Origin: Zetaproteobacteria bacterium
Lineage (GTDB): Bacteria; Pseudomonadota; Zetaproteobacteria; Mariprofundales; Mariprofundaceae
Length of the DNA: 60,819 nt
Assembly: GCA_021545585.1 (NCBI GenBank)
Contig: JAJRTF010000026.1
Location: 1-60,819, forward strand
Reading direction: 5' to 3'
Shown here in pieces: positions 1 to 60,819 of the stretch. The translations under genes and the position numbers were made by a program. The notes below the pieces were generated by a model. The model was given only the letters and a program-made list of their open reading frames with translations. It made no database searches and was not told the origin of the DNA. How positions within the stretch are numbered: the stretch's first letter is position 1; every line of letters begins with the position of its first letter.

Positions 1-657
1 TCTGGTGCTGGCGACTGTTTCGGCATCAATGAAGGGCAGGAAGCGTACGCGGATCGTGCCCGGCTTCTTGATGAAGCCGTTTTTCGGCCAGCAGACGCCG
101 GCATTGGTGGCCATCGGCAGGATGCCGACGCGGGCCTTGTGAGCCAGCACGATGCCTCCCGGCTGATATTTTCTGGTTTCACCGGGTGCTGAACGCGTGC
201 CCTCGGGAAAGATCACCACCCAGCGTTTGTCATGCAGGAATCGCTGTCCCTGCTCAATGACCTGCTTGATGGCCTGGCGCGGATTGCCGCGTCGAATAGC
301 AATGGTGCCCATGATGGCCAGCGCCCAGCCGAAAAAGGGGATGTAGTACAGCTCCCGCTTCAGAATCCAGACATAAGGCGGCACGAGGATCGGCATGGCA
401 ATAGTTTCTGCGGCTGACTGATGCTTGGCCATTACCACACACGGCTCATCCGGAAGATGCTCGCATCCCTCAACCCTGAGTTTGATACGGCACAGCACAT
501 GCAGCAGCCAGAATGTCGAGGCCGACCATGCCCTGGCCCACATCCAGGCAGCATGAAAACCGAACGGACGCGTGATGATCAGCAGGGTGGAGAACAGCAC
601 CGTTGAAATCATGAAGCACAGATTGAACAGGATGGATCGGATGACCAGCATCAGCAT
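1..657 (-). CDS. plsC: 1-acyl-sn-glycerol-3-phosphate acyltransferase (PlsC family), C-terminus cut by window edge
   Basis: At least 219 codons are open to the window edge, so the C-terminus is missing. An N-terminal hydrophobic stretch (about residues 8-30) anchors it in the inner membrane, where the family acylates lysophosphatidic acid in phospholipid synthesis. The catalytic block I reads KHQSAAET (H79 with E84 in place of the usual Asp), a form I recall in some proteobacterial PlsC proteins. Block II is KRELYYIPFFGW (about 100-111) and block III is FPEGTRS (about 150-156). The start at 657 overlaps the end of gmhB by 7 bases; a second ATG at 651 overlaps its stop by one base. Translational coupling with gmhB is likely. 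Confidence 0.9.
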   Translation of the reverse strand, partial: MLMLVIRSILFNLCFMISTVLFSTLLIITRPFGFHAAWMWARAWSASTFWLLHVLCRIKLRVEGCEHLPDEPCVVMAKHQSAAETIAMPILVPPYVWILKRELYYIPFFGWALAIMGTIAIRRGNPRQAIKQVIEQGQRFLHDKRWVVIFPEGTRSAPGETRKYQPGGIVLAHKARVGILPMATNAGVCWPKNGFIKKPGTIRVRFLPFIDAETVASTR

Positions 658-1214
658 TCTCCCAGGATGGCATCAATGGCGCTGGCCAGATCGGCAAAGA
701 CTTGAATATCCGGCATCAGCGTACGTGATTGCTCTAGAATGGCACTGGCATCGCCATAGCCGCTTTGCACCAGCCATGCCGGCACATCAGCGGCACGGGC
801 CGCCTGTACATCGCGGATCGAATCACCAATCATCAAAGCCTGCTCAGGCCTGTTCGCCAGCCCGAGTGCTCCAAGGGATTCGATCAACAGCCCCGGCTTC
901 GGCTTGCGGCAGTCACATCCATCTTCCGGCCCGTGTGGACAGTAGGCGACATGGTCAATGCGGCCTCCGGCCTCTTCAATGCAGAGCAGCATCTTGGCAT
1001 GGATGGACTCAAACATGCTTTGATCAATCATGCCGCGCCCGAGCGCCGACTGGTTGCTGCAAATAGCCACAGGGATTCCGGCCCCGGTCAGTCGCGCAAT
1101 GGCTTTCAGGCTGCCGGGAATAGGGCGCCACTGTTGTGGCGCAAGAATATAGTCGGGCGAATCGAAATTGATGACTCCGTCACGGTCGAGCAGAATGGCC
1201 TTGGGATATGTCAT
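651..1214 (-). CDS. gmhB: D-glycero-beta-D-manno-heptose 1,7-bisphosphate 7-phosphatase
   Basis: A HAD-superfamily phosphatase of 187 residues that removes the C7 phosphate in ADP-heptose synthesis for the LPS inner core. The nucleophile motif is LLDRDGVIN (Asp10 and Asp12). The GmhB-specific zinc loop CPHGPEDGCDC follows (C92, H94, C100, C102), then KPKPG and the acidic motif GDSIRD at 130-135. The frame is open upstream to 1259, but the family starts right before the DxD motif, so ATG at 1214 is chosen. It is followed directly by plsC, an envelope-lipid pairing common in proteobacteria. HisB-type histidinol phosphatase is a less likely alternative. Confidence 0.9.
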   Translation of the reverse strand: MTYPKAILLDRDGVINFDSPDYILAPQQWRPIPGSLKAIARLTGAGIPVAICSNQSALGRGMIDQSMFESIHAKMLLCIEEAGGRIDHVAYCPHGPEDGCDCRKPKPGLLIESLGALGLANRPEQALMIGDSIRDVQAARAADVPAWLVQSGYGDASAILEQSRTLMPDIQVFADLASAIDAILGEC

Positions 1215-1271
1215 AGCGGAACGGTACGGGCAGATACCCTTAAAGAAAAGCTCGGGCATGGGCTGTGTACT

Positions 1272-1742
1272 TTAGCCCGAAGTCTCTCTCTGGCGGTTTA
1301 CCGTCGCCATGACCTGCGCGGGCGGGATGATGCCCTGTTTGCTTCGGATGATATCGTAGGAGGTTCCCTCGGCGACGATGCGATCACCTGCGGTGAAGGT
1401 ATGGGTCATGTAAAAGCCTTTGTCATCCCAGTGGGTGAGTTCCATGCCGAGGCTGAATTTCTGGAACAGCTTGAGCGATTTTCTGTAGACCATTGTATGT
1501 TCGGCGATAACGGGCATCCATTTCTCTCCAAGCATCACCTTCAGCAGGCCGGAGCGAATGAATAGATACACCCGGCTCAGGTCGCAGATGGTGATATAGC
1601 GGCCATCGTTCATATGCATATTCAGATCCAGATCATTGGGCAGTACACGCAAGCTAAGCAAATTCGATGTTTTGCCGAGCGGCAGCCGCGGCTTGAACAG
1701 GGACGTGATACAGATGCCGAGCATTTTGAATATCAGGTTCAT
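1272..1742 (-). CDS. Acyl-CoA thioesterase-like hotdog protein (THEM6/4HBT_2 type)
   Basis: A 156-residue protein with the hotdog-fold signature NDLDLNMHMNDGRY around residues 36-49, typical of the THEM6-like thioesterases. A hydrophobic N-terminal segment (residues 1-17) may associate with the membrane. The family hydrolyses acyl-CoA or related thioesters; the substrate here is unknown. The start has AGGAG nine bases upstream. It lies between YnfA and gmhB, 57 bases upstream of the latter, and may be co-transcribed with gmhB-plsC. Confidence 0.75.
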   Translation of the reverse strand: MNLIFKMLGICITSLFKPRLPLGKTSNLLSLRVLPNDLDLNMHMNDGRYITICDLSRVYLFIRSGLLKVMLGEKWMPVIAEHTMVYRKSLKLFQKFSLGMELTHWDDKGFYMTHTFTAGDRIVAEGTSYDIIRSKQGIIPPAQVMATVNRQRETSG

Positions 1743-1787
1743 GCCGCTGCGCTCCTCATGCTGGAAGAGATTGCTGTGAGGTGTTGA

Positions 1788-2120
1788 TCAGACATAGCGC
1801 GGGCCGAACATAATAATGGCCGTGCCGAGCAGGCAGAAGCCAACCCCAATCCAGTCGGTCATACTCGGACGGGTCGAATCAACGGCCCAAAGCCACAGCA
1901 GTGCAACACTGATGTAGACACCGCCATAAGCGGCATAGACCCGCCCGGCCGCGTTCGGGTGCAGGCTCAGCAGCCATGCGAATGCGGCAAGGCTCAGTGC
2001 GGCCGGTATCAGCAGCCAGACGGAATACCCCTGTTTCAGCCACAGATAGGGCAGGTAACAGCCAATAATTTCGGCCACTGCAGTCAGCGTGAACAGGCCG
2101 AAGGTTTTTATAATATCCAT
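1788..2120 (-). CDS. ynfA: YnfA/UPF0060 family small membrane protein
   Basis: A 110-residue, four-helix inner-membrane protein with the family hallmarks: N-terminal [19 protein letters not shown], central AAYGGVYI, and C-terminal [15 protein letters not shown]. The length matches the UPF0060 family, which resembles small multidrug-resistance transporters; the physiological substrate is unsettled. GGGAGA precedes the ATG. The gene ends 45 bases before the thioesterase start. Confidence 0.88.
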
Positions 2121-2170
2121 GCAGTCTCCCGTGTATCAGTCAGTATGATACACTGACATTTGCCTACCAA

Positions 2171-2197
2171 CAAAAAGAGCGGCCCGAAGGCCGCTCT
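2171..2197 (-). terminator. Rho-independent terminator of the PuuD-like gene
   Basis: A perfect 9-bp stem (2176-2184 with 2189-2197) closes a UUCG tetraloop when read on the minus strand, and is followed by TTTTTG. It lies 35 bases after the stop of the PuuD-like gene and isolates it from ynfA. Confidence 0.9.
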
Positions 2198-2231
2198 CTG
2201 ATTGAACGATGTTTCTGTTTGGTCGCTGATA

Positions 2232-2801
2232 TCAGCCTGTGAACAGACGGAAATGCGCCGAAGAAGCCATCAGCAGCAGCATCGGGATGGACAGGATGGT
2301 GTTGGTGCGCGATGCAATCAGTGCACGTTTGCCAAGTGCCGCCTTTTCCTCAGCCGTTGCTTCAACAATACCCAGTACCTTCTTCTGGGCAGGCCAGATG
2401 ATGAACCAGACGTTGAACCACATGATGATACCGAACAGGCCGCCAATACGGATATCCCAACCGGCAGCGCCAGTATTCTGCAAATCCATATAAAGCATGA
2501 TGCCGAAGATCAGGGTCAACATAGCACCCCAGCGGAACCACCACAGGACGCGACGAACAACGCTGTTTTCCTTGAACAGCTCGCCCTTGGTTTCTGCCGA
2601 CAGGCCGCCCATTGACGGAACCTGACAGAAGTTCAGGTAATAAAGCAGGCCGATCCAGGTGATACCGGCCAGGAAGTGCCCCCAGCGAGCCAGTTCGTGA
2701 ACGCCGGGCATATTGCCATTGGAAGCCCCAATGCCGATAAACACAGCCGCCAGCACGAAGCCGGCGATCAGTGCGAGTTTATGATCTGTAAAGATTTTCA
2801 T
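2232..2801 (-). CDS. PuuD-like (urate hydroxylase N-terminal type) membrane protein without a cytochrome domain
   Basis: A 189-residue integral membrane protein with about five helices. It begins in a histidine-containing loop (HELARWGHFLAGITW, H35 and H42) that resembles the membrane half of PuuD urate hydroxylase. Full-length PuuD carries a C-terminal cytochrome c domain; none is present here, because the protein ends at HFRLFTG and a strong terminator follows. GGGGGA lies ten bases upstream of ATG 2801, which is preferred over the in-frame codon at 2819. No purine-degradation gene is nearby, so a urate role is doubtful; a quinone- or haem-linked redox role is inference. A diheme cytochrome is divergently encoded next door. 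Confidence 0.7.
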   Translation of the reverse strand: MKIFTDHKLALIAGFVLAAVFIGIGASNGNMPGVHELARWGHFLAGITWIGLLYYLNFCQVPSMGGLSAETKGELFKENSVVRRVLWWFRWGAMLTLIFGIMLYMDLQNTGAAGWDIRIGGLFGIIMWFNVWFIIWPAQKKVLGIVEATAEEKAALGKRALIASRTNTILSIPMLLLMASSAHFRLFTG

Positions 2802-2890
2802 TATTTTAGAATCCCCCATGAAGATTTATGGCGCACCCTAATGCTTAGGATGTGGAATAACCACCCAATACAAGTAGGGGTTTAGCGGTT

Positions 2891-2920
2891 TTGACAGCCC
2901 TGCGCCACAGCTTGCATAAA
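2891..2920 (+). promoter_or_regulatory. Candidate sigma-70 promoter for cytochrome-nadK-recN
   Basis: TTGACA at 2891-2896 is followed by an 18-base spacer and CATAAA at 2915-2920. It is about 95 bases upstream of the diheme cytochrome start, in the divergent intergenic region shared with the PuuD-like gene. The -35 box is perfect; the -10 box is only fair. Confidence 0.45.
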
Positions 2921-3016
2921 CACTGGATATGCCATACCAATCGCTTATTATTCATCTCATTCGCTGTATCGGCCGCCTTGCATCGCGGCGGCGTACGGCA
3001 TCCCGAAGGGGGATAT

Positions 3017-3295
3017 ATGGCAGCTGAGCCCAAACAGCCTTGGCGACCCGGCAAGCGGGATGTAATGTTTTTGGCCATTGTGGCGAGCGTGATTCTGCTG
3101 CTGGTGCTGGGCACGAGCGAGCGCACGACGAAACCCGTCCCGAACGACGAGACCCACAGGCAGGCGAGCTCTCGTGCAGCCTGCATGGCCTGCCATGACA
3201 GCAGCGGTATCCACCCGCAACCTAAGGGGCACACCAGGGCTGACCAGTGTTTTCAGTGTCATACGCAGCCGAGTGGATGGCATAAGCAGCAATGA
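3017..3295 (+). CDS. Small membrane-anchored diheme cytochrome c
   Basis: A 92-residue protein with one N-terminal transmembrane anchor (about 16-32), then a short periplasmic tail with two c-type haem motifs, CMACH (56-60) and CFQCH (78-82). Extra histidines (H47, H66, H72) are candidate distal ligands. The compact layout resembles NapB/NrfB-like or NapC-anchored electron shuttles; the partner is unknown. The start is chosen from the strong AAGGGGGA site just before ATG 3017, although the frame is open further upstream. Its stop overlaps the nadK start by four bases (ATGA). Maturation requires a Ccm system, not seen in this window. Confidence 0.82.
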   Translation: MAAEPKQPWRPGKRDVMFLAIVASVILLLVLGTSERTTKPVPNDETHRQASSRAACMACHDSSGIHPQPKGHTRADQCFQCHTQPSGWHKQQ

Positions 3296-4176
3296 ATTGT
3301 ATCGGTATCAGCAGCAAGCTCGGTGATAAACGCGCCATTGAACTGGCGGTTGAATTGCGTGCATGGCTGATGGCGCGCCAGTGCACGGTCAAGGTGGATT
3401 CGAATCTTGCCGATGTGATCGGCATAGGCACGACTGCCGATGATATTCTGCCGCTTGGCCAGATGGCCGATCAGGTGGAACTGGTTGTCGTGCTTGGCGG
3501 AGATGGCACCTTGCTGCATGTGGCCCGCCAGTTTATCGATTCACAGACGCCCATCCTCGGCATCAATCTCGGACGGCTTGGCTTTCTGACTGAAACGCCG
3601 ATCGGCAGCATGTTTGATGCTGTGGCCGAGATTTTAGATGGTAATCTGAAAACCAAACATCATTTCAGCCTGCATGCTGAAATCTGGCGCGGCGATGAGA
3701 AACTCGGCGAAGGGTTTGCGATGAATGATGTGGTGCTGCAACGGCGTGCGCATCCGCGCATGATCGGCTTTGAGCTGCTGGCCAGGGATCAGCTTGTTTT
3801 TCGTATGCGCGGTGATGGGCTGGTGCTGGCTACCCCTGCCGGTTCCACGGCCTATGCCCTGTCCGCCGGCGGCCCGATTGTGCATCCGGAAGTGGATGCG
3901 ATCAGCGTCGTGCCGGTGTGCCCGCACACCCTGTCCAACCGGCCGATTATCGTGCCGGCCAATGATGTGATTCAGTTGCGTCTCATTGAATCGCCGCTGC
4001 CTGCTTCGCTGAATCTCGACGGGCAGGAGCATATGGTGGTCAATGAGGGCGATCGGGTGCTGATTCGCAAGGGCGGCATGATTTCTCTCGTGTATCTGCC
4101 TGAGCGCCATTATTACCAGGTGCTGAGAAGCAAGCTGAACTGGGCCGGCCAGGTGGAAAAAGGGCCTGAAAACTGA
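3292..4176 (+). CDS. nadK: NAD kinase
   Basis: A 294-residue ATP-NAD kinase making NADP in the cytoplasm. The GGDGT motif is present in VLGGDGTLLHVARQF (about 66-80), followed by LGINLGRLGFLTE and the conserved TPAGSTAYALSAGGPIV block (about 180-196). Its length matches the bacterial family. It is translationally coupled to the preceding cytochrome (ATGA overlap), and recN begins 25 bases after its stop, the nadK-recN order seen in many bacteria. Confidence 0.96.
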   Translation: MNCIGISSKLGDKRAIELAVELRAWLMARQCTVKVDSNLADVIGIGTTADDILPLGQMADQVELVVVLGGDGTLLHVARQFIDSQTPILGINLGRLGFLTETPIGSMFDAVAEILDGNLKTKHHFSLHAEIWRGDEKLGEGFAMNDVVLQRRAHPRMIGFELLARDQLVFRMRGDGLVLATPAGSTAYALSAGGPIVHPEVDAISVVPVCPHTLSNRPIIVPANDVIQLRLIESPLPASLNLDGQEHMVVNEGDRVLIRKGGMISLVYLPERHYYQVLRSKLNWAGQVEKGPEN

Positions 4177-4200
4177 TGCCGTTATCCATTTGCTGATTTC

Positions 4201-5898
4201 ATGCTGACATCGTTGACCGTTCGGCAATTCGCCCTGATGCAGGGTGTCCAGATGGAACTGGATGCGGGCATGACTGTGTTTACCGGTGAAACAGGCGCGG
4301 GAAAGTCCATACTGATTGATGCTCTGGGAGCTGCATTCGGTGCGCGGGCCAGCGCCGACTGGGTACGCCATGGCGCCGAACGCGCCGAGGTGATTGCCAC
4401 ATGGTCGGGAAAACCCGGCAGTATGATCGAGCGCCGCATCGCAACAATACTCGAAGAGCAGGATATTGAGCCGGACGATGAATTGATTCTTCGCCGTATC
4501 ATCGGCAAGGACGGGCGCTCCCGTGCTTATGTCAACGGCGTACCGGTTCCGCTGAAGGTGTTGCAGACGATCGGCAGCCTGTGTCTTGATCTGCATGGCC
4601 AGCATGAGCATCAGGCGCTGCTGCATCCCGAGTTTCAGCGACAACTGCTTGATGGCGGTATCGATGAGAAGACGCTGAAAACTGTGCGCCAGGCGTATGG
4701 GCGCTGGCAGGCTGCAGAAAGCCAGCTGGCAAGCCTTAATCAGGATCGGGGCGAGACTGAACAGCAGGCGGCCTGGATGCGTGAAGAGCTGGCCCGTCTG
4801 GAGGTATTACAGATCGAAGAAGGGCTGGCTGATTCCCTGCAGCAGGAGGTAGAGGCCGGTCGCCACCATGCCCAGATTCAGCAGTCCGCCGCTGAAGCGC
4901 TGTTGCTTCTTGATGAGGGTGATCCAAGTGCACGTGATTTGATGGCGCGCGCCGGCCACTGCATCACTCAGAGCGAGGCCTATCATCCGGGCCTCGAGAG
5001 CAGCCGCGAAATGATGGACCAGATAGATGCCATTCTCGGTGAGCTTGGCGGTGAACTGCAGCGGGTGCTGGACAGTTCATTCGATGAAGCCGGCCTGCAT
5101 GCGGCCGAGGAAAGGTTAATGCAGTTGCATGAAGCCATGCGTCGGCATGATGCCGATGAGGCCGGCCTGCTGCATTTGATGGATGAATGGCAGCAGCGAC
5201 TGTCGGCGCTCGATACAGCTGAATGGGATGAGACAGCCCTGAAAGAGGCGCGGGACCAGGCCGAGGCGGACTATCGCAAGGCAGCCGGGAAGCTGTCCGG
5301 AGCCAGAGAGAAGAAAGCAACGCTGTTGTGCAAGGCCTTGCGCCCGTTTCTGGACCGGCTGGCGTTGGCAGGTATGCAGGTGAAGTTCGAGGTGCGCCCC
5401 TGTGATACACCATCAGGCTGGCTGGCCAGTGGCTGGGATGAGGTCGAGATGATGTTGATGTCGAACCCGGGTGAACCGTGGCGACCCTTGTCTGCCGTTG
5501 CATCCGGTGGTGAATTGTCGCGTCTGGTGCTGGCATTAAAGGGCTGTGGCGCAGTGGCTGATATGCCGCATATTGCTGTATTCGATGAGGTGGACACAGG
5601 CATCGGCGGTGAAACGGCCTGGTGCGTGGGTGAGCTGCTGGCATCCATGGGCCGCGACAGGCAGGTGTTGGTGATTTCACATCTGGCGCAGGTGGCAGCC
5701 AGTGCCGATGCCCAGGTCATTATTCGCAAGGGCGAGCAGGACGGGCGCACGACGACGAGCCTGGAATCCATCGTCAGTGAGCAGCGGCAGATGGAGGTGG
5801 CCCGCATGCTTGGCGGCCATGATGAAGAAGATATTCAACATGCTGCCAGGATGCTGGAGCGGGGCAGTGCACTGCGCGATGCCGCACTGAGTCGTTGA
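4201..5898 (+). CDS. recN: DNA repair protein RecN
   Basis: A 565-residue SMC-like ATPase for double-strand break repair. Walker A is GETGAGKSIL near residue 31, the QHEHQALLHPEFQRQLLD segment follows, and a long coiled-coil-rich middle (about 155-375) leads to the C-terminal ATPase half with the signature ASGGELSRLVLALK, Walker B IAVFDEVDTGIGG and the H-loop LVISHLAQVAA. The length is normal. The stop shares one base with the next ATG (TGATG). No LexA-type box is obvious in the short nadK-recN gap. Confidence 0.96.
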   Translation: MLTSLTVRQFALMQGVQMELDAGMTVFTGETGAGKSILIDALGAAFGARASADWVRHGAERAEVIATWSGKPGSMIERRIATILEEQDIEPDDELILRRIIGKDGRSRAYVNGVPVPLKVLQTIGSLCLDLHGQHEHQALLHPEFQRQLLDGGIDEKTLKTVRQAYGRWQAAESQLASLNQDRGETEQQAAWMREELARLEVLQIEEGLADSLQQEVEAGRHHAQIQQSAAEALLLLDEGDPSARDLMARAGHCITQSEAYHPGLESSREMMDQIDAILGELGGELQRVLDSSFDEAGLHAAEERLMQLHEAMRRHDADEAGLLHLMDEWQQRLSALDTAEWDETALKEARDQAEADYRKAAGKLSGAREKKATLLCKALRPFLDRLALAGMQVKFEVRPCDTPSGWLASGWDEVEMMLMSNPGEPWRPLSAVASGGELSRLVLALKGCGAVADMPHIAVFDEVDTGIGGETAWCVGELLASMGRDRQVLVISHLAQVAASADAQVIIRKGEQDGRTTTSLESIVSEQRQMEVARMLGGHDEEDIQHAARMLERGSALRDAALSR

Positions 5899-6407
5899 TG
5901 CCGCATCGGATTTGTATCCGTCATGCCGGTGTTGCAGATGTGGATGCCATGCATGCACTTTTGTCGCCCTTTGCCGAAAAGGAAATTATTCTGGATCGGG
6001 ACAAGGACAATATCTGCCAGCATCTGCAGGAATTTCTGGTAGCCGAATATGACGGCAAACTGGTCGGTGTTGTGGCAGTGCATATCTATGGCCAGTCACT
6101 GGCAGAGGTTCGTTCGCTGATTGTTGATCCATCCTTTCAGAAACATGGTGTCGGGGCTCTGCTGGTCGAAGCAAGCGAGAAGCAGGTGGCTGAACTGGGC
6201 GTCAGTCAGATATTCGCACTTACCTATGTTACCGGCTTTTTTGAAAAGCAGGGTTATAGGGTGGTTTCCAAGGAGAGCCTGCCGCACAAGGTATGGACCG
6301 TCTGTGTGCATTGTTCGCGCTTTGCAGATTGTGATGAAGTGGCGGTACAGAAACAACTGTCCGCAGAACCTCATATTGTGCCCGTTCTTGAGTTTGATCA
6401 GGTCTGA
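5898..6407 (+). CDS. Short GNAT N-acetyltransferase, ArgA (N-acetylglutamate synthase)-like
   Basis: A 169-residue stand-alone GNAT domain that opens IRHAGVADVDAMHALL. The acetyl-CoA-binding segment EVRSLIVDPSFQKHGVG (about 74-90) matches the short ArgA-type amino-acid acetyltransferases, which catalyse the first step of arginine synthesis. The later segment TYVTGFFEKQGYRVVSKESLPHK matches the ArgA consensus around the substrate loop. The amino-acid-kinase domain of classical ArgA is absent, as in the short family. A TTG at 5895 is in frame, but ATG 5898, coupled to the recN stop, is chosen. It is the last gene of the cytochrome-nadK-recN run. Confidence 0.8.
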   Translation: MPHRICIRHAGVADVDAMHALLSPFAEKEIILDRDKDNICQHLQEFLVAEYDGKLVGVVAVHIYGQSLAEVRSLIVDPSFQKHGVGALLVEASEKQVAELGVSQIFALTYVTGFFEKQGYRVVSKESLPHKVWTVCVHCSRFADCDEVAVQKQLSAEPHIVPVLEFDQV

Positions 6408-6430
6408 ACACACGCGGACCTTTAAACTGT

Positions 6431-6459
6431 TGTGGCACCCGGCAACACCGGGTGCCACA
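6431..6459. terminator. Hairpin between convergent genes
   Basis: A perfect 12-bp inverted repeat (6431-6442 with 6448-6459) with a five-base loop sits between the convergent ArgA-like gene and the TIGR04073-type gene. Neither side has a long T-run, so it is a weak intrinsic or bidirectional terminator. Confidence 0.65.
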
Positions 6460-6487
6460 AGTTAGGGCGTATGATGGGACATGCCGA

Positions 6488-6847
6488 TCACAGGCCATAT
6501 GTCGTTTCATGATCCATGTCTTTCCAGACATACCGTTCATGTACGATATCATCGTTGGGAACAACGAAGGTTGCCAGTTCGACCGCGCCCACTGCTGTGC
6601 GTCCAACGGTTTGAAAAGTACCCTTCACCGTACCCAGTGTAATACCGGAAAAGATGTTGCGCTCCTTGCTTTCCAGAGCGATGTCTTTGGGAAGTTCAAC
6701 CCAGCCGGTGACTGTATTGGCCAGTCCGCGGGAGAACTTGACTCCGATTCGATTACCGTAATCGTCCGCTGCCTGGGAAATACTGATGCCGGTCAGGCTT
6801 AATCCGGCGAGCATGGCAATAGTGATAGTTAAATGATATAGCTTCAT
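6488..6847 (-). CDS. Exosortase system-associated protein, TIGR04073 type
   Basis: A 119-residue secreted protein with a signal peptide (about 1-26, ending ISQA). The mature part has the family core KFSRGLANTVTGWVELPKD, then GITLGTVKGTFQTVGRTAVGAVELATF and a VPNDD tail. TIGR04073 proteins were named because they occur in genomes with PEP-CTERM/exosortase systems; their function is unknown. No exosortase or PEP-CTERM substrate is in this window. It stands alone between convergent and co-oriented neighbours; AAGGAG precedes the ATG. Confidence 0.7.
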   Translation of the reverse strand: MKLYHLTITIAMLAGLSLTGISISQAADDYGNRIGVKFSRGLANTVTGWVELPKDIALESKERNIFSGITLGTVKGTFQTVGRTAVGAVELATFVVPNDDIVHERYVWKDMDHETTYGL

Positions 6848-6939
6848 GGCGTACTCCTTGTGCCGATCTCCTCATTTGCGGGAGGGCAGAAGGGTGGTCG
6901 TTGCTATTTTGATGAATGTTACGAAGGACGAAAAATAGC

Positions 6940-7680
6940 TTAAGAATTAATGGCTTGAAGCATCGCTTCAACATCATGCATGGCCGCCGACAGGCGGTCG
7001 GCCTCCTGGCTGCTCAGGCATATCTTGCCGTACGAATCGGGTCCGCAGCGGTGTGGGTAGGAACCGATTTCAACATCGTTATAACATTGCTGGATATCAG
7101 CCAGAGCCTTGGCGAACAAACTTTCAGGTAAGCTTACATCGATCTCATGGCGGATATAGGGGCGTTGCTCATCACCAAAGTCCAGCAGGATAGATTCAAG
7201 CTGCGAGGCAAAGATGTCCGGCACACCGGCAAGCACATAAACATTGTCAATGCATGCGCCGGGAGCGATAGTTTTTTCACAGCGGATCAGCTTCGCACCC
7301 TGTGGGACACGGGTCATGCGGCGGCGGCCATCATTCATACCATCCTCACCAAAGTGTTCGGTCATTGCCTGCACAATGATTCGGTGTTCAATCAGGGTGG
7401 TCGCGAAGGCTCTGGCTACGGCATCCATGGTGATATCGTCATGGGTGGGGCCGATGCCGCCACTGGTAATTACCGCATCGAACTGTTTTCGCAGTCGATT
7501 AAGACTGTTAACGATGGCATCTGCCTGATCAGGCACAACTGCAATCTCGGCCAGTTTACAGCCTTTGTTAAATAACTTCTGCGCTGCCAGCCATGCATTG
7601 GCCTCGCGGGTACGCCCTGATAGTACCTCGTTGCCGATCACCAGCATGGCTGCGGTTTGATGCTTGATTCGCTGCTTCAT
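6940..7680 (-). CDS. CinA N-terminal (MoaB/Mog-like) domain protein
   Basis: A 246-residue protein of the molybdopterin-binding/CinA_N fold: AAMLVIGNEVLSGRTREAN at the start and the hallmark VITSGGIGPTHDDITMDAVA near residues 70-89. It then has a C-terminal half (LAGVPDIF, IGSYP) like stand-alone CinA-family proteins. It lacks the C-terminal nicotinamide-nucleotide amidase domain of full CinA. Related stand-alone proteins are annotated competence/damage-inducible protein A; the true reaction may be ADP-ribose pyrophosphatase-like. It is probably monocistronic, 76 bases downstream of htpX. Confidence 0.82.
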   Translation of the reverse strand: MKQRIKHQTAAMLVIGNEVLSGRTREANAWLAAQKLFNKGCKLAEIAVVPDQADAIVNSLNRLRKQFDAVITSGGIGPTHDDITMDAVARAFATTLIEHRIIVQAMTEHFGEDGMNDGRRRMTRVPQGAKLIRCEKTIAPGACIDNVYVLAGVPDIFASQLESILLDFGDEQRPYIRHEIDVSLPESLFAKALADIQQCYNDVEIGSYPHRCGPDSYGKICLSSQEADRLSAAMHDVEAMLQAINS

Positions 7681-7756
7681 GATTTGTCATCATAGATGGC
7701 GAATCAGCGTAGCGCCAGTTCCAGTTCCCGAACCCCTTGAAGCGGTAGTGGCGGAT

Positions 7757-8653
7757 TCAGGGCCGCTTCTGCGAGCGCAATGCCTCAATACGCGCCTCAA
7801 TCGGCGGGTGGGTGGCGAACAGGCCGGAAAAACCGCCGTAAATCTTCATCGTGGCCAGCGCATCCTCTTGCTGATGTACACCCTCATGGGCAACGGCATT
7901 CTGCTGCGAAAGGGCATGCAGCTTCTGCAATGCATGTATCATGGTTTGCGAACCAAATGCACCGGCAGCATAGGCATCGGCGCGGAATTCGCGCCGGCGT
8001 GAAAACCAGCAGATCGGAATCATGGCCAGAATCGAGAGCATAAACTGCAGCGCCATATAGACCATGAAACCCATGAAATAATTCCGCTCCATAATTGGTC
8101 GGGCAATCATGCGTGCAACAAAATAGACAAAGGTATTCATCAGCCCCTGCAGCAGCGTGGTGGCCAGCATATCGCCGTTGGTAACATGGCCCATTTCATG
8201 GGCCAGCACGGCTTTCAGCTCATCATCGGACATACTCATGGCCAGACCCGACGAAACCGCAATCATCGCATTGTTGCGGGTAGGTCCCGTAGCAAAGGCA
8301 TTGGGTGCATCATCCCAGTAAACCCACACCTCCGGCATTTTGATGCCTTCACGCTCAGCCAGCTGTTTGACTGTATCAAACACCAGCTTTTCCTTGGGGG
8401 TGGATGGTGTGATGACCTGTTGCATGCGCATGCCGCGTTTGGCCAGCCACTTGGACATAAACAGCGAAATAAAAGCGCCGCCAAAACCGAATACCAGTGC
8501 CCAGGCAAATTCATGGGTTGCCACGGAGCCGCGCAGGTCGATGCCGAACTGGGGCAGGATGAAATTGATCAGGATATTACCGCTGATAATCAGGGTGAAC
8601 ATGATCAGCAGATTGGTGATAATCAGCAGACCGATGCCTTTGAATGAACGCAT
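7757..8653 (-). CDS. htpX: Membrane zinc metalloprotease HtpX
   Basis: A 298-residue inner-membrane M48 protease that degrades misfolded membrane proteins. It has two N-terminal helices (about 6-33 and 48-66), the zinc motif HEMGH at 152-156 with a third ligand at E222 in SRRREFRADAYA, and two further helices between them. AAGGAGG lies just upstream of ATG 8653; the frame is open 57 bases further but the family start fits 8653. A heat-shock-like promoter precedes it and it is divergent from lon, so both quality-control proteases share one intergenic region. Confidence 0.96.
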   Translation of the reverse strand: MRSFKGIGLLIITNLLIMFTLIISGNILINFILPQFGIDLRGSVATHEFAWALVFGFGGAFISLFMSKWLAKRGMRMQQVITPSTPKEKLVFDTVKQLAEREGIKMPEVWVYWDDAPNAFATGPTRNNAMIAVSSGLAMSMSDDELKAVLAHEMGHVTNGDMLATTLLQGLMNTFVYFVARMIARPIMERNYFMGFMVYMALQFMLSILAMIPICWFSRRREFRADAYAAGAFGSQTMIHALQKLHALSQQNAVAHEGVHQQEDALATMKIYGGFSGLFATHPPIEARIEALRSQKRP

Positions 8654-8680
8654 GAGCGCCTCCTTGAATAGACTGTTGCG

Positions 8681-8711
8681 AAATGTGGGGCTGTCAGTCT
8701 GCAAATTCAAC
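8681..8711 (-). promoter_or_regulatory. Candidate sigma-32-type promoter of htpX
   Basis: On the minus strand a GTTGAAT -35-like box (8711-8705) is followed by 14 bases and CCCCACATTT (8690-8681), close to the heat-shock consensus CTTGAAA / CCCCATxT. The predicted start would leave a leader of roughly 20 bases before htpX. Confidence 0.5.
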
Positions 8712-8748
8712 CCTTGAAAATTGATGAAAAATGGCTTAAAAAAGGCTT

Positions 8749-11259
8749 ATGAGCACCGATGATGTCGTTGACCCCGAAATTGTGGAACAGGATGCCGACC
8801 CGGCGGCCGAAGATGCTGAGCAGGATGGCGCCACAGCGGTTGATGATCCACCCGCCAGAGAAGCCTCGCTGGTTCGCGCCGATGAGGTGTTGCCGCCGCA
8901 GCTGACCATCCTTCCTCTTTCCAATCGACCGCTTTTTCCGGGTCTGGTTGTGCCGTTGGTGTATGAAGGTGAAGAAATGGCGCAGGTCGTACGCAACCTG
9001 GCCGAGCACCATGAGCATTATGTCGGGCTGGTTCTGGTACGCGATGAGGATGCGGTGTATGAACCAAAGAATCTTTTCGAGGTCGGCGTGGTGGCGCGCG
9101 TGGCCAAGGCGGTCGAGATTCAGGATCATGGCCTGCATATTGTGGTTGAGTGCGTTCGACGCTTCAGGATTGATCGATTCCTGACCAACACGAATCCGAT
9201 TCGTGTGGCAGCCATTTACCGGCCCGAAACAAGCTTTGAAGACAATGTTGAACTGCGGGCTTATACCGTTGCCATCATCAATATCATCAAGGAAATGCTC
9301 AAGCATAATCCGCTCTACGAGGAGGAGCTGCGCCTGTTTGCTTCCCGTTTCGATGTCGATGAGCCGAATCGGCTAGCCGATTTTGCCGCCAGCCTGACTA
9401 CGGCCGGGCGCGAGGACTTGCAGGATATTCTCGAAACCTATCCGATTTTCGATCGCCTGAAGAAGGTGATTACATTGCTGAACCGCGAACTGAACGTCAG
9501 CAAGGTGCAGACGAAAATCAGGGAAAATATCGATGAGCGGGTATCCGAGCAGCAACGGAAATTCTTCCTGCATGAACAATTGCAGGAAATTCAGCGTGAA
9601 CTGGGCATGAATGAGGATCCGCGTGAAAAGGAAGTCGCTGATTTCAAGCAACGGGTGGAAGGGCTTAAATTCAGTGATGAGGCCGCCAAGGCCTTTGATG
9701 AAGAGCTGAATAAGCTGGCCATGCTCGATACCTCATCGCCGGAGTATTCGGTGACGCGCAATTATCTGGATTGGCTGACCTGTCTTCCCTGGGGTAAGAC
9801 CTGTCGCGATCGCTTTAACCTGAAGGCTGCGGCGAAAGCCCTGAACAAGCATCATTCAGGGCTCGATGATGTGAAAGACCGCATCCTCGAATTCATCGCT
9901 GTGGGTTCGCGCAAGAAAGAGGTCAGCGGTTCGATCATCCTGTTTGTCGGCCCTCCGGGTGTGGGAAAGACCTCGCTTGGCAAGGCGATTGCCGATGCAC
10001 TGGGACGGCCATTCTACCGCTTCTCGGTTGGCGGCATGCGCGATGAGGCCGAAATCAAGGGGCATCGGCGCACCTATATCGGCGCTATGCCGGGCAAGAT
10101 CGTGCAGGCGCTGAAACGCGTTGAAGTGGCCAATCCGGTGATTATGATGGATGAGGTGGATAAGATCGGTACTGATTTCCGCGGCGATCCGGCTTCAGCA
10201 TTGCTTGAGGTGCTCGATCCGGAACAGAACAGCGATTTCATGGACCATTATCTGGATGTGCGTTTCGATTTGTCGTCGGTGCTGTTTTTGCTCACTGCCA
10301 ATCAGCTGGATACGGTGCCGGCTCCGTTGCTGGATCGCGCCGAGATCATTCGCCTGGCCGGATATATGAGCAGTGAAAAGGTGGAGATCGGGCGTAAACA
10401 TCTGTGGCCGAGTCAGCTCGGGGAGCATGCACTGACCCGCAGGGATGTCACTATGACCAAGGCAGCGATGCTGCGTCTGGTTGAGGATTATGCCCGTGAA
10501 CCGGGCGTGCGAAAACTTGAGCACCTGATCAAGAAGATCATGCGCAAGGTGGCTCGCAAGCTGGCTGAAGAGGGCATCTCTGGCGAAGGGAATGGCCCGG
10601 TACAGATCGGTGTTGGCAGTCTTGAGGAATATGTCGGCAAGCCGCGCTTTCGCGAGAAAGGAATCAAACAGGGTGTGGGCTTAAGCACCGGACTTGCCTG
10701 GACTGCGATGGGCGGCACCACCCTGACGCTGGAAGCCACGGTTGCGCATCGGGACAGGCGCGGATTGAAACTGACCGGTCAGCTTGGCAAGGTGATGCAG
10801 GAATCTGCCGAAATCGCCTATTCCTATGTTACGGCCAATCTGGAGCGATTCGGCGCTCCGGCTGATTTTTTCGACAAGGCTTTTGTGCATCTGCATGTAC
10901 CCGAAGGGGCCGTACCCAAGGATGGCCCTTCGGCCGGGGTCACGATGGCTACGGCGCTGTTGTCACTGGCCCTGAACAGGGCTCCGGAACGTATAGCCAT
11001 GACCGGCGAACTGACCCTGACCGGCGATGTGCTGGCGATTGGCGGTGAACGCGAAAAGATTCTGGCTGCCAAACGGCTGGGTATTGATGAGTTGATTCTT
11101 CCAGCAGCCAACAAGGTGGATGTGGATGAATTGCCCGAGTCGGTGCGCGAGGGTGTGAGCATTCATTATGCCACATATTTCAAGGATGTGGCCAGACTGA
11201 TGTTTGGCATTCGTATGAAGCCGGTGAAGCAGAAGAAAGCGGCAGAGAAAGGAAGTTGA
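8749..11259 (+). CDS. lon: ATP-dependent protease Lon
   Basis: An 836-residue cytosolic AAA+ serine protease. An acidic, low-complexity extension (about 1-42) precedes the substrate-binding LON domain starting TILPLSNRPLFPGLVVPL. The AAA+ domain has Walker A GPPGVGKTS (about 402-410) and Walker B VIMMDEVDKIG. The protease domain has the catalytic dyad Ser728 in KDGPSAGVTM and Lys770 in GEREKILAAKR. E. coli Lon is shorter mainly because it lacks the acidic N-terminus. The C-terminus is lysine-rich. It is divergent from htpX, with AAAGGC upstream of the ATG. Confidence 0.97.
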   Translation: MSTDDVVDPEIVEQDADPAAEDAEQDGATAVDDPPAREASLVRADEVLPPQLTILPLSNRPLFPGLVVPLVYEGEEMAQVVRNLAEHHEHYVGLVLVRDEDAVYEPKNLFEVGVVARVAKAVEIQDHGLHIVVECVRRFRIDRFLTNTNPIRVAAIYRPETSFEDNVELRAYTVAIINIIKEMLKHNPLYEEELRLFASRFDVDEPNRLADFAASLTTAGREDLQDILETYPIFDRLKKVITLLNRELNVSKVQTKIRENIDERVSEQQRKFFLHEQLQEIQRELGMNEDPREKEVADFKQRVEGLKFSDEAAKAFDEELNKLAMLDTSSPEYSVTRNYLDWLTCLPWGKTCRDRFNLKAAAKALNKHHSGLDDVKDRILEFIAVGSRKKEVSGSIILFVGPPGVGKTSLGKAIADALGRPFYRFSVGGMRDEAEIKGHRRTYIGAMPGKIVQALKRVEVANPVIMMDEVDKIGTDFRGDPASALLEVLDPEQNSDFMDHYLDVRFDLSSVLFLLTANQLDTVPAPLLDRAEIIRLAGYMSSEKVEIGRKHLWPSQLGEHALTRRDVTMTKAAMLRLVEDYAREPGVRKLEHLIKKIMRKVARKLAEEGISGEGNGPVQIGVGSLEEYVGKPRFREKGIKQGVGLSTGLAWTAMGGTTLTLEATVAHRDRRGLKLTGQLGKVMQESAEIAYSYVTANLERFGAPADFFDKAFVHLHVPEGAVPKDGPSAGVTMATALLSLALNRAPERIAMTGELTLTGDVLAIGGEREKILAAKRLGIDELILPAANKVDVDELPESVREGVSIHYATYFKDVARLMFGIRMKPVKQKKAAEKGS

Positions 11260-11321
11260 TCTCTCCCGTGACATGAGTGAGCACCGGCTTACGGTCTAAG
11301 GCAATGATCCCATAATGCATG

Positions 11322-12209
11322 TCATGGATTTCGATCCACAGGCGGAACGCCGCCCGGCGGTGTGGGTGCAGGCTCCAAGCGTTCGCGGGCAACCATAATT
11401 CCCGCGCCGACGATAATGAGCGCGCCCGCAAGGCCTTGCAGATCGGGTGTTTCATGCCAGAAGAGAAATCCGATCAGGCCGGCAAACAGAAGGCTGGAAT
11501 AACTCATCGGGGAAACCTGTGAGGCGGGAGCCATCTGATAGGCGCGGGTCAGGGCTAAATGGCCGATATTGCCAAACAGGCCCATGCCGATAAGCCATGC
11601 CCATGCTTCCGTGGAGGGCCATGAAAAATCCCATAACATGGGAAAGAATGAGATGATGCTGGCGCCGAGCGCGAACATGATCACGATTCTCAAGCCCGGT
11701 TCGGTCTGCGACAGCTTTTTCACGGTCGTCAGAGCCAGGCCGGCCAGTGCCCCCGATAGCAGCCCCAGCAGGCCGGCAGGTGAGGCGATGCTTGATGATG
11801 GATGAGATAACAGTGCAACACCCAAAAGCCCGGCAATAGCAGCGAGCTGCCGTCCGCGCGTCCATCGCTCTTTGAGCCACAGGACGGCAAACAAGGCAAT
11901 GAACAGCGGCGAGGTATAGTTCAGCAGCAGGGCGTCGGCCAGCGGCAGGTGAAACAGGGCATAAAAATAGAGGTACATGGCTGACAGGCCAATGCTGGTT
12001 CGAAACAGATGTAGCCCCCAGCGTGATGTGCGCAATGAAATCCTGTGCCGGTATAACAATGGCACAAGCATCAGCAGCGCCGTAAAATTTCGGAAGAAGA
12101 CCACCTCGGATTGGGGCAGGGACTGGCTGGCCAGGCGCACAAAGGCTGCCATGATGGCAAAACCTGCCGCCGATAGCAGCGCGAACAGCACCCATGTGCG
12201 CGACGGCAT
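11322..12209 (-). CDS. EamA/DMT-family permease
   Basis: A 295-residue protein with about ten transmembrane helices in two EamA repeats. The first spans WVLFALLSAAGFAIMAAFV to about residue 140, the second from ALAGLALTTVKKL to GLAGALIIVGAGIM. The family exports metabolites, but the substrate cannot be read from sequence. The C-terminal tail is proline-rich and cytosolic. It starts one base after the lspA stop and so is probably the last gene of the ileS-lspA transcription unit. Confidence 0.85.
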   Translation of the reverse strand: MPSRTWVLFALLSAAGFAIMAAFVRLASQSLPQSEVVFFRNFTALLMLVPLLYRHRISLRTSRWGLHLFRTSIGLSAMYLYFYALFHLPLADALLLNYTSPLFIALFAVLWLKERWTRGRQLAAIAGLLGVALLSHPSSSIASPAGLLGLLSGALAGLALTTVKKLSQTEPGLRIVIMFALGASIISFFPMLWDFSWPSTEAWAWLIGMGLFGNIGHLALTRAYQMAPASQVSPMSYSSLLFAGLIGFLFWHETPDLQGLAGALIIVGAGIMVARERLEPAPTPPGGVPPVDRNP

Positions 12210-12210
12210 A

Positions 12211-12693
12211 TCAGTTTCGTTTCAGACTGGTGAGCAGCAGTCCCGCAACGGCCACGGATATGCAGGCATCGGCGACATTGAAGGCGGGCCAGTAATAGCC
12301 TTTACCATCCACGACCACGTACCACTGGATAAAATCGACCACATAGCCGAGCTGGATCCGATCCCAGATATTGCCGACAGCACCGACCAGGATGAGCACC
12401 AGCAGCCATGAACTCAACCCATCCTGCGTGCGTTCCTTGCTCCACCAGAATAGTACGGCGAAGGCGATAATGGTAGTGATGCCGATCAGGAAATAAGCAC
12501 GCCATGCTTCGGGCAGATCGGCGAAGAATGAAAAAGCGACGCCCGTGTTATAGGCGCGCACGATATTGAAATAGCCGTCAATGACTGAAAAGGGGTGGAA
12601 GTCTGGCTGCTGAATCCACCATTTACTGAGCTGGTCGGCAAATAGCAGCAGGCCAAACAGCCCCATTTGAGCCTGAGTGCGCGTCAGCCCCAT
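12211..12693 (-). CDS. lspA: Lipoprotein signal peptidase (signal peptidase II)
   Basis: A 160-residue, four-helix inner-membrane aspartyl peptidase that cleaves prolipoprotein signal peptides. The conserved DQLSKWWIQ motif is near residue 20; the two catalytic aspartates sit in GNIWDRIQLGYVVDFI and in WPAFNVADACISV. It belongs to the common ribF-ileS-lspA order, here interrupted by a HlyIII gene. Substrates in this window include the lipoproteins at 30601-31185 and 40573-40863. Confidence 0.95.
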   Translation of the reverse strand: MGLTRTQAQMGLFGLLLFADQLSKWWIQQPDFHPFSVIDGYFNIVRAYNTGVAFSFFADLPEAWRAYFLIGITTIIAFAVLFWWSKERTQDGLSSWLLVLILVGAVGNIWDRIQLGYVVDFIQWYVVVDGKGYYWPAFNVADACISVAVAGLLLTSLKRN

Positions 12694-12826
12694 GTGCAGG
12701 CTCTCTGCTTTGCGGGTGAGTGGGTACGATACATGGGAATCATATCGGGCAGCTTATCGCCAAGGCCATCAAAGGGGAATTGCGAATGGATTGCAGGTGA
12801 GCATTGCATTGAAATCAGGCAGGTGT

Positions 12827-13477
12827 TCAGGCCACATACAGCAGGATGGCGATATAGTGAAAGACAGCACCGCCGATCACGAACAGATGCCAGACTCCGT
12901 GCGCCCAGCGCCAGCGTTCATCCATGATGAAGAACACCACACCGATGGTATAGGTCAGTCCGCCGGCCACAAGCCATAGCAGACCAGGAAGCGGCAATAG
13001 CGAGGTCAGAGGTTTCATGGCGATCAAAATCAGCCAGCCCATGGCCAGATATAATAGCAGCTGGGGGTGCCGTTTACCGTCCCTGTGCAGGGCATCAAGA
13101 AGCACGCCTGCTGCAGCCATGCTCCAGATGATAGCAAACAGCGACCAGCCCCAGCCGCCTTGCAGTGTCACCAGCGTAAATGGCGTATAACTGCCGGCAA
13201 TCATCAGATAAATGGAGATATGATCAAGCTTGATCCACAGGCGCGAGTTACCCCGATGAGAAAGTCCGTGGTGCAGGCTTGAGGCGGTGAACAGCAGGAT
13301 CAGCATGGCACCATAGATTGAGAAGGCGACCAGTTTGCGCGCTTCCCCATCGGCCAAAACCAGCAGCAGAACCGTGCCGCCAATGGCCGGCATGACCATT
13401 AGAAGATGACTGATGGTGTTGAAGTGGCGGCTGATGAATTTTTTCAGATGGCGACAACCTCGAAACAGCGCGGACAC
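12827..13477 (-). CDS. HlyIII/PAQR family membrane protein (YqfA-like)
   Basis: A 216-residue protein with seven predicted helices. It has the family motifs [15 protein letters not shown] at the start, SSLHHGLSH (about 66-74), the core [18 protein letters not shown] (about 83-100), and the late histidines in [11 protein letters not shown]. These conserved His/Ser/Asp residues form the zinc site of PAQR-type hydrolases. The start at 13477 lies inside ileS, overlapping its end by 34 bases in another frame; no better downstream start codon is evident. Its position between ileS and lspA is unusual. Confidence 0.85.
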
Positions 13478-16221
13478 AGTTCATGATGTGTTTTGTGCTC
13501 CGGCTGTGCCGGTTCGGCAACATTCCAGCAACGCGGGCATTTGGTTCCCCTGGCCGGAGTGACGGTGACAGCATCTCCTGCTTGCGCACTGGCTACAATG
13601 AACAGTTGTTCAAAGCATTCGCCAAGCTTATCGGACAGCTCTTCTGTCAGGCCGGGAGCGGTTATGGCCGCGGCAATGGAGGAGCCGATCAGCTTGTCCT
13701 TTTTGGCCTGATCCAGTGCGGTATTAACCTGCTCGCGAATGGCGAAGAACTCGTCCCACGCTGCATCATCCACCTCAATATCGCTAACCGGATGGAAGGT
13801 CTGAAGGTGTATGCTTTCATCGCCCGAAGCGGGGAGGTGTTCCCATGATTCCTCGGCCGTAAACGGCAGAATCGGTGCAATCAGGCGAATCAGGGTGTCG
13901 GCAATATCGAATAATGTAGCCCGGGCCGAGGCACGGCGCTCGGAAGCGGCAGCATCGCAGTACAGGCGATCCTTGATGACATCCAGATAGAAGCCGCCCA
14001 GATCAACGGAACAGAAATTATGGATATCCTGATGAATGCGGTGGAACTGGTAGTTTTCATACGCCTCATTCACTGCACGGGTCAGGCGGCTAAGCCGGTG
14101 CATGGCCCACTGGTCCAGCGGCTGGCGGGCATGAAGGGGCACCTGATCCGTATGGGGATCATAGCCATCCAGGTTGCCGAGCAGAAAGCGGATGGTATTG
14201 CGAATACGGCGATAGGATTCGGCCAGCTGTTTAACGATATCATCCGAAATGCGGATATCGGCCGAATAATCGGACGATGCAATCCACAGGCGCAGGATAT
14301 CTGCGCCCATCTGCTGAATGATCTTTTGCGGGGCAATCACGTTGCCGCGCGATTTGGACATCTTGTTGCCGTTCTTGTCGACCACAAAGCCATGCGTCAG
14401 TACACCCTTGAACGGGGCGACACCGCGCGTGCCGATGGACTCCAGCAGTGAAGACTGAAACCAGCCGCGATGCTGGTCTGAGCCTTCCAGATACAAATCG
14501 GCCGGCGATCCGAGTTCTTCGCGTTGCTCGAGTACACAGGCGTGGGTGGAGCCGGAATCAAACCAGACATCAAGGATATCCGTTTCCTTGGCAAAATTAC
14601 TGCCGCCGCAATCCGGGCAGTTTGCATTCGCCGGCAGGAAATCGGCAGTGTCTTTGACGAACCACACATCAGCGCCTGCTTCCTCGACAGCGCTGGCGAT
14701 TTGCTCCAGCACTTCAGGTGTAGTCACAGCATGGGATTCACAATCGGTACAGCGGATAGCAGTGATCGGTACGCCCCAATTGCGTTGCCGCGATACGCAC
14801 CAGTCGGGTCGCTGCTCAATCATGCCCCGGATACGGTTTTCGCCCCAGTCGGGCATCCAGCGGGTTTCGTTGATGGAGGCCAGAGCCTTGGTGCGCAGGT
14901 CATTTCTGTCCATGGAAATGAACCACTGCGGCGTGGCGCGAAAGATCAGCGGTTTATGGCAGCGCCAGCAGTGTGGATAGGAGTGGCGAATTTCATTTGT
15001 AGCCAGCAGCGCACCGCAATTCTGCAGATACTCAACCATGACAGCATTGGCTTTGAATACGTGGTGTCCTTCAACGACGGGTGTGGCCGGCGCGAAAATA
15101 CCCGCATCATCGACCGGATTGAAGGCTTTCAGGCCATAGCGCATAGCGATTTCATAGTCTTCCTGACCGTGGCCGGGGGCGGTGTGTACGCAGCCGGTTC
15201 CCGCTTCAAGCGTGACATGTTCGCCGACCAGAATCGGCGCATCCTGATTGAGATAGGGATGACGGAAGATGCGGTTCTCCAGCTGCTTGCCGTTAATACA
15301 GGCAACCACTTCACCGCTGGCACCAATCATATCCAGCACCGTAGCGCGCAGTTCTTCGGCAAGAATCAGTGTTTCTCCGGACTTCAGGTTCGGGTTGTCC
15401 CCGGCATCGGTGATCCTGACAGCCGAATATTCAATCTCCGGGCCGACCGAAACAGCCAGATTGGCAGGGATGGTCCACGGTGTTGTTGTCCAGATAACGA
15501 TTGATATGTCACCGTTAAGATTCGCATCAATATCGGACAGGTCTTCACCGGCAGGGAATTTCACATGAATGGAATGCGAGGTGTGATCCTCGTATTCAAC
15601 TTCGGCTTCGGCCAGGGCGGTTGTGCATGATACACACCAGTGTACCGGTTTGGCTCCCTTGTACATGCCTCCGTTGGCAAGGAATTTACCGATCTCGCGC
15701 ACCGTATTGGCTTCAAAATGGTAGTCCATCGTCACATACGGGTTTTGCCAGTCGCCGATCACGCCCAGACGCCGGAATTCCTCGCGCTGTACATCAATCT
15801 GGCCTCTGGCGTATTCACGGCACTCGGCACGGAATTCCGAATCGGAGATATCCTCCTTGCGGCGCTTCTGTTTCTTGAATTTTTCCTCGACTTTCAGTTC
15901 GATGGGCAGGCCATGACAGTCCCAGCCGGGTACATAAGGAGCATCAAAGCCCATCATGGTGCGTGAACGCACGACGATATCTTTCAGAACCTTGTTGACC
16001 GCATGGCCGATGTGGATGTTGCCGTTGGCGTAGGGTGGCCCGTCATGCAGGATGAATCTGGGTGCACCGGCCCGATGCTCACGAATTTGCTGGTATAGGT
16101 TGGCATCTTCCCATTGTTGTAGCCGGGCCGGCTCTGAAGTTGGCAGTTTTCCGCGCATGGGGAATTCCGTCTTGGGAAGGAATACGGTAGGTCGGTAATC
16201 AAATGTTTCCTGCTCTGACAC
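13444..16221 (-). CDS. ileS: Isoleucyl-tRNA synthetase
   Basis: A 925-residue class I aminoacyl-tRNA synthetase charging tRNA-Ile in the cytoplasm. The HIGH motif is in [16 protein letters not shown] (about 60-75), the editing domain contains [12 protein letters not shown], and KMSKS is in NKMSKSRGN. The C-terminal zinc-binding region carries [10 protein letters not shown] and a final CPRC pair, the bacterial (ileS1) form. The length is as expected. ribF lies immediately upstream. Confidence 0.97.
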
Positions 16222-16286
16222 GTCAGGCTCCTCTGTACAGCTCGGAAGGCGAGTATATTAAAAACGCGCGAAGGATATGAGATTAT

Positions 16287-17225
16287 TCAGGGCTTGTCGC
16301 GCCGAGAAAGAATATTGCGGGCAATTTCGCAGTCTTTGGCGATCTGCGCTGCCAGTTCATCGGGCGACTTGAAGGCGCGATCTTCACGAACACGTTCGAT
16401 GAAATGCACCTTGAGCCTTTTTTTGTAGAGATTCGGACTGGCATCGAAGATATGCGTCTCCAGCATAAGCGTACGGCCGTGAAAGGTGGGGCGATAGCCG
16501 AAATAGGCAGCGCCGTCCCACACCTCTTCCTGGCATTCGGCCCGCACTGCATAAATACCGACAGGAGGGTGTGCCAGGTCTTTCACATTCAGGTTGGCAG
16601 TCGGGAAACCGAGTTCACGGCCGCGTTTGTCACCATGGCCGACATGACCGGAAATGGAGTAGGGGCGGCCGAGCAGATCCTCGGCCAGACTGAAATCGGC
16701 TGCTTCGATGCTTGAACGGATGCGGCTGGATGACACAACCGCAGCGTGCATTTCGAAGGCTGCGGCCTCGCTGACGGTGAAATTCAGCTCCTCGCCAATC
16801 ACTCTCAGGCTGGCGGCATCGCCGCTGCGGCCATGCCCGAAAGCAAAATCATAGCCGACATGCATGTGCCTGAAACGGAGACAGGTATGCAGCTGGCGGA
16901 TAAAGGTTTCAGGCGACCAGGCTGCCAGTTCACGATTGAAATGCAGCAGCATCACGGCATCCATACCGGCCCGTTTCAGCAGTTCCAGGCGCTCATGCAG
17001 ATGACAAAGGCGGCGCGGCTTTTCGTCGGGAAAAAGGATGGCACGCGGGTGCGGCTCGAAGGTGACTGCAATGGCAGGTCCTCCGACGTCCAGAGCATGT
17101 CCGCGCAGCTCAGCCAGTATCTGTTCATGGCCCATATGTACGCCATCAAAATTACCCACGGTGATCGCGCCACCATGCGCCGGGCTGTAAGTCTTGGCGC
17201 TTGACCATGAATGCAGCACCTTCAT
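16287..17225 (-). CDS. ribF: Bifunctional riboflavin kinase/FAD synthetase
   Basis: A 312-residue enzyme converting riboflavin to FMN and FAD. The N-terminal FAD synthetase (nucleotidyltransferase) domain has ITVGNFDGVHMGHEQIL (about 20-36) and VSSSRIRSSIEAADF near 165-180. The C-terminal riboflavin kinase domain has GHGDKRGRELGFPTANL (about 199-215) and ends with LKVHFIERVREDRAF. It is the first gene of the classical ribF-ileS-lspA set; acs is 25 bases upstream. Confidence 0.95.
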   Translation of the reverse strand: MKVLHSWSSAKTYSPAHGGAITVGNFDGVHMGHEQILAELRGHALDVGGPAIAVTFEPHPRAILFPDEKPRRLCHLHERLELLKRAGMDAVMLLHFNRELAAWSPETFIRQLHTCLRFRHMHVGYDFAFGHGRSGDAASLRVIGEELNFTVSEAAAFEMHAAVVSSSRIRSSIEAADFSLAEDLLGRPYSISGHVGHGDKRGRELGFPTANLNVKDLAHPPVGIYAVRAECQEEVWDGAAYFGYRPTFHGRTLMLETHIFDASPNLYKKRLKVHFIERVREDRAFKSPDELAAQIAKDCEIARNILSRRDKP

Positions 17226-17250
17226 GATGTAAAACCGTGTATGGAAAACA

Positions 17251-19212
17251 TCAGTAGGTGGCCTTCAGCTGCTCAACCACATGCTCGTTTTCCAGTGTCG
17301 AAATATCCTGCGTGATGGCCTCGCCGGACGCGATGCTGCGCAGGATGCGGCGCATGATCTTGCCGGAGCGTGTTTTCGGCAGCCCTTCGGCAAAGTGGAT
17401 ATCGTCGGGTTTGGCGATCGGGCCGATTTCTCTGGCTACCCAGAGGCGCAATTCCTTTGCCATCGCGGTGCCTGCTGCTCCGCTCGGGGGTTCACCTTTG
17501 AGGGTGACAAAGGCAACAATGGCCTGGCCTTTCAAATCATCCGGACGGCCGACCACGGCAGCCTCGGTGACATGTTCATGCGCTACAAGAGCAGACTCGA
17601 CTTCCATCGTGCCCAGACGATGGCCGGATACGTTCAGCACATCATCAATGCGCCCCATGATCCAGAAGTTGCCGTCTGCATCCCTGCGGGCGCTGTCACC
17701 GGCCAGATAATAGCGGCCATCAAACATGCTCCAGTAGGTATCCCGATAGCGCTTATCATCATTCCAGATGGTACGCAGCATCGAAGGCCAGGGTTTTCTA
17801 ATCACCAGATAGCCGCCCTTGTTCGCTGTCTCAATGACATTGCCATCTTCATCGACGATATCCGCAGCAATCCCGGGCAGGGGGCGTGTGCAGGAGCCCG
17901 GTTTCAGGGCCGTGGCTCCAGGTAGCGGGGCAATCATGTGGGCCCCGGTTTCAGTCTGCCACCATGTATCAACAATGGGGCAGTTCTCCTTGCCGATGAT
18001 CTTGTGATACCACATCCATGCATCGGGGTTGATCGGTTCGCCGACTGTGCCCAGCAGACGCAGAGCGGACAGGTCATATGCATCAGGTATTGCATCGCCC
18101 AGCCGCATCAGAGCGCGAATGGCCGTCGGGGCGGTATAGAAAATGGAGACGCGCAGCTTCTCGCAGATAGACCAGAACCGACCGCCATCCGGTACGGTTG
18201 GCGCACCTTCGTACATCACCTGTGTAGCACCGATCGCCAGCGGACCGTAGGCGACATAGGTATGACCTGTAATCCAGCCGACATCGGCTGTGCACCAGAA
18301 GACATCATCATTCTGTATATCAAACACCCACAGGCTGGTAAGGATGGATAACAGCAGATAACCGGCAGAGCTGTGTTGAATGCCTTTTGGCTTGCCGGTT
18401 GAGCCTGAGGTATAGAGCAGGAATAACGGATGCTCGGCATCCACCCATTCAGGCTCACATTGTATGGATTGCCCCCTGACAGCATCATGCCACCAGATAT
18501 CGCGACCGGACTGCATGGCTATCTCATGCTTCGTGCGCGCAAAGACGATGACCTTCTCCATGCTCGGGCAGCCGCCTGCCAGTGCTCTATCCACTGCGGG
18601 CTTAAGCTTGATAATCTTGCCGCCCCGATGTCCGCCGTCGGCAGTGATGATAAGCCGGGCTCCGGCATCGTTGATACGATCACGCAGCGCCTCGGCTGAG
18701 AATCCGCCGAATACAACCGAATGGATGGCGCCGATGCGTGCGCAGGCCTGCATGGCGACAACGGCTTCGGGAATCATCGGCATATAGATAATAATACGGT
18801 CGCCCGACTGGATGCCCTGCGCCTTCAGTGCATTGGCGAGCATGCATACCTCGCTGTGTAGTTCGCGATAGGAGATAGCCCGGGAGTCACCCGGTTCACC
18901 CTCAAACTGGATGGCTGTCTTGTCGCCATGCTGTTCCAGATTCCTGTCCAGACAATTATACGAAACGTTCAACCGTCCATCGGCAAACCATGAGAAATGC
19001 GGGCGTTTGCTTTCATCCAGCGTCTGTGTGAATGGTGTCTGCCAGTCGATATGTTCATGCGCCTGCGCGGCCCAGAAACCTTCGTAGTTATTTTCGGCCT
19101 GCTCATACAGTGCCGCCAGATCATCTGCCTTGATACGGGCGTTTTTTGAAAAAGCTTCCGGGGGAAGGAAGGTGCGATCTTCCTGTAGAATGGAATCAAT
19201 GGATTGGCTCAT
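17251..19212 (-). CDS. acs: Acetyl-CoA synthetase
   Basis: A 653-residue AMP-forming ligase making acetyl-CoA from acetate. The AMP-binding motif is [15 protein letters not shown] (about 266-280), followed by the [13 protein letters not shown] region and the hinge/C-terminal lid with [14 protein letters not shown]. The acetylation-regulated lysine is in [16 protein letters not shown]. The length matches Acs of E. coli. CGGAG is placed upstream of the ATG. A regulatory Lys acetyltransferase is not seen nearby. Confidence 0.96.
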
Positions 19213-19252
19213 GCTCGAACTCCGGTCAGGCGTTGAATTGCTAATAAGGTGC

Positions 19253-19903
19253 TTAAGCTATCGCACTGGTTTTTTCCGGCCAGTGGCATTCTGCAGCAAC
19301 CGGACAGGCATGGCATTTGGGCTTGCGGGCTGTGCATGTATAGCGGCCATGCAGGATGAGCCAGTGATGGGCATGTTGCATGAAGGGTTTCGGAATCGCT
19401 TTCAACAGTCCTTTCTCGACTTCGAGCGGGGTTTTCCCCGGCGCCAGACCCGTGCGGTTGCCGACTCGGAAGATGTGTGTGTCTACCGCCATGGTCGGTT
19501 CATCAAACAGAACATTAAGTACGACATTGGCTGTTTTACGGCCGACCCCCGGTAATGCCTCAAGCTCCCGGCGTGTCTTTGGTATCTTACCATGATGTTC
19601 GCGAACCAGTATGGCACATGCCTTTATCAGGTGTTTGGCCTTGCTGTTGTATAGTCCGAGTGATGATATATACGTTTTCAGGCGATCTTCACCGAGTTCG
19701 AGCATCGCAGCCGGTGTATTGGCGACGGGGAAGAGTTTCTTTGTCGCTTTATTGACTCCGACATCGGTAGACTGGGCGGATAGCATGACAGCCGCTAGTA
19801 ATTCGAAGTCGTTGCTGTAATTGAGTTCGGTGACCGGCTCGGGATTGGCCGCCTGGAGGGTCTCAAAAAATCGCTGAATTTCAGCAGCATTCATTCGAAG
19901 CAT
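19253..19903 (-). CDS. nth: Endonuclease III
   Basis: A 216-residue base-excision-repair glycosylase/AP lyase. The helix-hairpin-helix motif [17 protein letters not shown] (about 112-128) carries the catalytic Lys, and the catalytic Asp is in [11 protein letters not shown] (about 137). A [4Fe-4S] cluster motif C-x6-C-x2-C-x5-C is present in the C-terminal [17 protein letters not shown]. The start is ATG 19903 or ATG 19894; no strong Shine-Dalgarno decides. Short inverted arms (19892-19898 and 19903-19909) flank the first start codon. Confidence 0.95.
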
Positions 19904-19931
19904 CGAATGCTTATTTGCCTGCTTTACAAGT

Positions 19932-20435
19932 TTATTCGTTGACTTCTTTCAGGGTCAGGGTGACTTGACGGTCGGTAATATCGCCGGCCGGGTTAAGAAC
20001 CTGCTCGACCAGAAACAGGGTGTCTGTATCGATCTTTTCAACATGGCCATTGTTTTTACCCATATAGTTGCCACGGCGTACCATGTATCCTTTGCCAGTG
20101 GCATCTTCAATCATGGCTACGCGGTCTTCACCCATACTGAAGATTGCCACAAGTTTGAGTGAGACCAGATCGAAACCCTCCAGTACTTCACGCTCCCGGT
20201 TGCTCAACCGGTGTTCACGATCCAGCAGCGCGGCGCGTCCGCGCGCTGCGACCAGTGTGAGATAGGACTGAAATGGGTCGCGAAGGTTAGCAAAGTCGAT
20301 ATAGGGTGCCTTGACCATATGATGCATTGCATCAGGAACCTCATCTTCAGCAGGGGCCTGTGGCGCTGTTTTGGGTGCAGCAATGGCTGCCGAAGCAAAG
20401 AGGAATAATCCAGTGAAAAGCCATGTCCAACGCAT
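19932..20435 (-). CDS. pilP: Type IV pilus PilP-like protein, solitary, in frame with the upstream transposase
   Basis: A 167-residue protein with a signal peptide (MRWTWLFTGLFLFASAAIAA). A linker leads to the PilP core: FANLRDPFQSYL, LEGFDLVSLKLVAIFS, VAMIEDATGKGYMVRRGNYMG and a closing TLTLKEVNE. PilP normally links the inner-membrane PilN/PilO ring to the PilQ secretin. Unlike canonical PilP, it has no lipobox cysteine, and pilM, pilN, pilO and pilQ are absent around it. GGGGAGG precedes ATG 20435, so it has its own translation start. The same frame is open upstream through the insertion sequence, giving a possible 544-codon run-on product. Confidence 0.75.
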   Translation of the reverse strand: MRWTWLFTGLFLFASAAIAAPKTAPQAPAEDEVPDAMHHMVKAPYIDFANLRDPFQSYLTLVAARGRAALLDREHRLSNREREVLEGFDLVSLKLVAIFSMGEDRVAMIEDATGKGYMVRRGNYMGKNNGHVEKIDTDTLFLVEQVLNPAGDITDRQVTLTLKEVNE

Positions 20436-20520
20436 CTTGAGTGCCTCCCCTGATAACAGTATAAACAGGAACAAATAATGTATTACAGCAGCAGAATAGC
20501 AGAACTCATTGAATTTGCAA

Positions 20521-20552
20521 GATAATGTATGCGTCCAGTAGGTTTGGCACTC
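20521..20552 (+). repeat. Left target duplication and left terminal inverted repeat of the insertion sequence
   Basis: GATAA at 20521-20525 is one copy of the 5-bp target duplication. The imperfect terminal repeat begins TGTATGCGTCCAGTA at 20526 and ends in the shared core TTTGGCACTC. Confidence 0.85.
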
Positions 20553-21566
20553 GGGCTTATTTTGAACGAGGAATTGTAGCGGAGAAATTTGTCCGTGGCT
20601 GTAGTGAGGGCGTTCACAGTTATACCAGAGCAACCACTCGGCCAGTTGCTCGTTGAAGGCGAGGGGATCGGAGAACAGCATGTCCTCGTAATAGTCAACA
20701 AACTCCTCTTGAATCGTGCGGTTGAAGCGCTCGTTGTGTGCGTTCATTTTTGGTGTGCGTGGATAGGTATGCCAATGGATGGTGGCCGTCTGTTCCAGAG
20801 CTTTGGCGAACTCGCCCTGAAACTCGCGGCCATTATCCGATAACACGGCATGAACAGGTTCGGGAAACACATGCCGGATGATGGACAGAAAGTCTTTGGC
20901 AGCCCTGCTGGCATGTGATGTCGTGCCCACGGCCAAAGCCATGCGGCTGTGAATATCCACCATGGTCAGGATATAACGTCGGCAGCCATCGCGTATGCGT
21001 TCTACGGTATCCAGGGCAATCAGATGCCCCGGCCACTGTGCCACGAAGCCTTTGGGTTTGCGGGCTTTACGCTTGCTGCGAACCGGCTTGGGCTTACCGC
21101 GAGAACTCAGGCGTTGCGGGGCATGGCGCATCTTGTCAGGTGCATCGGCGATGATGCGACCAATGGTGGATACGCCGGGACAGACGCATCTCCGATGCTG
21201 ACAGAACGATGCAAGCAAGGGATAAATCTTCTCTTTGCCAAGATTGGGATGAATGCTGCGCAAACGTCTGATCTCATCGGTCACCGCCTTCGGCCACGCC
21301 CGTTTACGCCTGCTTTTGGGAGCGCTGGAAGCTAGCGCCAGCGCGCCAACATCACCGCCATGTTCACGAAGCTTTTTCTTCCAGCGATACAGGCTACGAC
21401 GCTTAACCGAAAAGGCTTCCATGATGGCTTCAATACCGTACTTCTCCCAGAAACAAAGTACTTTATATCGATATACTGCTATCTCGTTAACCATACCCCA
21501 TCGTACGGCATAATCAGCTAATCGGTAAAAGCCTCGAACCCGATATCCAATGTACTGTATCTGCAT
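20526..21566 (-). CDS. IS481-like DDE transposase without its own stop codon
   Basis: About 347 codons lie inside the element. An N-terminal helix-turn-helix region (FSVKRRSLYRWKKKLREHG) is followed by an rve integrase core. The acidic triad is D in HLIALDTVERI, D in HAVLSDNGREF and E in NAHNERFNRTIQEEF, the last two 35 residues apart. The C-terminal NCERPHYSHG-SPLQFL segment is typical. GGAGAG precedes ATG 21566, which is preferred over an in-frame TTG at 21590. The frame ends YWTHT at the element boundary with no stop and continues through 30 flanking codons and all of pilP to 19932. Confidence 0.88.
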
Positions 21567-21609
21567 GGCAACTCTCCAGATGAGTGCCAAAGGTTTCTGA
21601 ACTTATGCA
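20526..21609 (-). mobile_element. Complete insertion sequence, about 1084 bp, IS481-like
   Basis: The element is bounded by imperfect inverted repeats of about 28 bp (left TGTATGCGTCCAGTA, right read inward TGCATAAGTTCAGAA, both ending TTTGGCACTC). It is flanked by a 5-bp direct duplication GATAA at 20521-20525 and 21610-21614. One DDE transposase fills it. Ends beginning TG and a 5-bp duplication agree with the IS481 group; exact family membership is inferred. It landed about 90 bases upstream of pilP, just after the terminator of the outer-membrane gene, so it probably sits in the original pilP promoter region. The intact duplication suggests a recent insertion. Confidence 0.9.
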
Positions 21610-21614
21610 GATAA
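21582..21614 (-). repeat. Right terminal inverted repeat and right target duplication of the insertion sequence
   Basis: Read on the minus strand from 21609 the repeat is TGCATAAGTTCAGAA and on to TTTGGCACTC. The second GATAA copy is at 21610-21614. Confidence 0.85.
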
Positions 21615-21618
21615 AATA

Positions 21619-21648
21619 GAAAACGGAAAGCTCACACTTCCCGTTTTC
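21619..21648 (-). terminator. Terminator of the outer-membrane barrel gene
   Basis: A 12-bp stem with one mismatch (21619-21630 with 21637-21648) and a six-base loop. On the minus strand it is followed by TATTTTATC. It lies 27 bases after the barrel gene's stop and directly before the insertion point of the mobile element. Confidence 0.75.
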
Positions 21649-21674
21649 CCTGTTTAGAGCAAGCGGGCCCCTGG

Positions 21675-22433
21675 TCAGAAGCGGAAAAATGCTCCGGCAT
21701 ATGGACCCTGAAATTTAGCATCGACAAAGACATTCGACGAATCAACCTTCAGCTTGATCTGGCGATAGCCGGCATAAATCCCCAGCGTCGGCACAGGCGA
21801 GAACTCAATCTGAGCATCAGCATCAAGAAAGCTGTTACCGGAATAACCGAGGTAACCAACCCGACCGGATATTCCAATGAAGTCGGCCAGTGCAATGCGG
21901 GCGCGCAGCCCAATCGTTGGAATCGTAACGGTTGCATCTTTGTTTGTCGTAACGCCTCCTCCCGACATGCGCCCCTTGGTCTTGACAACCTTGGCTGAGG
22001 CTTCGAGTCCCAGCTGGGCGCGCGATGGCAGGTCATCCATATTGATCAGATAGTAGGTGTAGGCGATATCGTAAATATCGCCCTTGAATGAGCTGTTAAC
22101 AGCGGTTCCTGCGGGAAAGGTTTGCCCATTGTAGTTGATGTTGCGGTTCAGAACGCTGACCCCTTCAAAAGTCAGTGGGACAAAACCAAAAGACAAACGG
22201 GAATCGCCAAACTGAAGTGCGATTTCACCGGTAGCTTGTTTGCTGTTGTTGAGGCCAAGGTCTGATTTCATGTCGATCTTAGTGTCTACTACACCACCAG
22301 TGCTTGTACCAAACTGTCCAGATGGAGACAATATCATATAACCGAGCTTGATGGAGATGGTTTCATCGGCCTGGACTGTACTCGAAAGACCAAACGTAAA
22401 CGCTGTCAGTGCAGCAAGAATATAATGTTTCAT
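21675..22433 (-). CDS. Outer-membrane beta-barrel protein
   Basis: A 252-residue protein with a signal peptide (about 1-22, ending VQA). The mature part alternates polar and hydrophobic residues in short strands (for example GEIALQFGDSRLSFGFVPL, YDIAYTYYLINM, VPTLGIYAGYRQIKLKV) and ends in Phe (GPYAGAFFRF), the outer-membrane insertion signal. The length and pattern resemble small 8- to 10-strand barrels of the OmpW/porin-like type; I do not recognise a specific function. AAGGGGGA precedes the ATG. It is divergent from tsaD. Confidence 0.75.
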   Translation of the reverse strand: MKHYILAALTAFTFGLSSTVQADETISIKLGYMILSPSGQFGTSTGGVVDTKIDMKSDLGLNNSKQATGEIALQFGDSRLSFGFVPLTFEGVSVLNRNINYNGQTFPAGTAVNSSFKGDIYDIAYTYYLINMDDLPSRAQLGLEASAKVVKTKGRMSGGGVTTNKDATVTIPTIGLRARIALADFIGISGRVGYLGYSGNSFLDADAQIEFSPVPTLGIYAGYRQIKLKVDSSNVFVDAKFQGPYAGAFFRF

Positions 22434-22613
22434 AGATCCCCCTTATGATTTTCTCACGAATCATGACTATGGTAGCAACTCATTCAGTGCTTTTCATCAC
22501 CAAATTTCTACAGTCTGTGGTTTTCTGACTCAGAATGATTGTTTAATATCTATTTTTCTTTACGCTTGTCAGGCTGGTTCATGATCAGACTTTTCAGAGA
22601 AGAAGGTTCTTCG
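22434..22613. other. Divergent intergenic region between barrel gene and tsaD
   Basis: 180 AT-rich bases hold the Shine-Dalgarno sites of both genes. In-frame ATG (22581) and TTG (22539) codons lie upstream of the preferred tsaD start. No convincing -35/-10 pair or hairpin was recognised. Confidence 0.5.
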
Positions 22614-23645
22614 TTGTTCGTACTCGCTATCGAATCCTCATGTGACGAAACAGCCGTAGCGATTTATCAGGGAGAGTTGATAAATGGCCGTGGCCGTATC
22701 GTTGCCGAGCGGGTGGCGTCCCAGATCGCAACGCATGCCCCCTTTGGCGGGGTGGTACCCGAAATTGCTTCGCGCGAACATCTTGCTGCCTTGCCACCGA
22801 TGGTGGATGCATTATTGGGCGAGGCAGATCTCGCCTGGCAGGGCCTGGATGCGATAGCCGTCACGGCGGGGCCGGGGTTGATGGGCGCCTTGCTGGTTGG
22901 TGTATCCTATGCCAAGGCCGCAGGTATGGCGCATGGTATTCCCGTGATTCCTGTTCACCATATGGAGGGACATTTGCTCGCGCCGGGTATAACGGGTGAT
23001 CTGCCAGCGTTTCCGTTTATCACGCTTCTGGTTTCCGGAGGTCATACGATGCTGGTGCGCGTGGATGGCATCGGGCAGTACCATGTGATTGGGCAGACTC
23101 TGGATGATGCGGCAGGTGAATGTTTTGATAAGTCCGCCCGCCTGCTGGGTCTTGCTTATCCCGGAGGGCCGGAGATTTCACGTCTTGCTGCATTCGGGGA
23201 TGCGGCGCGCTTTGATCTGCCGCGCCCGATGCTGAACAAGGACAATCTGAATTTCAGTTTTTCCGGTCTGAAAACGGCAGTGATGTACACTGTGCGCAAT
23301 GCTGGCAATTTAACCAAAGACATGAGGTGTGATCTCGCAGCATCGATTGAAATAGCGGTTGTGGATGTGCTGGTCAAAAAATCATTATGTGCCTGCCATC
23401 AAGAAAATGTCACTCATCTGGTTGTTGCTGGTGGTGTTGCTGCCAATCGTCATTTGCGTCGGCAACTCGAGGGTGAAGCTGCTGGCAGAGAGATCACAGT
23501 TCATCTGCCTGATCTACGCTACTGCACTGATAATGCTGCCATGATTGCCTATGCTGCTTTCCAGTACTGCTGGAGCGATATACATGGGCCCGTTGACTGG
23601 GATGCAAACCCAAGATGGCGATTGGTAGACATCAATAAAAGCTAG
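22614..23645 (+). CDS. tsaD: tRNA N6-adenosine threonylcarbamoyltransferase
   Basis: A 343-residue protein that transfers the threonylcarbamoyl group to A37 of ANN-reading tRNAs, with TsaB, TsaE and TsaC elsewhere. It opens VLAIESSCDETAVAIY, has the metal motif HHMEGH near residue 117, LVSGGHT, and the ATP-binding stretch GQTLDDAAGECFDKSAR. The late NFSFSGLKTAV and CTDNAAMIAYA blocks are also present. TTG 22614 is chosen because GAAGG lies seven bases upstream and the family starts here; ATG 22581 would add 11 residues. Its stop overlaps the stop of the convergent ligase gene. Confidence 0.94.
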   Translation: MFVLAIESSCDETAVAIYQGELINGRGRIVAERVASQIATHAPFGGVVPEIASREHLAALPPMVDALLGEADLAWQGLDAIAVTAGPGLMGALLVGVSYAKAAGMAHGIPVIPVHHMEGHLLAPGITGDLPAFPFITLLVSGGHTMLVRVDGIGQYHVIGQTLDDAAGECFDKSARLLGLAYPGGPEISRLAAFGDAARFDLPRPMLNKDNLNFSFSGLKTAVMYTVRNAGNLTKDMRCDLAASIEIAVVDVLVKKSLCACHQENVTHLVVAGGVAANRHLRRQLEGEAAGREITVHLPDLRYCTDNAAMIAYAAFQYCWSDIHGPVDWDANPRWRLVDINKS

Positions 23646-25372
23646 TGTCCGAAGTGGTATGTCGATATCGGCTGACCTGAACATGCCTCCAGGTAGTGAT
23701 CTTTGTTCAATTCTCCGGGGAAACCCTGTTGTTCGATGATTTTCCCGATTTCACAGGCCTGTTGAAGCTCTCCAGAATGGGCAAGGGAGTAGAAGAGAAC
23801 CTGATAGATGTCAATAAAGGGTATTTCTGGAGCTGATTCGAGCAGCATCGGAGATATCCAGCGAAGCAAAGGATAGTGTTCTCTTGTCATGGCTATCTGA
23901 TAGGTAAGCCATGCCAAGGGGATGGCACGAACCCTTGGATGGTTTGAAATATCTACGAGAGACTCAAGACTTGCCTTATCTGTAACATTTGTTTGCTGAA
24001 TGATGGAACCTGTTTCAAACCAGATAGCTGATTGTTTAACGGTGAATCCTGCAATGAATAGAGCGACCAGAAAAATCGCCGGTTTCATTCGGTAGTGATA
24101 GCGGATCGTCAGTGATGTTTTTTTTAGCCATGGGGCCATGGCGATGCCTGAAAAAAATGATGCGCATATCAATAATGCTGCAGCCGAATAACTCACATTT
24201 ATCTGAGCTTGAATGAAAAAACCTAATGCGGCCAGCGCAAAAGGCAGGCGTGGCGAGCAACGGTTCATAAGTTTCCGGATTCTCGCCACATAGAAACATA
24301 AGCCCGAAATGATACCAACGCATAGCAGCATCCCACCTTCGGAGATAAGCTGAAGGGTTAGATTGTGCGCACTTAATACCGTTGAAGGCAGCACTGGAGC
24401 ATGTCCCATGAGATATTCCATATGGGCTGTTGCTTCAGGTTTTGCAAACCAGAACTGGTTGGCAAATTGTCCCCATCCGGAGCCTGTGACTGGATGGTTA
24501 AGGAAAATGATCAGGGCACTGCTCCATATCAGTAGCCGTGCCTCCAGGGAGGCGGCCGCACCACCTGCAATTGCCAGAAATCCTTTTTCATATGACTCGG
24601 GCTGACTCAGGGTGAATGTAATGCCTCCAATGATAAGTCCCAGAGTCCACAGGGAGCAAAGCCGCATGCCTGTTTTTCCCGGCTCGGAGCGAAAAGCATA
24701 AAGCATCATGGCCAGGCATGGTATGAAAGCCAGCCATGCGCCTCGAGACAGTGTATCAAACAGGCCGGCGGTTAGCATGACGACGGCCAGCTGCGCCAGC
24801 CAACTGCGGTGTTTCAGCAATAGCCAATGGGCAAATATCCATGCCATGCCAATACCCGCAGCGAAGATGTTGCCCTGATTGAAAGGGCCGGCCAGTTTCA
24901 TCGCAGGAGCCATGGCAAAGGTGAAATTACCCAGATCAAGGTGTTGGCCGGATGTTCCACCCAGCCAGACCAGCCAGCCTGTAGCGAGCCAGAATATGCT
25001 GATGGATATATAGATGGACATCCAGCGGGTTAAATCGGAAATCGAGGTGTTTACCCCAACAAAAAACACAAGAAATGTGGAAACATACAGCCAGAACTGC
25101 AGTGCCCAGCCATGTGCCGCCAGCAATGAGTCGGAAACAAACAGGGATATTTGAACCAGTGCGATAGCCAGAAAAAAGTAAAGCGGCCAGATCGGCAGGC
25201 GGAAACGCTGGCATTGCAACAGCATACTGGCAACAAACATCCATGCAGTTCCAATAGCAAGGAGTATGTTTACATCAAAAGGAAAATATCCCGGGTAGAT
25301 GCATGGACTAAGCAGTACAAGCATATACACAACTGAGCTGAGTTTAATGTTCAGGACGGGCGCGGGATACAT
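23642..25372 (-). CDS. PglL/TfpO-type O-oligosaccharyltransferase (Wzy-like)
   Basis: A 576-residue polytopic membrane protein with about a dozen helices and a periplasmic Wzy_C-type loop. Motifs match PglL/PilO ligases: GPFNQGNIFAAGIGMAW, FDTLSRGAWLAF, the glycine-rich PVTGSGWGQFANQFWF, and LSAHNLTLQLISEGGM with the catalytic His. The C-terminal ~120 residues are a soluble tail as in Wzy_C_2 proteins. Such enzymes move a lipid-linked glycan onto Ser/Thr of pilin. It starts 41 bases after a pilin gene, the order of pilA-tfpO in Pseudomonas, so the pilin is the likely substrate. The upstream open frame to 25531 runs antiphase through the pilin and is rejected. Confidence 0.82.
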   Translation of the reverse strand: MYPAPVLNIKLSSVVYMLVLLSPCIYPGYFPFDVNILLAIGTAWMFVASMLLQCQRFRLPIWPLYFFLAIALVQISLFVSDSLLAAHGWALQFWLYVSTFLVFFVGVNTSISDLTRWMSIYISISIFWLATGWLVWLGGTSGQHLDLGNFTFAMAPAMKLAGPFNQGNIFAAGIGMAWIFAHWLLLKHRSWLAQLAVVMLTAGLFDTLSRGAWLAFIPCLAMMLYAFRSEPGKTGMRLCSLWTLGLIIGGITFTLSQPESYEKGFLAIAGGAAASLEARLLIWSSALIIFLNHPVTGSGWGQFANQFWFAKPEATAHMEYLMGHAPVLPSTVLSAHNLTLQLISEGGMLLCVGIISGLCFYVARIRKLMNRCSPRLPFALAALGFFIQAQINVSYSAAALLICASFFSGIAMAPWLKKTSLTIRYHYRMKPAIFLVALFIAGFTVKQSAIWFETGSIIQQTNVTDKASLESLVDISNHPRVRAIPLAWLTYQIAMTREHYPLLRWISPMLLESAPEIPFIDIYQVLFYSLAHSGELQQACEIGKIIEQQGFPGELNKDHYLEACSGQPISTYHFGH

Positions 25373-25412
25373 CGAAGAACAATTGAATTGATAAAATAAT
25401 CGGAATGACTGG

Positions 25413-25910
25413 TCAGAATGTAGGCCAAGAGGCCAGATTCTTTGCGAAGCTTGGTGCAGGGAGGTCTCCGGCGGTAAAGCTCCCTGACTTGGGCGTGATA
25501 TGGTAATTCTTGTCTTCAAGATCAATGGCAATCATGGAGGTGCTTGCATGATGTTTCCCTCCAACGATGATCGTTTGTTTGCTGGCATCAGTTTTGCCGG
25601 CAAGGTCCACGTCGTAGGACAGAGCTCTTACCTCGAAGAGGACTACACTGCTGTCTGGAAGTGTAACATTTTTGGAGATTACCCCGTTAGTATCTTTGTC
25701 TGCAACCGCAACGGGAACAAATACAGCATTATCATTAAAAAATTGATTCTCAAACAGGAACAGGTGATAAATATTGGCAATAGCTGCCGCATTGTGCGCG
25801 CGCTCTCGATATGCCTTGAAGGCCGGCAGGGCAATGGAGGCCAGAATTCCGATGATGGCCACGACAATCATCAATTCAATCAAAGTGAATCCGCGATTTC
25901 TTGCTGGCAT
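25413..25910 (-). CDS. Type IV prepilin (second, PglL-linked pilin)
   Basis: A 165-residue prepilin with short basic leader MPARNRG, then the N-methylation helix [18 protein letters not shown] with Glu5, processed by PilD. The globular domain has no cysteine pair, so the usual pilin D-loop disulfide is missing. The C-terminus NLASWPTF ends with a Ser near the tail, the region glycosylated by TfpO in some pilins. It shares a FFNDN motif after the helix with the PilA at 28144-28611 and looks like a paralogue. GGGAGGGGG precedes the ATG. It overlaps the upstream unknown gene by 31 bases. Confidence 0.9.
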
Positions 25911-26557
25911 GCTTCCCCCTCCCTTATTTTCTTTATTTTATTTAGAATATGTTGTCGGTATGTGATGGGGGTCACATTGATGCGCGCCTGTAGAAACGCG
26001 ATGGCAAACCTGCATCCGGCAGCTTTGCTTGTGAGTTTGGCTGCATAAGAAAGTGCAAGCGGGGGAGCATCCGGTTGCATTGCAGCCTGCCGGGCCAGTG
26101 AGGCAGCAAGTTGCTGATCATGGATATCCTGATGGGCAATGAATGCGGCAACCATCAGGGGCTCATATTGATGAAGAAATGGTACGCTGGCAGCTAGTAT
26201 ATCAATGGCTTTATCAAATTTGCCTGCCTCATAGGCCAGCAGGCCTTCAGTTAGTCGGTATGTGTCATTGAAATAAGGGTCAAGTGACTGCGCAATGTGC
26301 AGCTTATCCAAAAGTGCCATCTTCCACGTTTCCCCGCTCTGTTTACCGGAGGTGACTTGGGCATAAATATTGAATACATTCAGGATGGCCAGGTCGGCCC
26401 CCAAGCCCGGCAACGAACCTGCCGACGCCTTATGCCACAACACGCTGGACTCGGACCATGTGCCTGATTCCATGATGTGGGTGACTTCCGACTGGGTAGA
26501 GCGGCCCCATGCAATGATTAGTGCAAGGACAAGCATGGCCGGTAAAAGTTTATTCAA
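25880..26557 (-). CDS. Secreted or membrane-anchored protein of unknown function in the pilin cluster
   Basis: A 225-residue protein with an N-terminal signal/anchor (about 5-17, [13 protein letters not shown]). The rest is helical with TPR-like character (for example [22 protein letters not shown] and [20 protein letters not shown]). A motif [13 protein letters not shown] follows the anchor. I do not recognise a named family. It is locked between the ABC permease (4-base overlap) and the second pilin (31-base overlap), so a role with the transporter or pilus is likely. Position and anchor resemble PilG of the Myxococcus PilGHI transporter, but this is only inference. Confidence 0.65.
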
Positions 26558-27369
26558 CTTAAATCCCGTTTAATGAAGAGCACCGCGCCGGTAAGCCACG
26601 CCAGCGTAGTATAGGACAGGTGCTGGGCGCAATAGCCCAGCACCTGTCCTATATCCAGGGGCAGTTCATGGGCCAGCCTCAGGGATATCTGGCTGCTGGT
26701 CAGATCCGGAAGAAACTGATGAACTGTTTCCAGCAAGGCAACGAGCCAGGGGGATGTTTTTGACAATACATCGGGGTGTTGCAAAGCCTCCAGCACGGGA
26801 GGGATGCTCCAGCACAGTATCCAGACGGCCACGAGAAATACGCTTATTTCTGCCGCTCCGGTGGCCCGGGATGCGATGAGGAAAAGGATGCCCATAAGGC
26901 TGATATATGGCAGGCAGATTAACAGCATTCCCTCCATGCCTGATAGCCAAAGGGTGTTGGGTATATAGCCTTGCCATGCATGGCTGGCCCAGAATATGGT
27001 CAACAGGGAAGAGAGCAGGTAGAGCGTAAACAATGGGATCATGCCGCCCAGAAGGCCAATAAAGCGAGCCCCGTAGTAGGTGGTTCGACGCATGGGCAGG
27101 GTGAGAAAAATGTTTGCAATGCCAAGCTCGATATCCCGTGCGATCATCGGGGTGGCAATAAAAAAGATGTACGCAAAGAGCCAGCCATGCAGGCCGGTGA
27201 ACAGCATGTCCAGAAGCACCTTGCCCATATCAATAAGAAACAGTGATGCCGGCACCATGAGAAACCAGGGGATTAGCAATACGGCAAGCAGGGACAGGCG
27301 ATATGTTCGATGGCCTGACAGATCCTTGAAGGTAAGCCATGCCAGGGAGGAAAAGGAGCGCTCTATCAT
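26554..27369 (-). CDS. ABC-2 type transporter permease
   Basis: A 271-residue protein with about six helices and the ABC-2 permease layout: a first helix pair, then AYIFFIATPMIARDIELGIANIFLTLPMRRTTYYGAR around 65-105 with the coupling region, and four more helices. It pairs with the ATPase encoded just upstream (ATGA overlap). Located inside a pilin/ligase cluster, it may serve pilus assembly as PilI does in Myxococcus; the substrate is unknown. Confidence 0.82.
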   Translation of the reverse strand: MIERSFSSLAWLTFKDLSGHRTYRLSLLAVLLIPWFLMVPASLFLIDMGKVLLDMLFTGLHGWLFAYIFFIATPMIARDIELGIANIFLTLPMRRTTYYGARFIGLLGGMIPLFTLYLLSSLLTIFWASHAWQGYIPNTLWLSGMEGMLLICLPYISLMGILFLIASRATGAAEISVFLVAVWILCWSIPPVLEALQHPDVLSKTSPWLVALLETVHQFLPDLTSSQISLRLAHELPLDIGQVLGYCAQHLSYTTLAWLTGAVLFIKRDLS

Positions 27370-28061
27370 GATGGCAATGCCTCGACCTGCCAGTAGGCCA
27401 GTCTTTCTTCAAGCAACGCAACCTGCTGCATGGAATGCTCTGACAGAACAATCTCTTCGCATGCTTTTCCATGTGCCATAATCAGGATTCGGTCACATAA
27501 CTGAACCATGTCGGGGACAATATGACTGCACATCAGGCATGCCATACCTGCTTGTTTACGCTGCTTTAACAGGGTCAGGACCTCCGCACGGCCAAGCGCA
27601 TCCAGGCCGCTCATAGGCTCATCCAGCAAGATGGATGCCGGTTTACCACACAGGGCGAATGCCAGCGCCGCACGTTGGCGCATGCCTTTGGAGTAGGTTC
27701 TCAACAGAGAGTGATGCTTTGCCGGGGGCAGCCCCAGTTGATTCAGCGTGTTTTCAGCATGACTGCATTCCATGCCCAGGGAGGCGCATTTGAATTGTAT
27801 CAGGTCCATGGCGGAAAGGGATAGTGGCAATTGCGGGTTTTCAGGAAGGTAAGCTGGTGGTTGGGCGGAGAACTTGACAGTTCCCTGATCCGTCATGACA
27901 AGCCCGAGCATGCATTTGATCATGGTGCTCTTGCCGGCTCCGTTGGCCCCGAGCAACCCCAGCGCCTCTCCATGGTGGAGATCAAAAGAGACCTGATCCA
28001 CGACCACAGTACTCCGGTACGTTTTTTTCAACTGGTTGATACTGATGGCAGTCATCTTCAT
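27366..28061 (-). CDS. ABC transporter ATP-binding protein
   Basis: A 231-residue nucleotide-binding subunit: Walker A LLGANGAGKST (about 33-43), Q-loop region YLPENPQLP, a signature replaced by the CcmA/NodI-like YSKGMRQR, Walker B ILLDEPMSGLD and the H-loop MCSHIV. This class goes with ABC-2 permeases, consistent with the overlapping permease gene downstream. It begins about 25 bases after the pilA terminator, so read-through or a local promoter must drive it. A PilH-like function is inferred from context only. Confidence 0.87.
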   Translation of the reverse strand: MKMTAISINQLKKTYRSTVVVDQVSFDLHHGEALGLLGANGAGKSTMIKCMLGLVMTDQGTVKFSAQPPAYLPENPQLPLSLSAMDLIQFKCASLGMECSHAENTLNQLGLPPAKHHSLLRTYSKGMRQRAALAFALCGKPASILLDEPMSGLDALGRAEVLTLLKQRKQAGMACLMCSHIVPDMVQLCDRILIMAHGKACEEIVLSEHSMQQVALLEERLAYWQVEALPS

Positions 28062-28086
28062 TTCATAGCTCTAGGGGTGTGAAAAT

Positions 28087-28116
28087 AAAAAGGGAGGGCA
28101 TTAGCCCTCCCTTTTT
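28087..28116. terminator. Strong bidirectional terminator after pilA
   Basis: A perfect 13-bp stem (28087-28099 with 28104-28116) with loop ATTA, rich in G/C at its top and A/T at its base, gives a T-run on either strand. It separates the pilA transcript from the ABC transporter genes. Confidence 0.92.
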
Positions 28117-28143
28117 AGATTTAAACAGGCAATGGCTTGCCAA

Positions 28144-28611
28144 TTACGGTGCGGCAGGTACGTCGGCGTTGGTAAGTGCAGTACCCTTGGTGGCTTCATC
28201 AATTGTCTCAAGCTGAGTCGGGGTATTGCTGTCAGCAGTATACAGGCCCGAACCGGAAGTGTGCTTGGTAGCAGCAGAATAGGTCTGGTTGTTGGCGCCG
28301 GCCTTACTGGCAAAGAACACTGTTTTAGAGGTGTTGAAGCTGACGCTGGCGGATCCGCCATCCGTAAAGCTCAGCGAACCGGTATCTGCAGTCACAGCAT
28401 TCGGATACTGATCGTTGTCGTTAAAGAACACCTCGAACACGGTCTGTGCAGTATGCAGATCAGCCTTGGCGGCAGAGTTGAATGCCTTCACGCGATAGCT
28501 GGCAAACTGCGGAATTGCGATAGCAGCCAGAATACCGATAATAGCTACCACGATCATCAGCTCAATCAGCGTGAAGCCCTTTTCAGTTTTGGTTTTAACA
28601 AGATTCATCAT
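28144..28611 (-). CDS. pilA: Type IV pilin, probable major pilin PilA
   Basis: A 155-residue prepilin: leader MMNLVKTKTEKG, cleavage before Phe, and the N-methylation helix [18 protein letters not shown] with Glu5. The globular domain is rich in Ser, Thr and Asn and has no cysteines; it ends LTNADVPAAP. AGGAG is seven bases before ATG 28611, so the open frame up to 28704 is discarded. A perfect sigma-54 promoter upstream and a strong terminator downstream mark it as a separately and highly expressed gene. It is the first gene of the pilus-related cluster reading minus. Confidence 0.92.
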   Translation of the reverse strand: MMNLVKTKTEKGFTLIELMIVVAIIGILAAIAIPQFASYRVKAFNSAAKADLHTAQTVFEVFFNDNDQYPNAVTADTGSLSFTDGGSASVSFNTSKTVFFASKAGANNQTYSAATKHTSGSGLYTADSNTPTQLETIDEATKGTALTNADVPAAP

Positions 28612-28673
28612 GATGTTTCTCCTTTGTTTTTGCTTATGTCGTCCATCCTTGGATCGATAAGTACCAATACTAA

Positions 28674-28689
28674 AGCAAGGGCCGTGCCA
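28674..28689 (-). promoter_or_regulatory. Sigma-54 (RpoN) promoter of pilA
   Basis: On the minus strand the sequence TGGCAC, five bases, TTGCT exactly matches the -24/-12 consensus TGGCACN5TTGCW. It lies about 63 bases upstream of the pilA start codon. Sigma-54 control through PilR is established for pilA in Pseudomonas and other bacteria; no pilS/pilR is seen in this window. Confidence 0.88.
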
Positions 28690-28794
28690 GTTTCTGTGAT
28701 GCATATTACGGGGACTTTATACATGAGTGACAATAAATGTCAGGCTGGACTGCCGCAAAGGGGCATGCACGGCTGATTTGATGGCGGAATCCGT

Positions 28795-30324
28795 TTATAT
28801 GGATATGACTTCTTCGCCTCGGTATTGCAGCGCTTCGGCAATATGCCGGGATAAAATATCGGCACTGGCATCCAGGTCAGCGATACTACGCGCCACCTTC
28901 AGGATACGATGATAACTGCGCGCCGAAAGTGAAAACTGCTGCATGGCCTGATCCAGCAATTTGCGTCCCTGTTCATCAGGGTTGGCAAAGCGCTCAATAT
29001 CCTTGTTATTCATGCGGGCATTGATGTTTCCTTCACCGAGGCGATGATATTGAATGTTCCGTGCCGCTTGCACACGCAGAGCAATTACGTCGGATGCCTC
29101 ACCCGCCTGCATTGAGGCAAGCTCCTCCCGCTCCACGGGAGGTACATTTACACGCAGATCGAAGCGATCCAGCAGGGGGCCGGATATTTTTGCCATATAA
29201 CGGCGCACCTGCGAGCCGGAGCAACGGCAGGCTTTGGATGGATGGCCAAGATAGCCGCAGGGGCAGGGGTTCATGGCGGCTACAAGCTGGAATCGGGCCG
29301 GGTATTCAACCGTATCGGCAGCGCGGGCAATGCAGACGCGACCATCTTCCAGCGGTTGACGCAGGGTTTCCAATACCTGACGCCTGTATTCGGCCATCTC
29401 ATCGAGAAACAGAATGCCGAGGTGGGCTCGGGATATTTCTCCCGGTCTTGGATTCGAGCCGCCGCCAATGATAGCCACATCGGAGGCGGAATGATGGGGT
29501 TGGCGCAGTGGCGGGCGCGTGGACATCGGCGGCCGGGAATGATCGCCGGATACGCTGTAGATGCGGGTGACTTCAAGAGCCTGAGCCCGGGTAAGCGGCG
29601 GCATGATGCCCGGTAGCCGCTGGGCCAGCATGCTTTTACCCACGCCGGGTGATCCTGTCATGAGCAGGTGGTGTCCACCTGCTGCAGCAATCTCCAATGC
29701 ACGGCGAGCCTGTTGTTGCCCTCTGACATCAGCCATATCAGAACCATGTTCATCTTCCCTGATCGAAAAAGCGGATGCTTTGACAGGCTTGAGTATATGT
29801 TTTCCTATCAGGTAGCCGGAAACATCGAGTAAATGCCGGGCCGTGAGAATCGTAATACCGTCCACTGCAGCCACTTCATCCCCGTTGTCCTCGGGAATAA
29901 TCACGGTTTTGAAATGTTGTGCGCGGGCAAACAGAACCAGAGACAGCACTCCATTGACGGCATGAATGCGACCATCCAGTGCCAGCTCTCCGATCAGAAA
30001 CGGCAGGGGGTTGCCGGCCTGACGGGATTTGTCTGCGGATAGCTGACCGGAGGCCAGCAACAGACCGATAGCAACCGGCAAGTCGAAATGGGAGCCGTCT
30101 TTTTTGCGGTCGGCAGGGGCCAGATTGACCGTGATGCGGCGCAGAGGGAACTCGAATCCGGCATTGACTACAGCCGAGCGCACCCGTTCGCGCGCTTCGC
30201 GCACCGCGGCTTCAGGAAGCCCGACCATATTCCAGCTTGGCAGACCTCGTGAAAGATCAACCTCAACATCCACAGCCTCGGCATCCAGGCCGCGAATACT
30301 GGCGGATGCGAGGCGTGCCAGCAC
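28795..30324 (-). CDS. comM: ComM/YifB family AAA+ ATPase (Mg-chelatase-like)
   Basis: A 509-residue hexameric helicase-type ATPase that promotes branch migration during natural transformation. An N-terminal Lon-like domain (ARLASASIRGLDAEAVDVEVD) precedes the Mg_chelatase AAA+ core with Walker A GSPGVGKSMLAQRLPGIMPP (about 230-249) and Walker B GILFLDEMAEYRRQVLETL. A zinc cluster CPCGYLGHPSKACRC and the C-terminal ComM domain (SARSYHRILKVARSIADLD) follow. The GTG start overlaps the ubiK stop by one base. The presence of pilins nearby is consistent with transformation competence. Confidence 0.94.
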   Translation of the reverse strand: MLARLASASIRGLDAEAVDVEVDLSRGLPSWNMVGLPEAAVREARERVRSAVVNAGFEFPLRRITVNLAPADRKKDGSHFDLPVAIGLLLASGQLSADKSRQAGNPLPFLIGELALDGRIHAVNGVLSLVLFARAQHFKTVIIPEDNGDEVAAVDGITILTARHLLDVSGYLIGKHILKPVKASAFSIREDEHGSDMADVRGQQQARRALEIAAAGGHHLLMTGSPGVGKSMLAQRLPGIMPPLTRAQALEVTRIYSVSGDHSRPPMSTRPPLRQPHHSASDVAIIGGGSNPRPGEISRAHLGILFLDEMAEYRRQVLETLRQPLEDGRVCIARAADTVEYPARFQLVAAMNPCPCGYLGHPSKACRCSGSQVRRYMAKISGPLLDRFDLRVNVPPVEREELASMQAGEASDVIALRVQAARNIQYHRLGEGNINARMNNKDIERFANPDEQGRKLLDQAMQQFSLSARSYHRILKVARSIADLDASADILSRHIAEALQYRGEEVISI

Positions 30325-30578
30325 TACTTATACTGCTTTAGCCGGGCTTCAAGCTCGGCAACTCGGGCTTCAAGCGATTCGAGTTCCTGTCTTGCCTTGC
30401 CGAGCATGGCTTCCTGCACCTGCATGCGTTCATCGGTAACCACGTCAAACTGTGATAGTGCGCTCTCGACAATGCTTCGCACCTGAGCTTCCGCCCCCTG
30501 CTTGACGCCGCCCAGCATTTGAATGCCGGCCGCAATTTTTTCAGCTATATCGTCCAGTGCCTGATTGGAGTTTGTCAT
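30324..30578 (-). CDS. ubiK: UbiK family ubiquinone biosynthesis accessory factor
   Basis: An 84-residue protein (BMFP/YqiC family). The N-terminal amphipathic segment LDDIAEKIAAGIQML is followed by a C-terminal coiled coil FDVVTDERMQVQEAMLGKAR with heptads through LESLEARVAELEARL. UbiK assists the aerobic ubiquinone-synthesis complex with UbiJ. It is coupled to comM. ubiX, another ubiquinone gene, is nearby, which supports the assignment. Confidence 0.88.
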   Translation of the reverse strand: MTNSNQALDDIAEKIAAGIQMLGGVKQGAEAQVRSIVESALSQFDVVTDERMQVQEAMLGKARQELESLEARVAELEARLKQYK

Positions 30579-30600
30579 ATTCTACCTCGAGCTTGCTGTA

Positions 30601-31185
30601 TTATTTATGTTTTTGAATACTGCCCTTGAGAAAGGCATAATGTCCTGAGGGTAATTTCAATTTCAGCCATTCAGGTTGTCTGTGGTATTTTTTCGCTGCA
30701 AGTAGTGCGCCGGGTCGGTACCAGCCGACTTTTTCCGCGCTCAGGTCAGGGCGCTTGCGGAGGTTATGATAGCCGCGAAAATTAAAGCGTTGATGTTTGC
30801 TTATCCTTCCGGCTTTTCCTTCAATCAGGTCAAGCACTGCTGTTTCAACCGACTCTTCGCGGGTACTTGTTGTGACCTTTACCTCGATGGTGGTCAGTTT
30901 TTCAGTCTGCCGCCGCAGTTCAATGCCGCCCGATAGCGTGTCATTGCCAAAGACGATGTTGTATCCATCCTTATCAATTTCAAGCACATCAACGCTCAGC
31001 TTCATATCAAGCAGACTTTGCTGCGTGGCTACCAGCGCCGTTCGCATGGAAATGGCCAGGCTACGCTCCTGGCTACCGAACTGGCCGAAAACAGGCTCGA
31101 CAATGGCGCTTGGAATGGCGGCAATCACGGGCACGATTGCGCAGCCGGGAAGAAGTAGAAGCAGGCAAATGTACAGCAGCCTCAT
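30601..31185 (-). CDS. Lipoprotein with DUF3568-like N-terminus and SH3-like C-terminus
   Basis: A 194-residue putative lipoprotein with lipobox LLPGC (Cys about residue 15). The first half contains paired beta/alpha segments (TALVATQQSLLDMKLSVDVLE, GGIELRRQTEKLTTIEVKVT) like DUF3568 proteins. The C-terminal 55 residues (RGYHNLRKRPDLSAEKVGWY to YAFLKGSIQ) look like a bacterial SH3 domain that could bind peptidoglycan. The ATG at 31185 puts the signal peptide at the N-terminus; the open frame continues to 31203 as TTG. Function unknown. Confidence 0.68.
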   Translation of the reverse strand: MRLLYICLLLLLPGCAIVPVIAAIPSAIVEPVFGQFGSQERSLAISMRTALVATQQSLLDMKLSVDVLEIDKDGYNIVFGNDTLSGGIELRRQTEKLTTIEVKVTTSTREESVETAVLDLIEGKAGRISKHQRFNFRGYHNLRKRPDLSAEKVGWYRPGALLAAKKYHRQPEWLKLKLPSGHYAFLKGSIQKHK

Positions 31186-31190
31186 ATTGA

Positions 31191-31808
31191 TCAGTTTCCC
31201 CAACGTCGGGCCTCCGGATTGTCACAACTTAGCTGGTCAATGACCCGGTCCACCATGAAATGAATCAGTTCATCCAGTGATTCAGGCCGATGATAAAAAC
31301 CCGGCATGGCCGGAATAATATGCGTTCCCATATGCGACAACTTTAGCATGTTTTCCAGATGAATGCTGGATAGCGGTGTTTCACGAGGCACCAGTATCAG
31401 CTGTCGGCGTTCCTTGAGAATCACATCGGCTGCACGCTCAATAAGATTATCAGATGCTCCCATGGCAATACGTGCCAGCGTGCCCATTGAGCAGGGGATG
31501 ATCACCATGTGCCGAATGCCGGCCGAGCCGGATGCGGCGGGCGAAAACCAGTCCTTCACCCCGTAGCAATGCAGGCCTTCCCGGGGAATACCCAGATGTT
31601 TTGCCAGGGCCAGGGCGCAGGCATCCGGTTTTTCGGGAAGTTCAAGATCGGCCTCCTGTTTCAATACCACACGGGCCGCATCGGAAAGCAGTATGCGTTG
31701 CCTGATATCCAGTTCGGCAAGTCGCCGGATTAAATGCAACCCATAGGCAGAACCTGAAGCGCCTGTGATGGCAACAATGATGGTCTGTTTCGGTGTATGG
31801 TTAGTCAA
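31191..31808 (-). CDS. ubiX: Flavin prenyltransferase UbiX
   Basis: A 205-residue enzyme that prenylates FMN to supply the UbiD decarboxylase. It has IIVAITGASGSAYGLHLIRRL at the N-terminus, the Ser-rich SAGIRHMVIIPCSMGTLARIA stretch (about 92-112), VPRETPLSSIHLENML, and the C-terminal PGFYHRPESLDELIHFMVDR. The length is as expected. It overlaps the open frame of the downstream lipoprotein gene by few bases; no ubiD is present in this window. Confidence 0.95.
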   Translation of the reverse strand: MTNHTPKQTIIVAITGASGSAYGLHLIRRLAELDIRQRILLSDAARVVLKQEADLELPEKPDACALALAKHLGIPREGLHCYGVKDWFSPAASGSAGIRHMVIIPCSMGTLARIAMGASDNLIERAADVILKERRQLILVPRETPLSSIHLENMLKLSHMGTHIIPAMPGFYHRPESLDELIHFMVDRVIDQLSCDNPEARRWGN

Positions 31809-31892
31809 TCCGTGAAACCTCCGCGGCGATTAATCGTCGCATGATACGCGGGGACAGGGTGAAATCGGTGGCATGGATCACTTGTCGTTCCA

Positions 31893-32624
31893 TTACATGG
31901 AGAAGCTTTCGCCAAGGTAAAGACGCCTGGCATCCGGGTGTTCGACAATCTCATCTGCTGTCCCCTGCACAATAATCTCACCGGCGCTCATAAGATAGGC
32001 ACGATCACAGATCGATAGCGTATCGCGTACATTGTGGTCAGTAATCAGTATGCCAATCCCCTTGCTTTTCAGGTCGGCAATAATGGCTTGAATATCCTCG
32101 ACTGCAATCGGGTCAACCCCGGCGAAAGGCTCATCCAGCAACAGGAATCGGGGCTTGGTGACCAGTGCCCGGGCAATTTCTGTGCGTCGCCGCTGGCCGC
32201 CGGAAAGGGTGAATGCCTTCTGATGCTGCACCCCTTCAATGCCAAGCTCTACAAGCAACGCCTCCAGTTCTTCTTCGATTTGAACATCGGGCAGACCCAG
32301 TGTTTCGAAGATGGCCAGCAGATTCTCACGCACTGTGAGTTTACGGAAAATGCTGGCCTCCTGCGGCAGATAACCAATGCCGCTTCTGGCACGCATGTGC
32401 ATGGGGAGGCGGGTGATATTTTTATCATCCAGCGATACTTCCCCTGCATCGGCTGCAATGAGTCCACACACCATATAGAAGCTTGTGGTTTTGCCTGCTC
32501 CATTGGGGCCTAACAGACCGATGCATTCACCCGAAAAGACATCCAGATCGACGCCATTGACCACCTGCTTGTTGCGGTAACTTTTGCATAGTCCGCGCGC
32601 TGAAAGATGATGCACAGTGCTCAT
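31893..32624 (-). CDS. lptB: LPS export ABC transporter ATP-binding protein LptB
   Basis: A 243-residue ATPase powering LptFG in LPS transport. Walker A is GLLGPNGAGKTTSFY (about 36-50), the LptB-typical Q-loop is GIGYLPQEASIFRKLT, the signature is LSGGQRRRTEIARAL, and Walker B is FLLLDEPFAGVDPIAVEDI. ATGA overlap with lptA. It closes the kdsD-kdsC-lptC-lptA-lptB order that is conserved in proteobacteria; rpoN, often next in that order, is not here. Confidence 0.97.
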   Translation of the reverse strand: MSTVHHLSARGLCKSYRNKQVVNGVDLDVFSGECIGLLGPNGAGKTTSFYMVCGLIAADAGEVSLDDKNITRLPMHMRARSGIGYLPQEASIFRKLTVRENLLAIFETLGLPDVQIEEELEALLVELGIEGVQHQKAFTLSGGQRRRTEIARALVTKPRFLLLDEPFAGVDPIAVEDIQAIIADLKSKGIGILITDHNVRDTLSICDRAYLMSAGEIIVQGTADEIVEHPDARRLYLGESFSM

Positions 32625-33106
32625 GGCTGCTGATCTGGAGCCGCCGGGCCGGGCTGTGAATCGCTGGACTCGAGGATCATGCGTGTTCGACCATGTTTAC
32701 CCGTGGTGACGGTAGTCTGCTGCCTGTTTATCTGGTGCGTGATGGTTTTGCCTTCAATGCGGCTGCCATTTTGCTCAATGAAAGCGTGGCCTGTCAGGGT
32801 CAATGTTCCCTTGATCTGGTCCAGCATGGCTTCATCCGATTCACCATAGGCATTGCCCCGTCGCATACGTATATGGCCATAGGCCTCGGCCTTTTCCAGT
32901 TGCTGATGGCCTTCACGATAATGGGCAATCAGTTTGTCGCATTGCAGTCGAAAATCATCACGGGTTAACAAAACCTGACCGGTAAACTTGACCTGGCTTT
33001 TTTTGTGATCCAGCAGCATGTGTCTGGATTCTATATGCAATGCCCCGGCGTGGGTCAAAGCCGGCACCAGCAGCATGCACGCAAGGCTTAACACTCGGAT
33101 GATCAT
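32621..33106 (-). CDS. lptA: LPS transport periplasmic protein LptA
   Basis: A 161-residue periplasmic protein with signal peptide (about 1-20, ending THAG). The OstA-fold repeats include ALHIESRHMLLDHKKSQVKF, VLLTRDDFRLQCDKLIAHY and HIRMRRGNAYGESDEAML. It bridges LptC and LptD to carry LPS across the periplasm. ATG 33106 overlaps the lptC stop (ATGA), which decides the start over the in-frame codon at 33124. The C-terminus is proline/glutamine-rich. Confidence 0.92.
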   Translation of the reverse strand: MIIRVLSLACMLLVPALTHAGALHIESRHMLLDHKKSQVKFTGQVLLTRDDFRLQCDKLIAHYREGHQQLEKAEAYGHIRMRRGNAYGESDEAMLDQIKGTLTLTGHAFIEQNGSRIEGKTITHQINRQQTTVTTGKHGRTRMILESSDSQPGPAAPDQQP

Positions 33107-33681
33107 GAACCCGATCCTGTCCACTCGGGAGCCTGATCGTCAATACGGATGCCTCCATCGACAAAGAGTCGTTCAGTGGAACGGTCAATGCGCATGGCTT
33201 TACCGCTGGCTTTCATACTTTTCCCCTTTAATGTGAATCTCCCGGGAATGACCAGGGTATCCTTGCGGCTGTTATAGACCAAGCGCCCGCAGCGTAAATG
33301 CCAAGTTTGATACAATACGCTCACCTTGTCTTCAAAACGTATATTGCGCCGGATCGGGTCAAACCAGGCTTGCTGGCTGTGGATAGGGATACTGCTGCCT
33401 GATTCGGTGAACAGTATGAGCTCCGGCTTGGTCAGGTGCATCTGGCCATTCAGTTGCTGTTTTGCCTCGCCAGCCCGGAGTTGCCAGATAACACGTCCAT
33501 TATTGCGTTCGACAATGACCGGACTTTCCACCTGGGTCTGGCCGGATGCCTGATCTACCGGTGTTTCGGTGGGTGATGGTGGTCCTGCCTGCCACATCAG
33601 TACGCCGGCCAGCATGATGCTGGTCAATGATGTAGCCAGGGCGGCCCATTTGACGGTTGTCCATCTTCGCTGCTGCATCAA
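33103..33681 (-). CDS. lptC: LPS export protein LptC
   Basis: A 192-residue bitopic inner-membrane protein. Its N-terminal helix (about 12-30) is followed by an OstA-like periplasmic domain (QLRAGEAKQQLNGQMHLTKP, KVSVLYQTWHLRCGRLVYN, FTLKGKSMKASGKAMRID). LptC receives LPS from LptBFG and passes it to LptA. It sits in the kdsC-lptC-lptA-lptB operon, three bases after kdsC. Identification rests as much on order as on sequence, as LptC is poorly conserved. Confidence 0.88.
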   Translation of the reverse strand: MMQQRRWTTVKWAALATSLTSIMLAGVLMWQAGPPSPTETPVDQASGQTQVESPVIVERNNGRVIWQLRAGEAKQQLNGQMHLTKPELILFTESGSSIPIHSQQAWFDPIRRNIRFEDKVSVLYQTWHLRCGRLVYNSRKDTLVIPGRFTLKGKSMKASGKAMRIDRSTERLFVDGGIRIDDQAPEWTGSGS

Positions 33682-33684
33682 ATG

Positions 33685-34272
33685 TCAGGAGTTTTTCCAG
33701 CCGCAGTCGGCAGGGGCGACATGATACCGGCTGGCAATCACTTCCTGCCACTGGTCGGCGGCGAGGATGAGTCCCTCGGCTGCCTGCCGGATGGCTCCCC
33801 GGCCACCATTGAAGTCAGAAATCCAGTCTGCATAGCCTTGTACAGCGGCATGTGAATCATGTGGAGTGAGACTCAAGGCACAGCTGTACATGGGCGGCAG
33901 ATCAAGCACATCATCTCCCATCATGGCGCAATGTTCAGCGGCAATGCCGCTTGTCTGCTCAAGGCTTGCCATGCCTTCCGCCTTGTTCAGACACCCCTGA
34001 ATGACATGTTTGATTCCCAGATCTCTGGCGCGTGCAGCCACCACATCGGAGGATCTTCCCGTTATAATGGCCACCTCAATCCCGGCCCGCTGCAATAACT
34101 TGATGCCATGCCCGTCACGCACATTAAATGCTTTCAGTTCATCGCCATGCTTGTCCATGATGATAGAGCCGTCTGTCATGACACCATCAACATCGAGAAT
34201 GAGCATGCGGATGTCTTTTGCCCTGGCAAAGGGGAAATGAAAGCCGCGATATTGTTTTGCTGCGGTATTCAT
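33685..34272 (-). CDS. kdsC: 3-deoxy-D-manno-octulosonate 8-phosphate phosphatase
   Basis: A 195-residue HAD phosphatase releasing KDO from KDO-8-phosphate. The motif MLILDVDGVMTDGSI (about 23-37) has the nucleophile Asp, with VAIITGRSSDVVAARA, and AMMGDDVLDLPPMY as the C-terminal metal motif. It is slightly longer than typical KdsC because of an N-terminal arm. It overlaps kdsD by four bases and is followed by lptC. Confidence 0.95.
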   Translation of the reverse strand: MNTAAKQYRGFHFPFARAKDIRMLILDVDGVMTDGSIIMDKHGDELKAFNVRDGHGIKLLQRAGIEVAIITGRSSDVVAARARDLGIKHVIQGCLNKAEGMASLEQTSGIAAEHCAMMGDDVLDLPPMYSCALSLTPHDSHAAVQGYADWISDFNGGRGAIRQAAEGLILAADQWQEVIASRYHVAPADCGWKNS

Positions 34273-35246
34273 GCGATGCCTGCCTGCAGCAGGTCATGCA
34301 TATGGACAATACCCACGATACGCCCCTCATCATTTCGCACGAACAGCACCATGATTTTATGTTCCTCCATGAGCCGGAGTGCATCACTGGCCAGTTTTTC
34401 GGCTTCAATCTGCATGGGCTCTGTATGCATGAACTGATGTGCCGGGGCATTCATGTCCACCTCACCCGTTTCCAGAATACGGCGCAGGTCGCCGTCACTC
34501 AGGCAGCCGCTCAGCGCACCATTGTCCATGACTCCGGTAATGCCGAGGCGGTGGCTGCTCATGGTCATGATCGCTGTTTTTAATGGCGCATCCGCATCCA
34601 CCATCGGCAGTTCGTCGCCCTGATGCATGACATCGGAAACCTTTAAAAGCTTACGCCCGAGACTGCCGGCCGGGTGCACCCGGGCGAAATCCTCTTCTTT
34701 AAAGCCGCGGTGTTTAAGCACCACAACGGCCAGAGCATCGCCAAGCACCAGGGTGGCGGTGGTTGATGCGGTAGGCGCAAGATTCAGCGGGCAGGCTTCA
34801 CGTGTGACAGGGATGTGCAATACGATATCGGCATGTTGTGCGAGCGTGGAATGCTCATTGCCGGTAATAGCGATGACGCTTGCTCCACGGCGTCGGATTT
34901 CGGGAAGCAGACCGCATACTTCGGCTGTTTCACCACTATGTGATAATGCCAGAACTGCATCATGGCCGGTAATCATGCCCAGATCACCATGTTGAGCCTC
35001 GGCGGCATGTACAAAGAAGGCAGGGGTGCCGGTTGAGGCAAAGGTGGCGGCAATCTTCTTGGCAATAATGCCGGATTTACCCATGCCGACAACAACGAGC
35101 CTTCCGTCGAGCTGTAAAACAGTATCCACGGCCCGGGTGAAAGGCTCTCCAAGCGCGTCTTTCTGGGCTTGCAGCGCAGCGATTTCGATATCGAGTACCT
35201 TGCGGGCCTTATCCAGCCAGACGTCCGACGATGGGTTCACATTCAT
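34269..35246 (-). CDS. kdsD: D-arabinose 5-phosphate isomerase
   Basis: A 325-residue isomerase making arabinose 5-phosphate, the first KDO precursor. The SIS domain (about 40-180) shows GRLVVVGMGKSGIIAKKIAA, TPAFFVHAAEAQHGDLGMI and SHSGETAEV. Two CBS domains follow (VSDVMHQGDELPMVDADAPL and HTEPMQIEAEKLASDALRLM). The length matches KdsD. It is coupled to kdsC, so two steps of KDO synthesis and three LPS-transport parts are co-transcribed. Confidence 0.95.
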   Translation of the reverse strand: MNVNPSSDVWLDKARKVLDIEIAALQAQKDALGEPFTRAVDTVLQLDGRLVVVGMGKSGIIAKKIAATFASTGTPAFFVHAAEAQHGDLGMITGHDAVLALSHSGETAEVCGLLPEIRRRGASVIAITGNEHSTLAQHADIVLHIPVTREACPLNLAPTASTTATLVLGDALAVVVLKHRGFKEEDFARVHPAGSLGRKLLKVSDVMHQGDELPMVDADAPLKTAIMTMSSHRLGITGVMDNGALSGCLSDGDLRRILETGEVDMNAPAHQFMHTEPMQIEAEKLASDALRLMEEHKIMVLFVRNDEGRIVGIVHMHDLLQAGIA

Positions 35247-35289
35247 TCTCCAGTGCTGTGGATTGGGGTCAGGATGATACTGACCAATC

Positions 35290-36672
35290 TCAGCTCCAAG
35301 CCGGATTGGAACTCAATTCCTGCAGCTGCGACAGTAGCGGCGAAGTCTGTTGTTGAAAACGTGCAATTTCACTGCTTGAGATCGGTTTGGCAGGAGCGCG
35401 TTTAATGGTCAGTGGATTTACTGCCCGACCACGCAGGCGGAATTCGAAGTGCAGATGTGGGCCGGTAGCAAGGCCCGTCATGCCGACATAGCCGATGATC
35501 TGGCCCTGTCGAATGCGCTTGCCTTTTTTGATACCACGGGCAAAGGCACGCATATGCCCGTAAGCTGTCGTATGATTGCTGTTGGTATGGCGAATCAGCG
35601 CAAAGCGCCCATAACCGCCTTTCCAGCCGGCAAACTCTATCCGGCCATCACCAATGGCGCGGATCGGCGTGCCTGAAGGAGCCGCATAATCCACACCTCG
35701 ATGGGCACGGGTGTAGCCCAGTACAGGATGTTTGCGATGTACCTGAAAACGCGATGAAATGCGTGAGAATTTTACCGGTGCCTTCAGGTAGGCTTTACGC
35801 ATGCTTTTTCCATTCGGGGTAAAATAATGTATCTGACCATCCAGCTGTTCGTAGCGTACGGCTTTGAATGATTTGCCCTGATTGATGAATTCGGCTGCCA
35901 TAATGACACTGCCAAGCAGTGAGCCTGTATCGTCAAAGCGTTCTTCATAGAGTACTTTGAAGCTGTCGCCCTTGCGGATATCGCGGGCGAAATCGATATC
36001 CCAGGCAAAGATATCCACCAGATTCATCGTGGTGCGATCATCAAGTCCGGCGGCGGCGGCAGCAGCGAACAGGCTGTCTGTAATGCTGGCAGATGCGATA
36101 TGCTGGCGCGTGATGGTTTTGCGGGTACTAAGGCTGGCCTGCCAGTCATCGCTGGCCGATGCACGGTGCAGATGCAGGCGTGTCAGGCCATCAATATGGT
36201 AATATACATCGATACCCGACAGGCCATCAATGCGTTCAAAATGGTGCCCTGCCTGCACCCTGGCCAGTGAATAAACCGGCTTGGCTTTGCGAATCATTCG
36301 ATGCGCGGTTGGTGCATCAAAACCGAGGCGTTCCAGAGCAGATATACTGCTGTCACCTTCCTTAAGGCGTGTGTTTATCATCTTCGGGGCTGCGGCCGGA
36401 TGATCAGGGAAGCCGGGCTTTAGCCACTCTTCCTGTATCAGGGATAAGGTCTCATCCACCTTTGCATCAACCGGATGCCCGGCGATGGATACCAGAATCA
36501 GGATGAACGCAAACCCGCCTGCAGCCCCGATCAGCGGGAACCAGCCCGGAGATGGAAGGCGGGCGACAAAGAATGGTTTCGCACGCCTGTGCCGCTGGCG
36601 CAGGGAACGTACACGTCGATTGCTGCGTACGCTGTTGCGATCCGAGAAATCTTTGTGAAAGGCCTCTGGCAA
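35290..36672 (-). CDS. M23 family metallopeptidase (MepM/OapA-like)
   Basis: A 460-residue cell-wall peptidase. A basic cytosolic N-terminus (about 1-45) is followed by one transmembrane helix (about 48-66) and an OapA/LysM-like domain (INTRLKEGDSSISALERLGF). A long linker leads to the C-terminal LytM zinc domain with HRGVDYAAPSGTPIRA (about 322), IRHTNSNHTTAYGHM and GPHLHFEFR (about 403). All zinc and catalytic histidines are present, so it is probably active on peptidoglycan cross-links. TTG 36672 is supported by AAAGGAG seven bases upstream. It precedes the kds/lpt operon. Confidence 0.92.
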   Translation of the reverse strand: MPEAFHKDFSDRNSVRSNRRVRSLRQRHRRAKPFFVARLPSPGWFPLIGAAGGFAFILILVSIAGHPVDAKVDETLSLIQEEWLKPGFPDHPAAAPKMINTRLKEGDSSISALERLGFDAPTAHRMIRKAKPVYSLARVQAGHHFERIDGLSGIDVYYHIDGLTRLHLHRASASDDWQASLSTRKTITRQHIASASITDSLFAAAAAAGLDDRTTMNLVDIFAWDIDFARDIRKGDSFKVLYEERFDDTGSLLGSVIMAAEFINQGKSFKAVRYEQLDGQIHYFTPNGKSMRKAYLKAPVKFSRISSRFQVHRKHPVLGYTRAHRGVDYAAPSGTPIRAIGDGRIEFAGWKGGYGRFALIRHTNSNHTTAYGHMRAFARGIKKGKRIRQGQIIGYVGMTGLATGPHLHFEFRLRGRAVNPLTIKRAPAKPISSSEIARFQQQTSPLLSQLQELSSNPAWS

Positions 36673-36909
36673 GTATTGGCTCCTTTGATGGTGATGGCTT
36701 TCCTTTCAGTCGCATGATTAAGCCTGGTGGATTGCTTGTCAAAGACGAAGTCGGCAAGATTTTGCTTTCACAGCGTTTTGTTCCGTGCCCTGAATCACGT
36801 TAAGCGGGCTCTTGCAGGCCCCGGTTCCGGAACGGCTGGCGGTTTGTGAAAGCATTGAGCGGGGAGCGGTGGCGGACATGGCTCTCCATATTCCGAGGAG
36901 AAAGATACC
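36673..36909. other. Divergent intergenic region, M23 peptidase / yajQ
   Basis: 237 bases without a gene. It holds a perfect 10-bp palindrome GTTCCGGAAC at 36824-36833 and the GAGGAGA ribosome site of yajQ near 36896. No tRNA or other RNA gene is recognised, and no clear promoter. Confidence 0.5.
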
Positions 36910-37395
36910 ATGCCAAGCTTTGATATTGTTAGTGAAACAGATATGCAGGAGATGAATAATGCGGTTAATCAGGTGGTCAAGGAAATCACTACCCGCTATG
37001 ACTTCAAGGACAGCAAGGCAAGCATCGAACTCGCCGATCACAGCATCACGGTGGTGGGCGATGATATCAACAAACTCAATACCGTGACCGAAATCCTGCG
37101 TGCCAAACTGGTGCGCCGGAAACTTCAGCCATCATGTCTGGAGTACGACGAACCGGAGGATGCAAGCGGTGGCACCAAGCGGCAGCTTATTCGAATCAAA
37201 CAGGGGGTAAGTACGGAGCTGGGCAAGAAAATTGTCAAAAAGATCAAGGATGAGAAAATGAAGGTTCAGGCATCTATTCAGGGTGAACAGGTGCGTGTCA
37301 GCGGCAAAAAACGCGATGAGTTGCAGGCGGTAATGGCACTGGTGCGCGGCATGGATACTAATCGCCCCCTGTCCTTTACCAATTTCCGGGATTGA
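36910..37395 (+). CDS. yajQ: YajQ family nucleotide-binding protein
   Basis: A 161-residue UPF0234 protein: PSFDIVSETDMQEMNNAVNQ at the start, TTRYDFKDSKASIEL near 32-46 and the C-terminal VRVSGKKRDELQAVMALVRG, with final DRPLSFTNFRD-like NRPLSFTNFRD. The family binds nucleotides; some members bind cyclic di-GMP. GAGGAGA is placed before the ATG. It is seven bases upstream of the aminotransferase gene. Confidence 0.93.
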   Translation: MPSFDIVSETDMQEMNNAVNQVVKEITTRYDFKDSKASIELADHSITVVGDDINKLNTVTEILRAKLVRRKLQPSCLEYDEPEDASGGTKRQLIRIKQGVSTELGKKIVKKIKDEKMKVQASIQGEQVRVSGKKRDELQAVMALVRGMDTNRPLSFTNFRD

Positions 37396-37402
37396 TCGTT
37401 AC

Positions 37403-38572
37403 ATGTCCAGTGACCGGGATGCTCTATGGCAGGATGAATTCCCGCTTGATCCGGATATTTCCTATCTGAATCATGCAGCTGTCGGCGTGTGGCCGCGCCG
37501 CACGGCGGAGGCAGTGAAGGCTTTTGCCGATGAAAACATGCACCGGGGGGCTGCCGACTATCCACGCTGGATGCAGACCGAGGCGGAGCTTCGGCGGCAG
37601 CTGGCCCGCATGATTCATGCGGAATCCGAGCATGATATTGCGCTGCTCAAGAATACATCCGAGGGACTGTCACTGGTTGCTATGGGGCTGGACTGGAAGC
37701 GCGGCGATAATGTTATTTCGGCGAAGCAGGAATTTCCTTCCAACCGTATGGTGTGGGAGACGTTGAAGGATAAGGGCGTTGAACTTCGGTTGGTGGATGT
37801 GGAAGTAGAGACCGACCCGGAGGGCGCTATTGAAGCGCTCATGGATGATCGAACCCGGCTGCTCAGTGTCAGCTCTGTGCAGTTCTCCTCCGGATTCCGA
37901 CTGGAGCTCGAGTGTCTGGGGCGTGCATGTGTCCGGCATGATGTACTGTTCTGTATTGATGCGATTCAAAGCATTGGCGCACTTCAGTTTGATGCCCAGC
38001 TTTATCATGCCGATTTTGTTGTTGCCGATGCACATAAATGGATGCTGGGGCCCGAAGGCCTGGCCCTGTTTTATTCGCACCCCGGAGCTCGCGAGCAGCT
38101 TCGCTTACAGCAATATGGCTGGCATATGGTGGCATCCCCGGGAGATTTTGACGCGACTCAGTGGCAGCCGGCCAGATCGGCACGGCGCTTTGAACCGGGT
38201 AGTCCGAATCAGGTGGCTATTCAGGCTTTGCACGCCAGCCTGTCGTTATTTGAACAGGTGGGCATCAGGCACATCGAAGCGCTTGTGACTCATAAAACAG
38301 CCGGCTTACGCCAGTGGATACAGCAGGATGGTCGCTTGTTGCTGATGAGCAGCGAGCGCCCCGAACGGCAGTCGGGAATAGTCAGTCTGCAGGTAGACGG
38401 CCTTGATCCGGAAGGGCATGGAAAACTGTACCGGTATCTGATGGGCAAGAGGGTGGTCTGTGCCCTTCGCGGCGGTAATATCCGTCTGTCAGCACATTTT
38501 TATACACCTGATCCGGTCATTGAACGCGTTAAATCTGTCCTTGTTGCAGGCATGGATGCCATATGCCGCTGA
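37403..38572 (+). CDS. PLP-dependent class V aminotransferase (cysteine desulfurase-like)
   Basis: A 389-residue fold-type I PLP enzyme. Landmarks are YLNHAAVGVWPRRTAEAV at the N-terminus, ALLKNTSEGLSLVAMGLDW, the FCIDAIQSIGALQFD Asp block, and the PLP lysine in VADAHKWMLGPEGLALFY (about residue 211). The family includes cysteine desulfurases, isopenicillin-N epimerase-like and kynureninase-like enzymes. No SUF/ISC genes are near and no clear active-site cysteine loop is seen, so the substrate is unassigned. Transcribed with yajQ. Confidence 0.82.
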   Translation: MSSDRDALWQDEFPLDPDISYLNHAAVGVWPRRTAEAVKAFADENMHRGAADYPRWMQTEAELRRQLARMIHAESEHDIALLKNTSEGLSLVAMGLDWKRGDNVISAKQEFPSNRMVWETLKDKGVELRLVDVEVETDPEGAIEALMDDRTRLLSVSSVQFSSGFRLELECLGRACVRHDVLFCIDAIQSIGALQFDAQLYHADFVVADAHKWMLGPEGLALFYSHPGAREQLRLQQYGWHMVASPGDFDATQWQPARSARRFEPGSPNQVAIQALHASLSLFEQVGIRHIEALVTHKTAGLRQWIQQDGRLLLMSSERPERQSGIVSLQVDGLDPEGHGKLYRYLMGKRVVCALRGGNIRLSAHFYTPDPVIERVKSVLVAGMDAICR

Positions 38573-38723
38573 AGCGGAGGTTTGGATCAGTTGGAGGTAG
38601 CCTAGAGATGAGCCGGGCAGGGCGCAGTCTTTCTTTGCCCTGATTGATGCCTGCCGCTAGCGTGCGCCTCCGTTTGAGCAGGATGAGCGTGTTGACGCAC
38701 CTGCATCGGTTTGGAGGTAGTGG
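38573..38723 (+). other. aspS leader region
   Basis: 151 bases between the aminotransferase and aspS. It contains two copies of TTGGAGGTAG-like sequence (near 38591 and 38711), the second acting as the aspS ribosome site. A 6-bp hairpin CAGGGC/GCCCTG lies around 38620-38643. No tRNA or T-box-like element is evident. Confidence 0.45.
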
Positions 38724-40511
38724 ATGATGTTGCCACGTACGCATTGCGGAGATTTCAGGGTTGTTCATATTGGTCAGGAGGTTCGGCTTAATGGCTGGGC
38801 GCAAACCAACCGCGATCATGGCGGCGTGGTTTTTATTGATGTACGCGATCGCAGCGGTTTGGTGCAGGTTGTTGTGCATCCCGATACCGCCGATGTGCAT
38901 CGGCTTGCCCACTCGCTGCGCCAGCAGGATGTGATCGAAGTCGTGGGCGAGGTCATTGCCCGCAGTGATGAGACGGTTAATGACAAGCTTCCGACCGGGG
39001 CGATTGAGGTGAAAGCCTCTTCCATCAATGTGCTGAACCGCTCTGAAACACCGCCGTTTATGGTTGAGGACGATTGCGATACCGGTGAGCAGCATCGTCT
39101 GGAGTATCGTTATCTGGATCTGCGACGACCGGTGATGCAGTCGTATATGCAGCTTCGGCACCGGGTGACACACGCCGCGCGCAATTATCTCGACAGTCAG
39201 GCGTTTCTCGAGATTGAAACCCCTATCCTGAACAAATCAACACCTGAAGGCGCGCGTGATTATCTGGTGCCGTCACGTGTGTATCCGGGTTCTTTTTATG
39301 CCCTGCCACAAAGCCCGCAGATTTTCAAACAGTTGCTGATGGTCGCGGGCATGGATCGTTATTATCAGATTGCCCGCTGCTTCAGGGATGAGGATCTTCG
39401 TGCTGACCGTCAGCCGGAGTTCACTCAGGTGGATATTGAGATGTCCTTTGTCAGCCAGGACGAGGTGATGGCGGTGGCCGAAGGTCTGCTGCGCTCGATG
39501 TTCGAGGCCGGCGTCGGCATTAATCTGCCCGAGGTGTTTCCGCGCATTACGTATGCCGAGGCCATGGACAGATACGGCCTGGATCGACCGGATGTGCGCT
39601 TTGGCCTGGAGCACATCGATGTTACCGAATTGATGCGCAAGGTTGAATTCAAGGTGTTCCGTGAGCCGGCGGATAACGGAGGCCTTGTCAAGGTGATCCG
39701 TGTACCCGAGGGCAGCAAGCTTTCGCGCAAGCAGATTGATGACTATACCAGGTTTGTCAGTATTTACGGTGCCCGGGGTCTGGCGTGGATCAAGGTGAAT
39801 GATAAGGACAGCCTGCCGGACGGGTTGCAATCCCCGATTGTGAAGTTCCTGCCCGAGGATGTGCTCAGGGAGCTGCTGCAGGCCTGCGACGCGGAAAATG
39901 GCGATGTACTGTTCTTCGGTGCCGGTGATGCCAAGATCGTCAATGATGCGCTTGGTCATCTGCGCGTGAAACTGGGCCATGATCTCGGTTTGGTGGCCGA
40001 AGACGATCATCGCTTTGTATGGGTGGTTGATTTCCCGATGTTTGCCTGGAATGCCGATGAGAAACGTCCGGAGGCGCTGCATCATCCCTTTACCGCACCT
40101 TACGATGAAGACCTCGACAAGCTCGAGACTGATCCTCTGAATATGCGTTCACAGGCATATGATCTGGTCTGGAACGGCACGGAAATCGGTGGTGGTTCGA
40201 TACGTATCCACAGCCCGGAAGTTCAGGCGCGGGTATTCAAGACGCTGGCGATTTCCGATGATGAGGCTGAGGCCAAGTTTGGATTCCTGGTACAGGCGCT
40301 GACGTATGGTGCGCCACCGCATGGTGGTCTGGCATTCGGTCTGGATCGCGTGCTGTCCCTGATGGCGGGTGTGGACTCGATTCGCGATGTGATTGCCTTT
40401 CCGAAGACGCAGAAGGCAGCGGACCCGATGTCGGAAGCACCCAGCGATGTGTCGGATGAGCAGTGGAAGGAGCTGGGCCTGCGCAAGCGCAGAACGATCA
40501 GCGAATCCTGA
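38724..40511 (+). CDS. aspS: Aspartyl-tRNA synthetase
   Basis: A 595-residue class IIb synthetase of the bacterial type with the GAD insertion. The OB-fold anticodon domain contains EVRLNGWAQTNRDHGGVVFIDVRD. Motif 2 is YYQIARCFRDEDLRADRQPEFTQ in part (about 212-234), and motif 3 is GGLAFGLDRVLSLM (about 535). Length agrees with bacterial AspRS. GGAGG is six bases before the first ATG. No gatCAB or asnS is in the window, so tRNA-Asn specificity cannot be judged. Confidence 0.97.
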   Translation: MMLPRTHCGDFRVVHIGQEVRLNGWAQTNRDHGGVVFIDVRDRSGLVQVVVHPDTADVHRLAHSLRQQDVIEVVGEVIARSDETVNDKLPTGAIEVKASSINVLNRSETPPFMVEDDCDTGEQHRLEYRYLDLRRPVMQSYMQLRHRVTHAARNYLDSQAFLEIETPILNKSTPEGARDYLVPSRVYPGSFYALPQSPQIFKQLLMVAGMDRYYQIARCFRDEDLRADRQPEFTQVDIEMSFVSQDEVMAVAEGLLRSMFEAGVGINLPEVFPRITYAEAMDRYGLDRPDVRFGLEHIDVTELMRKVEFKVFREPADNGGLVKVIRVPEGSKLSRKQIDDYTRFVSIYGARGLAWIKVNDKDSLPDGLQSPIVKFLPEDVLRELLQACDAENGDVLFFGAGDAKIVNDALGHLRVKLGHDLGLVAEDDHRFVWVVDFPMFAWNADEKRPEALHHPFTAPYDEDLDKLETDPLNMRSQAYDLVWNGTEIGGGSIRIHSPEVQARVFKTLAISDDEAEAKFGFLVQALTYGAPPHGGLAFGLDRVLSLMAGVDSIRDVIAFPKTQKAADPMSEAPSDVSDEQWKELGLRKRRTISES

Positions 40512-40572
40512 CAAGTTTTTGCGCTTCAATTCCCCTTTGACATTTGCAGCAACTCGTTCGAATATACTAGGC

Positions 40573-40863
40573 ATGAGACTATGTGCTGTCGTTCTGTTGC
40601 TGCTGTTGCCGGCCTGTATGCTTAAACCGCCGGCGCAGGAAATGGCCGATGCACGGTCGGCTGTAAAAACAGCCAGCGAACTGCCCGGCCATTCGGATGC
40701 ATCCGATCGGTACTTGCAGAGTGCTGAGCGTGCACTCGAAGAAGCCGCTGAAGCGATTCGTCAGGAGCATTATGAGCACGCCCGTAGCCAGGCGCTGAAG
40801 GCGCGGCGTGATGCCCAGAAGGCGGCCCGCATCAAACAGCAGAAGGCGCAACAATCCAAGTAG
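40573..40863 (+). CDS. Small lipoprotein, DUF4398-like
   Basis: A 96-residue protein with lipobox LLPAC (Cys15). A helical, Ala/Glu/Lys-rich body (MADARSAVKTASEL, SAERALEEAAEAIRQEHYEH, RDAQKAARIKQQKAQQ) like DUF4398 lipoproteins found near Lpp/OmpA-type envelope genes. Probably an anchored periplasmic coiled coil. ATG 40573 places the signal peptide correctly; the frame is open further inside aspS. It is followed 27 bases later by the isocitrate dehydrogenase fusion. Confidence 0.75.
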   Translation: MRLCAVVLLLLLPACMLKPPAQEMADARSAVKTASELPGHSDASDRYLQSAERALEEAAEAIRQEHYEHARSQALKARRDAQKAARIKQQKAQQSK

Positions 40864-40890
40864 ACCAGGTAATAAAAATGGAGACCTATC

Positions 40891-42636
40891 ATGGCGTTCG
40901 ATAAAATCAGCGTGCCCGTAAAGGGCGACAAGATTACCATGGGTGATAACGGCAAGCTGAATGTGCCTGATCAGCCGATTGTGACATTTATTGAGGGCGA
41001 TGGCATTGGCCCTGATATCTGGAAGGCAACACAGGCCATGCTTGATGCGGCGGTTGAGAAGGCTTATGGCGGCAAACGCAGGATTTCCTGGATGGAAGTC
41101 TATGCCGGCGAAAAGGCATGGAACCTTTACGGAAAAAGTGATGATGCATGGCTGCCGAAAGAGTCGCTGGATGCAATGCGTGAATATCTGGTTGGCCTGA
41201 AAGGGCCGCTGACTACGCCGATTGGCGGTGGTATGGGCTCCCTGAATGTGGCCATCCGCCAGACACTGGATCTGTATGTTTGCCTGCGTCCGGTTAAACA
41301 TTTTGCCGGCGTACCGAGTCCTGTGAAACGCCCGGAAGATGTGGATATGGTGATTTTCCGTGAGAATACTGAGGACATCTATGCCGGTATCGAGTGGCCT
41401 GAAGGCAGTGATGAAGTCAGGAAGATCATTGCTTTCCTGCAAAATGAAATGGGCGTGGCGAAAATTCGTTTTCCGGAAAGCAGCGGTATAGGTGTGAAAC
41501 CGGTATCCAAAGAGGGTACCGAGCGACTGGTGCGCTCAGCCATTCAATATGCGATCGATAATGATTTGAAGAGTGTGACCCTTGTGCATAAGGGTAACAT
41601 CATGAAATACACCGAGGGCGCTTTCCGCAACTGGGGCTACGAGCTGGCCAAGCGCGATTTCGGCGCTCAGGAGATTGATGGCGGACCATGGTGTGAATTG
41701 CCGAACGGCATCGTCATCAAAGATGCCATTGCCGATATTGCTTTGCAGCAGGTGCTGACACGGCCGAAGGAATTCGCTGTGATTGCGACGTTGAATCTGA
41801 ACGGTGATTATCTCTCTGATGCTCTGGCGGCGCAGGTTGGCGGTATTGGTATCGCACCCGGCGCGAACATCAATTATACCAGCGGTCACGCAGTATTTGA
41901 GGCTACGCATGGTACAGCGCCTAAATATGCCAATAAAAACATGGTCAATCCGTCTTCGATGACCTTGTCCGGCGAGCTGATGCTGCGTTATATGGGATGG
42001 GAGAAAGCTGCCGATCTGGTTATCCATGGCATCAATGGTGCTATAGCAGCCAAAACCGTGACCTACGACTTTCACCGGCTGATGGAAGGAGCAACCAAGC
42101 TGTCTACCTCTGAGTTCGGCGATGCAGTGATTGCCCATATGGATCGCGTGGATGGCGCTGCCGGTTCAGCAGAGGATCAATACGATCAACTGGCTGCCCG
42201 GTTCAAGGAGTTGTTTGAGGCTGGTGCTGAAAAGAGTGCCGAGATGGCACAGGCCACCATGGAAAAGGCGCGCCAGCAGTTGACCGCAGCCGGGGCCTTT
42301 AGTGAAGAACAGGGGAAAAATCTGAAGACATTTCTTGAACGTGATTTTGCCCAGGTTGCAACCAGCATGCGTGCCGAAGCCCGGGAAAAACTGAATCCGT
42401 CGCGGGTTGGGGCGGGGGCATTGTCATCCCTGTCAGCATTGTTGAATATGGCTGGTTCGGCATTGTCGAGCGCGGCTGAAAAGACTCAGAAGGTGATCAG
42501 CTGCCGTTCGGGTGAGATCACCAGTGCCGGTACGCTGACCTGTCAGGCATGTGGCCATGAAATGCATTTCAAGAAGACCGGCCGTGTGCCGCCTTGCCCG
42601 AAATGTCACGCCACGGAGTTCCGCAAGAGCTATTGA
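40891..42636 (+). CDS. icd: NADP-dependent isocitrate dehydrogenase fused to a DUF1451-type zinc-ribbon domain
   Basis: A 581-residue protein. Residues 1-417 are a complete NADP-type isocitrate dehydrogenase: [16 protein letters not shown], the substrate loop [18 protein letters not shown] with the phosphorylatable Ser, [15 protein letters not shown], and [18 protein letters not shown] with Lys/Tyr NADP determinants. E. coli Icd is 416 residues. Residues 418-581 form an in-frame extension: an alpha-helical, coiled-coil-like stretch ([20 protein letters not shown]) and a zinc ribbon with CQAC (551-554) and CPKC (569-572) in the DUF1451 pattern [14 protein letters not shown]. No stop or start signal separates the parts. 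It makes 2-oxoglutarate and NADPH in the TCA cycle. Confidence 0.95.
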
Positions 42637-43394
42637 TGTCTGGGTCGGGCATATATCGCCATCCGGTTTTAAGTTCGTGGATGGTGCTGATATTGATGAT
42701 GCCGGGAACCGCTGTAGCCGGCCTTCTCGATGACTTATTTGAAGATGCGGGCAAGGCTTTACAGGCAGGCGATATTTCTTCGGTGGCAGCGTCAAGCCGG
42801 AAGGATATTGAGGCAGGCCTGAAACAGGCGCTTGAGAAGAGCACGGCCAGAGCGGTACAGCGGATTGGTCATACGAACGGTTACTGGAAGAATGCACGCA
42901 TTCGTATTCCCTTGCCTGAGAAATGGCAGCATCCGGCCAGGCTTTTGCAGCAGGCCGGCATGGGTTCTTATGCTGAGGACTTGCAACGTCGCATCAATCG
43001 GGCGGCGGAAACGGCAGCGCCGCTGGCCAAGCCCATTTTTCTTGATGCGATACGTGAAATGCGCTTTGCCGATGTTCAGCGCATATGGAAGGGCCCGGAT
43101 GATGCCGCAACTGCTTATTTTAAAACCAAAACAGAGACCCGATTGAAGGCGGCTTTTACTCCGCTCATGCACAGGGAATTGCAGCGCTCAGGGGCAGTGC
43201 GAAGCTGGAGGGCGTTTTCGAGTCGTTATGAAAGCCTGCCCCTGATCGGCAGTTATCTGAAAGACGATCTTGATGCCTATGCGACGCAGATGGCGCTGAC
43301 AGGAATGTTTACCATTCTGGCCGATGAAGAGGCGAAAATCCGGCATGACCCCGTGGCTCGAACCACGCATTTGTTAAAACGCGTTTTTAAATAG
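42636..43394 (+). CDS. DUF4197 family secreted protein
   Basis: A 252-residue protein with signal peptide (about 1-28, ending GTAVA). The DUF4197 body is present: IEAGLKQALEKSTARAVQRI, the FLDAIREMRFADVQRIWKGP core, TAYFKTKTETRLKAAFTPLM, and the terminal LTGMFTILADEEAKIRHDP. Function is unknown; members are periplasmic. Its ATG overlaps the icd-fusion stop by one base (TGATG), so it is translationally coupled with it. GAGTTCCG upstream is not a strong ribosome site. Confidence 0.85.
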   Translation: MSGSGIYRHPVLSSWMVLILMMPGTAVAGLLDDLFEDAGKALQAGDISSVAASSRKDIEAGLKQALEKSTARAVQRIGHTNGYWKNARIRIPLPEKWQHPARLLQQAGMGSYAEDLQRRINRAAETAAPLAKPIFLDAIREMRFADVQRIWKGPDDAATAYFKTKTETRLKAAFTPLMHRELQRSGAVRSWRAFSSRYESLPLIGSYLKDDLDAYATQMALTGMFTILADEEAKIRHDPVARTTHLLKRVFK

Positions 43395-43408
43395 TTATAC
43401 AGCCGCCA

Positions 43409-45037
43409 TTATTCGCTCTGGCCAAAATCAAAGGATCCGGATATATCGAGTTCCTTGGGCTTTACAACATGACAGATGGTATAGTTGACGCCGGTTCTGA
43501 CTACCTTCTGAACCTTCAGGTGCACGCTTTTCCCTTCATGCGAAATGACAAAAGACATGTTTTTATATATGCGGGCATCAGGGAAAATGGCCAGGGTGGC
43601 CTTGCTGCCCGGCTTGATCAGAATCGGCCATGAGCGCTTTTCAGTCAGTTCATCTCCGCCGCCCTTCATGCCGCCTTTAACCAGCTTGAATTTCTGATTG
43701 AAAAACTTGATGCCCATGCGTTGTTCGCCGGGTTTTGGTTCCTTGATCCAGCGGATAAAACCGAGCATGGGTTCGCCGTGGTGTGGAATCCAGCTAAGGC
43801 CAATCATAGAGCCGACACTCAGGTCGGGCGAGGTGAAAGATAAACGCTCCAGTCCGGCCCCGGTATTGCTGAGGTCGACAACGGACCATGCATCTTCATC
43901 GCTTCCCGCACTGGGTGCATACTCATATTCATTCATCACCAGGGCTGAATTCGCTTCGACAAAGGACTTGGCCAGATCCCATTCGACAATGATGCGCACC
44001 CCCTGCTGACCTATGCGCTCGGCACTCCGATCCTTGATACGCATGGCATCCAGTATGGCATTACCACCGCTGATGGTCGTTAATAGTGACTCTTCAGTAA
44101 TCAGGTCACTGCGCTGCATATCCTGACTGCCAAGGATGCCCTCGACACGGTTGATGGCGGTCACCAGGCGATCTAGGAACTGATCCATGGGTATCACGAT
44201 ACAGTCATAGGGCAACGGGTCGGGCAGTTGATCCATGACCTTGGCCGGATCATTGGGCTTGGACATATTGGTGACCAGTATGCTGCTGTCCGGGATGGTG
44301 GGAGGAGGGTCACCTTTACGACAAAATTGGGGTTTTAGCACGCCTATATGATTCTGTAATTCTTCCCATGCCATCTTCTGATCGGCATGCGATTTACCGA
44401 AAAAGTCCATGGTGCGCAACAGTTCGAAATTCGCTATTGCCTTGTACAAACGGTCGCGCTCCAGTAAGGCATCTTCCTTCAGCATGGGCGTCACGCATAA
44501 TCCAAGACGCGACAGGCCCATAACCTGACGGGTGGCAATAACTGCGACTGCCTGATAATTCTCCATCAGCAGACGCAAGAGCTTGACGGCCAGATCAATG
44601 GCATTGGCGACCATGTCAGCCAGAACACGATAATAGGCCGGCTGCGAGCGGGCGGCCTTTTGCACCAGATCAACGCCAATCTTGTGAGCATTCAGTACGG
44701 CTGCTGTCATTTCCCCGTCAAACAGCTCCAGCTCGCGCTCAAAACGGTTAAGTACCTTGAGTCTGAAATGCAGTGGGATCAGGGGGTTTGAATTCAGACG
44801 AGCCAGATAGTTTTTCATGTTTTTGCGCAGGCTTTCAGCCTCGGCTGGCGAGGAACCGACGATGTATTGTGCCAGACGTTTTTCGATATCGGTGAATGGC
44901 AGGGTCAGCGCATCGGTGAGCAGCTCGGCCTTGCCCAGTTCAAGTCGTTGAGGGTGCAAACGCAAATCGGTATCAAGTTCAAACGATACCGATGCCATCA
45001 ACTCTTTAGCTGATTCATTACTTGTGCCGTTGCTCAT
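43409..45037 (-). CDS. Large PilZ-like domain protein of unknown function
   Basis: A 542-residue cytoplasmic protein without a signal peptide. The first ~350 residues are helical with no recognised domain (repeated LAQYIVGSSPAEAESLRKNM, VLNRFERELELFDGEMTAAV). Residues near 380-450 look like a PilZ domain: RSAER, DLSNTGAGLERLSF (the D/NxSxxG motif), and GFIRWIKEPKPGEQRMGIKFF. The RxxxR-to-DxSxxG spacing is longer than usual, so cyclic di-GMP binding is uncertain. ATG 45037 is preferred; a TTG lies nine bases upstream. It ends 14 bases from the convergent DUF4197 gene. Confidence 0.7.
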   Translation of the reverse strand: MSNGTSNESAKELMASVSFELDTDLRLHPQRLELGKAELLTDALTLPFTDIEKRLAQYIVGSSPAEAESLRKNMKNYLARLNSNPLIPLHFRLKVLNRFERELELFDGEMTAAVLNAHKIGVDLVQKAARSQPAYYRVLADMVANAIDLAVKLLRLLMENYQAVAVIATRQVMGLSRLGLCVTPMLKEDALLERDRLYKAIANFELLRTMDFFGKSHADQKMAWEELQNHIGVLKPQFCRKGDPPPTIPDSSILVTNMSKPNDPAKVMDQLPDPLPYDCIVIPMDQFLDRLVTAINRVEGILGSQDMQRSDLITEESLLTTISGGNAILDAMRIKDRSAERIGQQGVRIIVEWDLAKSFVEANSALVMNEYEYAPSAGSDEDAWSVVDLSNTGAGLERLSFTSPDLSVGSMIGLSWIPHHGEPMLGFIRWIKEPKPGEQRMGIKFFNQKFKLVKGGMKGGGDELTEKRSWPILIKPGSKATLAIFPDARIYKNMSFVISHEGKSVHLKVQKVVRTGVNYTICHVVKPKELDISGSFDFGQSE

Positions 45038-45138
45038 CCTGGGCAATGCCCTCCGTTATTTATGCGTGGACATAGAACAAGAATATACATCCATAAGGCA
45101 TAAATAGACCGATTTTTGACCAATGTCAAAGAATGAGC

Positions 45139-46539
45139 CTAGTCGCCGGTGCAGATCCTTTCAACCAGCTGGCGTACGCTGGGTATAAAACCATCGGCAT
45201 AGAAGGGATCTTCTGCAAAGCGGTAAGCAGCATGACCGGCAAACATAAGGTGTTGATCGGGCTCTGCACCGTGAGCGATTTCCTGCAATGTTTTCTGGAT
45301 GCAGAAGCTGCGCGGATCAGCCTTGCGACCTGTTGTGCCTGCTTCATTGGCGGCCCAGTTGCTGAATTTGCACTGTGACAGGCAGCCCATGCAGTCCAAC
45401 TGCGCCTGACGGATAGATGCGGCTTTTTCGGGGGTGACGAAGACGAAAGTGGAGTCTGGCGAGGGCAGGGCCTTGGTAAATCCGTCAGTCAGATAACCGT
45501 CAATGCGTTTGCGGTCGAATCGCGTGACAAAGACCTCCTTGTTGCGCACGCCGAAGGTAAAACTTTCACTATGGTCGCCGGTCGGATGGTCGGCAAAAGC
45601 CACTTCGCGGTCGGAGCGTTCGTATAATTCATGCAGGAATGTATTATATACAGCCGAGGAATAGAAACCGGTCGGTGAGAAGGGATTGAGTTTGATATCG
45701 CCTTCTTTTAATTTCATCAGGCGTTGTTTCCAGGCACTGGAAATGGGGCTTTCCTGCGTCAGCAGGGGGCGTGTGCCGTATTGGAAGACAATGGGGCCTA
45801 AATCGGGGTTGTCGATCCAGTCACTCCATTCGCGCAGATACCAGACTCCGCCGGCCATGACGATAGGGATATGCTGCAGGCCGAATTCGTTCATGGTTTT
45901 GCGCAGTGCTGCAACACGGGGGAAGGGCGGTTCAGGTGTTTCAGGGTCTTCAGAGTTGGACAGACCGTTGTGACCGCCGGCCAGCCATGGATCTTCATAG
46001 ACTACGCCGCCCAGCCAATCCGGGAACTTCCGATATGAGCGAAGCCATAAAGCCCGGAAGGCGCGGGCAGATGAAATAATGGGATAATAGTGTACCTGAT
46101 ACTGGGCTGCCAGGGGTGCCAGTCGAAAAGGCATGCCCGCACCGCAGGTGATGCCGTGGATCAGCCCCTTGGCTCCTTCCATGACGCCTTGCAGAACCCG
46201 CTCGGCTCCACCCATTTCCCACAGGACATTCATATGCAGGCGACCTTCACCGCCGGCAACTTCATGGGCAATCTGCGCCTGACTGATACCGCCGGAAATA
46301 CCCTGCGCAACCAGTTCCTCGAAGCGTTCCTTGCGGCTGCGGCCATGATAAACCGTGCGGATGATTTCACCGTTTTCGCCCACTTTATCGGCATTTACCG
46401 CTGAAAATGTGCCAATGCCGCCAGCGGCAGCCCAGGCTCCCGAGCTTTCCCCGGTCGATACCGCAACACCTTTTCCGCCTTCGATCAGCGGTAATACCTC
46501 TTTACCTGAAATGGTCATCGATGGGAGCGTGAAAGCCAT
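45139..46539 (-). CDS. Nitronate monooxygenase-like FMN oxidoreductase with cysteine-containing C-terminus
   Basis: A 466-residue NMO/2-nitropropane dioxygenase-type TIM barrel: GGIGTFSAVNAD near the start, GLIHGITCGAGMPFRLAPLA, then IPIVMAGGVWYLREW and VFQYGTRPLLTQESP as the FMN phosphate region. It is longer than classical NMO (about 320-350 residues): the extra C-terminal ~130 residues hold CMGCLSQCKFSNWA plus a further Cys (FCIQKT), suggesting a metal or Fe-S site. The substrate is unknown. AAGGA precedes the ATG and a 9-bp hairpin lies in its leader. Confidence 0.82.
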   Translation of the reverse strand: MAFTLPSMTISGKEVLPLIEGGKGVAVSTGESSGAWAAAGGIGTFSAVNADKVGENGEIIRTVYHGRSRKERFEELVAQGISGGISQAQIAHEVAGGEGRLHMNVLWEMGGAERVLQGVMEGAKGLIHGITCGAGMPFRLAPLAAQYQVHYYPIISSARAFRALWLRSYRKFPDWLGGVVYEDPWLAGGHNGLSNSEDPETPEPPFPRVAALRKTMNEFGLQHIPIVMAGGVWYLREWSDWIDNPDLGPIVFQYGTRPLLTQESPISSAWKQRLMKLKEGDIKLNPFSPTGFYSSAVYNTFLHELYERSDREVAFADHPTGDHSESFTFGVRNKEVFVTRFDRKRIDGYLTDGFTKALPSPDSTFVFVTPEKAASIRQAQLDCMGCLSQCKFSNWAANEAGTTGRKADPRSFCIQKTLQEIAHGAEPDQHLMFAGHAAYRFAEDPFYADGFIPSVRQLVERICTGD

Positions 46540-46553
46540 GTGCGTTCCTTTGG

Positions 46554-46575
46554 TTCCCTAAGGAGGCTTAGGGAA
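46554..46575. promoter_or_regulatory. Inverted repeat in the leader of the NMO-like gene
   Basis: A perfect 9-bp inverted repeat (46554-46562 with 46567-46575) with a four-base GAGG/CCTC loop lies 15 bases upstream of the NMO-like start codon. It could be an operator or an attenuating hairpin. Confidence 0.5.
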
Positions 46576-46698
46576 AAACATTGATATAAGGCCAAAAACC
46601 GCGTCAAGATTCATGCCCTGACAGAGAAGGCTAGCAAAGCTCGCAGATGGTAGCAAAAGACACATGCGGGTTTGTTGTCAGGGTGATAGTTTCGGGAT

Positions 46699-47820
46699 AT
46701 GAATGGAATGAATTGCTTTGCCGTGGTTTTGCCCGGGCTGGAAAAGCTCGTACGGGATGAACTGGCGGGCCTGTCGGTCCACGATATTGAGGTGATGGAT
46801 GGGGGGGTGGGCTTTGCCGCCAGCCCCGATGCCTTATGCCGGGTCAACCTCAGGGCGCGGTGCATTACCAGAGTGCTTGTCAGGCTTGCCGAGTTCAAGG
46901 CATTGTCCTTCCCTGAGTTGTTCAATAAGAACCGAAAGATTGCCTGGGAACGCTATATCTCCAAAAACCTTCCGGTACAGGTCAGGGCGAGCTGCCATCA
47001 GTCACGCCTGATGCATTCAGGCCGTGTGGAACAGGCGGTGTTTGATGCAGTTCGGGGTCGGTTGGGCTTTGATGTGAGAGAGGCTTCATCAGCAGAGGGT
47101 GAGATTCAGCGGGTCACGGCTCGTCTGGTGCATGATCGGTGCGTGATCAGTGTCGACAGCTCCGGTGAGCGTCTGGATCGGAGGGGTTATCGTTTGCATG
47201 CCGGTCGGGCGCCGATCAGAGAAACGGCTGCTGCAGGTATTCTTCAGTGGATGGCGTGGACTCCGGATGAGCCGCTTGTCCTGCCCATGTGCGGATCCGG
47301 AACGTTTGCCATTGAGGCGGCCTTGTCGGGGTTTGAGAGGGCGGTGAATCTGGATCATGCTTTTTCCATGCTGCACTGGCCGATGTTGAAGCAGAGGCGT
47401 TGGCAGCGCATACGGGATAAGGCTGAAAAGATGAAAAAAGCTCGCCCGCTGCTGATTAAGGCCAGCGATATTGATCCGGATATTCTGCAGCAGGCGATAC
47501 TTAATGCTGAAAGGGCCGGCACGGGTGATACAATATGTTTCAGGCAACTGGATGTTTTTGATCTGCTTCCTCCACATGATATCTCGACTCCGGGGGTGTT
47601 GCTGTGCAATCCGCCTTATGGAGAACGAATCAAGGGCGATGTCTCGGGGCTGTATAAAAAACTCGGCGAACTGTTTCGCGATGCCTTTAGCGGCTGGCGA
47701 ATGGGGGTGATCGTGCCTGATCAGGTGTGCGAGCGTGCTATTGGCTTGTCTGCCAAACGGCGTCTTAAGATCAAGCATGGCGGAAAGTGGGTGCATGTAC
47801 TGCATTTTGAAGGCCCCTGA
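46699..47820 (+). CDS. THUMP-domain class I SAM-dependent RNA methyltransferase (RlmL-like)
   Basis: A 373-residue protein. The N-terminal THUMP region (about 1-150: CFAVVLPGLEKLVRDELAGL, DRRGYRLHAGRAPIRETAA) precedes the methyltransferase domain. The latter has the SAM motif LPMCGSGTFAIEAAL (about 196-210) and the catalytic LLCNPPYGERI (about 305-315), typical of rRNA m2G methyltransferases. It corresponds to the N-terminal half of E. coli RlmL, lacking the RlmK half. Probably acts on 23S rRNA. It is divergent from the NMO-like gene. Confidence 0.87.
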   Translation: MNGMNCFAVVLPGLEKLVRDELAGLSVHDIEVMDGGVGFAASPDALCRVNLRARCITRVLVRLAEFKALSFPELFNKNRKIAWERYISKNLPVQVRASCHQSRLMHSGRVEQAVFDAVRGRLGFDVREASSAEGEIQRVTARLVHDRCVISVDSSGERLDRRGYRLHAGRAPIRETAAAGILQWMAWTPDEPLVLPMCGSGTFAIEAALSGFERAVNLDHAFSMLHWPMLKQRRWQRIRDKAEKMKKARPLLIKASDIDPDILQQAILNAERAGTGDTICFRQLDVFDLLPPHDISTPGVLLCNPPYGERIKGDVSGLYKKLGELFRDAFSGWRMGVIVPDQVCERAIGLSAKRRLKIKHGGKWVHVLHFEGP

Positions 47821-47877
47821 TTTGCTGAACTAAATATCTTTAGCCAAGTCTGATGTAATGTTGCTAGGTTTGCGGGG

Positions 47878-49818
47878 ATGAAGACGAAGCGTAGAAAGCA
47901 GAACGAGACAGCGAGTCAGAAGAATTCCGACATTACCTTCATGGAAAGGTTACGACAATTAAAGCCGGAATGGTTACTGATGCTGATACCTTTACTGGCC
48001 ATGCTGCCCATGCTGATAAGCCGGATGTTTCCCTTTGTGGCTCCGAATGAAGAGCCCAAGTGGGCCGTTCTGGTCGTTTGCGGTCTGTTGACGGGCCTGA
48101 TATCTGCATGGTGCCTGTGGCAACGCAAGCAGCCAGTGGCTGTGATATTTTCCTTGCCGGGACTGTTGCTGGGCTCCTTTCTTGTTCTGCTTGGTCTCGG
48201 CATTTTTATGGGACCAAACCCTGTTGATGGATTGATTCGCTATGTGTTTTGGCTGGTTGCCGTTGCGGTGTTTCTGGTTGCTGTCTGGGCGATGCGCCAG
48301 GACAGGCAATGGCTGGATGCACTGATTTGGGCTACTTCAATCGCCGCACTTGTTTTTTCTCTCGGCTACTGGTGGAGCTATGTACTTGATTTTGGCAAAC
48401 CCGGATACAATGTCAGCGTACTCTTTTCTCCCATAGGTCATGTGAATTTCACCGGCGATGTACTGGTGGTTCTTTTACCGGCTCTGACCTGGATGCTGGT
48501 TGCCCGGGCCAATCCCATCCTGCGCGTTATGAACTGGTTCTCAGTGGTTACGATTGCCACGGTGCTGCTGGTGGCAGCCAGCCGTGGTGCGCTGGGGGGG
48601 CTGGCCGTTGGTGTCTTGCTGCTGGCCATTGTGGTCGGCAGGCATGGATGGCAGGCATGGAAAAGCAAAACTTTTTCCATGAGCTGTGCGTTGCCCGCCC
48701 TGTGGGTGGTTTCAGCATTGCTTACGGCTTTTATTGTCAACAGCAGTTTACCTTATCATTACAGGGAGCTGGTGCGTTTGTCGGGCACAATTGAGGTGGC
48801 AGTGGAAGAAAAAACCGCATCCCAGCTGACTGAAGGTGTTGAACAGCCGCCTCTGGCTGCGTTCTGGGCATCGACCTATCCTGTCCTCACGGCTCGCACC
48901 CCGATGTATGCCTCAGCCATGGCCATGGCACTCGATGCTCCTTTATTGGGGCAGGGGACAGGCAGCTTCCCCTTTGTGTATCCGGCATGGAGCAACCGTT
49001 TTCCTGATTTTCGCGATCCCTTGAGTACCGCACGCACTTTCACCACCAATCCGCATAATATCGTGTTGCAGTTGGCCAGCCAGAACGGTTTTGTGGCTAC
49101 ATTGCTTTTTCTCAGCTTGCCGGGGCTATTATGGTTCGGACTGTTGCGCTCATTATGGCGTGAATGGCACGGTTGGCGTGCTGCAGGCCTGACCGCGATT
49201 ACGGCTGCGGGATTCGATGCCATGTTTAACCATGTATTTTATAATCCTGCCAGCATGTTTGTGTTTGCTCTTTTTGCCGGGGCATGGTGGGGCTCGCTGA
49301 ACGCCGGGCGTCTTCTGTCGAAGTCGCCGTTCAGGTTGATGCTGCCCTGGACGAAGACCATGGCAGTCACTCTGGCGATGGTGACTGTTTTGCTTGCCGT
49401 CTGGCCATTGCGCTGGGTGGCTTCGGAATGGCACGTTGGTCAGGCCATGGCACATGCCAGACAGCCGGCTATTGCGGCAAGTGAGTATCAGACTGCTTAT
49501 GCTTTGAACCCTTACAACTTCAGGGCTGTGTTCGGTGTGGCGCAGAGCAGTTACGCGGCGAGGAAGTATGACCAGGCTATAGCCTATCTGAAGGATTTCG
49601 AACTTATTTATCCGTATAATCCACCGGCACTGAACATGCTTGGCGCCGCCTATATGATGAAGAGGGACGCCAAACATGCTGCCGACGCTTTTGAACGGGC
49701 ATTGAAAGTATTGCCCGGCTTTGAGATGGCCGAACAGAATTTAGCGCGTATTCGTCTCATACAAAACAGGGGCTCCGGGCTAATATCGCCTGCACATCAC
49801 CGCCCATCCAGCCGATAA
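47878..49818 (+). CDS. O-antigen ligase-family membrane protein with C-terminal TPRs
   Basis: A 646-residue polytopic protein with about ten helices. The Wzy_C-type region has HVNFTGDVLVVLLPALTW, AASRGALGGLAVGVLLLA, the long periplasmic loop, and LLGQGTGSFPFVYPAW followed by TTNPHNIVLQLASQNGF with the conserved His. After the last helix, TPR-like repeats (ASEYQTAYALNPYNFRAVFG, KYDQAIAYLKDFELIYPYNP, HAADAFERALKVLPGFEMAE) form a soluble tail. It may ligate glycan to lipid A or protein. A second ligase, PglL-like, is at 23642-25372. No other glycan genes are adjacent. Confidence 0.82.
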   Translation: MKTKRRKQNETASQKNSDITFMERLRQLKPEWLLMLIPLLAMLPMLISRMFPFVAPNEEPKWAVLVVCGLLTGLISAWCLWQRKQPVAVIFSLPGLLLGSFLVLLGLGIFMGPNPVDGLIRYVFWLVAVAVFLVAVWAMRQDRQWLDALIWATSIAALVFSLGYWWSYVLDFGKPGYNVSVLFSPIGHVNFTGDVLVVLLPALTWMLVARANPILRVMNWFSVVTIATVLLVAASRGALGGLAVGVLLLAIVVGRHGWQAWKSKTFSMSCALPALWVVSALLTAFIVNSSLPYHYRELVRLSGTIEVAVEEKTASQLTEGVEQPPLAAFWASTYPVLTARTPMYASAMAMALDAPLLGQGTGSFPFVYPAWSNRFPDFRDPLSTARTFTTNPHNIVLQLASQNGFVATLLFLSLPGLLWFGLLRSLWREWHGWRAAGLTAITAAGFDAMFNHVFYNPASMFVFALFAGAWWGSLNAGRLLSKSPFRLMLPWTKTMAVTLAMVTVLLAVWPLRWVASEWHVGQAMAHARQPAIAASEYQTAYALNPYNFRAVFGVAQSSYAARKYDQAIAYLKDFELIYPYNPPALNMLGAAYMMKRDAKHAADAFERALKVLPGFEMAEQNLARIRLIQNRGSGLISPAHHRPSSR

Positions 49819-49866
49819 CGGGAGTCTGATCTGTAGCGGCCGATGGTCTCTTTGTTTGAGGGTCGA

Positions 49867-51378
49867 TTATTTGAGAAATTTCAGATATGCAGGGTTATCT
49901 GATTCATTGACGTATGGATAACCCAGAGCCTCCAGATAGGCCTCGAACTCGCTGCGTTCCTGAACGGGCACCTCGACACCGGCCAGGACCCGGCCGAAAG
50001 CAGCGCCATGATTGCGATAGTGAAAGAGAGAGATGTTCCAGCGACCGCCTGCGCGGGTCAGGAACTCCAGCAGGGCGCCGGGACGTTCCGGGAATTCAAA
50101 TCGGTACAGCATCTCATTCTCGACCAAAGGTGAATGGCCGCCAACCATATGTCGGATATGCAGCTTGGCCAGTTCATTGTCCTGCAGCGACAGCACAGGC
50201 AGTCCCGCTTTTTCCATAGCCTGCTGGATACTGGCTGTTTCATCTTCATCGCGGATGCTTATGCCGGCAAACACATGCGCCTCATCGCGACTGGAGAGGC
50301 GGTAATTGAACTCGGTGATATTGCGATCGCCGATAATGCGACAGAACTCGAGGAAGGCTCCGGGTTGTTCGGGAATGGTCACTGCAAACAGTGTTTCCTT
50401 GCCTTCTCCCATCTCCGTACGTTCGGCCACGTGGCGCATGCGGTCGAAATTCATATTGGCGCCGCTATTGATGGCAGCCAGAATCTGGCCACGGATGCCG
50501 TGCTGACGCACATACTGTTTCAGGCCGGCGACACCCAGAGCGCCGGCCGGTTCGACAATGGTGCGGTTGTCTTCGTAGATATCCTTGATGGCGGCACAGA
50601 TTTCGTCGGTATCGACGAGCAGGATGTCATCGACATATTGCCGAACCAGATCAAAGGTGTGTTCGCCCACCTTTTTGACCGCTACGCCGTCGGCAAAGAT
50701 ACCCACCTGATTGAGGGTAATGCGTTTGCCGGCCCTGATTGAATCATGCATGGCGGCTGAATCAACCGGTTCCACCCCGATGATACGGGTGTTCGGCGAG
50801 TTTGCCTTGAGATACACCGCCATGCCGGCGATCAGGCCGCCACCCCCGATGGGCACAAATACCGCATTCAGATCATTTGGCATCTGACGCATGATTTCCT
50901 CGGCTATGGTTCCCTGTCCGGCAATAACGAGCGGGTCATCATAGGGGTGTACGAAGATCATGCCGGTTTCCTGACAGAGCCTGACCGCATGTGCGGAGGC
51001 ATCGGAATAGCTGTCGCCAAACAGTACGACGTCTGCGCCCATGCGCTGTACAGCAGACACCTTGATGTCCGGTGTGGTACGCGGCATGACGATGGTCGCC
51101 CTGATACCGAGTTTATGACTGGCCAGTGCAACGCCCTGGGCATGGTTGCCTGCTGAGGCACAGATGACGCCATGGGCTTTTTCGTCCTCGGTTAATTGTG
51201 CGATTTTGTTATAGGCGCCGCGCAGTTTGAAGGAAAATACCGGTTGCAGATCCTCGCGTTTGAATAACACCTCATTGTGCAGGCGGGCCGATAATTTCGG
51301 CGCCAGTTCCAGCGGCGACTCGATAGCCACGTCATAGACGCGTGCTTGTTCGATGGCGGCAAGGTATAAATCGCTCAT
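49867..51378 (-). CDS. ilvA: Threonine ammonia-lyase, biosynthetic
   Basis: A 503-residue PLP enzyme giving 2-oxobutyrate for isoleucine synthesis. The PLP lysine is in FSFKLRGAYNKI (about 59), the glycine loop is FVPIGGGGLIAGMA, and two C-terminal ACT-like regulatory domains (LFAVTIPEQPGAFLEFCRII and YRFEFPERPGALLEFLTRAG) imply feedback by isoleucine/valine. Length is the long biosynthetic form. Its start codon overlaps an in-frame ATG of the divergent pabC gene, so promoters of both must lie in coding sequence. Confidence 0.96.
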   Translation of the reverse strand: MSDLYLAAIEQARVYDVAIESPLELAPKLSARLHNEVLFKREDLQPVFSFKLRGAYNKIAQLTEDEKAHGVICASAGNHAQGVALASHKLGIRATIVMPRTTPDIKVSAVQRMGADVVLFGDSYSDASAHAVRLCQETGMIFVHPYDDPLVIAGQGTIAEEIMRQMPNDLNAVFVPIGGGGLIAGMAVYLKANSPNTRIIGVEPVDSAAMHDSIRAGKRITLNQVGIFADGVAVKKVGEHTFDLVRQYVDDILLVDTDEICAAIKDIYEDNRTIVEPAGALGVAGLKQYVRQHGIRGQILAAINSGANMNFDRMRHVAERTEMGEGKETLFAVTIPEQPGAFLEFCRIIGDRNITEFNYRLSSRDEAHVFAGISIRDEDETASIQQAMEKAGLPVLSLQDNELAKLHIRHMVGGHSPLVENEMLYRFEFPERPGALLEFLTRAGGRWNISLFHYRNHGAAFGRVLAGVEVPVQERSEFEAYLEALGYPYVNESDNPAYLKFLK

Positions 51379-51415
51379 GGGCGGCTTCTACCATGAAGAG
51401 GAACAGGATTCGAGC

Positions 51416-52210
51416 GTGAACATCGTGATGGTGGATCAGATGGATCGCGGACTGGCCTATGGCGAGGCCTGTTTTGAGACCTTTCGCGTTATTGATGGCC
51501 ATGTGTTTGCCTGGTCGGCGCATATGCAGCGACTGGAATCGGGGCTGGCAATGTTTGGGCTGAATCTGTCCGAGCTGCAGATGGAGTCGGTTTATCGCGC
51601 CTGTCTGGCAGCGGCGGCTAAAAGCGGTGATGATGCTTTGCTGCGCCTGACCGTCAGCGGCGGTCAGTCTGACTGGGGCTTGTTCAGGCATGGGCGCGAT
51701 ATCGGCATTTATGTCCAGACTGTGCCGATCCGGGAAAAGGTGCGCCAGCCTAAATCATTGCTCCTGCTGGACTGGCCTTTTCCACCGAAGCCCAGACCGG
51801 CCAAGTTCACATCGGACTATGGTGAGACACTGCGGGTGCTGAAGGATATTGCCCATGCCGATGTGCTTTTTGTGCACAATGGGCTGCTGTTAGGTAGTGC
51901 AACGGCCAATGTGCTGCTGTATCGTGAACAGCACTGGTGGTCGCCGGATGGCGATGGCATTTTGCCGGGTGTCGTGCGTGATTTTCTGGTGACAAAAGGG
52001 GTTGTGCATCTGGCCAAGTGTCCGCTTGACTGGCTGGATGATGCGGAGGCAGTGATGTTGAGTAATAGTGGCTCATTTTTGCAGGCTGTTAGCTCAATCA
52101 CTTCAGATTCGGTGGGTGAAAGGTTTTTTGATTCGCAGCATTCAGCGATGGGTAGGCTTATTGATGCATTGCAGAACCAGCCGGGCATGCCGGCGGGGGG
52201 ATTGGATTGA
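51416..52210 (+). CDS. pabC: Aminodeoxychorismate lyase (class IV PLP)
   Basis: A 264-residue fold-type IV PLP enzyme releasing 4-aminobenzoate in folate synthesis. It opens VDQMDRGLAYGEACFETFRV; the PLP Lys is in RPAKFTSDYGETLRVLKD and the late LLLGSATANVLLY and EAVMLSNSGSFLQAVSSI blocks fit. GTG 51416 has AGGA seven bases upstream; ATG 51377 is an alternative adding 13 residues. Branched-chain aminotransferase is a less likely relative, but the operon with mltG, tmk and holB is the pabC context of E. coli. Confidence 0.88.
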   Translation: MNIVMVDQMDRGLAYGEACFETFRVIDGHVFAWSAHMQRLESGLAMFGLNLSELQMESVYRACLAAAAKSGDDALLRLTVSGGQSDWGLFRHGRDIGIYVQTVPIREKVRQPKSLLLLDWPFPPKPRPAKFTSDYGETLRVLKDIAHADVLFVHNGLLLGSATANVLLYREQHWWSPDGDGILPGVVRDFLVTKGVVHLAKCPLDWLDDAEAVMLSNSGSFLQAVSSITSDSVGERFFDSQHSAMGRLIDALQNQPGMPAGGLD

Positions 52211-53223
52211 AGCAGCCGTTTAGAACAGCGCTGATCGGCGCATCGGCTTTACTGGTGCTTCTGTGTGTGGCGATGGGCTGGTTCTATGTTCAGATACATG
52301 CTGAGACAGGGCCGATTAGTGCGGTGGAGATATCCATTCCCCACGGAGCTTCCTCACCGAGAATCGCCGACCAGTTAGTACAGGCGGATGTGATTTCATC
52401 TGCATTTGTATTTCGACTGTATGCCCGGCTGACCGGAAGAGCTGCACATTTGCGCAGCGGTTATTACAGCTTTGCCGGACCTGCCAGCCTGCAGCAAGTG
52501 GTCGAGCGTCTGGTGCAAGGTGATGTCATGCCGTTTCAAGTGACGATTCCCGAAGGGCTGAGAACCGATGAGGTGCTGACCTTGCTGGCTGCACAGACAG
52601 GCGTGCCCCTGACGCTCTGGCAGGCGGCGCTGCATCAGCTGTTGCCGCATGATGACGAAGGCCGGCTTTTGCCTGAGACCTATCAATATACCAGGCCGGT
52701 CAATGCCAAACGATTGCTGCGTTCCATGCTGCGGGCTCAGGAGGATATTCTTGAGAAATTGGCCGATTCTGATGCGCAGCGAAACAGACTGCGCGTGATG
52801 GCTTCCATTATTGAGAAGGAAACGGCCTTGGCTTCAGAACGACCCATAGTGGCAGCTGTTATCCGGAACAGATTGGAACGACATATGCCGCTGCAGATGG
52901 ATCCGACGGTGATTTATGGCATCTGGAAAACACACGGCTCGTTTTCCGGTAACATCCGGCGCAAGGATTTGCTTAGCGATACCCCCTGGAATACCTATAC
53001 CCGGCGCGGTCTGCCGCCGACGCCGATTGGCAATCCCGGAGCTGACTCGCTCCGTGCCGCAGCACATCCAACCGATGTCGATGCCCTGTATTTTGTCGCT
53101 GATGGCAAGGGCGGACATGTGTTTGCATCCACGCTGGCTGAACATCAGGCGAATGTGCGCAGATGGATAGGCATTGAGCGCAGGCAGAACCGGATAAGGG
53201 AAAAGAACACAGTTGCAAAATAA
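52207..53223 (+). CDS. mltG: Endolytic murein transglycosylase MltG
   Basis: A 338-residue inner-membrane enzyme (YceG) that terminates glycan strands. The N-terminal helix (about 8-27) is followed by a LysM-like subdomain (IPHGASSPRIADQLVQADVI), and the catalytic Glu is in MASIIEKETALASERP (about 203-210). YNTYTRRGLPPTPIGNPG-like WNTYTRRGLPPTPIGNPG and the DALYFVADGKGGHVFA end are diagnostic. TTG 52207 overlaps the pabC stop and GGGGGGA lies just upstream. Confidence 0.95.
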   Translation: MKQPFRTALIGASALLVLLCVAMGWFYVQIHAETGPISAVEISIPHGASSPRIADQLVQADVISSAFVFRLYARLTGRAAHLRSGYYSFAGPASLQQVVERLVQGDVMPFQVTIPEGLRTDEVLTLLAAQTGVPLTLWQAALHQLLPHDDEGRLLPETYQYTRPVNAKRLLRSMLRAQEDILEKLADSDAQRNRLRVMASIIEKETALASERPIVAAVIRNRLERHMPLQMDPTVIYGIWKTHGSFSGNIRRKDLLSDTPWNTYTRRGLPPTPIGNPGADSLRAAAHPTDVDALYFVADGKGGHVFASTLAEHQANVRRWIGIERRQNRIREKNTVAK

Positions 53224-53470
53224 GGATGTGTTGATCTTCGAGGTGCGCCTGCCGGCCCGGCAGGTGGTTTTTTTTCAGGCCCTGTTGCAGGGTGAGGATG
53301 GTCTGGCTGTGGCGCGCTGTTTCGATCCACAGCGTATCAGGCAACAGCTCTGGACCAGCGCTGCCCAGCGTGATGAATTGATGGGCTGGCTGGCAAATGT
53401 ACCGGAAAGCATCGGGCTGAAAATACTGGATGAATGGATATGGCGGGCAGGGGATAGTCGTACGGCATGA
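53213..53470 (+). CDS. Small DUF4911-like protein
   Basis: An 85-residue protein starting at a TTG that overlaps the mltG end by 11 bases. The sequence FEVRLPARQVVFFQALLQGEDGLAVARCFDPQ resembles DUF4911 proteins, which lie beside tmk/holB in several proteobacteria. No membrane segment; function unknown. Its stop overlaps the tmk start (ATGA), so it is part of the pabC-mltG-tmk-holB unit. Confidence 0.65.
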   Translation: MQNKDVLIFEVRLPARQVVFFQALLQGEDGLAVARCFDPQRIRQQLWTSAAQRDELMGWLANVPESIGLKILDEWIWRAGDSRTA

Positions 53471-54120
53471 ATACACAACATTTTATCAGCTTTGAGGGCA
53501 TTGACGGATGCGGCAAGAGCACCCAGTTGCGCATGCTTCGGGACTGGCTGGAGGCTCAGGGTATTGAGGTTGTGGCAACGCGCGAACCGGGAGATACGGC
53601 ACTCGGAATGGAAATCCGAAGCCTGTTGCTGGACGGCAATTTTGTGCCATGCGCAGAAGCCGAATTGCTGCTGTTTCTGGCTGATCGAGCCCAGCATGTG
53701 CGCGAACTTATTCTGCCGGCATTACAGCGCGGGGCATGGGTATTGTGCGACCGCTATACCGATTCGACACTGGCCTATCAGCTGGCAGCGCGCCGCCTTG
53801 ATACAAGTGGGGAAGGTGCCTTGAACAGCCTGCTTGCCTTCGCCGAATGCCGGCTGCGGCCAGATCTGACCCTGTGGTTCGATCTTGCTGTGCATCAGGC
53901 GAGCGGGCGTATGCGGCAGCGTCAGCTGGCCGGGGAGGAGAGTACCCGGCTGGATGATGAATCGGCCGCCTTTCATCAGCGGGTAGCTGAGGCATTTGTT
54001 CACCGGCATGCTGCCGAACCCGATCGTATTATATGGGTGGATGCTGCTCCTTCGGCGGATCAAATCCATGACATGGTGCGGCGCATATTGAGCGACCGCT
54101 GGCCAGAATTGGATCAATGA
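53467..54120 (+). CDS. tmk: Thymidylate kinase
   Basis: A 217-residue dTMP kinase. The P-loop is FEGIDGCGKSTQ (about 10-21), the DR(Y/H) motif is in VLCDRYTDSTLAYQ, and the LID region has RQRQLAGEESTRLDDES. It phosphorylates dTMP for DNA synthesis. It overlaps both neighbours by four bases, an arrangement with mltG and holB conserved in enterobacteria. Confidence 0.96.
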   Translation: MNTQHFISFEGIDGCGKSTQLRMLRDWLEAQGIEVVATREPGDTALGMEIRSLLLDGNFVPCAEAELLLFLADRAQHVRELILPALQRGAWVLCDRYTDSTLAYQLAARRLDTSGEGALNSLLAFAECRLRPDLTLWFDLAVHQASGRMRQRQLAGEESTRLDDESAAFHQRVAEAFVHRHAAEPDRIIWVDAAPSADQIHDMVRRILSDRWPELDQ

Positions 54121-55058
54121 CTGAATTGCTCGGACATGCGCAGGTTCAGCGGCATTTCATCGAGGCCATGCATGCCGGGCGACTGCATCACGCATGGCTG
54201 ATGCATGGCATAAAAGGCATCGGCAAGCGTATGCTGGCCGATAAACTTGCACTGCAATTCATGTGTGAGGATGGCTCGGGTTGTGGTGAGTGCCATGCCT
54301 GCCGGATGCAGCAGGCAGGATCGCATCCCGATACATATCATGTCGGCCTGCCGCAGGGGAAGCGTGATATCAGTATTGAGCAGATTCGAGATGTGCTTGA
54401 GTTCCTGTCGCTAAGCGGGACGGAGAGCGAGCGCCGCATCGTGATTCTTGATGATGCCGAGCGTATGAATGCGCAGGCTGCCAACGCCTTGCTGAAGGGG
54501 CTGGAGGAGCCTGCCGCCGGCAGTTTTCTGTTGATTGCCTGCTCCGACGTGGAGCGATTGCCGGCTACGGTTCGCTCGCGTTGCCTGCTGCAGCACTGTG
54601 TACCACTGAGCGATATGGATGTTCGTAAGATACTGGCGGGAATGGGTATCGCCGCAGAACATCTGGATCTGGCTGTGTCCCTTGCCGAGGGGGCTCCGGG
54701 GCGAGTGCAATGTATGCAGGACAAGGTAGTGGCTGCGGCATTGAAGCAATGGCAACAGTTAACCGCTGACGTGGCTCAGGCTGATCTCGGTGAGATGGAG
54801 TCATGGGTTCGCCAGCATGTAGGGCTTGTACCGCATGATCTGATTGCCCGTGTGCTGACACTGGCCGTTTATCCAGTGCTGCAATCAAAGGCTGCTGCAT
54901 CTGATTTTCAGGCATATCAGGCTTTGCATCAGGCATTGCTGGCCTGTTTGCGATGGCCTGCTGATGTGATTCGCCATAGTTTGCGGCCGGCCCCGTCCCT
55001 GCTGGCTGATTTGCTGACATTGCGTATGGCACTGAGGGCCATGAGCCAATCCGGGTGA
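54117..55058 (+). CDS. holB: DNA polymerase III subunit delta prime
   Basis: A 313-residue clamp-loader subunit. An AAA+ fold with P-loop-like GIKGIGKRMLADKLA (about 31-45), a zinc module CGECHACRMQQAGSHPD, and the RIVILDDAERMNAQAANALLK and PATVRSRCLLQHC (SRC motif) segments. It belongs to the gamma/delta complex that loads the beta clamp. Its start overlaps the tmk stop by four bases. Confidence 0.93.
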   Translation: MTELLGHAQVQRHFIEAMHAGRLHHAWLMHGIKGIGKRMLADKLALQFMCEDGSGCGECHACRMQQAGSHPDTYHVGLPQGKRDISIEQIRDVLEFLSLSGTESERRIVILDDAERMNAQAANALLKGLEEPAAGSFLLIACSDVERLPATVRSRCLLQHCVPLSDMDVRKILAGMGIAAEHLDLAVSLAEGAPGRVQCMQDKVVAAALKQWQQLTADVAQADLGEMESWVRQHVGLVPHDLIARVLTLAVYPVLQSKAAASDFQAYQALHQALLACLRWPADVIRHSLRPAPSLLADLLTLRMALRAMSQSG

Positions 55059-55156
55059 GGTGATGCCGTGCAGGTATTTCTTGGCTGGTCGTACGGGAAT
55101 TCGGGGCTAGAGTACAGGGCGGTTTTGCCATACTTCCCGGGAGATGCTTGATTCAC

Positions 55157-56695
55157 ATGCAACAATATTACGTTACAACCCCTATCTATTACGTTAACGA
55201 TGAGCCGCATCTCGGGCATATCTATACCACGATCGCCGCCGATGTGCTGGCCCGGCACCAGCGCCTGAATGGCAAGGATGTGTTTTTTCTGACGGGTGTG
55301 GACGAGCATGGCCAGAAAGTGCAGCAGGCGGCCGAGGCGCGCGGCATTGCGCCCATTGAATTGGCTGATCAGGTGGTTGAGCGTTATCAGAGCCTGTGGC
55401 CCGAACTTGAAATCACCCATGATGACTTTATTCGCACAAGTTCCGAGCGGCACAAAAAAGGCGTGCTGGCGATGTGGCGACGTCTGGAGAATGCCGGCGC
55501 GATTTACAAGGACTTCTACGAGGACTGGTACTGTGTGCCCTGTGAAACCTACTGGACTGAAACCCAGCTCAAGGATGCCGAGTGCTGGGAAGACAGGCAT
55601 TGTCCGGATTGCGGACGTGATGTTGAGAAGGTTCAGGAGGAGTCCTATTTCTTCCGCCTTAGCGCATTTCAGGATCAGCTTGTTGCCCACATCAAAGCTA
55701 ATCCGGATTTCATTGCTCCGGCTTCCCGGCGTAATGAGGTGCTTAGTTTTGTGGAAGGGGGCCTGAATGACCTGTCGGTTTCACGCACGACTTTTTCATG
55801 GGGTGTGCCGGTGCCGGACGATGAAGGGCATGTTGTATATGTATGGATTGATGCGTTAACCAACTACCTGTCTGCACTTGGCTTTCCCGATCAGGAGGTG
55901 CCGAAATACTGGCCGGCCGATGTGCATCTGATTGGCAAGGATATTCTGCGTTTTCATGCCGTATACTGGCCATGTATGCTGATGGCGGCCGGCTTGCCAT
56001 TGCCCAGACGCGTGTTTGCGCATGGCTGGTGGACCGTGGAAGGCGAGAAGATGTCGAAATCCAAAGGGAATGCATTACGCCCGGCAGAGCTTTTAAAGCA
56101 GTATGATGCCGATGTGATCCGTTATTTTCTGCTGCGCGAAGTGCCGTTCGGTCAGGATGGTGATTTCTCCTTTGACGCGTTGAAACAGCGTTACAACACT
56201 GAACTCGCCAATGATGTCGGTAATTTGCTGAATCGTTCTCTGGCCATGCTGAACAAATACCGCAGCGGCGTGCTTGGCGCGGTGGACGTTGAGCAGGAAA
56301 TGGATCGAGCGCTGATTGCCGATGTCGAAGGCATGCAGCGTGATGTCGATGCAGCCATGCATAAGCAGGCTTTTCATGTCGCTCTTGAACGTATCAATGA
56401 GGTGGTGCGGCATGGCAATCGCTATGTTGAGGATAATGCTCCCTGGGCTTTGGCCAAGGCTGAAGATGACAGCCGGCTGGATACGGTACTTTATCATCTG
56501 GTCGAGACATTGCGCCTGGTGGCGGTGCAGTTGCTGCCCTTTATGCCGGTCAAGATGAAGCATATGCTTGAACAGATTCATAACGGTGAAACAGGCACAG
56601 AATCCATGCTGTTTGCAGATATCGGCGGTTGGGGGCTACTCAAGCCAGGTCATCGGTGCAGCAAGCCTTCGCCGGTTTTTCCACGCATGGAATAG
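55157..56695 (+). CDS. metG: Methionyl-tRNA synthetase
   Basis: A 512-residue class I synthetase. HIGH appears as PHLGHIYTTIAAD (about 16-28), a CP zinc knuckle is present (CVPCETYW and CPDCGRDVEK), and KMSKS is in GEKMSKSKGN. It has no C-terminal tRNA-binding EMAP-like domain, so it is the short form. ATG 55157 is chosen because the family begins at QQYYVTTPIYYVND; an in-frame TTG at 55148 is possible. An 89-base gap from holB includes no clear terminator. Confidence 0.95.
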   Translation: MQQYYVTTPIYYVNDEPHLGHIYTTIAADVLARHQRLNGKDVFFLTGVDEHGQKVQQAAEARGIAPIELADQVVERYQSLWPELEITHDDFIRTSSERHKKGVLAMWRRLENAGAIYKDFYEDWYCVPCETYWTETQLKDAECWEDRHCPDCGRDVEKVQEESYFFRLSAFQDQLVAHIKANPDFIAPASRRNEVLSFVEGGLNDLSVSRTTFSWGVPVPDDEGHVVYVWIDALTNYLSALGFPDQEVPKYWPADVHLIGKDILRFHAVYWPCMLMAAGLPLPRRVFAHGWWTVEGEKMSKSKGNALRPAELLKQYDADVIRYFLLREVPFGQDGDFSFDALKQRYNTELANDVGNLLNRSLAMLNKYRSGVLGAVDVEQEMDRALIADVEGMQRDVDAAMHKQAFHVALERINEVVRHGNRYVEDNAPWALAKAEDDSRLDTVLYHLVETLRLVAVQLLPFMPVKMKHMLEQIHNGETGTESMLFADIGGWGLLKPGHRCSKPSPVFPRME

Positions 56696-56771
56696 GGCCG
56701 GGTCCGCTGTGGTTGTGTGATGTGGCTCACTAATCATTGAAAAAAGTCGCTGCTGAGCGCATGATGCCCCG

Positions 56772-57290
56772 ATGCCTCGCCGAATGATTCAGCGATATAT
56801 GCCCGACCACGAAAGGATTCGTAATCATAAGAGTCTGGGATGCTTTGGTGGCTTATTGCACAAGCCTGCGCTCTGGCACCTTAATCGTCATTCCGTTGCC
56901 ACTGCCTTTGCTGTCGGCCTGTTTTTTGCCTTTGTGCCCGTGCCGTTTCAGATGGTGCTGGCCGCCGGCGGCGCGATATACTTCAACGGCAATCTGCCGA
57001 TCTCCGTGGCAATGGTCTGGTTGACCAATCCGCTGACCATGCCGCCGATCTTTTATGTCGCATATCTGATTGGTGCCTGGCTGATGGGCCATGTGCCCGG
57101 CGAATTCAACTTCAATGAGATTTCCTGGGAATGGATTCAGCATGGCCTGATGAATATGTGGCAGCCGTTTCTGCTCGGCTGTCTGGTGTTGGGGGTGGTC
57201 AGTGCGATTCTTGGCTATTTCACTTCCCAGATCATGTGGCGTTTTATGGTATTGCGGCGCTGGCGTCGGCGCCATCTGCGCAGTCACTGA
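56772..57290 (+). CDS. DUF2062 membrane protein
   Basis: A 172-residue integral membrane protein. A basic N-terminus precedes HSVATAFAVGLFFAFVPVPFQM, ISVAMVWLTNPLTMPPIFYV and a third helix LLGCLVLGVVSAILGYFTS, the DUF2062 pattern. It ends in a strongly basic tail (RRWRRRHLRSH). Function is unknown; family members often sit with glycosyltransferases or envelope genes. The start at 56772 has no strong ribosome site; ATG codons at 56784 and 56799 are alternatives. Confidence 0.82.
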   Translation: MPRRMIQRYMPDHERIRNHKSLGCFGGLLHKPALWHLNRHSVATAFAVGLFFAFVPVPFQMVLAAGGAIYFNGNLPISVAMVWLTNPLTMPPIFYVAYLIGAWLMGHVPGEFNFNEISWEWIQHGLMNMWQPFLLGCLVLGVVSAILGYFTSQIMWRFMVLRRWRRRHLRSH

Positions 57291-57338
57291 TTACTTGCCG
57301 GCATGCTTGACCGCGCCCGGCCTTAAATTGATCTGTAC

Positions 57339-58265
57339 ATGAATTCACATAGCGACTGGTCGGCTGTGGTTGCCGATATAGCGAGGACATCAGGACAATC
57401 ATTTACCCTTCATAAAGTCGTGCCGGTATCCGGAGGCAGCATCAATACGGCTTATCGGCTGGACGGCGATGGGCGGCAGTATTTTGTTAAAATCAATGCT
57501 GCCGATCGATTGGAGATGTTTGCCGCCGAGGCGGATGGATTGGCCGAAATTGCCGCTGCCAGCGCGATGCGTGTGCCCGAGGCGCTGGTTTACGGTGCGG
57601 ACGGGACAAATGCATGGCTGGTTTGTGAGTATATTGCTTTTGGGGCCAGGCAGCATCGCTCCGAAGAATGGATGGGTCAGCAGCTGGCTGAGATGCATCG
57701 GCACACCGCCGCTCAGTTTGGCTGGCACAGGGATAATACCATTGGCGCCACCTTGCAGCGGAACGACCGGACAGATAACTGGCTGGAGTTCTGGCGGGAA
57801 AAGCGTTTGGGTTTTCAGCTTGGCCTGCTGCTTGAACGGGGCATGGGTGACAGGCTGGCCACAGATGTTGAGGCCCTTGGTGAAGCGATGCCGCTGTTCT
57901 TTTCGGGCTATACGCCCGGGCCGTCGTTATTGCATGGCGATCTATGGGGCGGGAACCATGGCTATGATGAACAGGGGCAGCCGGTCATTTTCGACCCGGC
58001 CGTATATTACGGGGACCGTGAAGCCGATCTGGCTATGACGGAGCTGTTCGGTGGCTTTGGCCCGGATTTTTATGCCGCTTATCAGGCCACATGGCCCCTT
58101 GATGCAGGCTATAAGCAACGCAGGATGCTGTATAACCTCTATCACATCATGAACCATGCCAATCTGTTCGGTGGTGGCTATCTGCATCAGGCCGAGGGCA
58201 TGACTGCTCAGCTTCTGGCGGAACTGCGCCAAGGCCTGTCCGACCGGCATCCGGAAAAGCTTTAG
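57339..58265 (+). CDS. Fructosamine kinase family protein
   Basis: A 308-residue kinase-fold protein (FN3K/YniA-like). An ATP-binding region includes VPVSGGSINTAYRL and YFVKINA with the Lys; the catalytic loop is LLHGDLWGGNHGY (about 198-210), and the metal motif is PVIFDPAVYYGDREADLAM. Members phosphorylate protein-bound ketosamines for deglycation. Its stop codon overlaps the stop of the convergent anti-sigma-like gene. Confidence 0.9.
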   Translation: MNSHSDWSAVVADIARTSGQSFTLHKVVPVSGGSINTAYRLDGDGRQYFVKINAADRLEMFAAEADGLAEIAAASAMRVPEALVYGADGTNAWLVCEYIAFGARQHRSEEWMGQQLAEMHRHTAAQFGWHRDNTIGATLQRNDRTDNWLEFWREKRLGFQLGLLLERGMGDRLATDVEALGEAMPLFFSGYTPGPSLLHGDLWGGNHGYDEQGQPVIFDPAVYYGDREADLAMTELFGGFGPDFYAAYQATWPLDAGYKQRRMLYNLYHIMNHANLFGGGYLHQAEGMTAQLLAELRQGLSDRHPEKL

Positions 58266-58990
58266 TGCATGAATTGCTGAAGATCATCCGGCAGTTTGTA
58301 AGCAGGGAAGGTCTGTCTGAACATGTTCAGCTCCCGAATGGCCTCCTCTTTTTTCTGCTGCTTGATTAACAGCCTGATTCTTTCGATCCATACGCCGGGC
58401 TTTTCAGTAGCCGAGGCTTTGTTTGTTACACCGGAGCTGAGAGGTGCATTCTCAGGCGCTTCTGTAAACCCCTGTATGTTGCCGGGTTGAACATCTTCCC
58501 TGTTTGTCCGCTGCCGCTGTCCCCGTTGCTGTGTCCGGATGCCCTCTGCCGCAGGTGCGATTGCTTTTCCTGCGGATTCCTGCTTCATCTCCGGTACTGA
58601 TGCCCTTGCAGGCGCTGCGGTCGTTCGTCCTTCCCTGCTTTTACGCCTTACTTCAGATGCAGGATATTCTTTCATTTGTACATCATCTTTTAAATGCTCT
58701 TTAGCCTGTATCGAAGGAGCTCTCGTTGCGGGTGCGATCACATCAGGGCGTTCCTGTTTCATTTGAATGAACAGGGAGACCGTTAGCATGGCCAGTGCAA
58801 AGGAGCTTAGAGGAACGAGCCAGTGTTCCTTGAACCACAGGAGTGTCTTCTTTTCAACAGCGTGCCTGGCCCGCGTCAGGATGACCGAGTCCAGTCGCAT
58901 GGCCGGTTCTTCAAGCCTGCTCTTCTGATACAGGGCGGATAATCTGGAATCTTCCAGATCCGGGGGGGTGGGGTGATGCGTTTCGTTCAT
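58262..58990 (-). CDS. Putative anti-sigma factor (single-span membrane protein)
   Basis: A 242-residue protein: cytosolic N-terminus of about 60 residues (ARHAVEKKTLLWFKEHW), one transmembrane helix (about 57-74), and a long, Pro/Ala/Lys-rich periplasmic linker. A final helical hairpin (IRLLIKQQKKEEAIRELNMF) is TPR-like. It directly follows, and overlaps by four bases, an ECF sigma factor gene, the usual place of an anti-sigma factor. The zinc anti-sigma motif HxxxCxxC is absent, so identification is by topology and context. Confidence 0.65.
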   Translation of the reverse strand: MNETHHPTPPDLEDSRLSALYQKSRLEEPAMRLDSVILTRARHAVEKKTLLWFKEHWLVPLSSFALAMLTVSLFIQMKQERPDVIAPATRAPSIQAKEHLKDDVQMKEYPASEVRRKSREGRTTAAPARASVPEMKQESAGKAIAPAAEGIRTQQRGQRQRTNREDVQPGNIQGFTEAPENAPLSSGVTNKASATEKPGVWIERIRLLIKQQKKEEAIRELNMFRQTFPAYKLPDDLQQFMH

Positions 58991-59556
58991 GCTTCTGCCT
59001 GCATGCAGAGCCTTAATTTCTGAATCGCATAGCGCATCCTGCTTTTTACCGCCTCTCTGTTGCTTGCAAGACTTCTGGCAATCTCTTCCAGTTTCATTCC
59101 GGCCTCTTCCTTGAGCAGAAAGACCTGCCGCTGCAGTAGGGGCAGCTGTTCAATACACTGGAGCAGCCGCTGGATTTGTTGATTGATATCCGATTGATGC
59201 TCCGGTTGCTTATAGGGTGGCGACACAGGGCAGTCGGCGCTGTTTTCATCAGCCTGCTCAATATATTGATCCCATTTCCCTGTTTTCCGGTAATAATCTG
59301 TAAGCCGGTTGCTGGCTATGCGATAAAGCCATGTGGTAAAGCGAGCCGAGGCCTCATAACTGCTCCTTGCCTTGATGACGCTGGCCCATACATCCTGAAA
59401 CAGCTCTTCAGCGATGGCTCTGGAATCGCATGAGCGCAGCAGGTATCTGTATAGCCCGCCTTTATGGCGCGAGTAGAGCTGTTCAAATGCCCGGATGTTT
59501 CCATCCCTGTAACCAAGCATCAGCTTTTCATCGGTGAGTTCATTAATCGTTACCAT
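58987..59556 (-). CDS. ECF-type RNA polymerase sigma factor
   Basis: A 189-residue sigma-70 family protein. Region 2 is IRAFEQLYSRHKGGLYRYLL and AEELFQDVWASVIKAR with RFTTWLYRIASNRLTDYYRK (about 20-95). Region 4 is LPLLQRQVFLLKEEAGMKLEEIA and SNREAVKSRMRYAIQKLR (about 140-185). ATG 59556 is preferred because a terminator lies between it and the more upstream in-frame ATG. It is probably held by the anti-sigma-like protein encoded next. Confidence 0.88.
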   Translation of the reverse strand: MVTINELTDEKLMLGYRDGNIRAFEQLYSRHKGGLYRYLLRSCDSRAIAEELFQDVWASVIKARSSYEASARFTTWLYRIASNRLTDYYRKTGKWDQYIEQADENSADCPVSPPYKQPEHQSDINQQIQRLLQCIEQLPLLQRQVFLLKEEAGMKLEEIARSLASNREAVKSRMRYAIQKLRLCMQAEA

Positions 59557-59615
59557 GCCATGATAATGTAGCTCGTCCGCCCTGGTAATAAAAGTTGTAT
59601 TAAAAGGATGGTAAA

Positions 59616-59653
59616 AGAGCGCCTTCCCCTGAAAGTGGCCGGAAAGGCGCCCT
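59616..59653 (-). terminator. Terminator after the vWA gene
   Basis: On the minus strand, an 11-bp GC-rich stem with a small bulge (GGCGCCTTTCC pairing with GGGAAGGCGC) closes a loop of about twelve bases and is followed by TTTTA. It lies between the vWA stop at 59660 and the sigma gene start. Confidence 0.7.
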
Positions 59654-59659
59654 GTATGG

Positions 59660-60819
59660 TTATTCGATGACCGGTCCATCATAACCGGGGTGCGCGGGCT
59701 GATGGTTTTTTGCCTGACGAGTATCCAGGGCTCTGGCTGTTTTTACCAGATTGATAAATTCACCTCTGTAGCCGTTCTGATCACGTCCACGCGCCTTGCC
59801 GGCAAGCTGCAAAAGTTCATCGTAGGGAAAATCACCTGAGTATTCCCCGCCGCGAAGCAGGTCGCCGAAGGCAGCGACAGAAGCTGAAAAACGGAAACGG
59901 TCGGTGGTTTTGGCCAGTGATGGCTTGATCATGTGTTTATGCAGTGGATATTCGATCAGCTGGCTATGATCGGCATTCGGCTGTTTGTAGCGCAGGCGCA
60001 GGAATGCGATTTCCTGCCTGTTGCTGTTTTTCCGGCTGATCTTTTCTGGTGTGTAGCGCAGGGAATCAATCAGTCCGCGTTTGCCGTGCAGTGTGATTTC
60101 ATATAGCGCGGTCACGGTGTGCCCTGCGCCGATTTCGCCCGCATCGATTTTGTCATTGTTGAAGTCTTCACGTTTGAGTATGCGGTTTTCATAGCCGATC
60201 AGACGATATTCTTTCACGATAGCAGGGTTGAATTCAATCTGAATTTTCACATCCCTGGCAATGGTCATCAATGTTGACCCTATCTCATCGACCAGCACCT
60301 TGCGTGCCTCATTGAGGGTATCAATATAGGCGTAATTACCATTGCCTTTGTCGGCCAGCTGTTCCATCAGATGATCATTGTAATTGCCTGTCCCGAATCC
60401 AAGCGTGGTCAGGGAGATACCGGATTTGCGTTTGTTCTCCACAAGATCAGTCAATGCTTCAAAATTAACCGTTCCAACGTTGAAATCACCATCGGTAGCC
60501 AGAATTACGCGGTTAATACCGCCTTTCACAAAGGCCTGTTCAGCCATTGCGTAAGCCAGGCGAATACCTGCCCCGCCATTGGTCGAGCCACCGGCTTGTA
60601 ACTGGTCCAGTGCGGCACTGATTTTACCATGTTGGTTTCCCCGCGTGGGTTCCAGCACCACCCCGGATGCACCTGCATAAACAACAAGAGACCTCTGCAC
60701 ATCCAGTGTTTGAATCGTTGGCGATGTTCCACAGCATTTTTTTCGATTGGCCGGTACATTTCGGAGTTTGCCCCCCAAGGAATTGCTGGAATATCCTGAA
60801 TCCGTGAATTCAGGGCGCA
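59660..60819 (-). pseudogene. YfbK-type von Willebrand A domain gene, apparently broken and cut by window edge
   Basis: The 3' part (about 60700 to 59660) encodes a good vWA/DUF3520 protein: SLVVYAGASGVVLEPT, LQAGGSTNGGAGIRLAYAMA, INRVILATDGDFNVG and a C-terminal DUF3520 region ending near the sigma gene. Upstream, the same frame reads CCGTSPTIQTLDVQR without the MIDAS DxSxS strand expected about 38 residues before LVVYAG. A second frame at the window edge reads IPAIPWGANSEMYRPIEKNAV, like the family's N-terminal region. This suggests an internal deletion and frame change near 60700-60745, or an assembly error. The 5' end is outside the window. Confidence 0.55.

Follow-up and report, generated by a model that had tools for sequence, protein, structure and literature searches.

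A short DUF989 membrane protein and an order-specific diheme cytochrome as divergent neighbours in Zetaproteobacteria

The closest described system to the membrane protein analysed here is PuuD, which carries a fused C-terminal cytochrome c and whose gene, puuD, is reported in PMC4562309 to be required for urate degradation. The Discussion of that paper (Doniselli et al., 2015; PMC4562309) also mentions a “shorter DUF989” group, whose members retain helices I, II, V, and VI, lack a cytochrome, and sit in a gene context unlike that of puuD. We followed up a 60,819-nucleotide stretch of a zetaproteobacterial genome (the window), for which the original prediction proposed that a membrane-only PuuD-domain protein and a divergently encoded, anchored diheme cytochrome, 215 bases apart and with no purine genes around, could form a split redox unit with a new substrate.

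The arrangement itself was confirmed: the window encodes a membrane-only Urate_ox_N/DUF989 protein (MEM) and an anchored diheme cytochrome (CYT) as a divergent pair separated by 215 bases (Table 1). Neither gene is a chance open reading frame, with relatives in the same order at 57–84% (MEM) and 46–73% (CYT) identity. The MEM frame reaches upstream to a first ATG at 2819 (2232-2819, 195 aa), but the second ATG (M7) is invariant as the start among MEM relatives in an alignment of 33 sequences, so the gene probably spans 2232-2801 and encodes 189 aa. This start yields exactly the 215 bases to the CYT ATG, which was taken as the start of CYT rather than that of the longer TTG frame (2891-3295). 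Because a terminator-like hairpin follows it, MEM may well be a single-gene transcript; the region holds three such hairpins, against 1.3 expected from shuffles. CYT heads an operon that continues with nadK, the recN-like gene, and the acetyltransferase gene. A shared divergent promoter for MEM and CYT was rejected, the intergenic region holding a single weak sigma-70-like match; promoter-like matches in the region number two vs. 1.0 (sd 1.0) in shuffles. Further along, at 6488-6847 on the minus strand, the window encodes a protein of the exosortase system-associated family TIGR04073 (75 bits, cut-off 50).

Table 1. Coordinates of the MEM and CYT locus within the window
Feature	Position	Strand	Basis or remark
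MEM, short DUF989/Urate_ox_N membrane protein	2232..2801	-	Pfam match; probable start from 33-sequence alignment
His48 codon of MEM	2676..2678	-	sole invariant membrane histidine
His189 codon of MEM, end of last membrane helix	2253..2255	-	in only part of the family
Terminator-like hairpin 3′ of MEM, 11 pairs then T-rich	2174..2199	-	consensus match only
MEM-CYT divergent intergenic region, 215 bases	2802..3016	.	sequence
Weak sigma-70-like match pointing to CYT	2924-2951	+	one match in the intergenic region
CYT, N-terminally anchored bis-His diheme c-type cytochrome, 92 aa	3017..3295	+	sequence and alignment
CYT first haem motif, CMACH	3182..3196	+	sequence, alignment
CYT second haem motif, CFQCH	3248..3262	+	sequence, alignment
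nadK (NAD kinase)	3292..4176	+	CYT stop overlaps the nadK ATG at 3292; fixed neighbour of CYT
recN-like gene, after nadK in the operon	4201..5898	+	Pfam SMC_N, synteny; the name recN is our reading
N-acetyltransferase gene, next in the operon	5895..6407	+	NCBIfam NF005840, 185 bits; synteny

MEM matches Pfam Urate_ox_N (PF06181) with 53.8 bits (cut-off 26.9), and the match covers only positions 158-242 of the 295 in the profile. Alignment of nine short proteins, MEM included, with six full-length PuuD-type proteins from other genomes shows a common membrane core, in which 13 columns are invariant in all 15 sequences (H48, W55, G57, G106, G126, M133, N136, P143, Q145, S170, N173, P179, and M184). 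In contrast, the HGGG, SGRxA, HNN, and CXXCH motifs are present in all six full-length proteins and in none of the nine short ones. The transthyretin-like urate-pathway enzyme HIUase (PF00576), a further point of difference from PuuD, was found in none of the 78 genomes of the order, that of the window included, while the control set was positive in 4 of 14. The absent motifs and the missing HIUase together rule out MEM as a PuuD or urate oxidase, and the predicted lack of purine genes is borne out as regards HIUase. Because the urate-oxidase motifs are absent, any substrate of MEM must differ from urate, in line with the new substrate originally proposed. Short DUF989 proteins nevertheless bear the name of the urate-oxidase domain.

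Judged by its sequence, MEM is a member of the short DUF989 group already noted, known but uncharacterised. Its relatives are widespread, with at least 594 stretches encoding them confirmed in GTDB genomes. Our sample of named loci comprises 80 kept among the MEM-relative matches listed, 75 of them outside the class by title. The nearest named relatives among the matches listed are 56–81% identical to MEM and are titled Zetaproteobacteria, Mariprofundaceae, or Ghiorsea. In a record titled as a Klebsiella pneumoniae MAG (L150), a title that may be wrong, there is a short DUF989 gene with 49% identity to MEM.

The AlphaFold2 model of MEM is a confident bundle (pLDDT 93.9) with long helices at 13-33, 40-70, 87-116, 121-148, and 156-189 (195-aa numbering). 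A Foldseek search with this model gave no significant match (best E 0.07, TM about 0.4), and a cytochrome b6-type bundle, with a VIA Z of up to 11.9 (rmsd 3.3, 136 aligned), ranked below designed helix bundles. Of the membrane histidines to which the original prediction drew attention, H48 is conserved without exception in the 80 named relatives and in all six full-length PuuD-type proteins, whereas a second His near the end of the protein (residues 184-192) occurs in only 38 of the 80 named loci, in 36 of them (of 80) at the column of H189. R96, R171, N63, Q66, N136, and Q145 are invariant along with H48 in the named relatives. Given the helix order and a predicted inside N-terminus, H48 and the last-helix His would lie towards the periplasm, a position from which a haem or metal could reduce a cytochrome; haem binding by MEM is possible.

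An early invariant His and Trp in a small membrane protein are also features of HemJ (UPF0093), and the first-helix patterns (H...W...Y) of MEM and HemJ do align in a profile alignment. That MEM is a HemJ-like protoporphyrinogen oxidase or another enzyme of haem synthesis is nevertheless very improbable: the profile comparison is non-significant (hhalign E 0.34 and 0.19), and HemJ is encoded by a separate gene in the genome of the window and in 45 of the 78 order genomes, while MEM was not found in 20 of the 78. We rejected this identity as unsupported. HemJ was found in none of 23 searched genomes of genus g10, where another protoporphyrinogen oxidase is presumably present.

CYT combines one membrane anchor (helix 13-32) with two CXXCH motifs and two further invariant His, so that a second His is available for each haem in all 33 aligned sequences. 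All 33 share H47, C56, C59, H60, H72, C78, C81, H82, and W88. Bis-His ligation of haem probably gives a low to middle potential. The AlphaFold2 model of CYT, built without haem, has a pLDDT of 82.5 and matched no PDB fold at E ≤ 0.001. A NapB-type origin was discarded on the same fold comparison and on a profile search in which 1jni appeared only at E 1.5.

The CYT profile was found in 75 of the 78 order genomes, the three misses being assemblies of 69–73% completeness. Outside the order, weak partial matches turned up in 2 of 320 sampled genomes of the phylum, within open frames 178-704 residues long (best E 8.8e-5 and 7.4e-4), and none of the 320 yielded a full-length CYT relative. Of the 41 CYT loci read, 40 have nadK immediately downstream in the same orientation; the sole exception stops at the contig end. 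In the genomes sampled, CYT is thus specific to the order and part of the nadK operon, and its presence in nearly all order genomes within a housekeeping NAD-kinase operon makes it a candidate universal part of electron transport in the order. CYT-nadK (window 3017-4176) is also a possible marker of the class. At the genus g9 loci L084, L085, L100, L101, and L113-L116, a cinA-like (NMN-deamidase-related) gene lies directly upstream of CYT-nadK, so that two NAD-related genes flank the cytochrome.

MEM was found in 58 of the 78 order genomes. Both genes occur in 57, CYT only in 18, MEM only in one, and neither in two, and the pair, which the original prediction expected to be kept in relatives, is conserved in part. 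Where both are present, they are adjacent and divergent in 36 genomes of nine genera (gaps 154-812 bases), on different contigs in 20, some of which may reflect assembly breaks, and on the same contig 187 kb apart in one. In genus g9 the separation is no contig break, because cinA adjoins CYT there, at the expected position of MEM, in all eight CYT loci read. In genome G010, a single contig of 99% completeness, CYT is present but MEM gave no match.

In 15 of 15 separated MEM loci of the order that were read, no cytochrome gene adjoins MEM. The CXXCH frames found there were rejected as replacement cytochromes, since they read as ribosomal-protein-L31-like, helix-hairpin-helix-like, or alcohol-dehydrogenase-like frames or as short doubtful ones. 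On a 32-row MEM tree the adjacency label needs nine changes, at least four of them forced by well-supported branches, and it does not cluster clearly (75 of 500 shuffles were equally low). The other flank of MEM carries gmhB-plsC in 9 of 31 MEM loci that were read from the order in addition to the window; two of those nine (L062 and L071) have CYT elsewhere, and at L097 gmhB-plsC faces CYT with MEM missing. Read most simply, the gene order plsC-gmhB-MEM/CYT-nadK-recN was inherited as a block and broken repeatedly; MEM-CYT adjacency would then be ancestral synteny, and this speaks against a dedicated MEM-CYT unit in the order.

Such a unit would be a two-gene PuuD: in genomes that keep the pair adjacent, the two proteins would form a complex in which MEM oxidises the substrate and CYT accepts the electrons. 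The divergent adjacency kept in nine genera is much retention for inherited synteny and could mean shared regulation, and MEM keeps the last-helix His in the order members aligned. CYT, however, is locked to nadK-recN and occurs without MEM in 18 of the 75 genomes that have it, one of them single-contig; the genes are non-adjacent in 21 of 57 genomes, the separated MEM loci lack an adjoining cytochrome, and the CYT profile finds nothing better than E 0.1 at any of the 75 named MEM loci outside the class. We consider the complex improbable, and a dedicated unit in this order unlikely, because only 36 of the 57 genomes have the genes adjacent and 18 have CYT but no MEM. CYT at least does not require MEM, and the two may exchange electrons where both are present.

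Beyond the order, we screened the 80 named loci for CXXCH frames within 1.5 kb of the MEM relative. The screen flagged 14 loci: four order members with CYT, L139, L140 (a doubtful frame), and eight with a small lipoprotein cytochrome. Five of these eight are Rokubacteria records, and the other three bear the titles Spirochaetales, Gemmatimonadetes, and Deltaproteobacteria. The lipoprotein has one CXXCH and an invariant Met. The eight sequences form one family in which 23 columns, among them the lipobox Cys, CXXCH, and Met, are invariant; the two that were checked match Pfam cytochrome c. The family is unrelated to CYT; homology was discounted, as a profile match at E 3e-6 is confined to the stretch around the first haem motif. 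Loci at which a lipoprotein cytochrome c adjoins short DUF989 are L131, L137, L162, L180, L186, L153, L159, L200, and L265-L293. A search with the lipoprotein profile in 31 genomes behind named loci gave no strong matches beyond the eight already known.

In the phylum of L131 (Rokubacteria, which we take to be Methylomirabilota in GTDB naming), 55 of 95 genomes hold a short DUF989 match with E below 1e-30. Among the best 30 of these 55 loci, 28 carry a convergent gene for the lipoprotein cytochrome 13-177 bases downstream. One of the two misses has 72 bases of contig left, and the other has 1500 bases with no cytochrome. Four of the 30 loci come from genomes that built the lipoprotein profile; without those, 24 of 26 are positive. 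The pairing does not extend to the L159 phylum (titled Gemmatimonadetes), where 12 of 249 genomes have a strong short DUF989 match and only one of the 12 loci, from the genome behind L159 itself, has the lipoprotein; the other 11 have no CXXCH frame within 1.5 kb. The orientation of cytochrome and short DUF989 is convergent in the L131 phylum and co-directional in L153 and L159. One phylum thus shows the association firmly and three other records show it sporadically, while the remaining named loci did not show it; it offers a testable idea of short DUF989 function. We found no description of the MEM-CYT pair or of the lipoprotein association in the literature searched, which was largely without subscription journals or supplements, where CYT might be listed by number.

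Since short DUF989 adjoins an unrelated small cytochrome elsewhere (8 of 80 named loci; 28 of 30 in the L131 phylum), and the fused form exists in PuuD, a membrane core with a separate cytochrome is plausible as a working unit. The part of the original prediction that stands is this architecture; the part that does not is the assignment of these two particular genes as its dedicated pair. A split redox unit is a live hypothesis for the MEM family, for which the Rokubacteria-phylum pair is the better test case. A His within residues 184-192 was found in 12 of 12 loci with adjacent CYT or lipoprotein cytochrome vs. 26 of 68 others (Fisher p 4e-5; the loci are phylogenetically non-independent). 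The last-helix His is present in 30 of 30 loci of the L131 phylum and in 12 of 12 of the L159 phylum, 11 of the latter without an adjacent cytochrome. Because the loci are related and those of the L159 phylum also carry the His, its association with cytochrome neighbours may serve as a lead only.

Outside the class, only eight of the 75 named loci have the lipoprotein cytochrome, with L139 adding a peroxidase-like haem c frame; because 11 of 12 Gemmatimonadota loci also lack a CXXCH frame, a general electron-donor role of the MEM family would rest on a minority of lineages. The frame at L139 (1-669) reads as a haem c peroxidase-like protein about 300 bases upstream of short DUF989 in one Alphaproteobacteria record, a genuine but single case. 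By clustering, with one example of each scanned, the recurrent neighbours in named loci outside the class are SecD_SecF_C, DUF498, SQS_PSY, IspA, Aminotran_3, Asn_synthase, and Sod_Fe. Loci of Alphaproteobacteria type, e.g., L127 and L133, have short DUF989 near DUF498 and squalene/phytoene-synthase-family genes. The DUF498 and squalene/phytoene-synthase families have relatives in mitochondrial complex I assembly (NDUFAF3 and NDUFAF6), and because of these neighbours a role of short DUF989 in respiratory assembly, by analogy, may be worth a look.

These housekeeping neighbours, the single invariant membrane His, and the generic helix bundles among the structural matches would all suit a non-redox MEM, acting in membrane assembly, transport, or sensing, with its nearness to cytochromes in some groups incidental. 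We think such a function unlikely, in view of the homology of MEM to PuuD, whose gene urate degradation needs according to PMC4562309, and of the cytochrome neighbour from an unrelated family that recurs, in differing orientation, in almost all loci read from one phylum and in three records of other groups.

The explanation we moderately favour is that MEM and CYT are two separately working redox proteins, neighbours through inherited gene order, with MEM delivering electrons to periplasmic cytochromes and CYT acting as a separate anchored relay. MEM would oxidise a non-urate substrate in or near the membrane and pass the electrons to any available c-type cytochrome on the periplasmic side. 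CYT would be a relay specific to the Zetaproteobacteria order, with a single anchor, its positively charged N-terminus predicted to lie inside, and a periplasmic domain of about 50 residues holding two bis-His haems, for which H47 and H72 would be the extra ligands. Made from the nadK-recN operon, it may move electrons between inner membrane complexes and periplasmic carriers. In iron oxidisers the relay could, speculatively, serve the uphill branch to quinone and NADH. As to the periplasmic carriers of these bacteria, Cyc1 is described in PMC7029218 as missing from the group that includes Ghiorsea.

A wider generalisation, in which we place little confidence, makes short DUF989 the catalytic module of a membrane oxidase, with the cytochrome module exchanged at least twice: a fused class I cytochrome c in PuuD, a separate single-haem lipoprotein in the Rokubacteria phylum and a few scattered records elsewhere, and, in Zetaproteobacteria, an anchored diheme protein with bis-His ligands. 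The last-helix His, shared by all examined forms that have a cytochrome neighbour but not confined to them, may then belong to the electron exit. If this were true, short DUF989 in Zetaproteobacteria would feed electrons from a donor into the respiratory chain of iron oxidisers.

Set beside the known systems, CYT resembles the c7, c3, and Paired_CXXCH proteins (PF14522, PF09699) in its CXXCH pairs with extra His, and 23 of the 33 CYT sequences match Paired_CXXCH_1 and 19 match Cytochrome_C7 at E ≤ 0.01. The CYT of the window, in contrast, falls under the Pfam cut-offs (19.9 vs. 24.8 and 18.4 vs. 20.6 bits), and CYT differs from the multihaem members in its single anchor and in having only two haems. 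These sequence comparisons place CYT among the small multihaem c-type cytochromes, as a new member restricted to one lineage. The membrane domain of PuuD has eight helices, and its I-II and V-VI loops are cytosolic. MEM keeps the helix core I, II, V, and VI in common with PuuD, but lacks helices III-IV and the HGGG loop, which are present in all six full-length proteins, and has no fused C-terminal cytochrome c. In its partial domain match, its four core helices, the missing cytochrome, and its different gene context, MEM agrees with the short DUF989 proteins as described, from which its AlphaFold2 model differs by one extra predicted N-terminal helix beyond the four.

Follow-up and report, generated by a model that had tools for sequence, protein, structure and literature searches.

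An isocitrate dehydrogenase–DUF1451 fusion in the Mariprofundales and the decay of its catalytic half in Ghiorsea

A gene from a member of the Mariprofundaceae, in the iron-oxidising Zetaproteobacteria, encodes a complete NADP-type isocitrate dehydrogenase (Icd, an enzyme of the citric acid cycle), a linker of variable sequence and an entire DUF1451 domain in one reading frame. It is confirmed as a real two-domain fusion, which arose once in the Mariprofundales and has been inherited vertically. The window, meaning the whole stretch of DNA analysed, is 60,819 nucleotides of contig JAJRTF010000026.1. It is probable, in our judgement, that this once-arisen fusion joins an active Icd to a tail that works separately and binds a partner, with the Icd as the carrier that displays the tails in pairs. 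The fusion links DUF1451, a domain for which we found no known function, with an enzyme that is well understood, in bacteria that are grown in culture. In Ghiorsea, a series of decaying copies forms a natural experiment that parts the two halves and so makes the role of the tail testable. The original prediction knew of no description of the architecture; in the literature searched we found no description of the fusion and no mention of DUF1451 together with isocitrate dehydrogenase.

The gene (40891–42636, + strand; Table 1) is a single ATG-started open reading frame of 581 codons, and its frame runs through the junction free of stops and frameshifts, as had been predicted. Profile scores from Pfam and NCBIfam bear out the fusion in one frame. 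The Icd domain matches TIGR00183 (prok_nadp_idh) over residues 4–418 with 677.1 bits against a curated cut-off of 567.3, exceeds the cut-off of NF005425, and matches PF00180 over residues 31–413 with 297 bits. Residues 1–417 align over their full length with the Icd of Escherichia coli, the type I homodimeric NADP-dependent enzyme of TIGR00183. The ten E. coli positions that we take to be substrate, metal or catalytic residues (S113, N115, R119, R129, R153, Y160, K230, D283, D307 and D311) and the four that presumably contact NADP and determine cofactor specificity (K344, Y345, Y391 and R395) are identical in the window, and all 14 are retained in the full-length fusions checked. In an AlphaFold2 model of the whole protein this half has the standard Icd fold (best match to solved Icd structures, E 1e-56). 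These features suggest that the window protein is an active, homodimeric Icd. Ordinary members of TIGR00183 stop near residue 417, whereas this protein continues with 164 residues of linker and DUF1451.

The tail matches PF07295 (DUF1451) over residues 443–579 with 101.3 bits against a gathering cut-off of 26.1 (E 6.8e-29), covers model positions 4–144 of 146, and is the only PF07295 match in its genome; chance similarity is ruled out by this score. Like E. coli YbeL and PF07295 generally, it has a helical segment followed by a C-terminal CxxC...CxxC ribbon. Elsewhere DUF1451 is a separate protein, and here it is fused to Icd. The predicted DUF1451 assignment is upheld with the qualification that the tail scores only 33.3 bits with the equivalog model PRK11032 (NF008261), far below its cut-off of 183; we take this model to be that of YbeL, and the tail is therefore not filed as YbeL. 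AlphaFold2 places helices at residues 427–444, 450–466, 472–500 and 510–536, with low confidence for residues 494–535, and short strands make up the ribbon at the C-terminal end. The four ribbon cysteines are invariant in alignments A1, A2 and A3, in which fused, relic and standalone rows were used, and this pattern suggests that the tail binds zinc. A membrane segment in the tail was considered and rejected, the maximum 19-residue hydropathy in the window protein being 1.18 with no clear transmembrane helix.

Table 1. Features of the fusion gene and its upstream neighbours in the window.
Feature	Coordinates	Strand	Evidence
aspS (aspartyl-tRNA synthetase), conserved upstream neighbour of fusion and relics	38724..40511	+	synteny
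Small lipoprotein gene (DUF4398) between aspS and fusion	40579..40863	+	PF14346; synteny
Icd domain, complete (residues 1–418)	40891..42144	+	PF00180, TIGR00183, NF005425; 14-residue check; PDB fold match
Short variable linker (about residues 419–426)	42145..42168	+	low AlphaFold2 confidence at residues 420–426; 32% mean identity among fused proteins
Helical part of DUF1451 (residues 427–536), four helices	42169..42498	+	PF07295; AlphaFold2
C-terminal zinc ribbon, putative (residues 537–581)	42499..42633	+	cysteine alignments
Ribbon cysteines C551 and C554	codons at 42541 and 42550	+	alignments A1–A3
Ribbon cysteines C569 and C572	codons at 42595 and 42604	+	alignments A1–A3

By our own tally from the search table, 43 of the 78 genomes of the Mariprofundales encode Icd and tail together in one uninterrupted frame, which in one of them ends at residue 568 at a contig end; the extension is thus not random read-through, as was originally argued. 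In five further genomes contig ends split or truncate the gene. In one more, a SZUA-26 bin (G024, L180:3097-4851), the frame is broken within the zinc ribbon, probably by a sequencing error. Most genera of the family have the fusion. Among the genomes that carry it are those of the isolates Mariprofundus ferrooxydans PV-1 (L134), M. micogutta ET2 (L118) and M. erugo P3 (L124), as well as strains KV and EBB-1. Most of the genomes are metagenome bins, and the absences in G005, G047 and G083 fall at contig ends and are uninformative. In the sister family f3 no DUF1451 was found in any genome; Icd ends near residue 417–419 without DUF1451 in two members (G027 and G028), and a third (G026) has neither. 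Both the dimeric and the monomeric isocitrate dehydrogenase went undetected in our searches of G005 and G026, which are 98–99% complete; the aspS contig of G005 stops before the fusion site, a gap that may explain the missing enzyme there.

Across 399 genomes sampled from the phylum, convincing DUF1451 in frames of more than 300 residues is limited to the Mariprofundales. About one-fifth of the Pseudomonadota genomes sampled outside the order have DUF1451, in frames of about 157–216 amino acids, with a handful of weak, incomplete matches in other frames; in the approximately 320 other Pseudomonadota genomes the domain is standalone only. Two frames that seem longer (L178 and L188) are apparently not fusions; their extra length looks like open sequence ahead of the normal start codon. 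An architecture search across genomes had been proposed: a scan of 84,980 species returned 388 relatives of the tail, and among the best 80 of these every Icd fusion comes from the Mariprofundales. The suggested restriction to Zetaproteobacteria is therefore right among the genomes sampled. No viral relatives were found, and a PHROGs search gave marginal hits only.

In a tree of the DUF1451 domain, all the fused and relic sequences group together (support 96/90), apart from the standalone proteins, with the relics nested inside this clade. The surroundings of the gene are also conserved. The order aspS, DUF4398 lipoprotein gene, icd-DUF1451 is kept in the intact loci compared, and the first two genes keep their order at relic loci where the contig extends far enough; in family f3 a thioredoxin-reductase-like gene, its identity read from the open reading frames, directly follows aspS. 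In the window the fusion stop codon overlaps the start of a DUF4197 gene (TGATG, 42634–42638), which suggests translational coupling of the two genes in this genome. Among the relatives compared, only L183 also has a DUF4197 gene adjoining the fusion. Further downstream, 43409–45046 on the - strand encodes a 545-residue protein without a Pfam match.

The two halves part in genus g9, mostly Ghiorsea (its records bear the names Ghiorsea, Mariprofundaceae or Mariprofundus UBA1536). The fusion is intact in two genomes, G018 and G053. G062 encodes a 518-residue protein in which DUF1451 is intact and nearly all the catalytic residues are replaced, reading AHQRKTSAAE where intact Icd has SNRRRYKDDD. 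In 11 further genomes, relics of 287–315 residues lack the Icd catalytic core and keep traces of the first 75 and last 60 Icd residues joined to DUF1451. Every zinc cysteine is retained in the relics. A Pfam scan of three short relics no longer recognises Icd. A profile comparison aligned the relic family with the fusion at both ends, although the two alignments share rows and the comparison is not an independent test. When a relic model was used for a fold search, Icd and isopropylmalate dehydrogenases were matched only weakly and partially (best E 0.014). The Icd remnant is modelled by AlphaFold2 with good confidence (block means of about 71–92 across residues 21–150) and so looks like folded protein. 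Annotators should be warned that the Ghiorsea remnants align to Icd without its catalytic residues. In G060, of the same genus, the gene is lost and ATGACACTGGATCAAAACCAAGCTTCTGCCATAGGTGAATATTTATGA alone is left between the lipoprotein gene and dapE, a name assigned by reading the sequence; a dapE-like gene also follows the relic in genomes neighbouring G060. These 15 codons look like a start-codon scar of the relic gene. No other DUF1451 was found in the G060 genome, and the deletion implies that the tail is not indispensable there. A tree of aspS fits one decay event (support 69/43), whereas the tail tree suggests two or more.

Of the 12 relic genomes, 11 also carry the unrelated monomeric isocitrate dehydrogenase (PF03971), as does the scar genome; neither intact g9 genome has it. 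These genomes share ancestry, and the association does not represent independent events. The sole relic genome without it, G054, is recorded as 9% contaminated. In several genomes of g10 and g4 the monomeric enzyme coexists with an intact fusion; a second enzyme therefore permits decay without forcing it. A tail that needs an active Icd would also fit the catalytically intact fusions of g10 and g4.

Selection differs between the halves once decay has begun. In simple pairwise Nei-Gojobori estimates, for which dS is approximate, close intact pairs have dN/dS of 0.035–0.066 for Icd and 0–0.075 for the tail. Relic pairs have 0.02–0.05 for the tail and 0.12–0.25 (about 0.2) for the Icd remnant, with 95% bootstrap intervals reaching at most 0.64 and all below 1. 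The tail is under strong purifying selection; the Icd remnant is relaxed yet constrained. That constraint argues that the tail is translated within the longer polypeptide rather than from a start codon inside the gene. Because the tail stays constrained and keeps its zinc cysteines while Icd decays, its function is probably separable from catalysis.

How, then, might the fused protein work? We propose that one chain carries two halves with separate work. The Icd half would make 2-oxoglutarate and NADPH; the tail, on its flexible linker, would do the same job as standalone DUF1451 in other Proteobacteria, most likely by using its zinc ribbon and helices to bind a partner. Icd would be both carrier and dimerisation platform, so that the tails would be paired. 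Docking to another protein, one role offered in the original prediction, is possible, and we infer partner binding together with dimeric display. The partner-binding role is a guess, because searches of the literature and the PDB found no function or solved structure for any DUF1451 protein; against the PDB no convincing relative appeared, the weak matches being designed coiled coils and unrelated ribbons. The E. coli ybeL literature examined gives expression changes, or uses the gene or protein as a tool, and reports no function. No conserved neighbour of standalone DUF1451 genes was found, and a Mariprofundus protein paper in which evidence of expression was sought yielded no mention of Icd. 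In the g9 relics the Icd half appears, from its sequence, to survive as a non-enzymatic carrier. With slightly less than even confidence, we would extend this to a history in which the Ghiorsea Icd core was deleted stepwise, the folded remnant with DUF1451 was selected as a non-enzymatic zinc-ribbon carrier, the Mariprofundus protein is bifunctional and DUF1451 has a general cellular role. Were the carrier reading true, that general role would explain why the domain is retained.

Does the tail instead act on Icd in cis, at the dimer interface, as a zinc or redox sensor, or as a control of activity replacing AceK? The original prediction had the ribbon working on Icd through oligomerisation or redox or metal sensing, and as the main role this finds no support: Ghiorsea has lost the catalytic half while the tail is still selected, and the linker, besides being short, varies in sequence and has little structure in the model. 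Retention of the fusion across most genera of the family would suit a cis role, as would the absence of AceK (PF06315) from all 78 genomes of the order in a search that detected the E. coli control; yet the sister family also lacks AceK and its Icd is untailed. Because 12 related genomes lack the catalytic residues or core and yet, in the relic pairs measured, the tail is held at dN/dS 0.02–0.05, the tail must do more than regulate catalysis, and we regard action in cis as unlikely. C-terminal additions to isocitrate dehydrogenase do have parallels. PDB 2d1c, which we take to be the Thermus thermophilus enzyme with an extra C-terminal domain, has a chain of 495–496 residues, belongs to a more distant Icd type and is 31% identical to the window protein. 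Another parallel is PtIDH1 of the diatom Phaeodactylum tricornutum, also an isocitrate dehydrogenase with a small C-terminal metal-binding domain gained in one lineage (PMC7460673). Its EF-hand belongs to the dimer interface and is required for dimerisation and activity (PMC7460673); unlike the window protein, PtIDH1 is a type II eukaryotic NAD enzyme and its added domain binds calcium (PMC7460673). By analogy with this precedent, a regulatory effect of the tail on Icd may occur in the intact proteins.

Could the tail be neutral baggage, with a chance event having fused a once standalone DUF1451 gene to icd, so that the two share no more than expression? The lack of a conserved neighbourhood around standalone DUF1451 genes and the loss of the whole gene in G060 would agree with this. 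It is already disfavoured by the selection result, the dN/dS of the tail being as low as that of Icd itself. All zinc cysteines are kept in intact and relic proteins alike, and co-expression leaves the constraint on the fused Icd remnant unexplained, so that we rate baggage as quite improbable. An annotation artefact, whether a lost stop codon, a frameshift or a misassembly, is scarcely credible: nothing found for the window favours it, the SZUA-26 frame break lies in a related metagenome copy, and the frame through the junction is common to dozens of independent assemblies. Its recurrence as a single frame, isolates included, excludes both chance and a lost stop codon. The preferred reading remains an active Icd carrying a separately working tail.

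Several DUF1451 sequences stand apart from this history. Alongside its fused Icd-DUF1451, one Zetaproteobacterium (G072; L177:5962-6465, contig PFXI01000072.1) encodes a further DUF1451 as a standalone protein. In the tree this second copy falls with betaproteobacterial sequences, and it was probably acquired by transfer or is a binning error. The DUF1451 at L176:5962-6465, on a contig labelled Desulfurivibrio (Thermodesulfobacteriota), is nested among proteobacterial sequences, and bin contamination or transfer is likely. In a Moraxellaceae DUF1451 protein (L186:5531-6412) the family is elaborated in another way, by repeated helical segments (KEKVTDVLDTTKEAVAEKAHQAKDYLKDDLEKTKADVQN) that form a long extension at the N-terminus.
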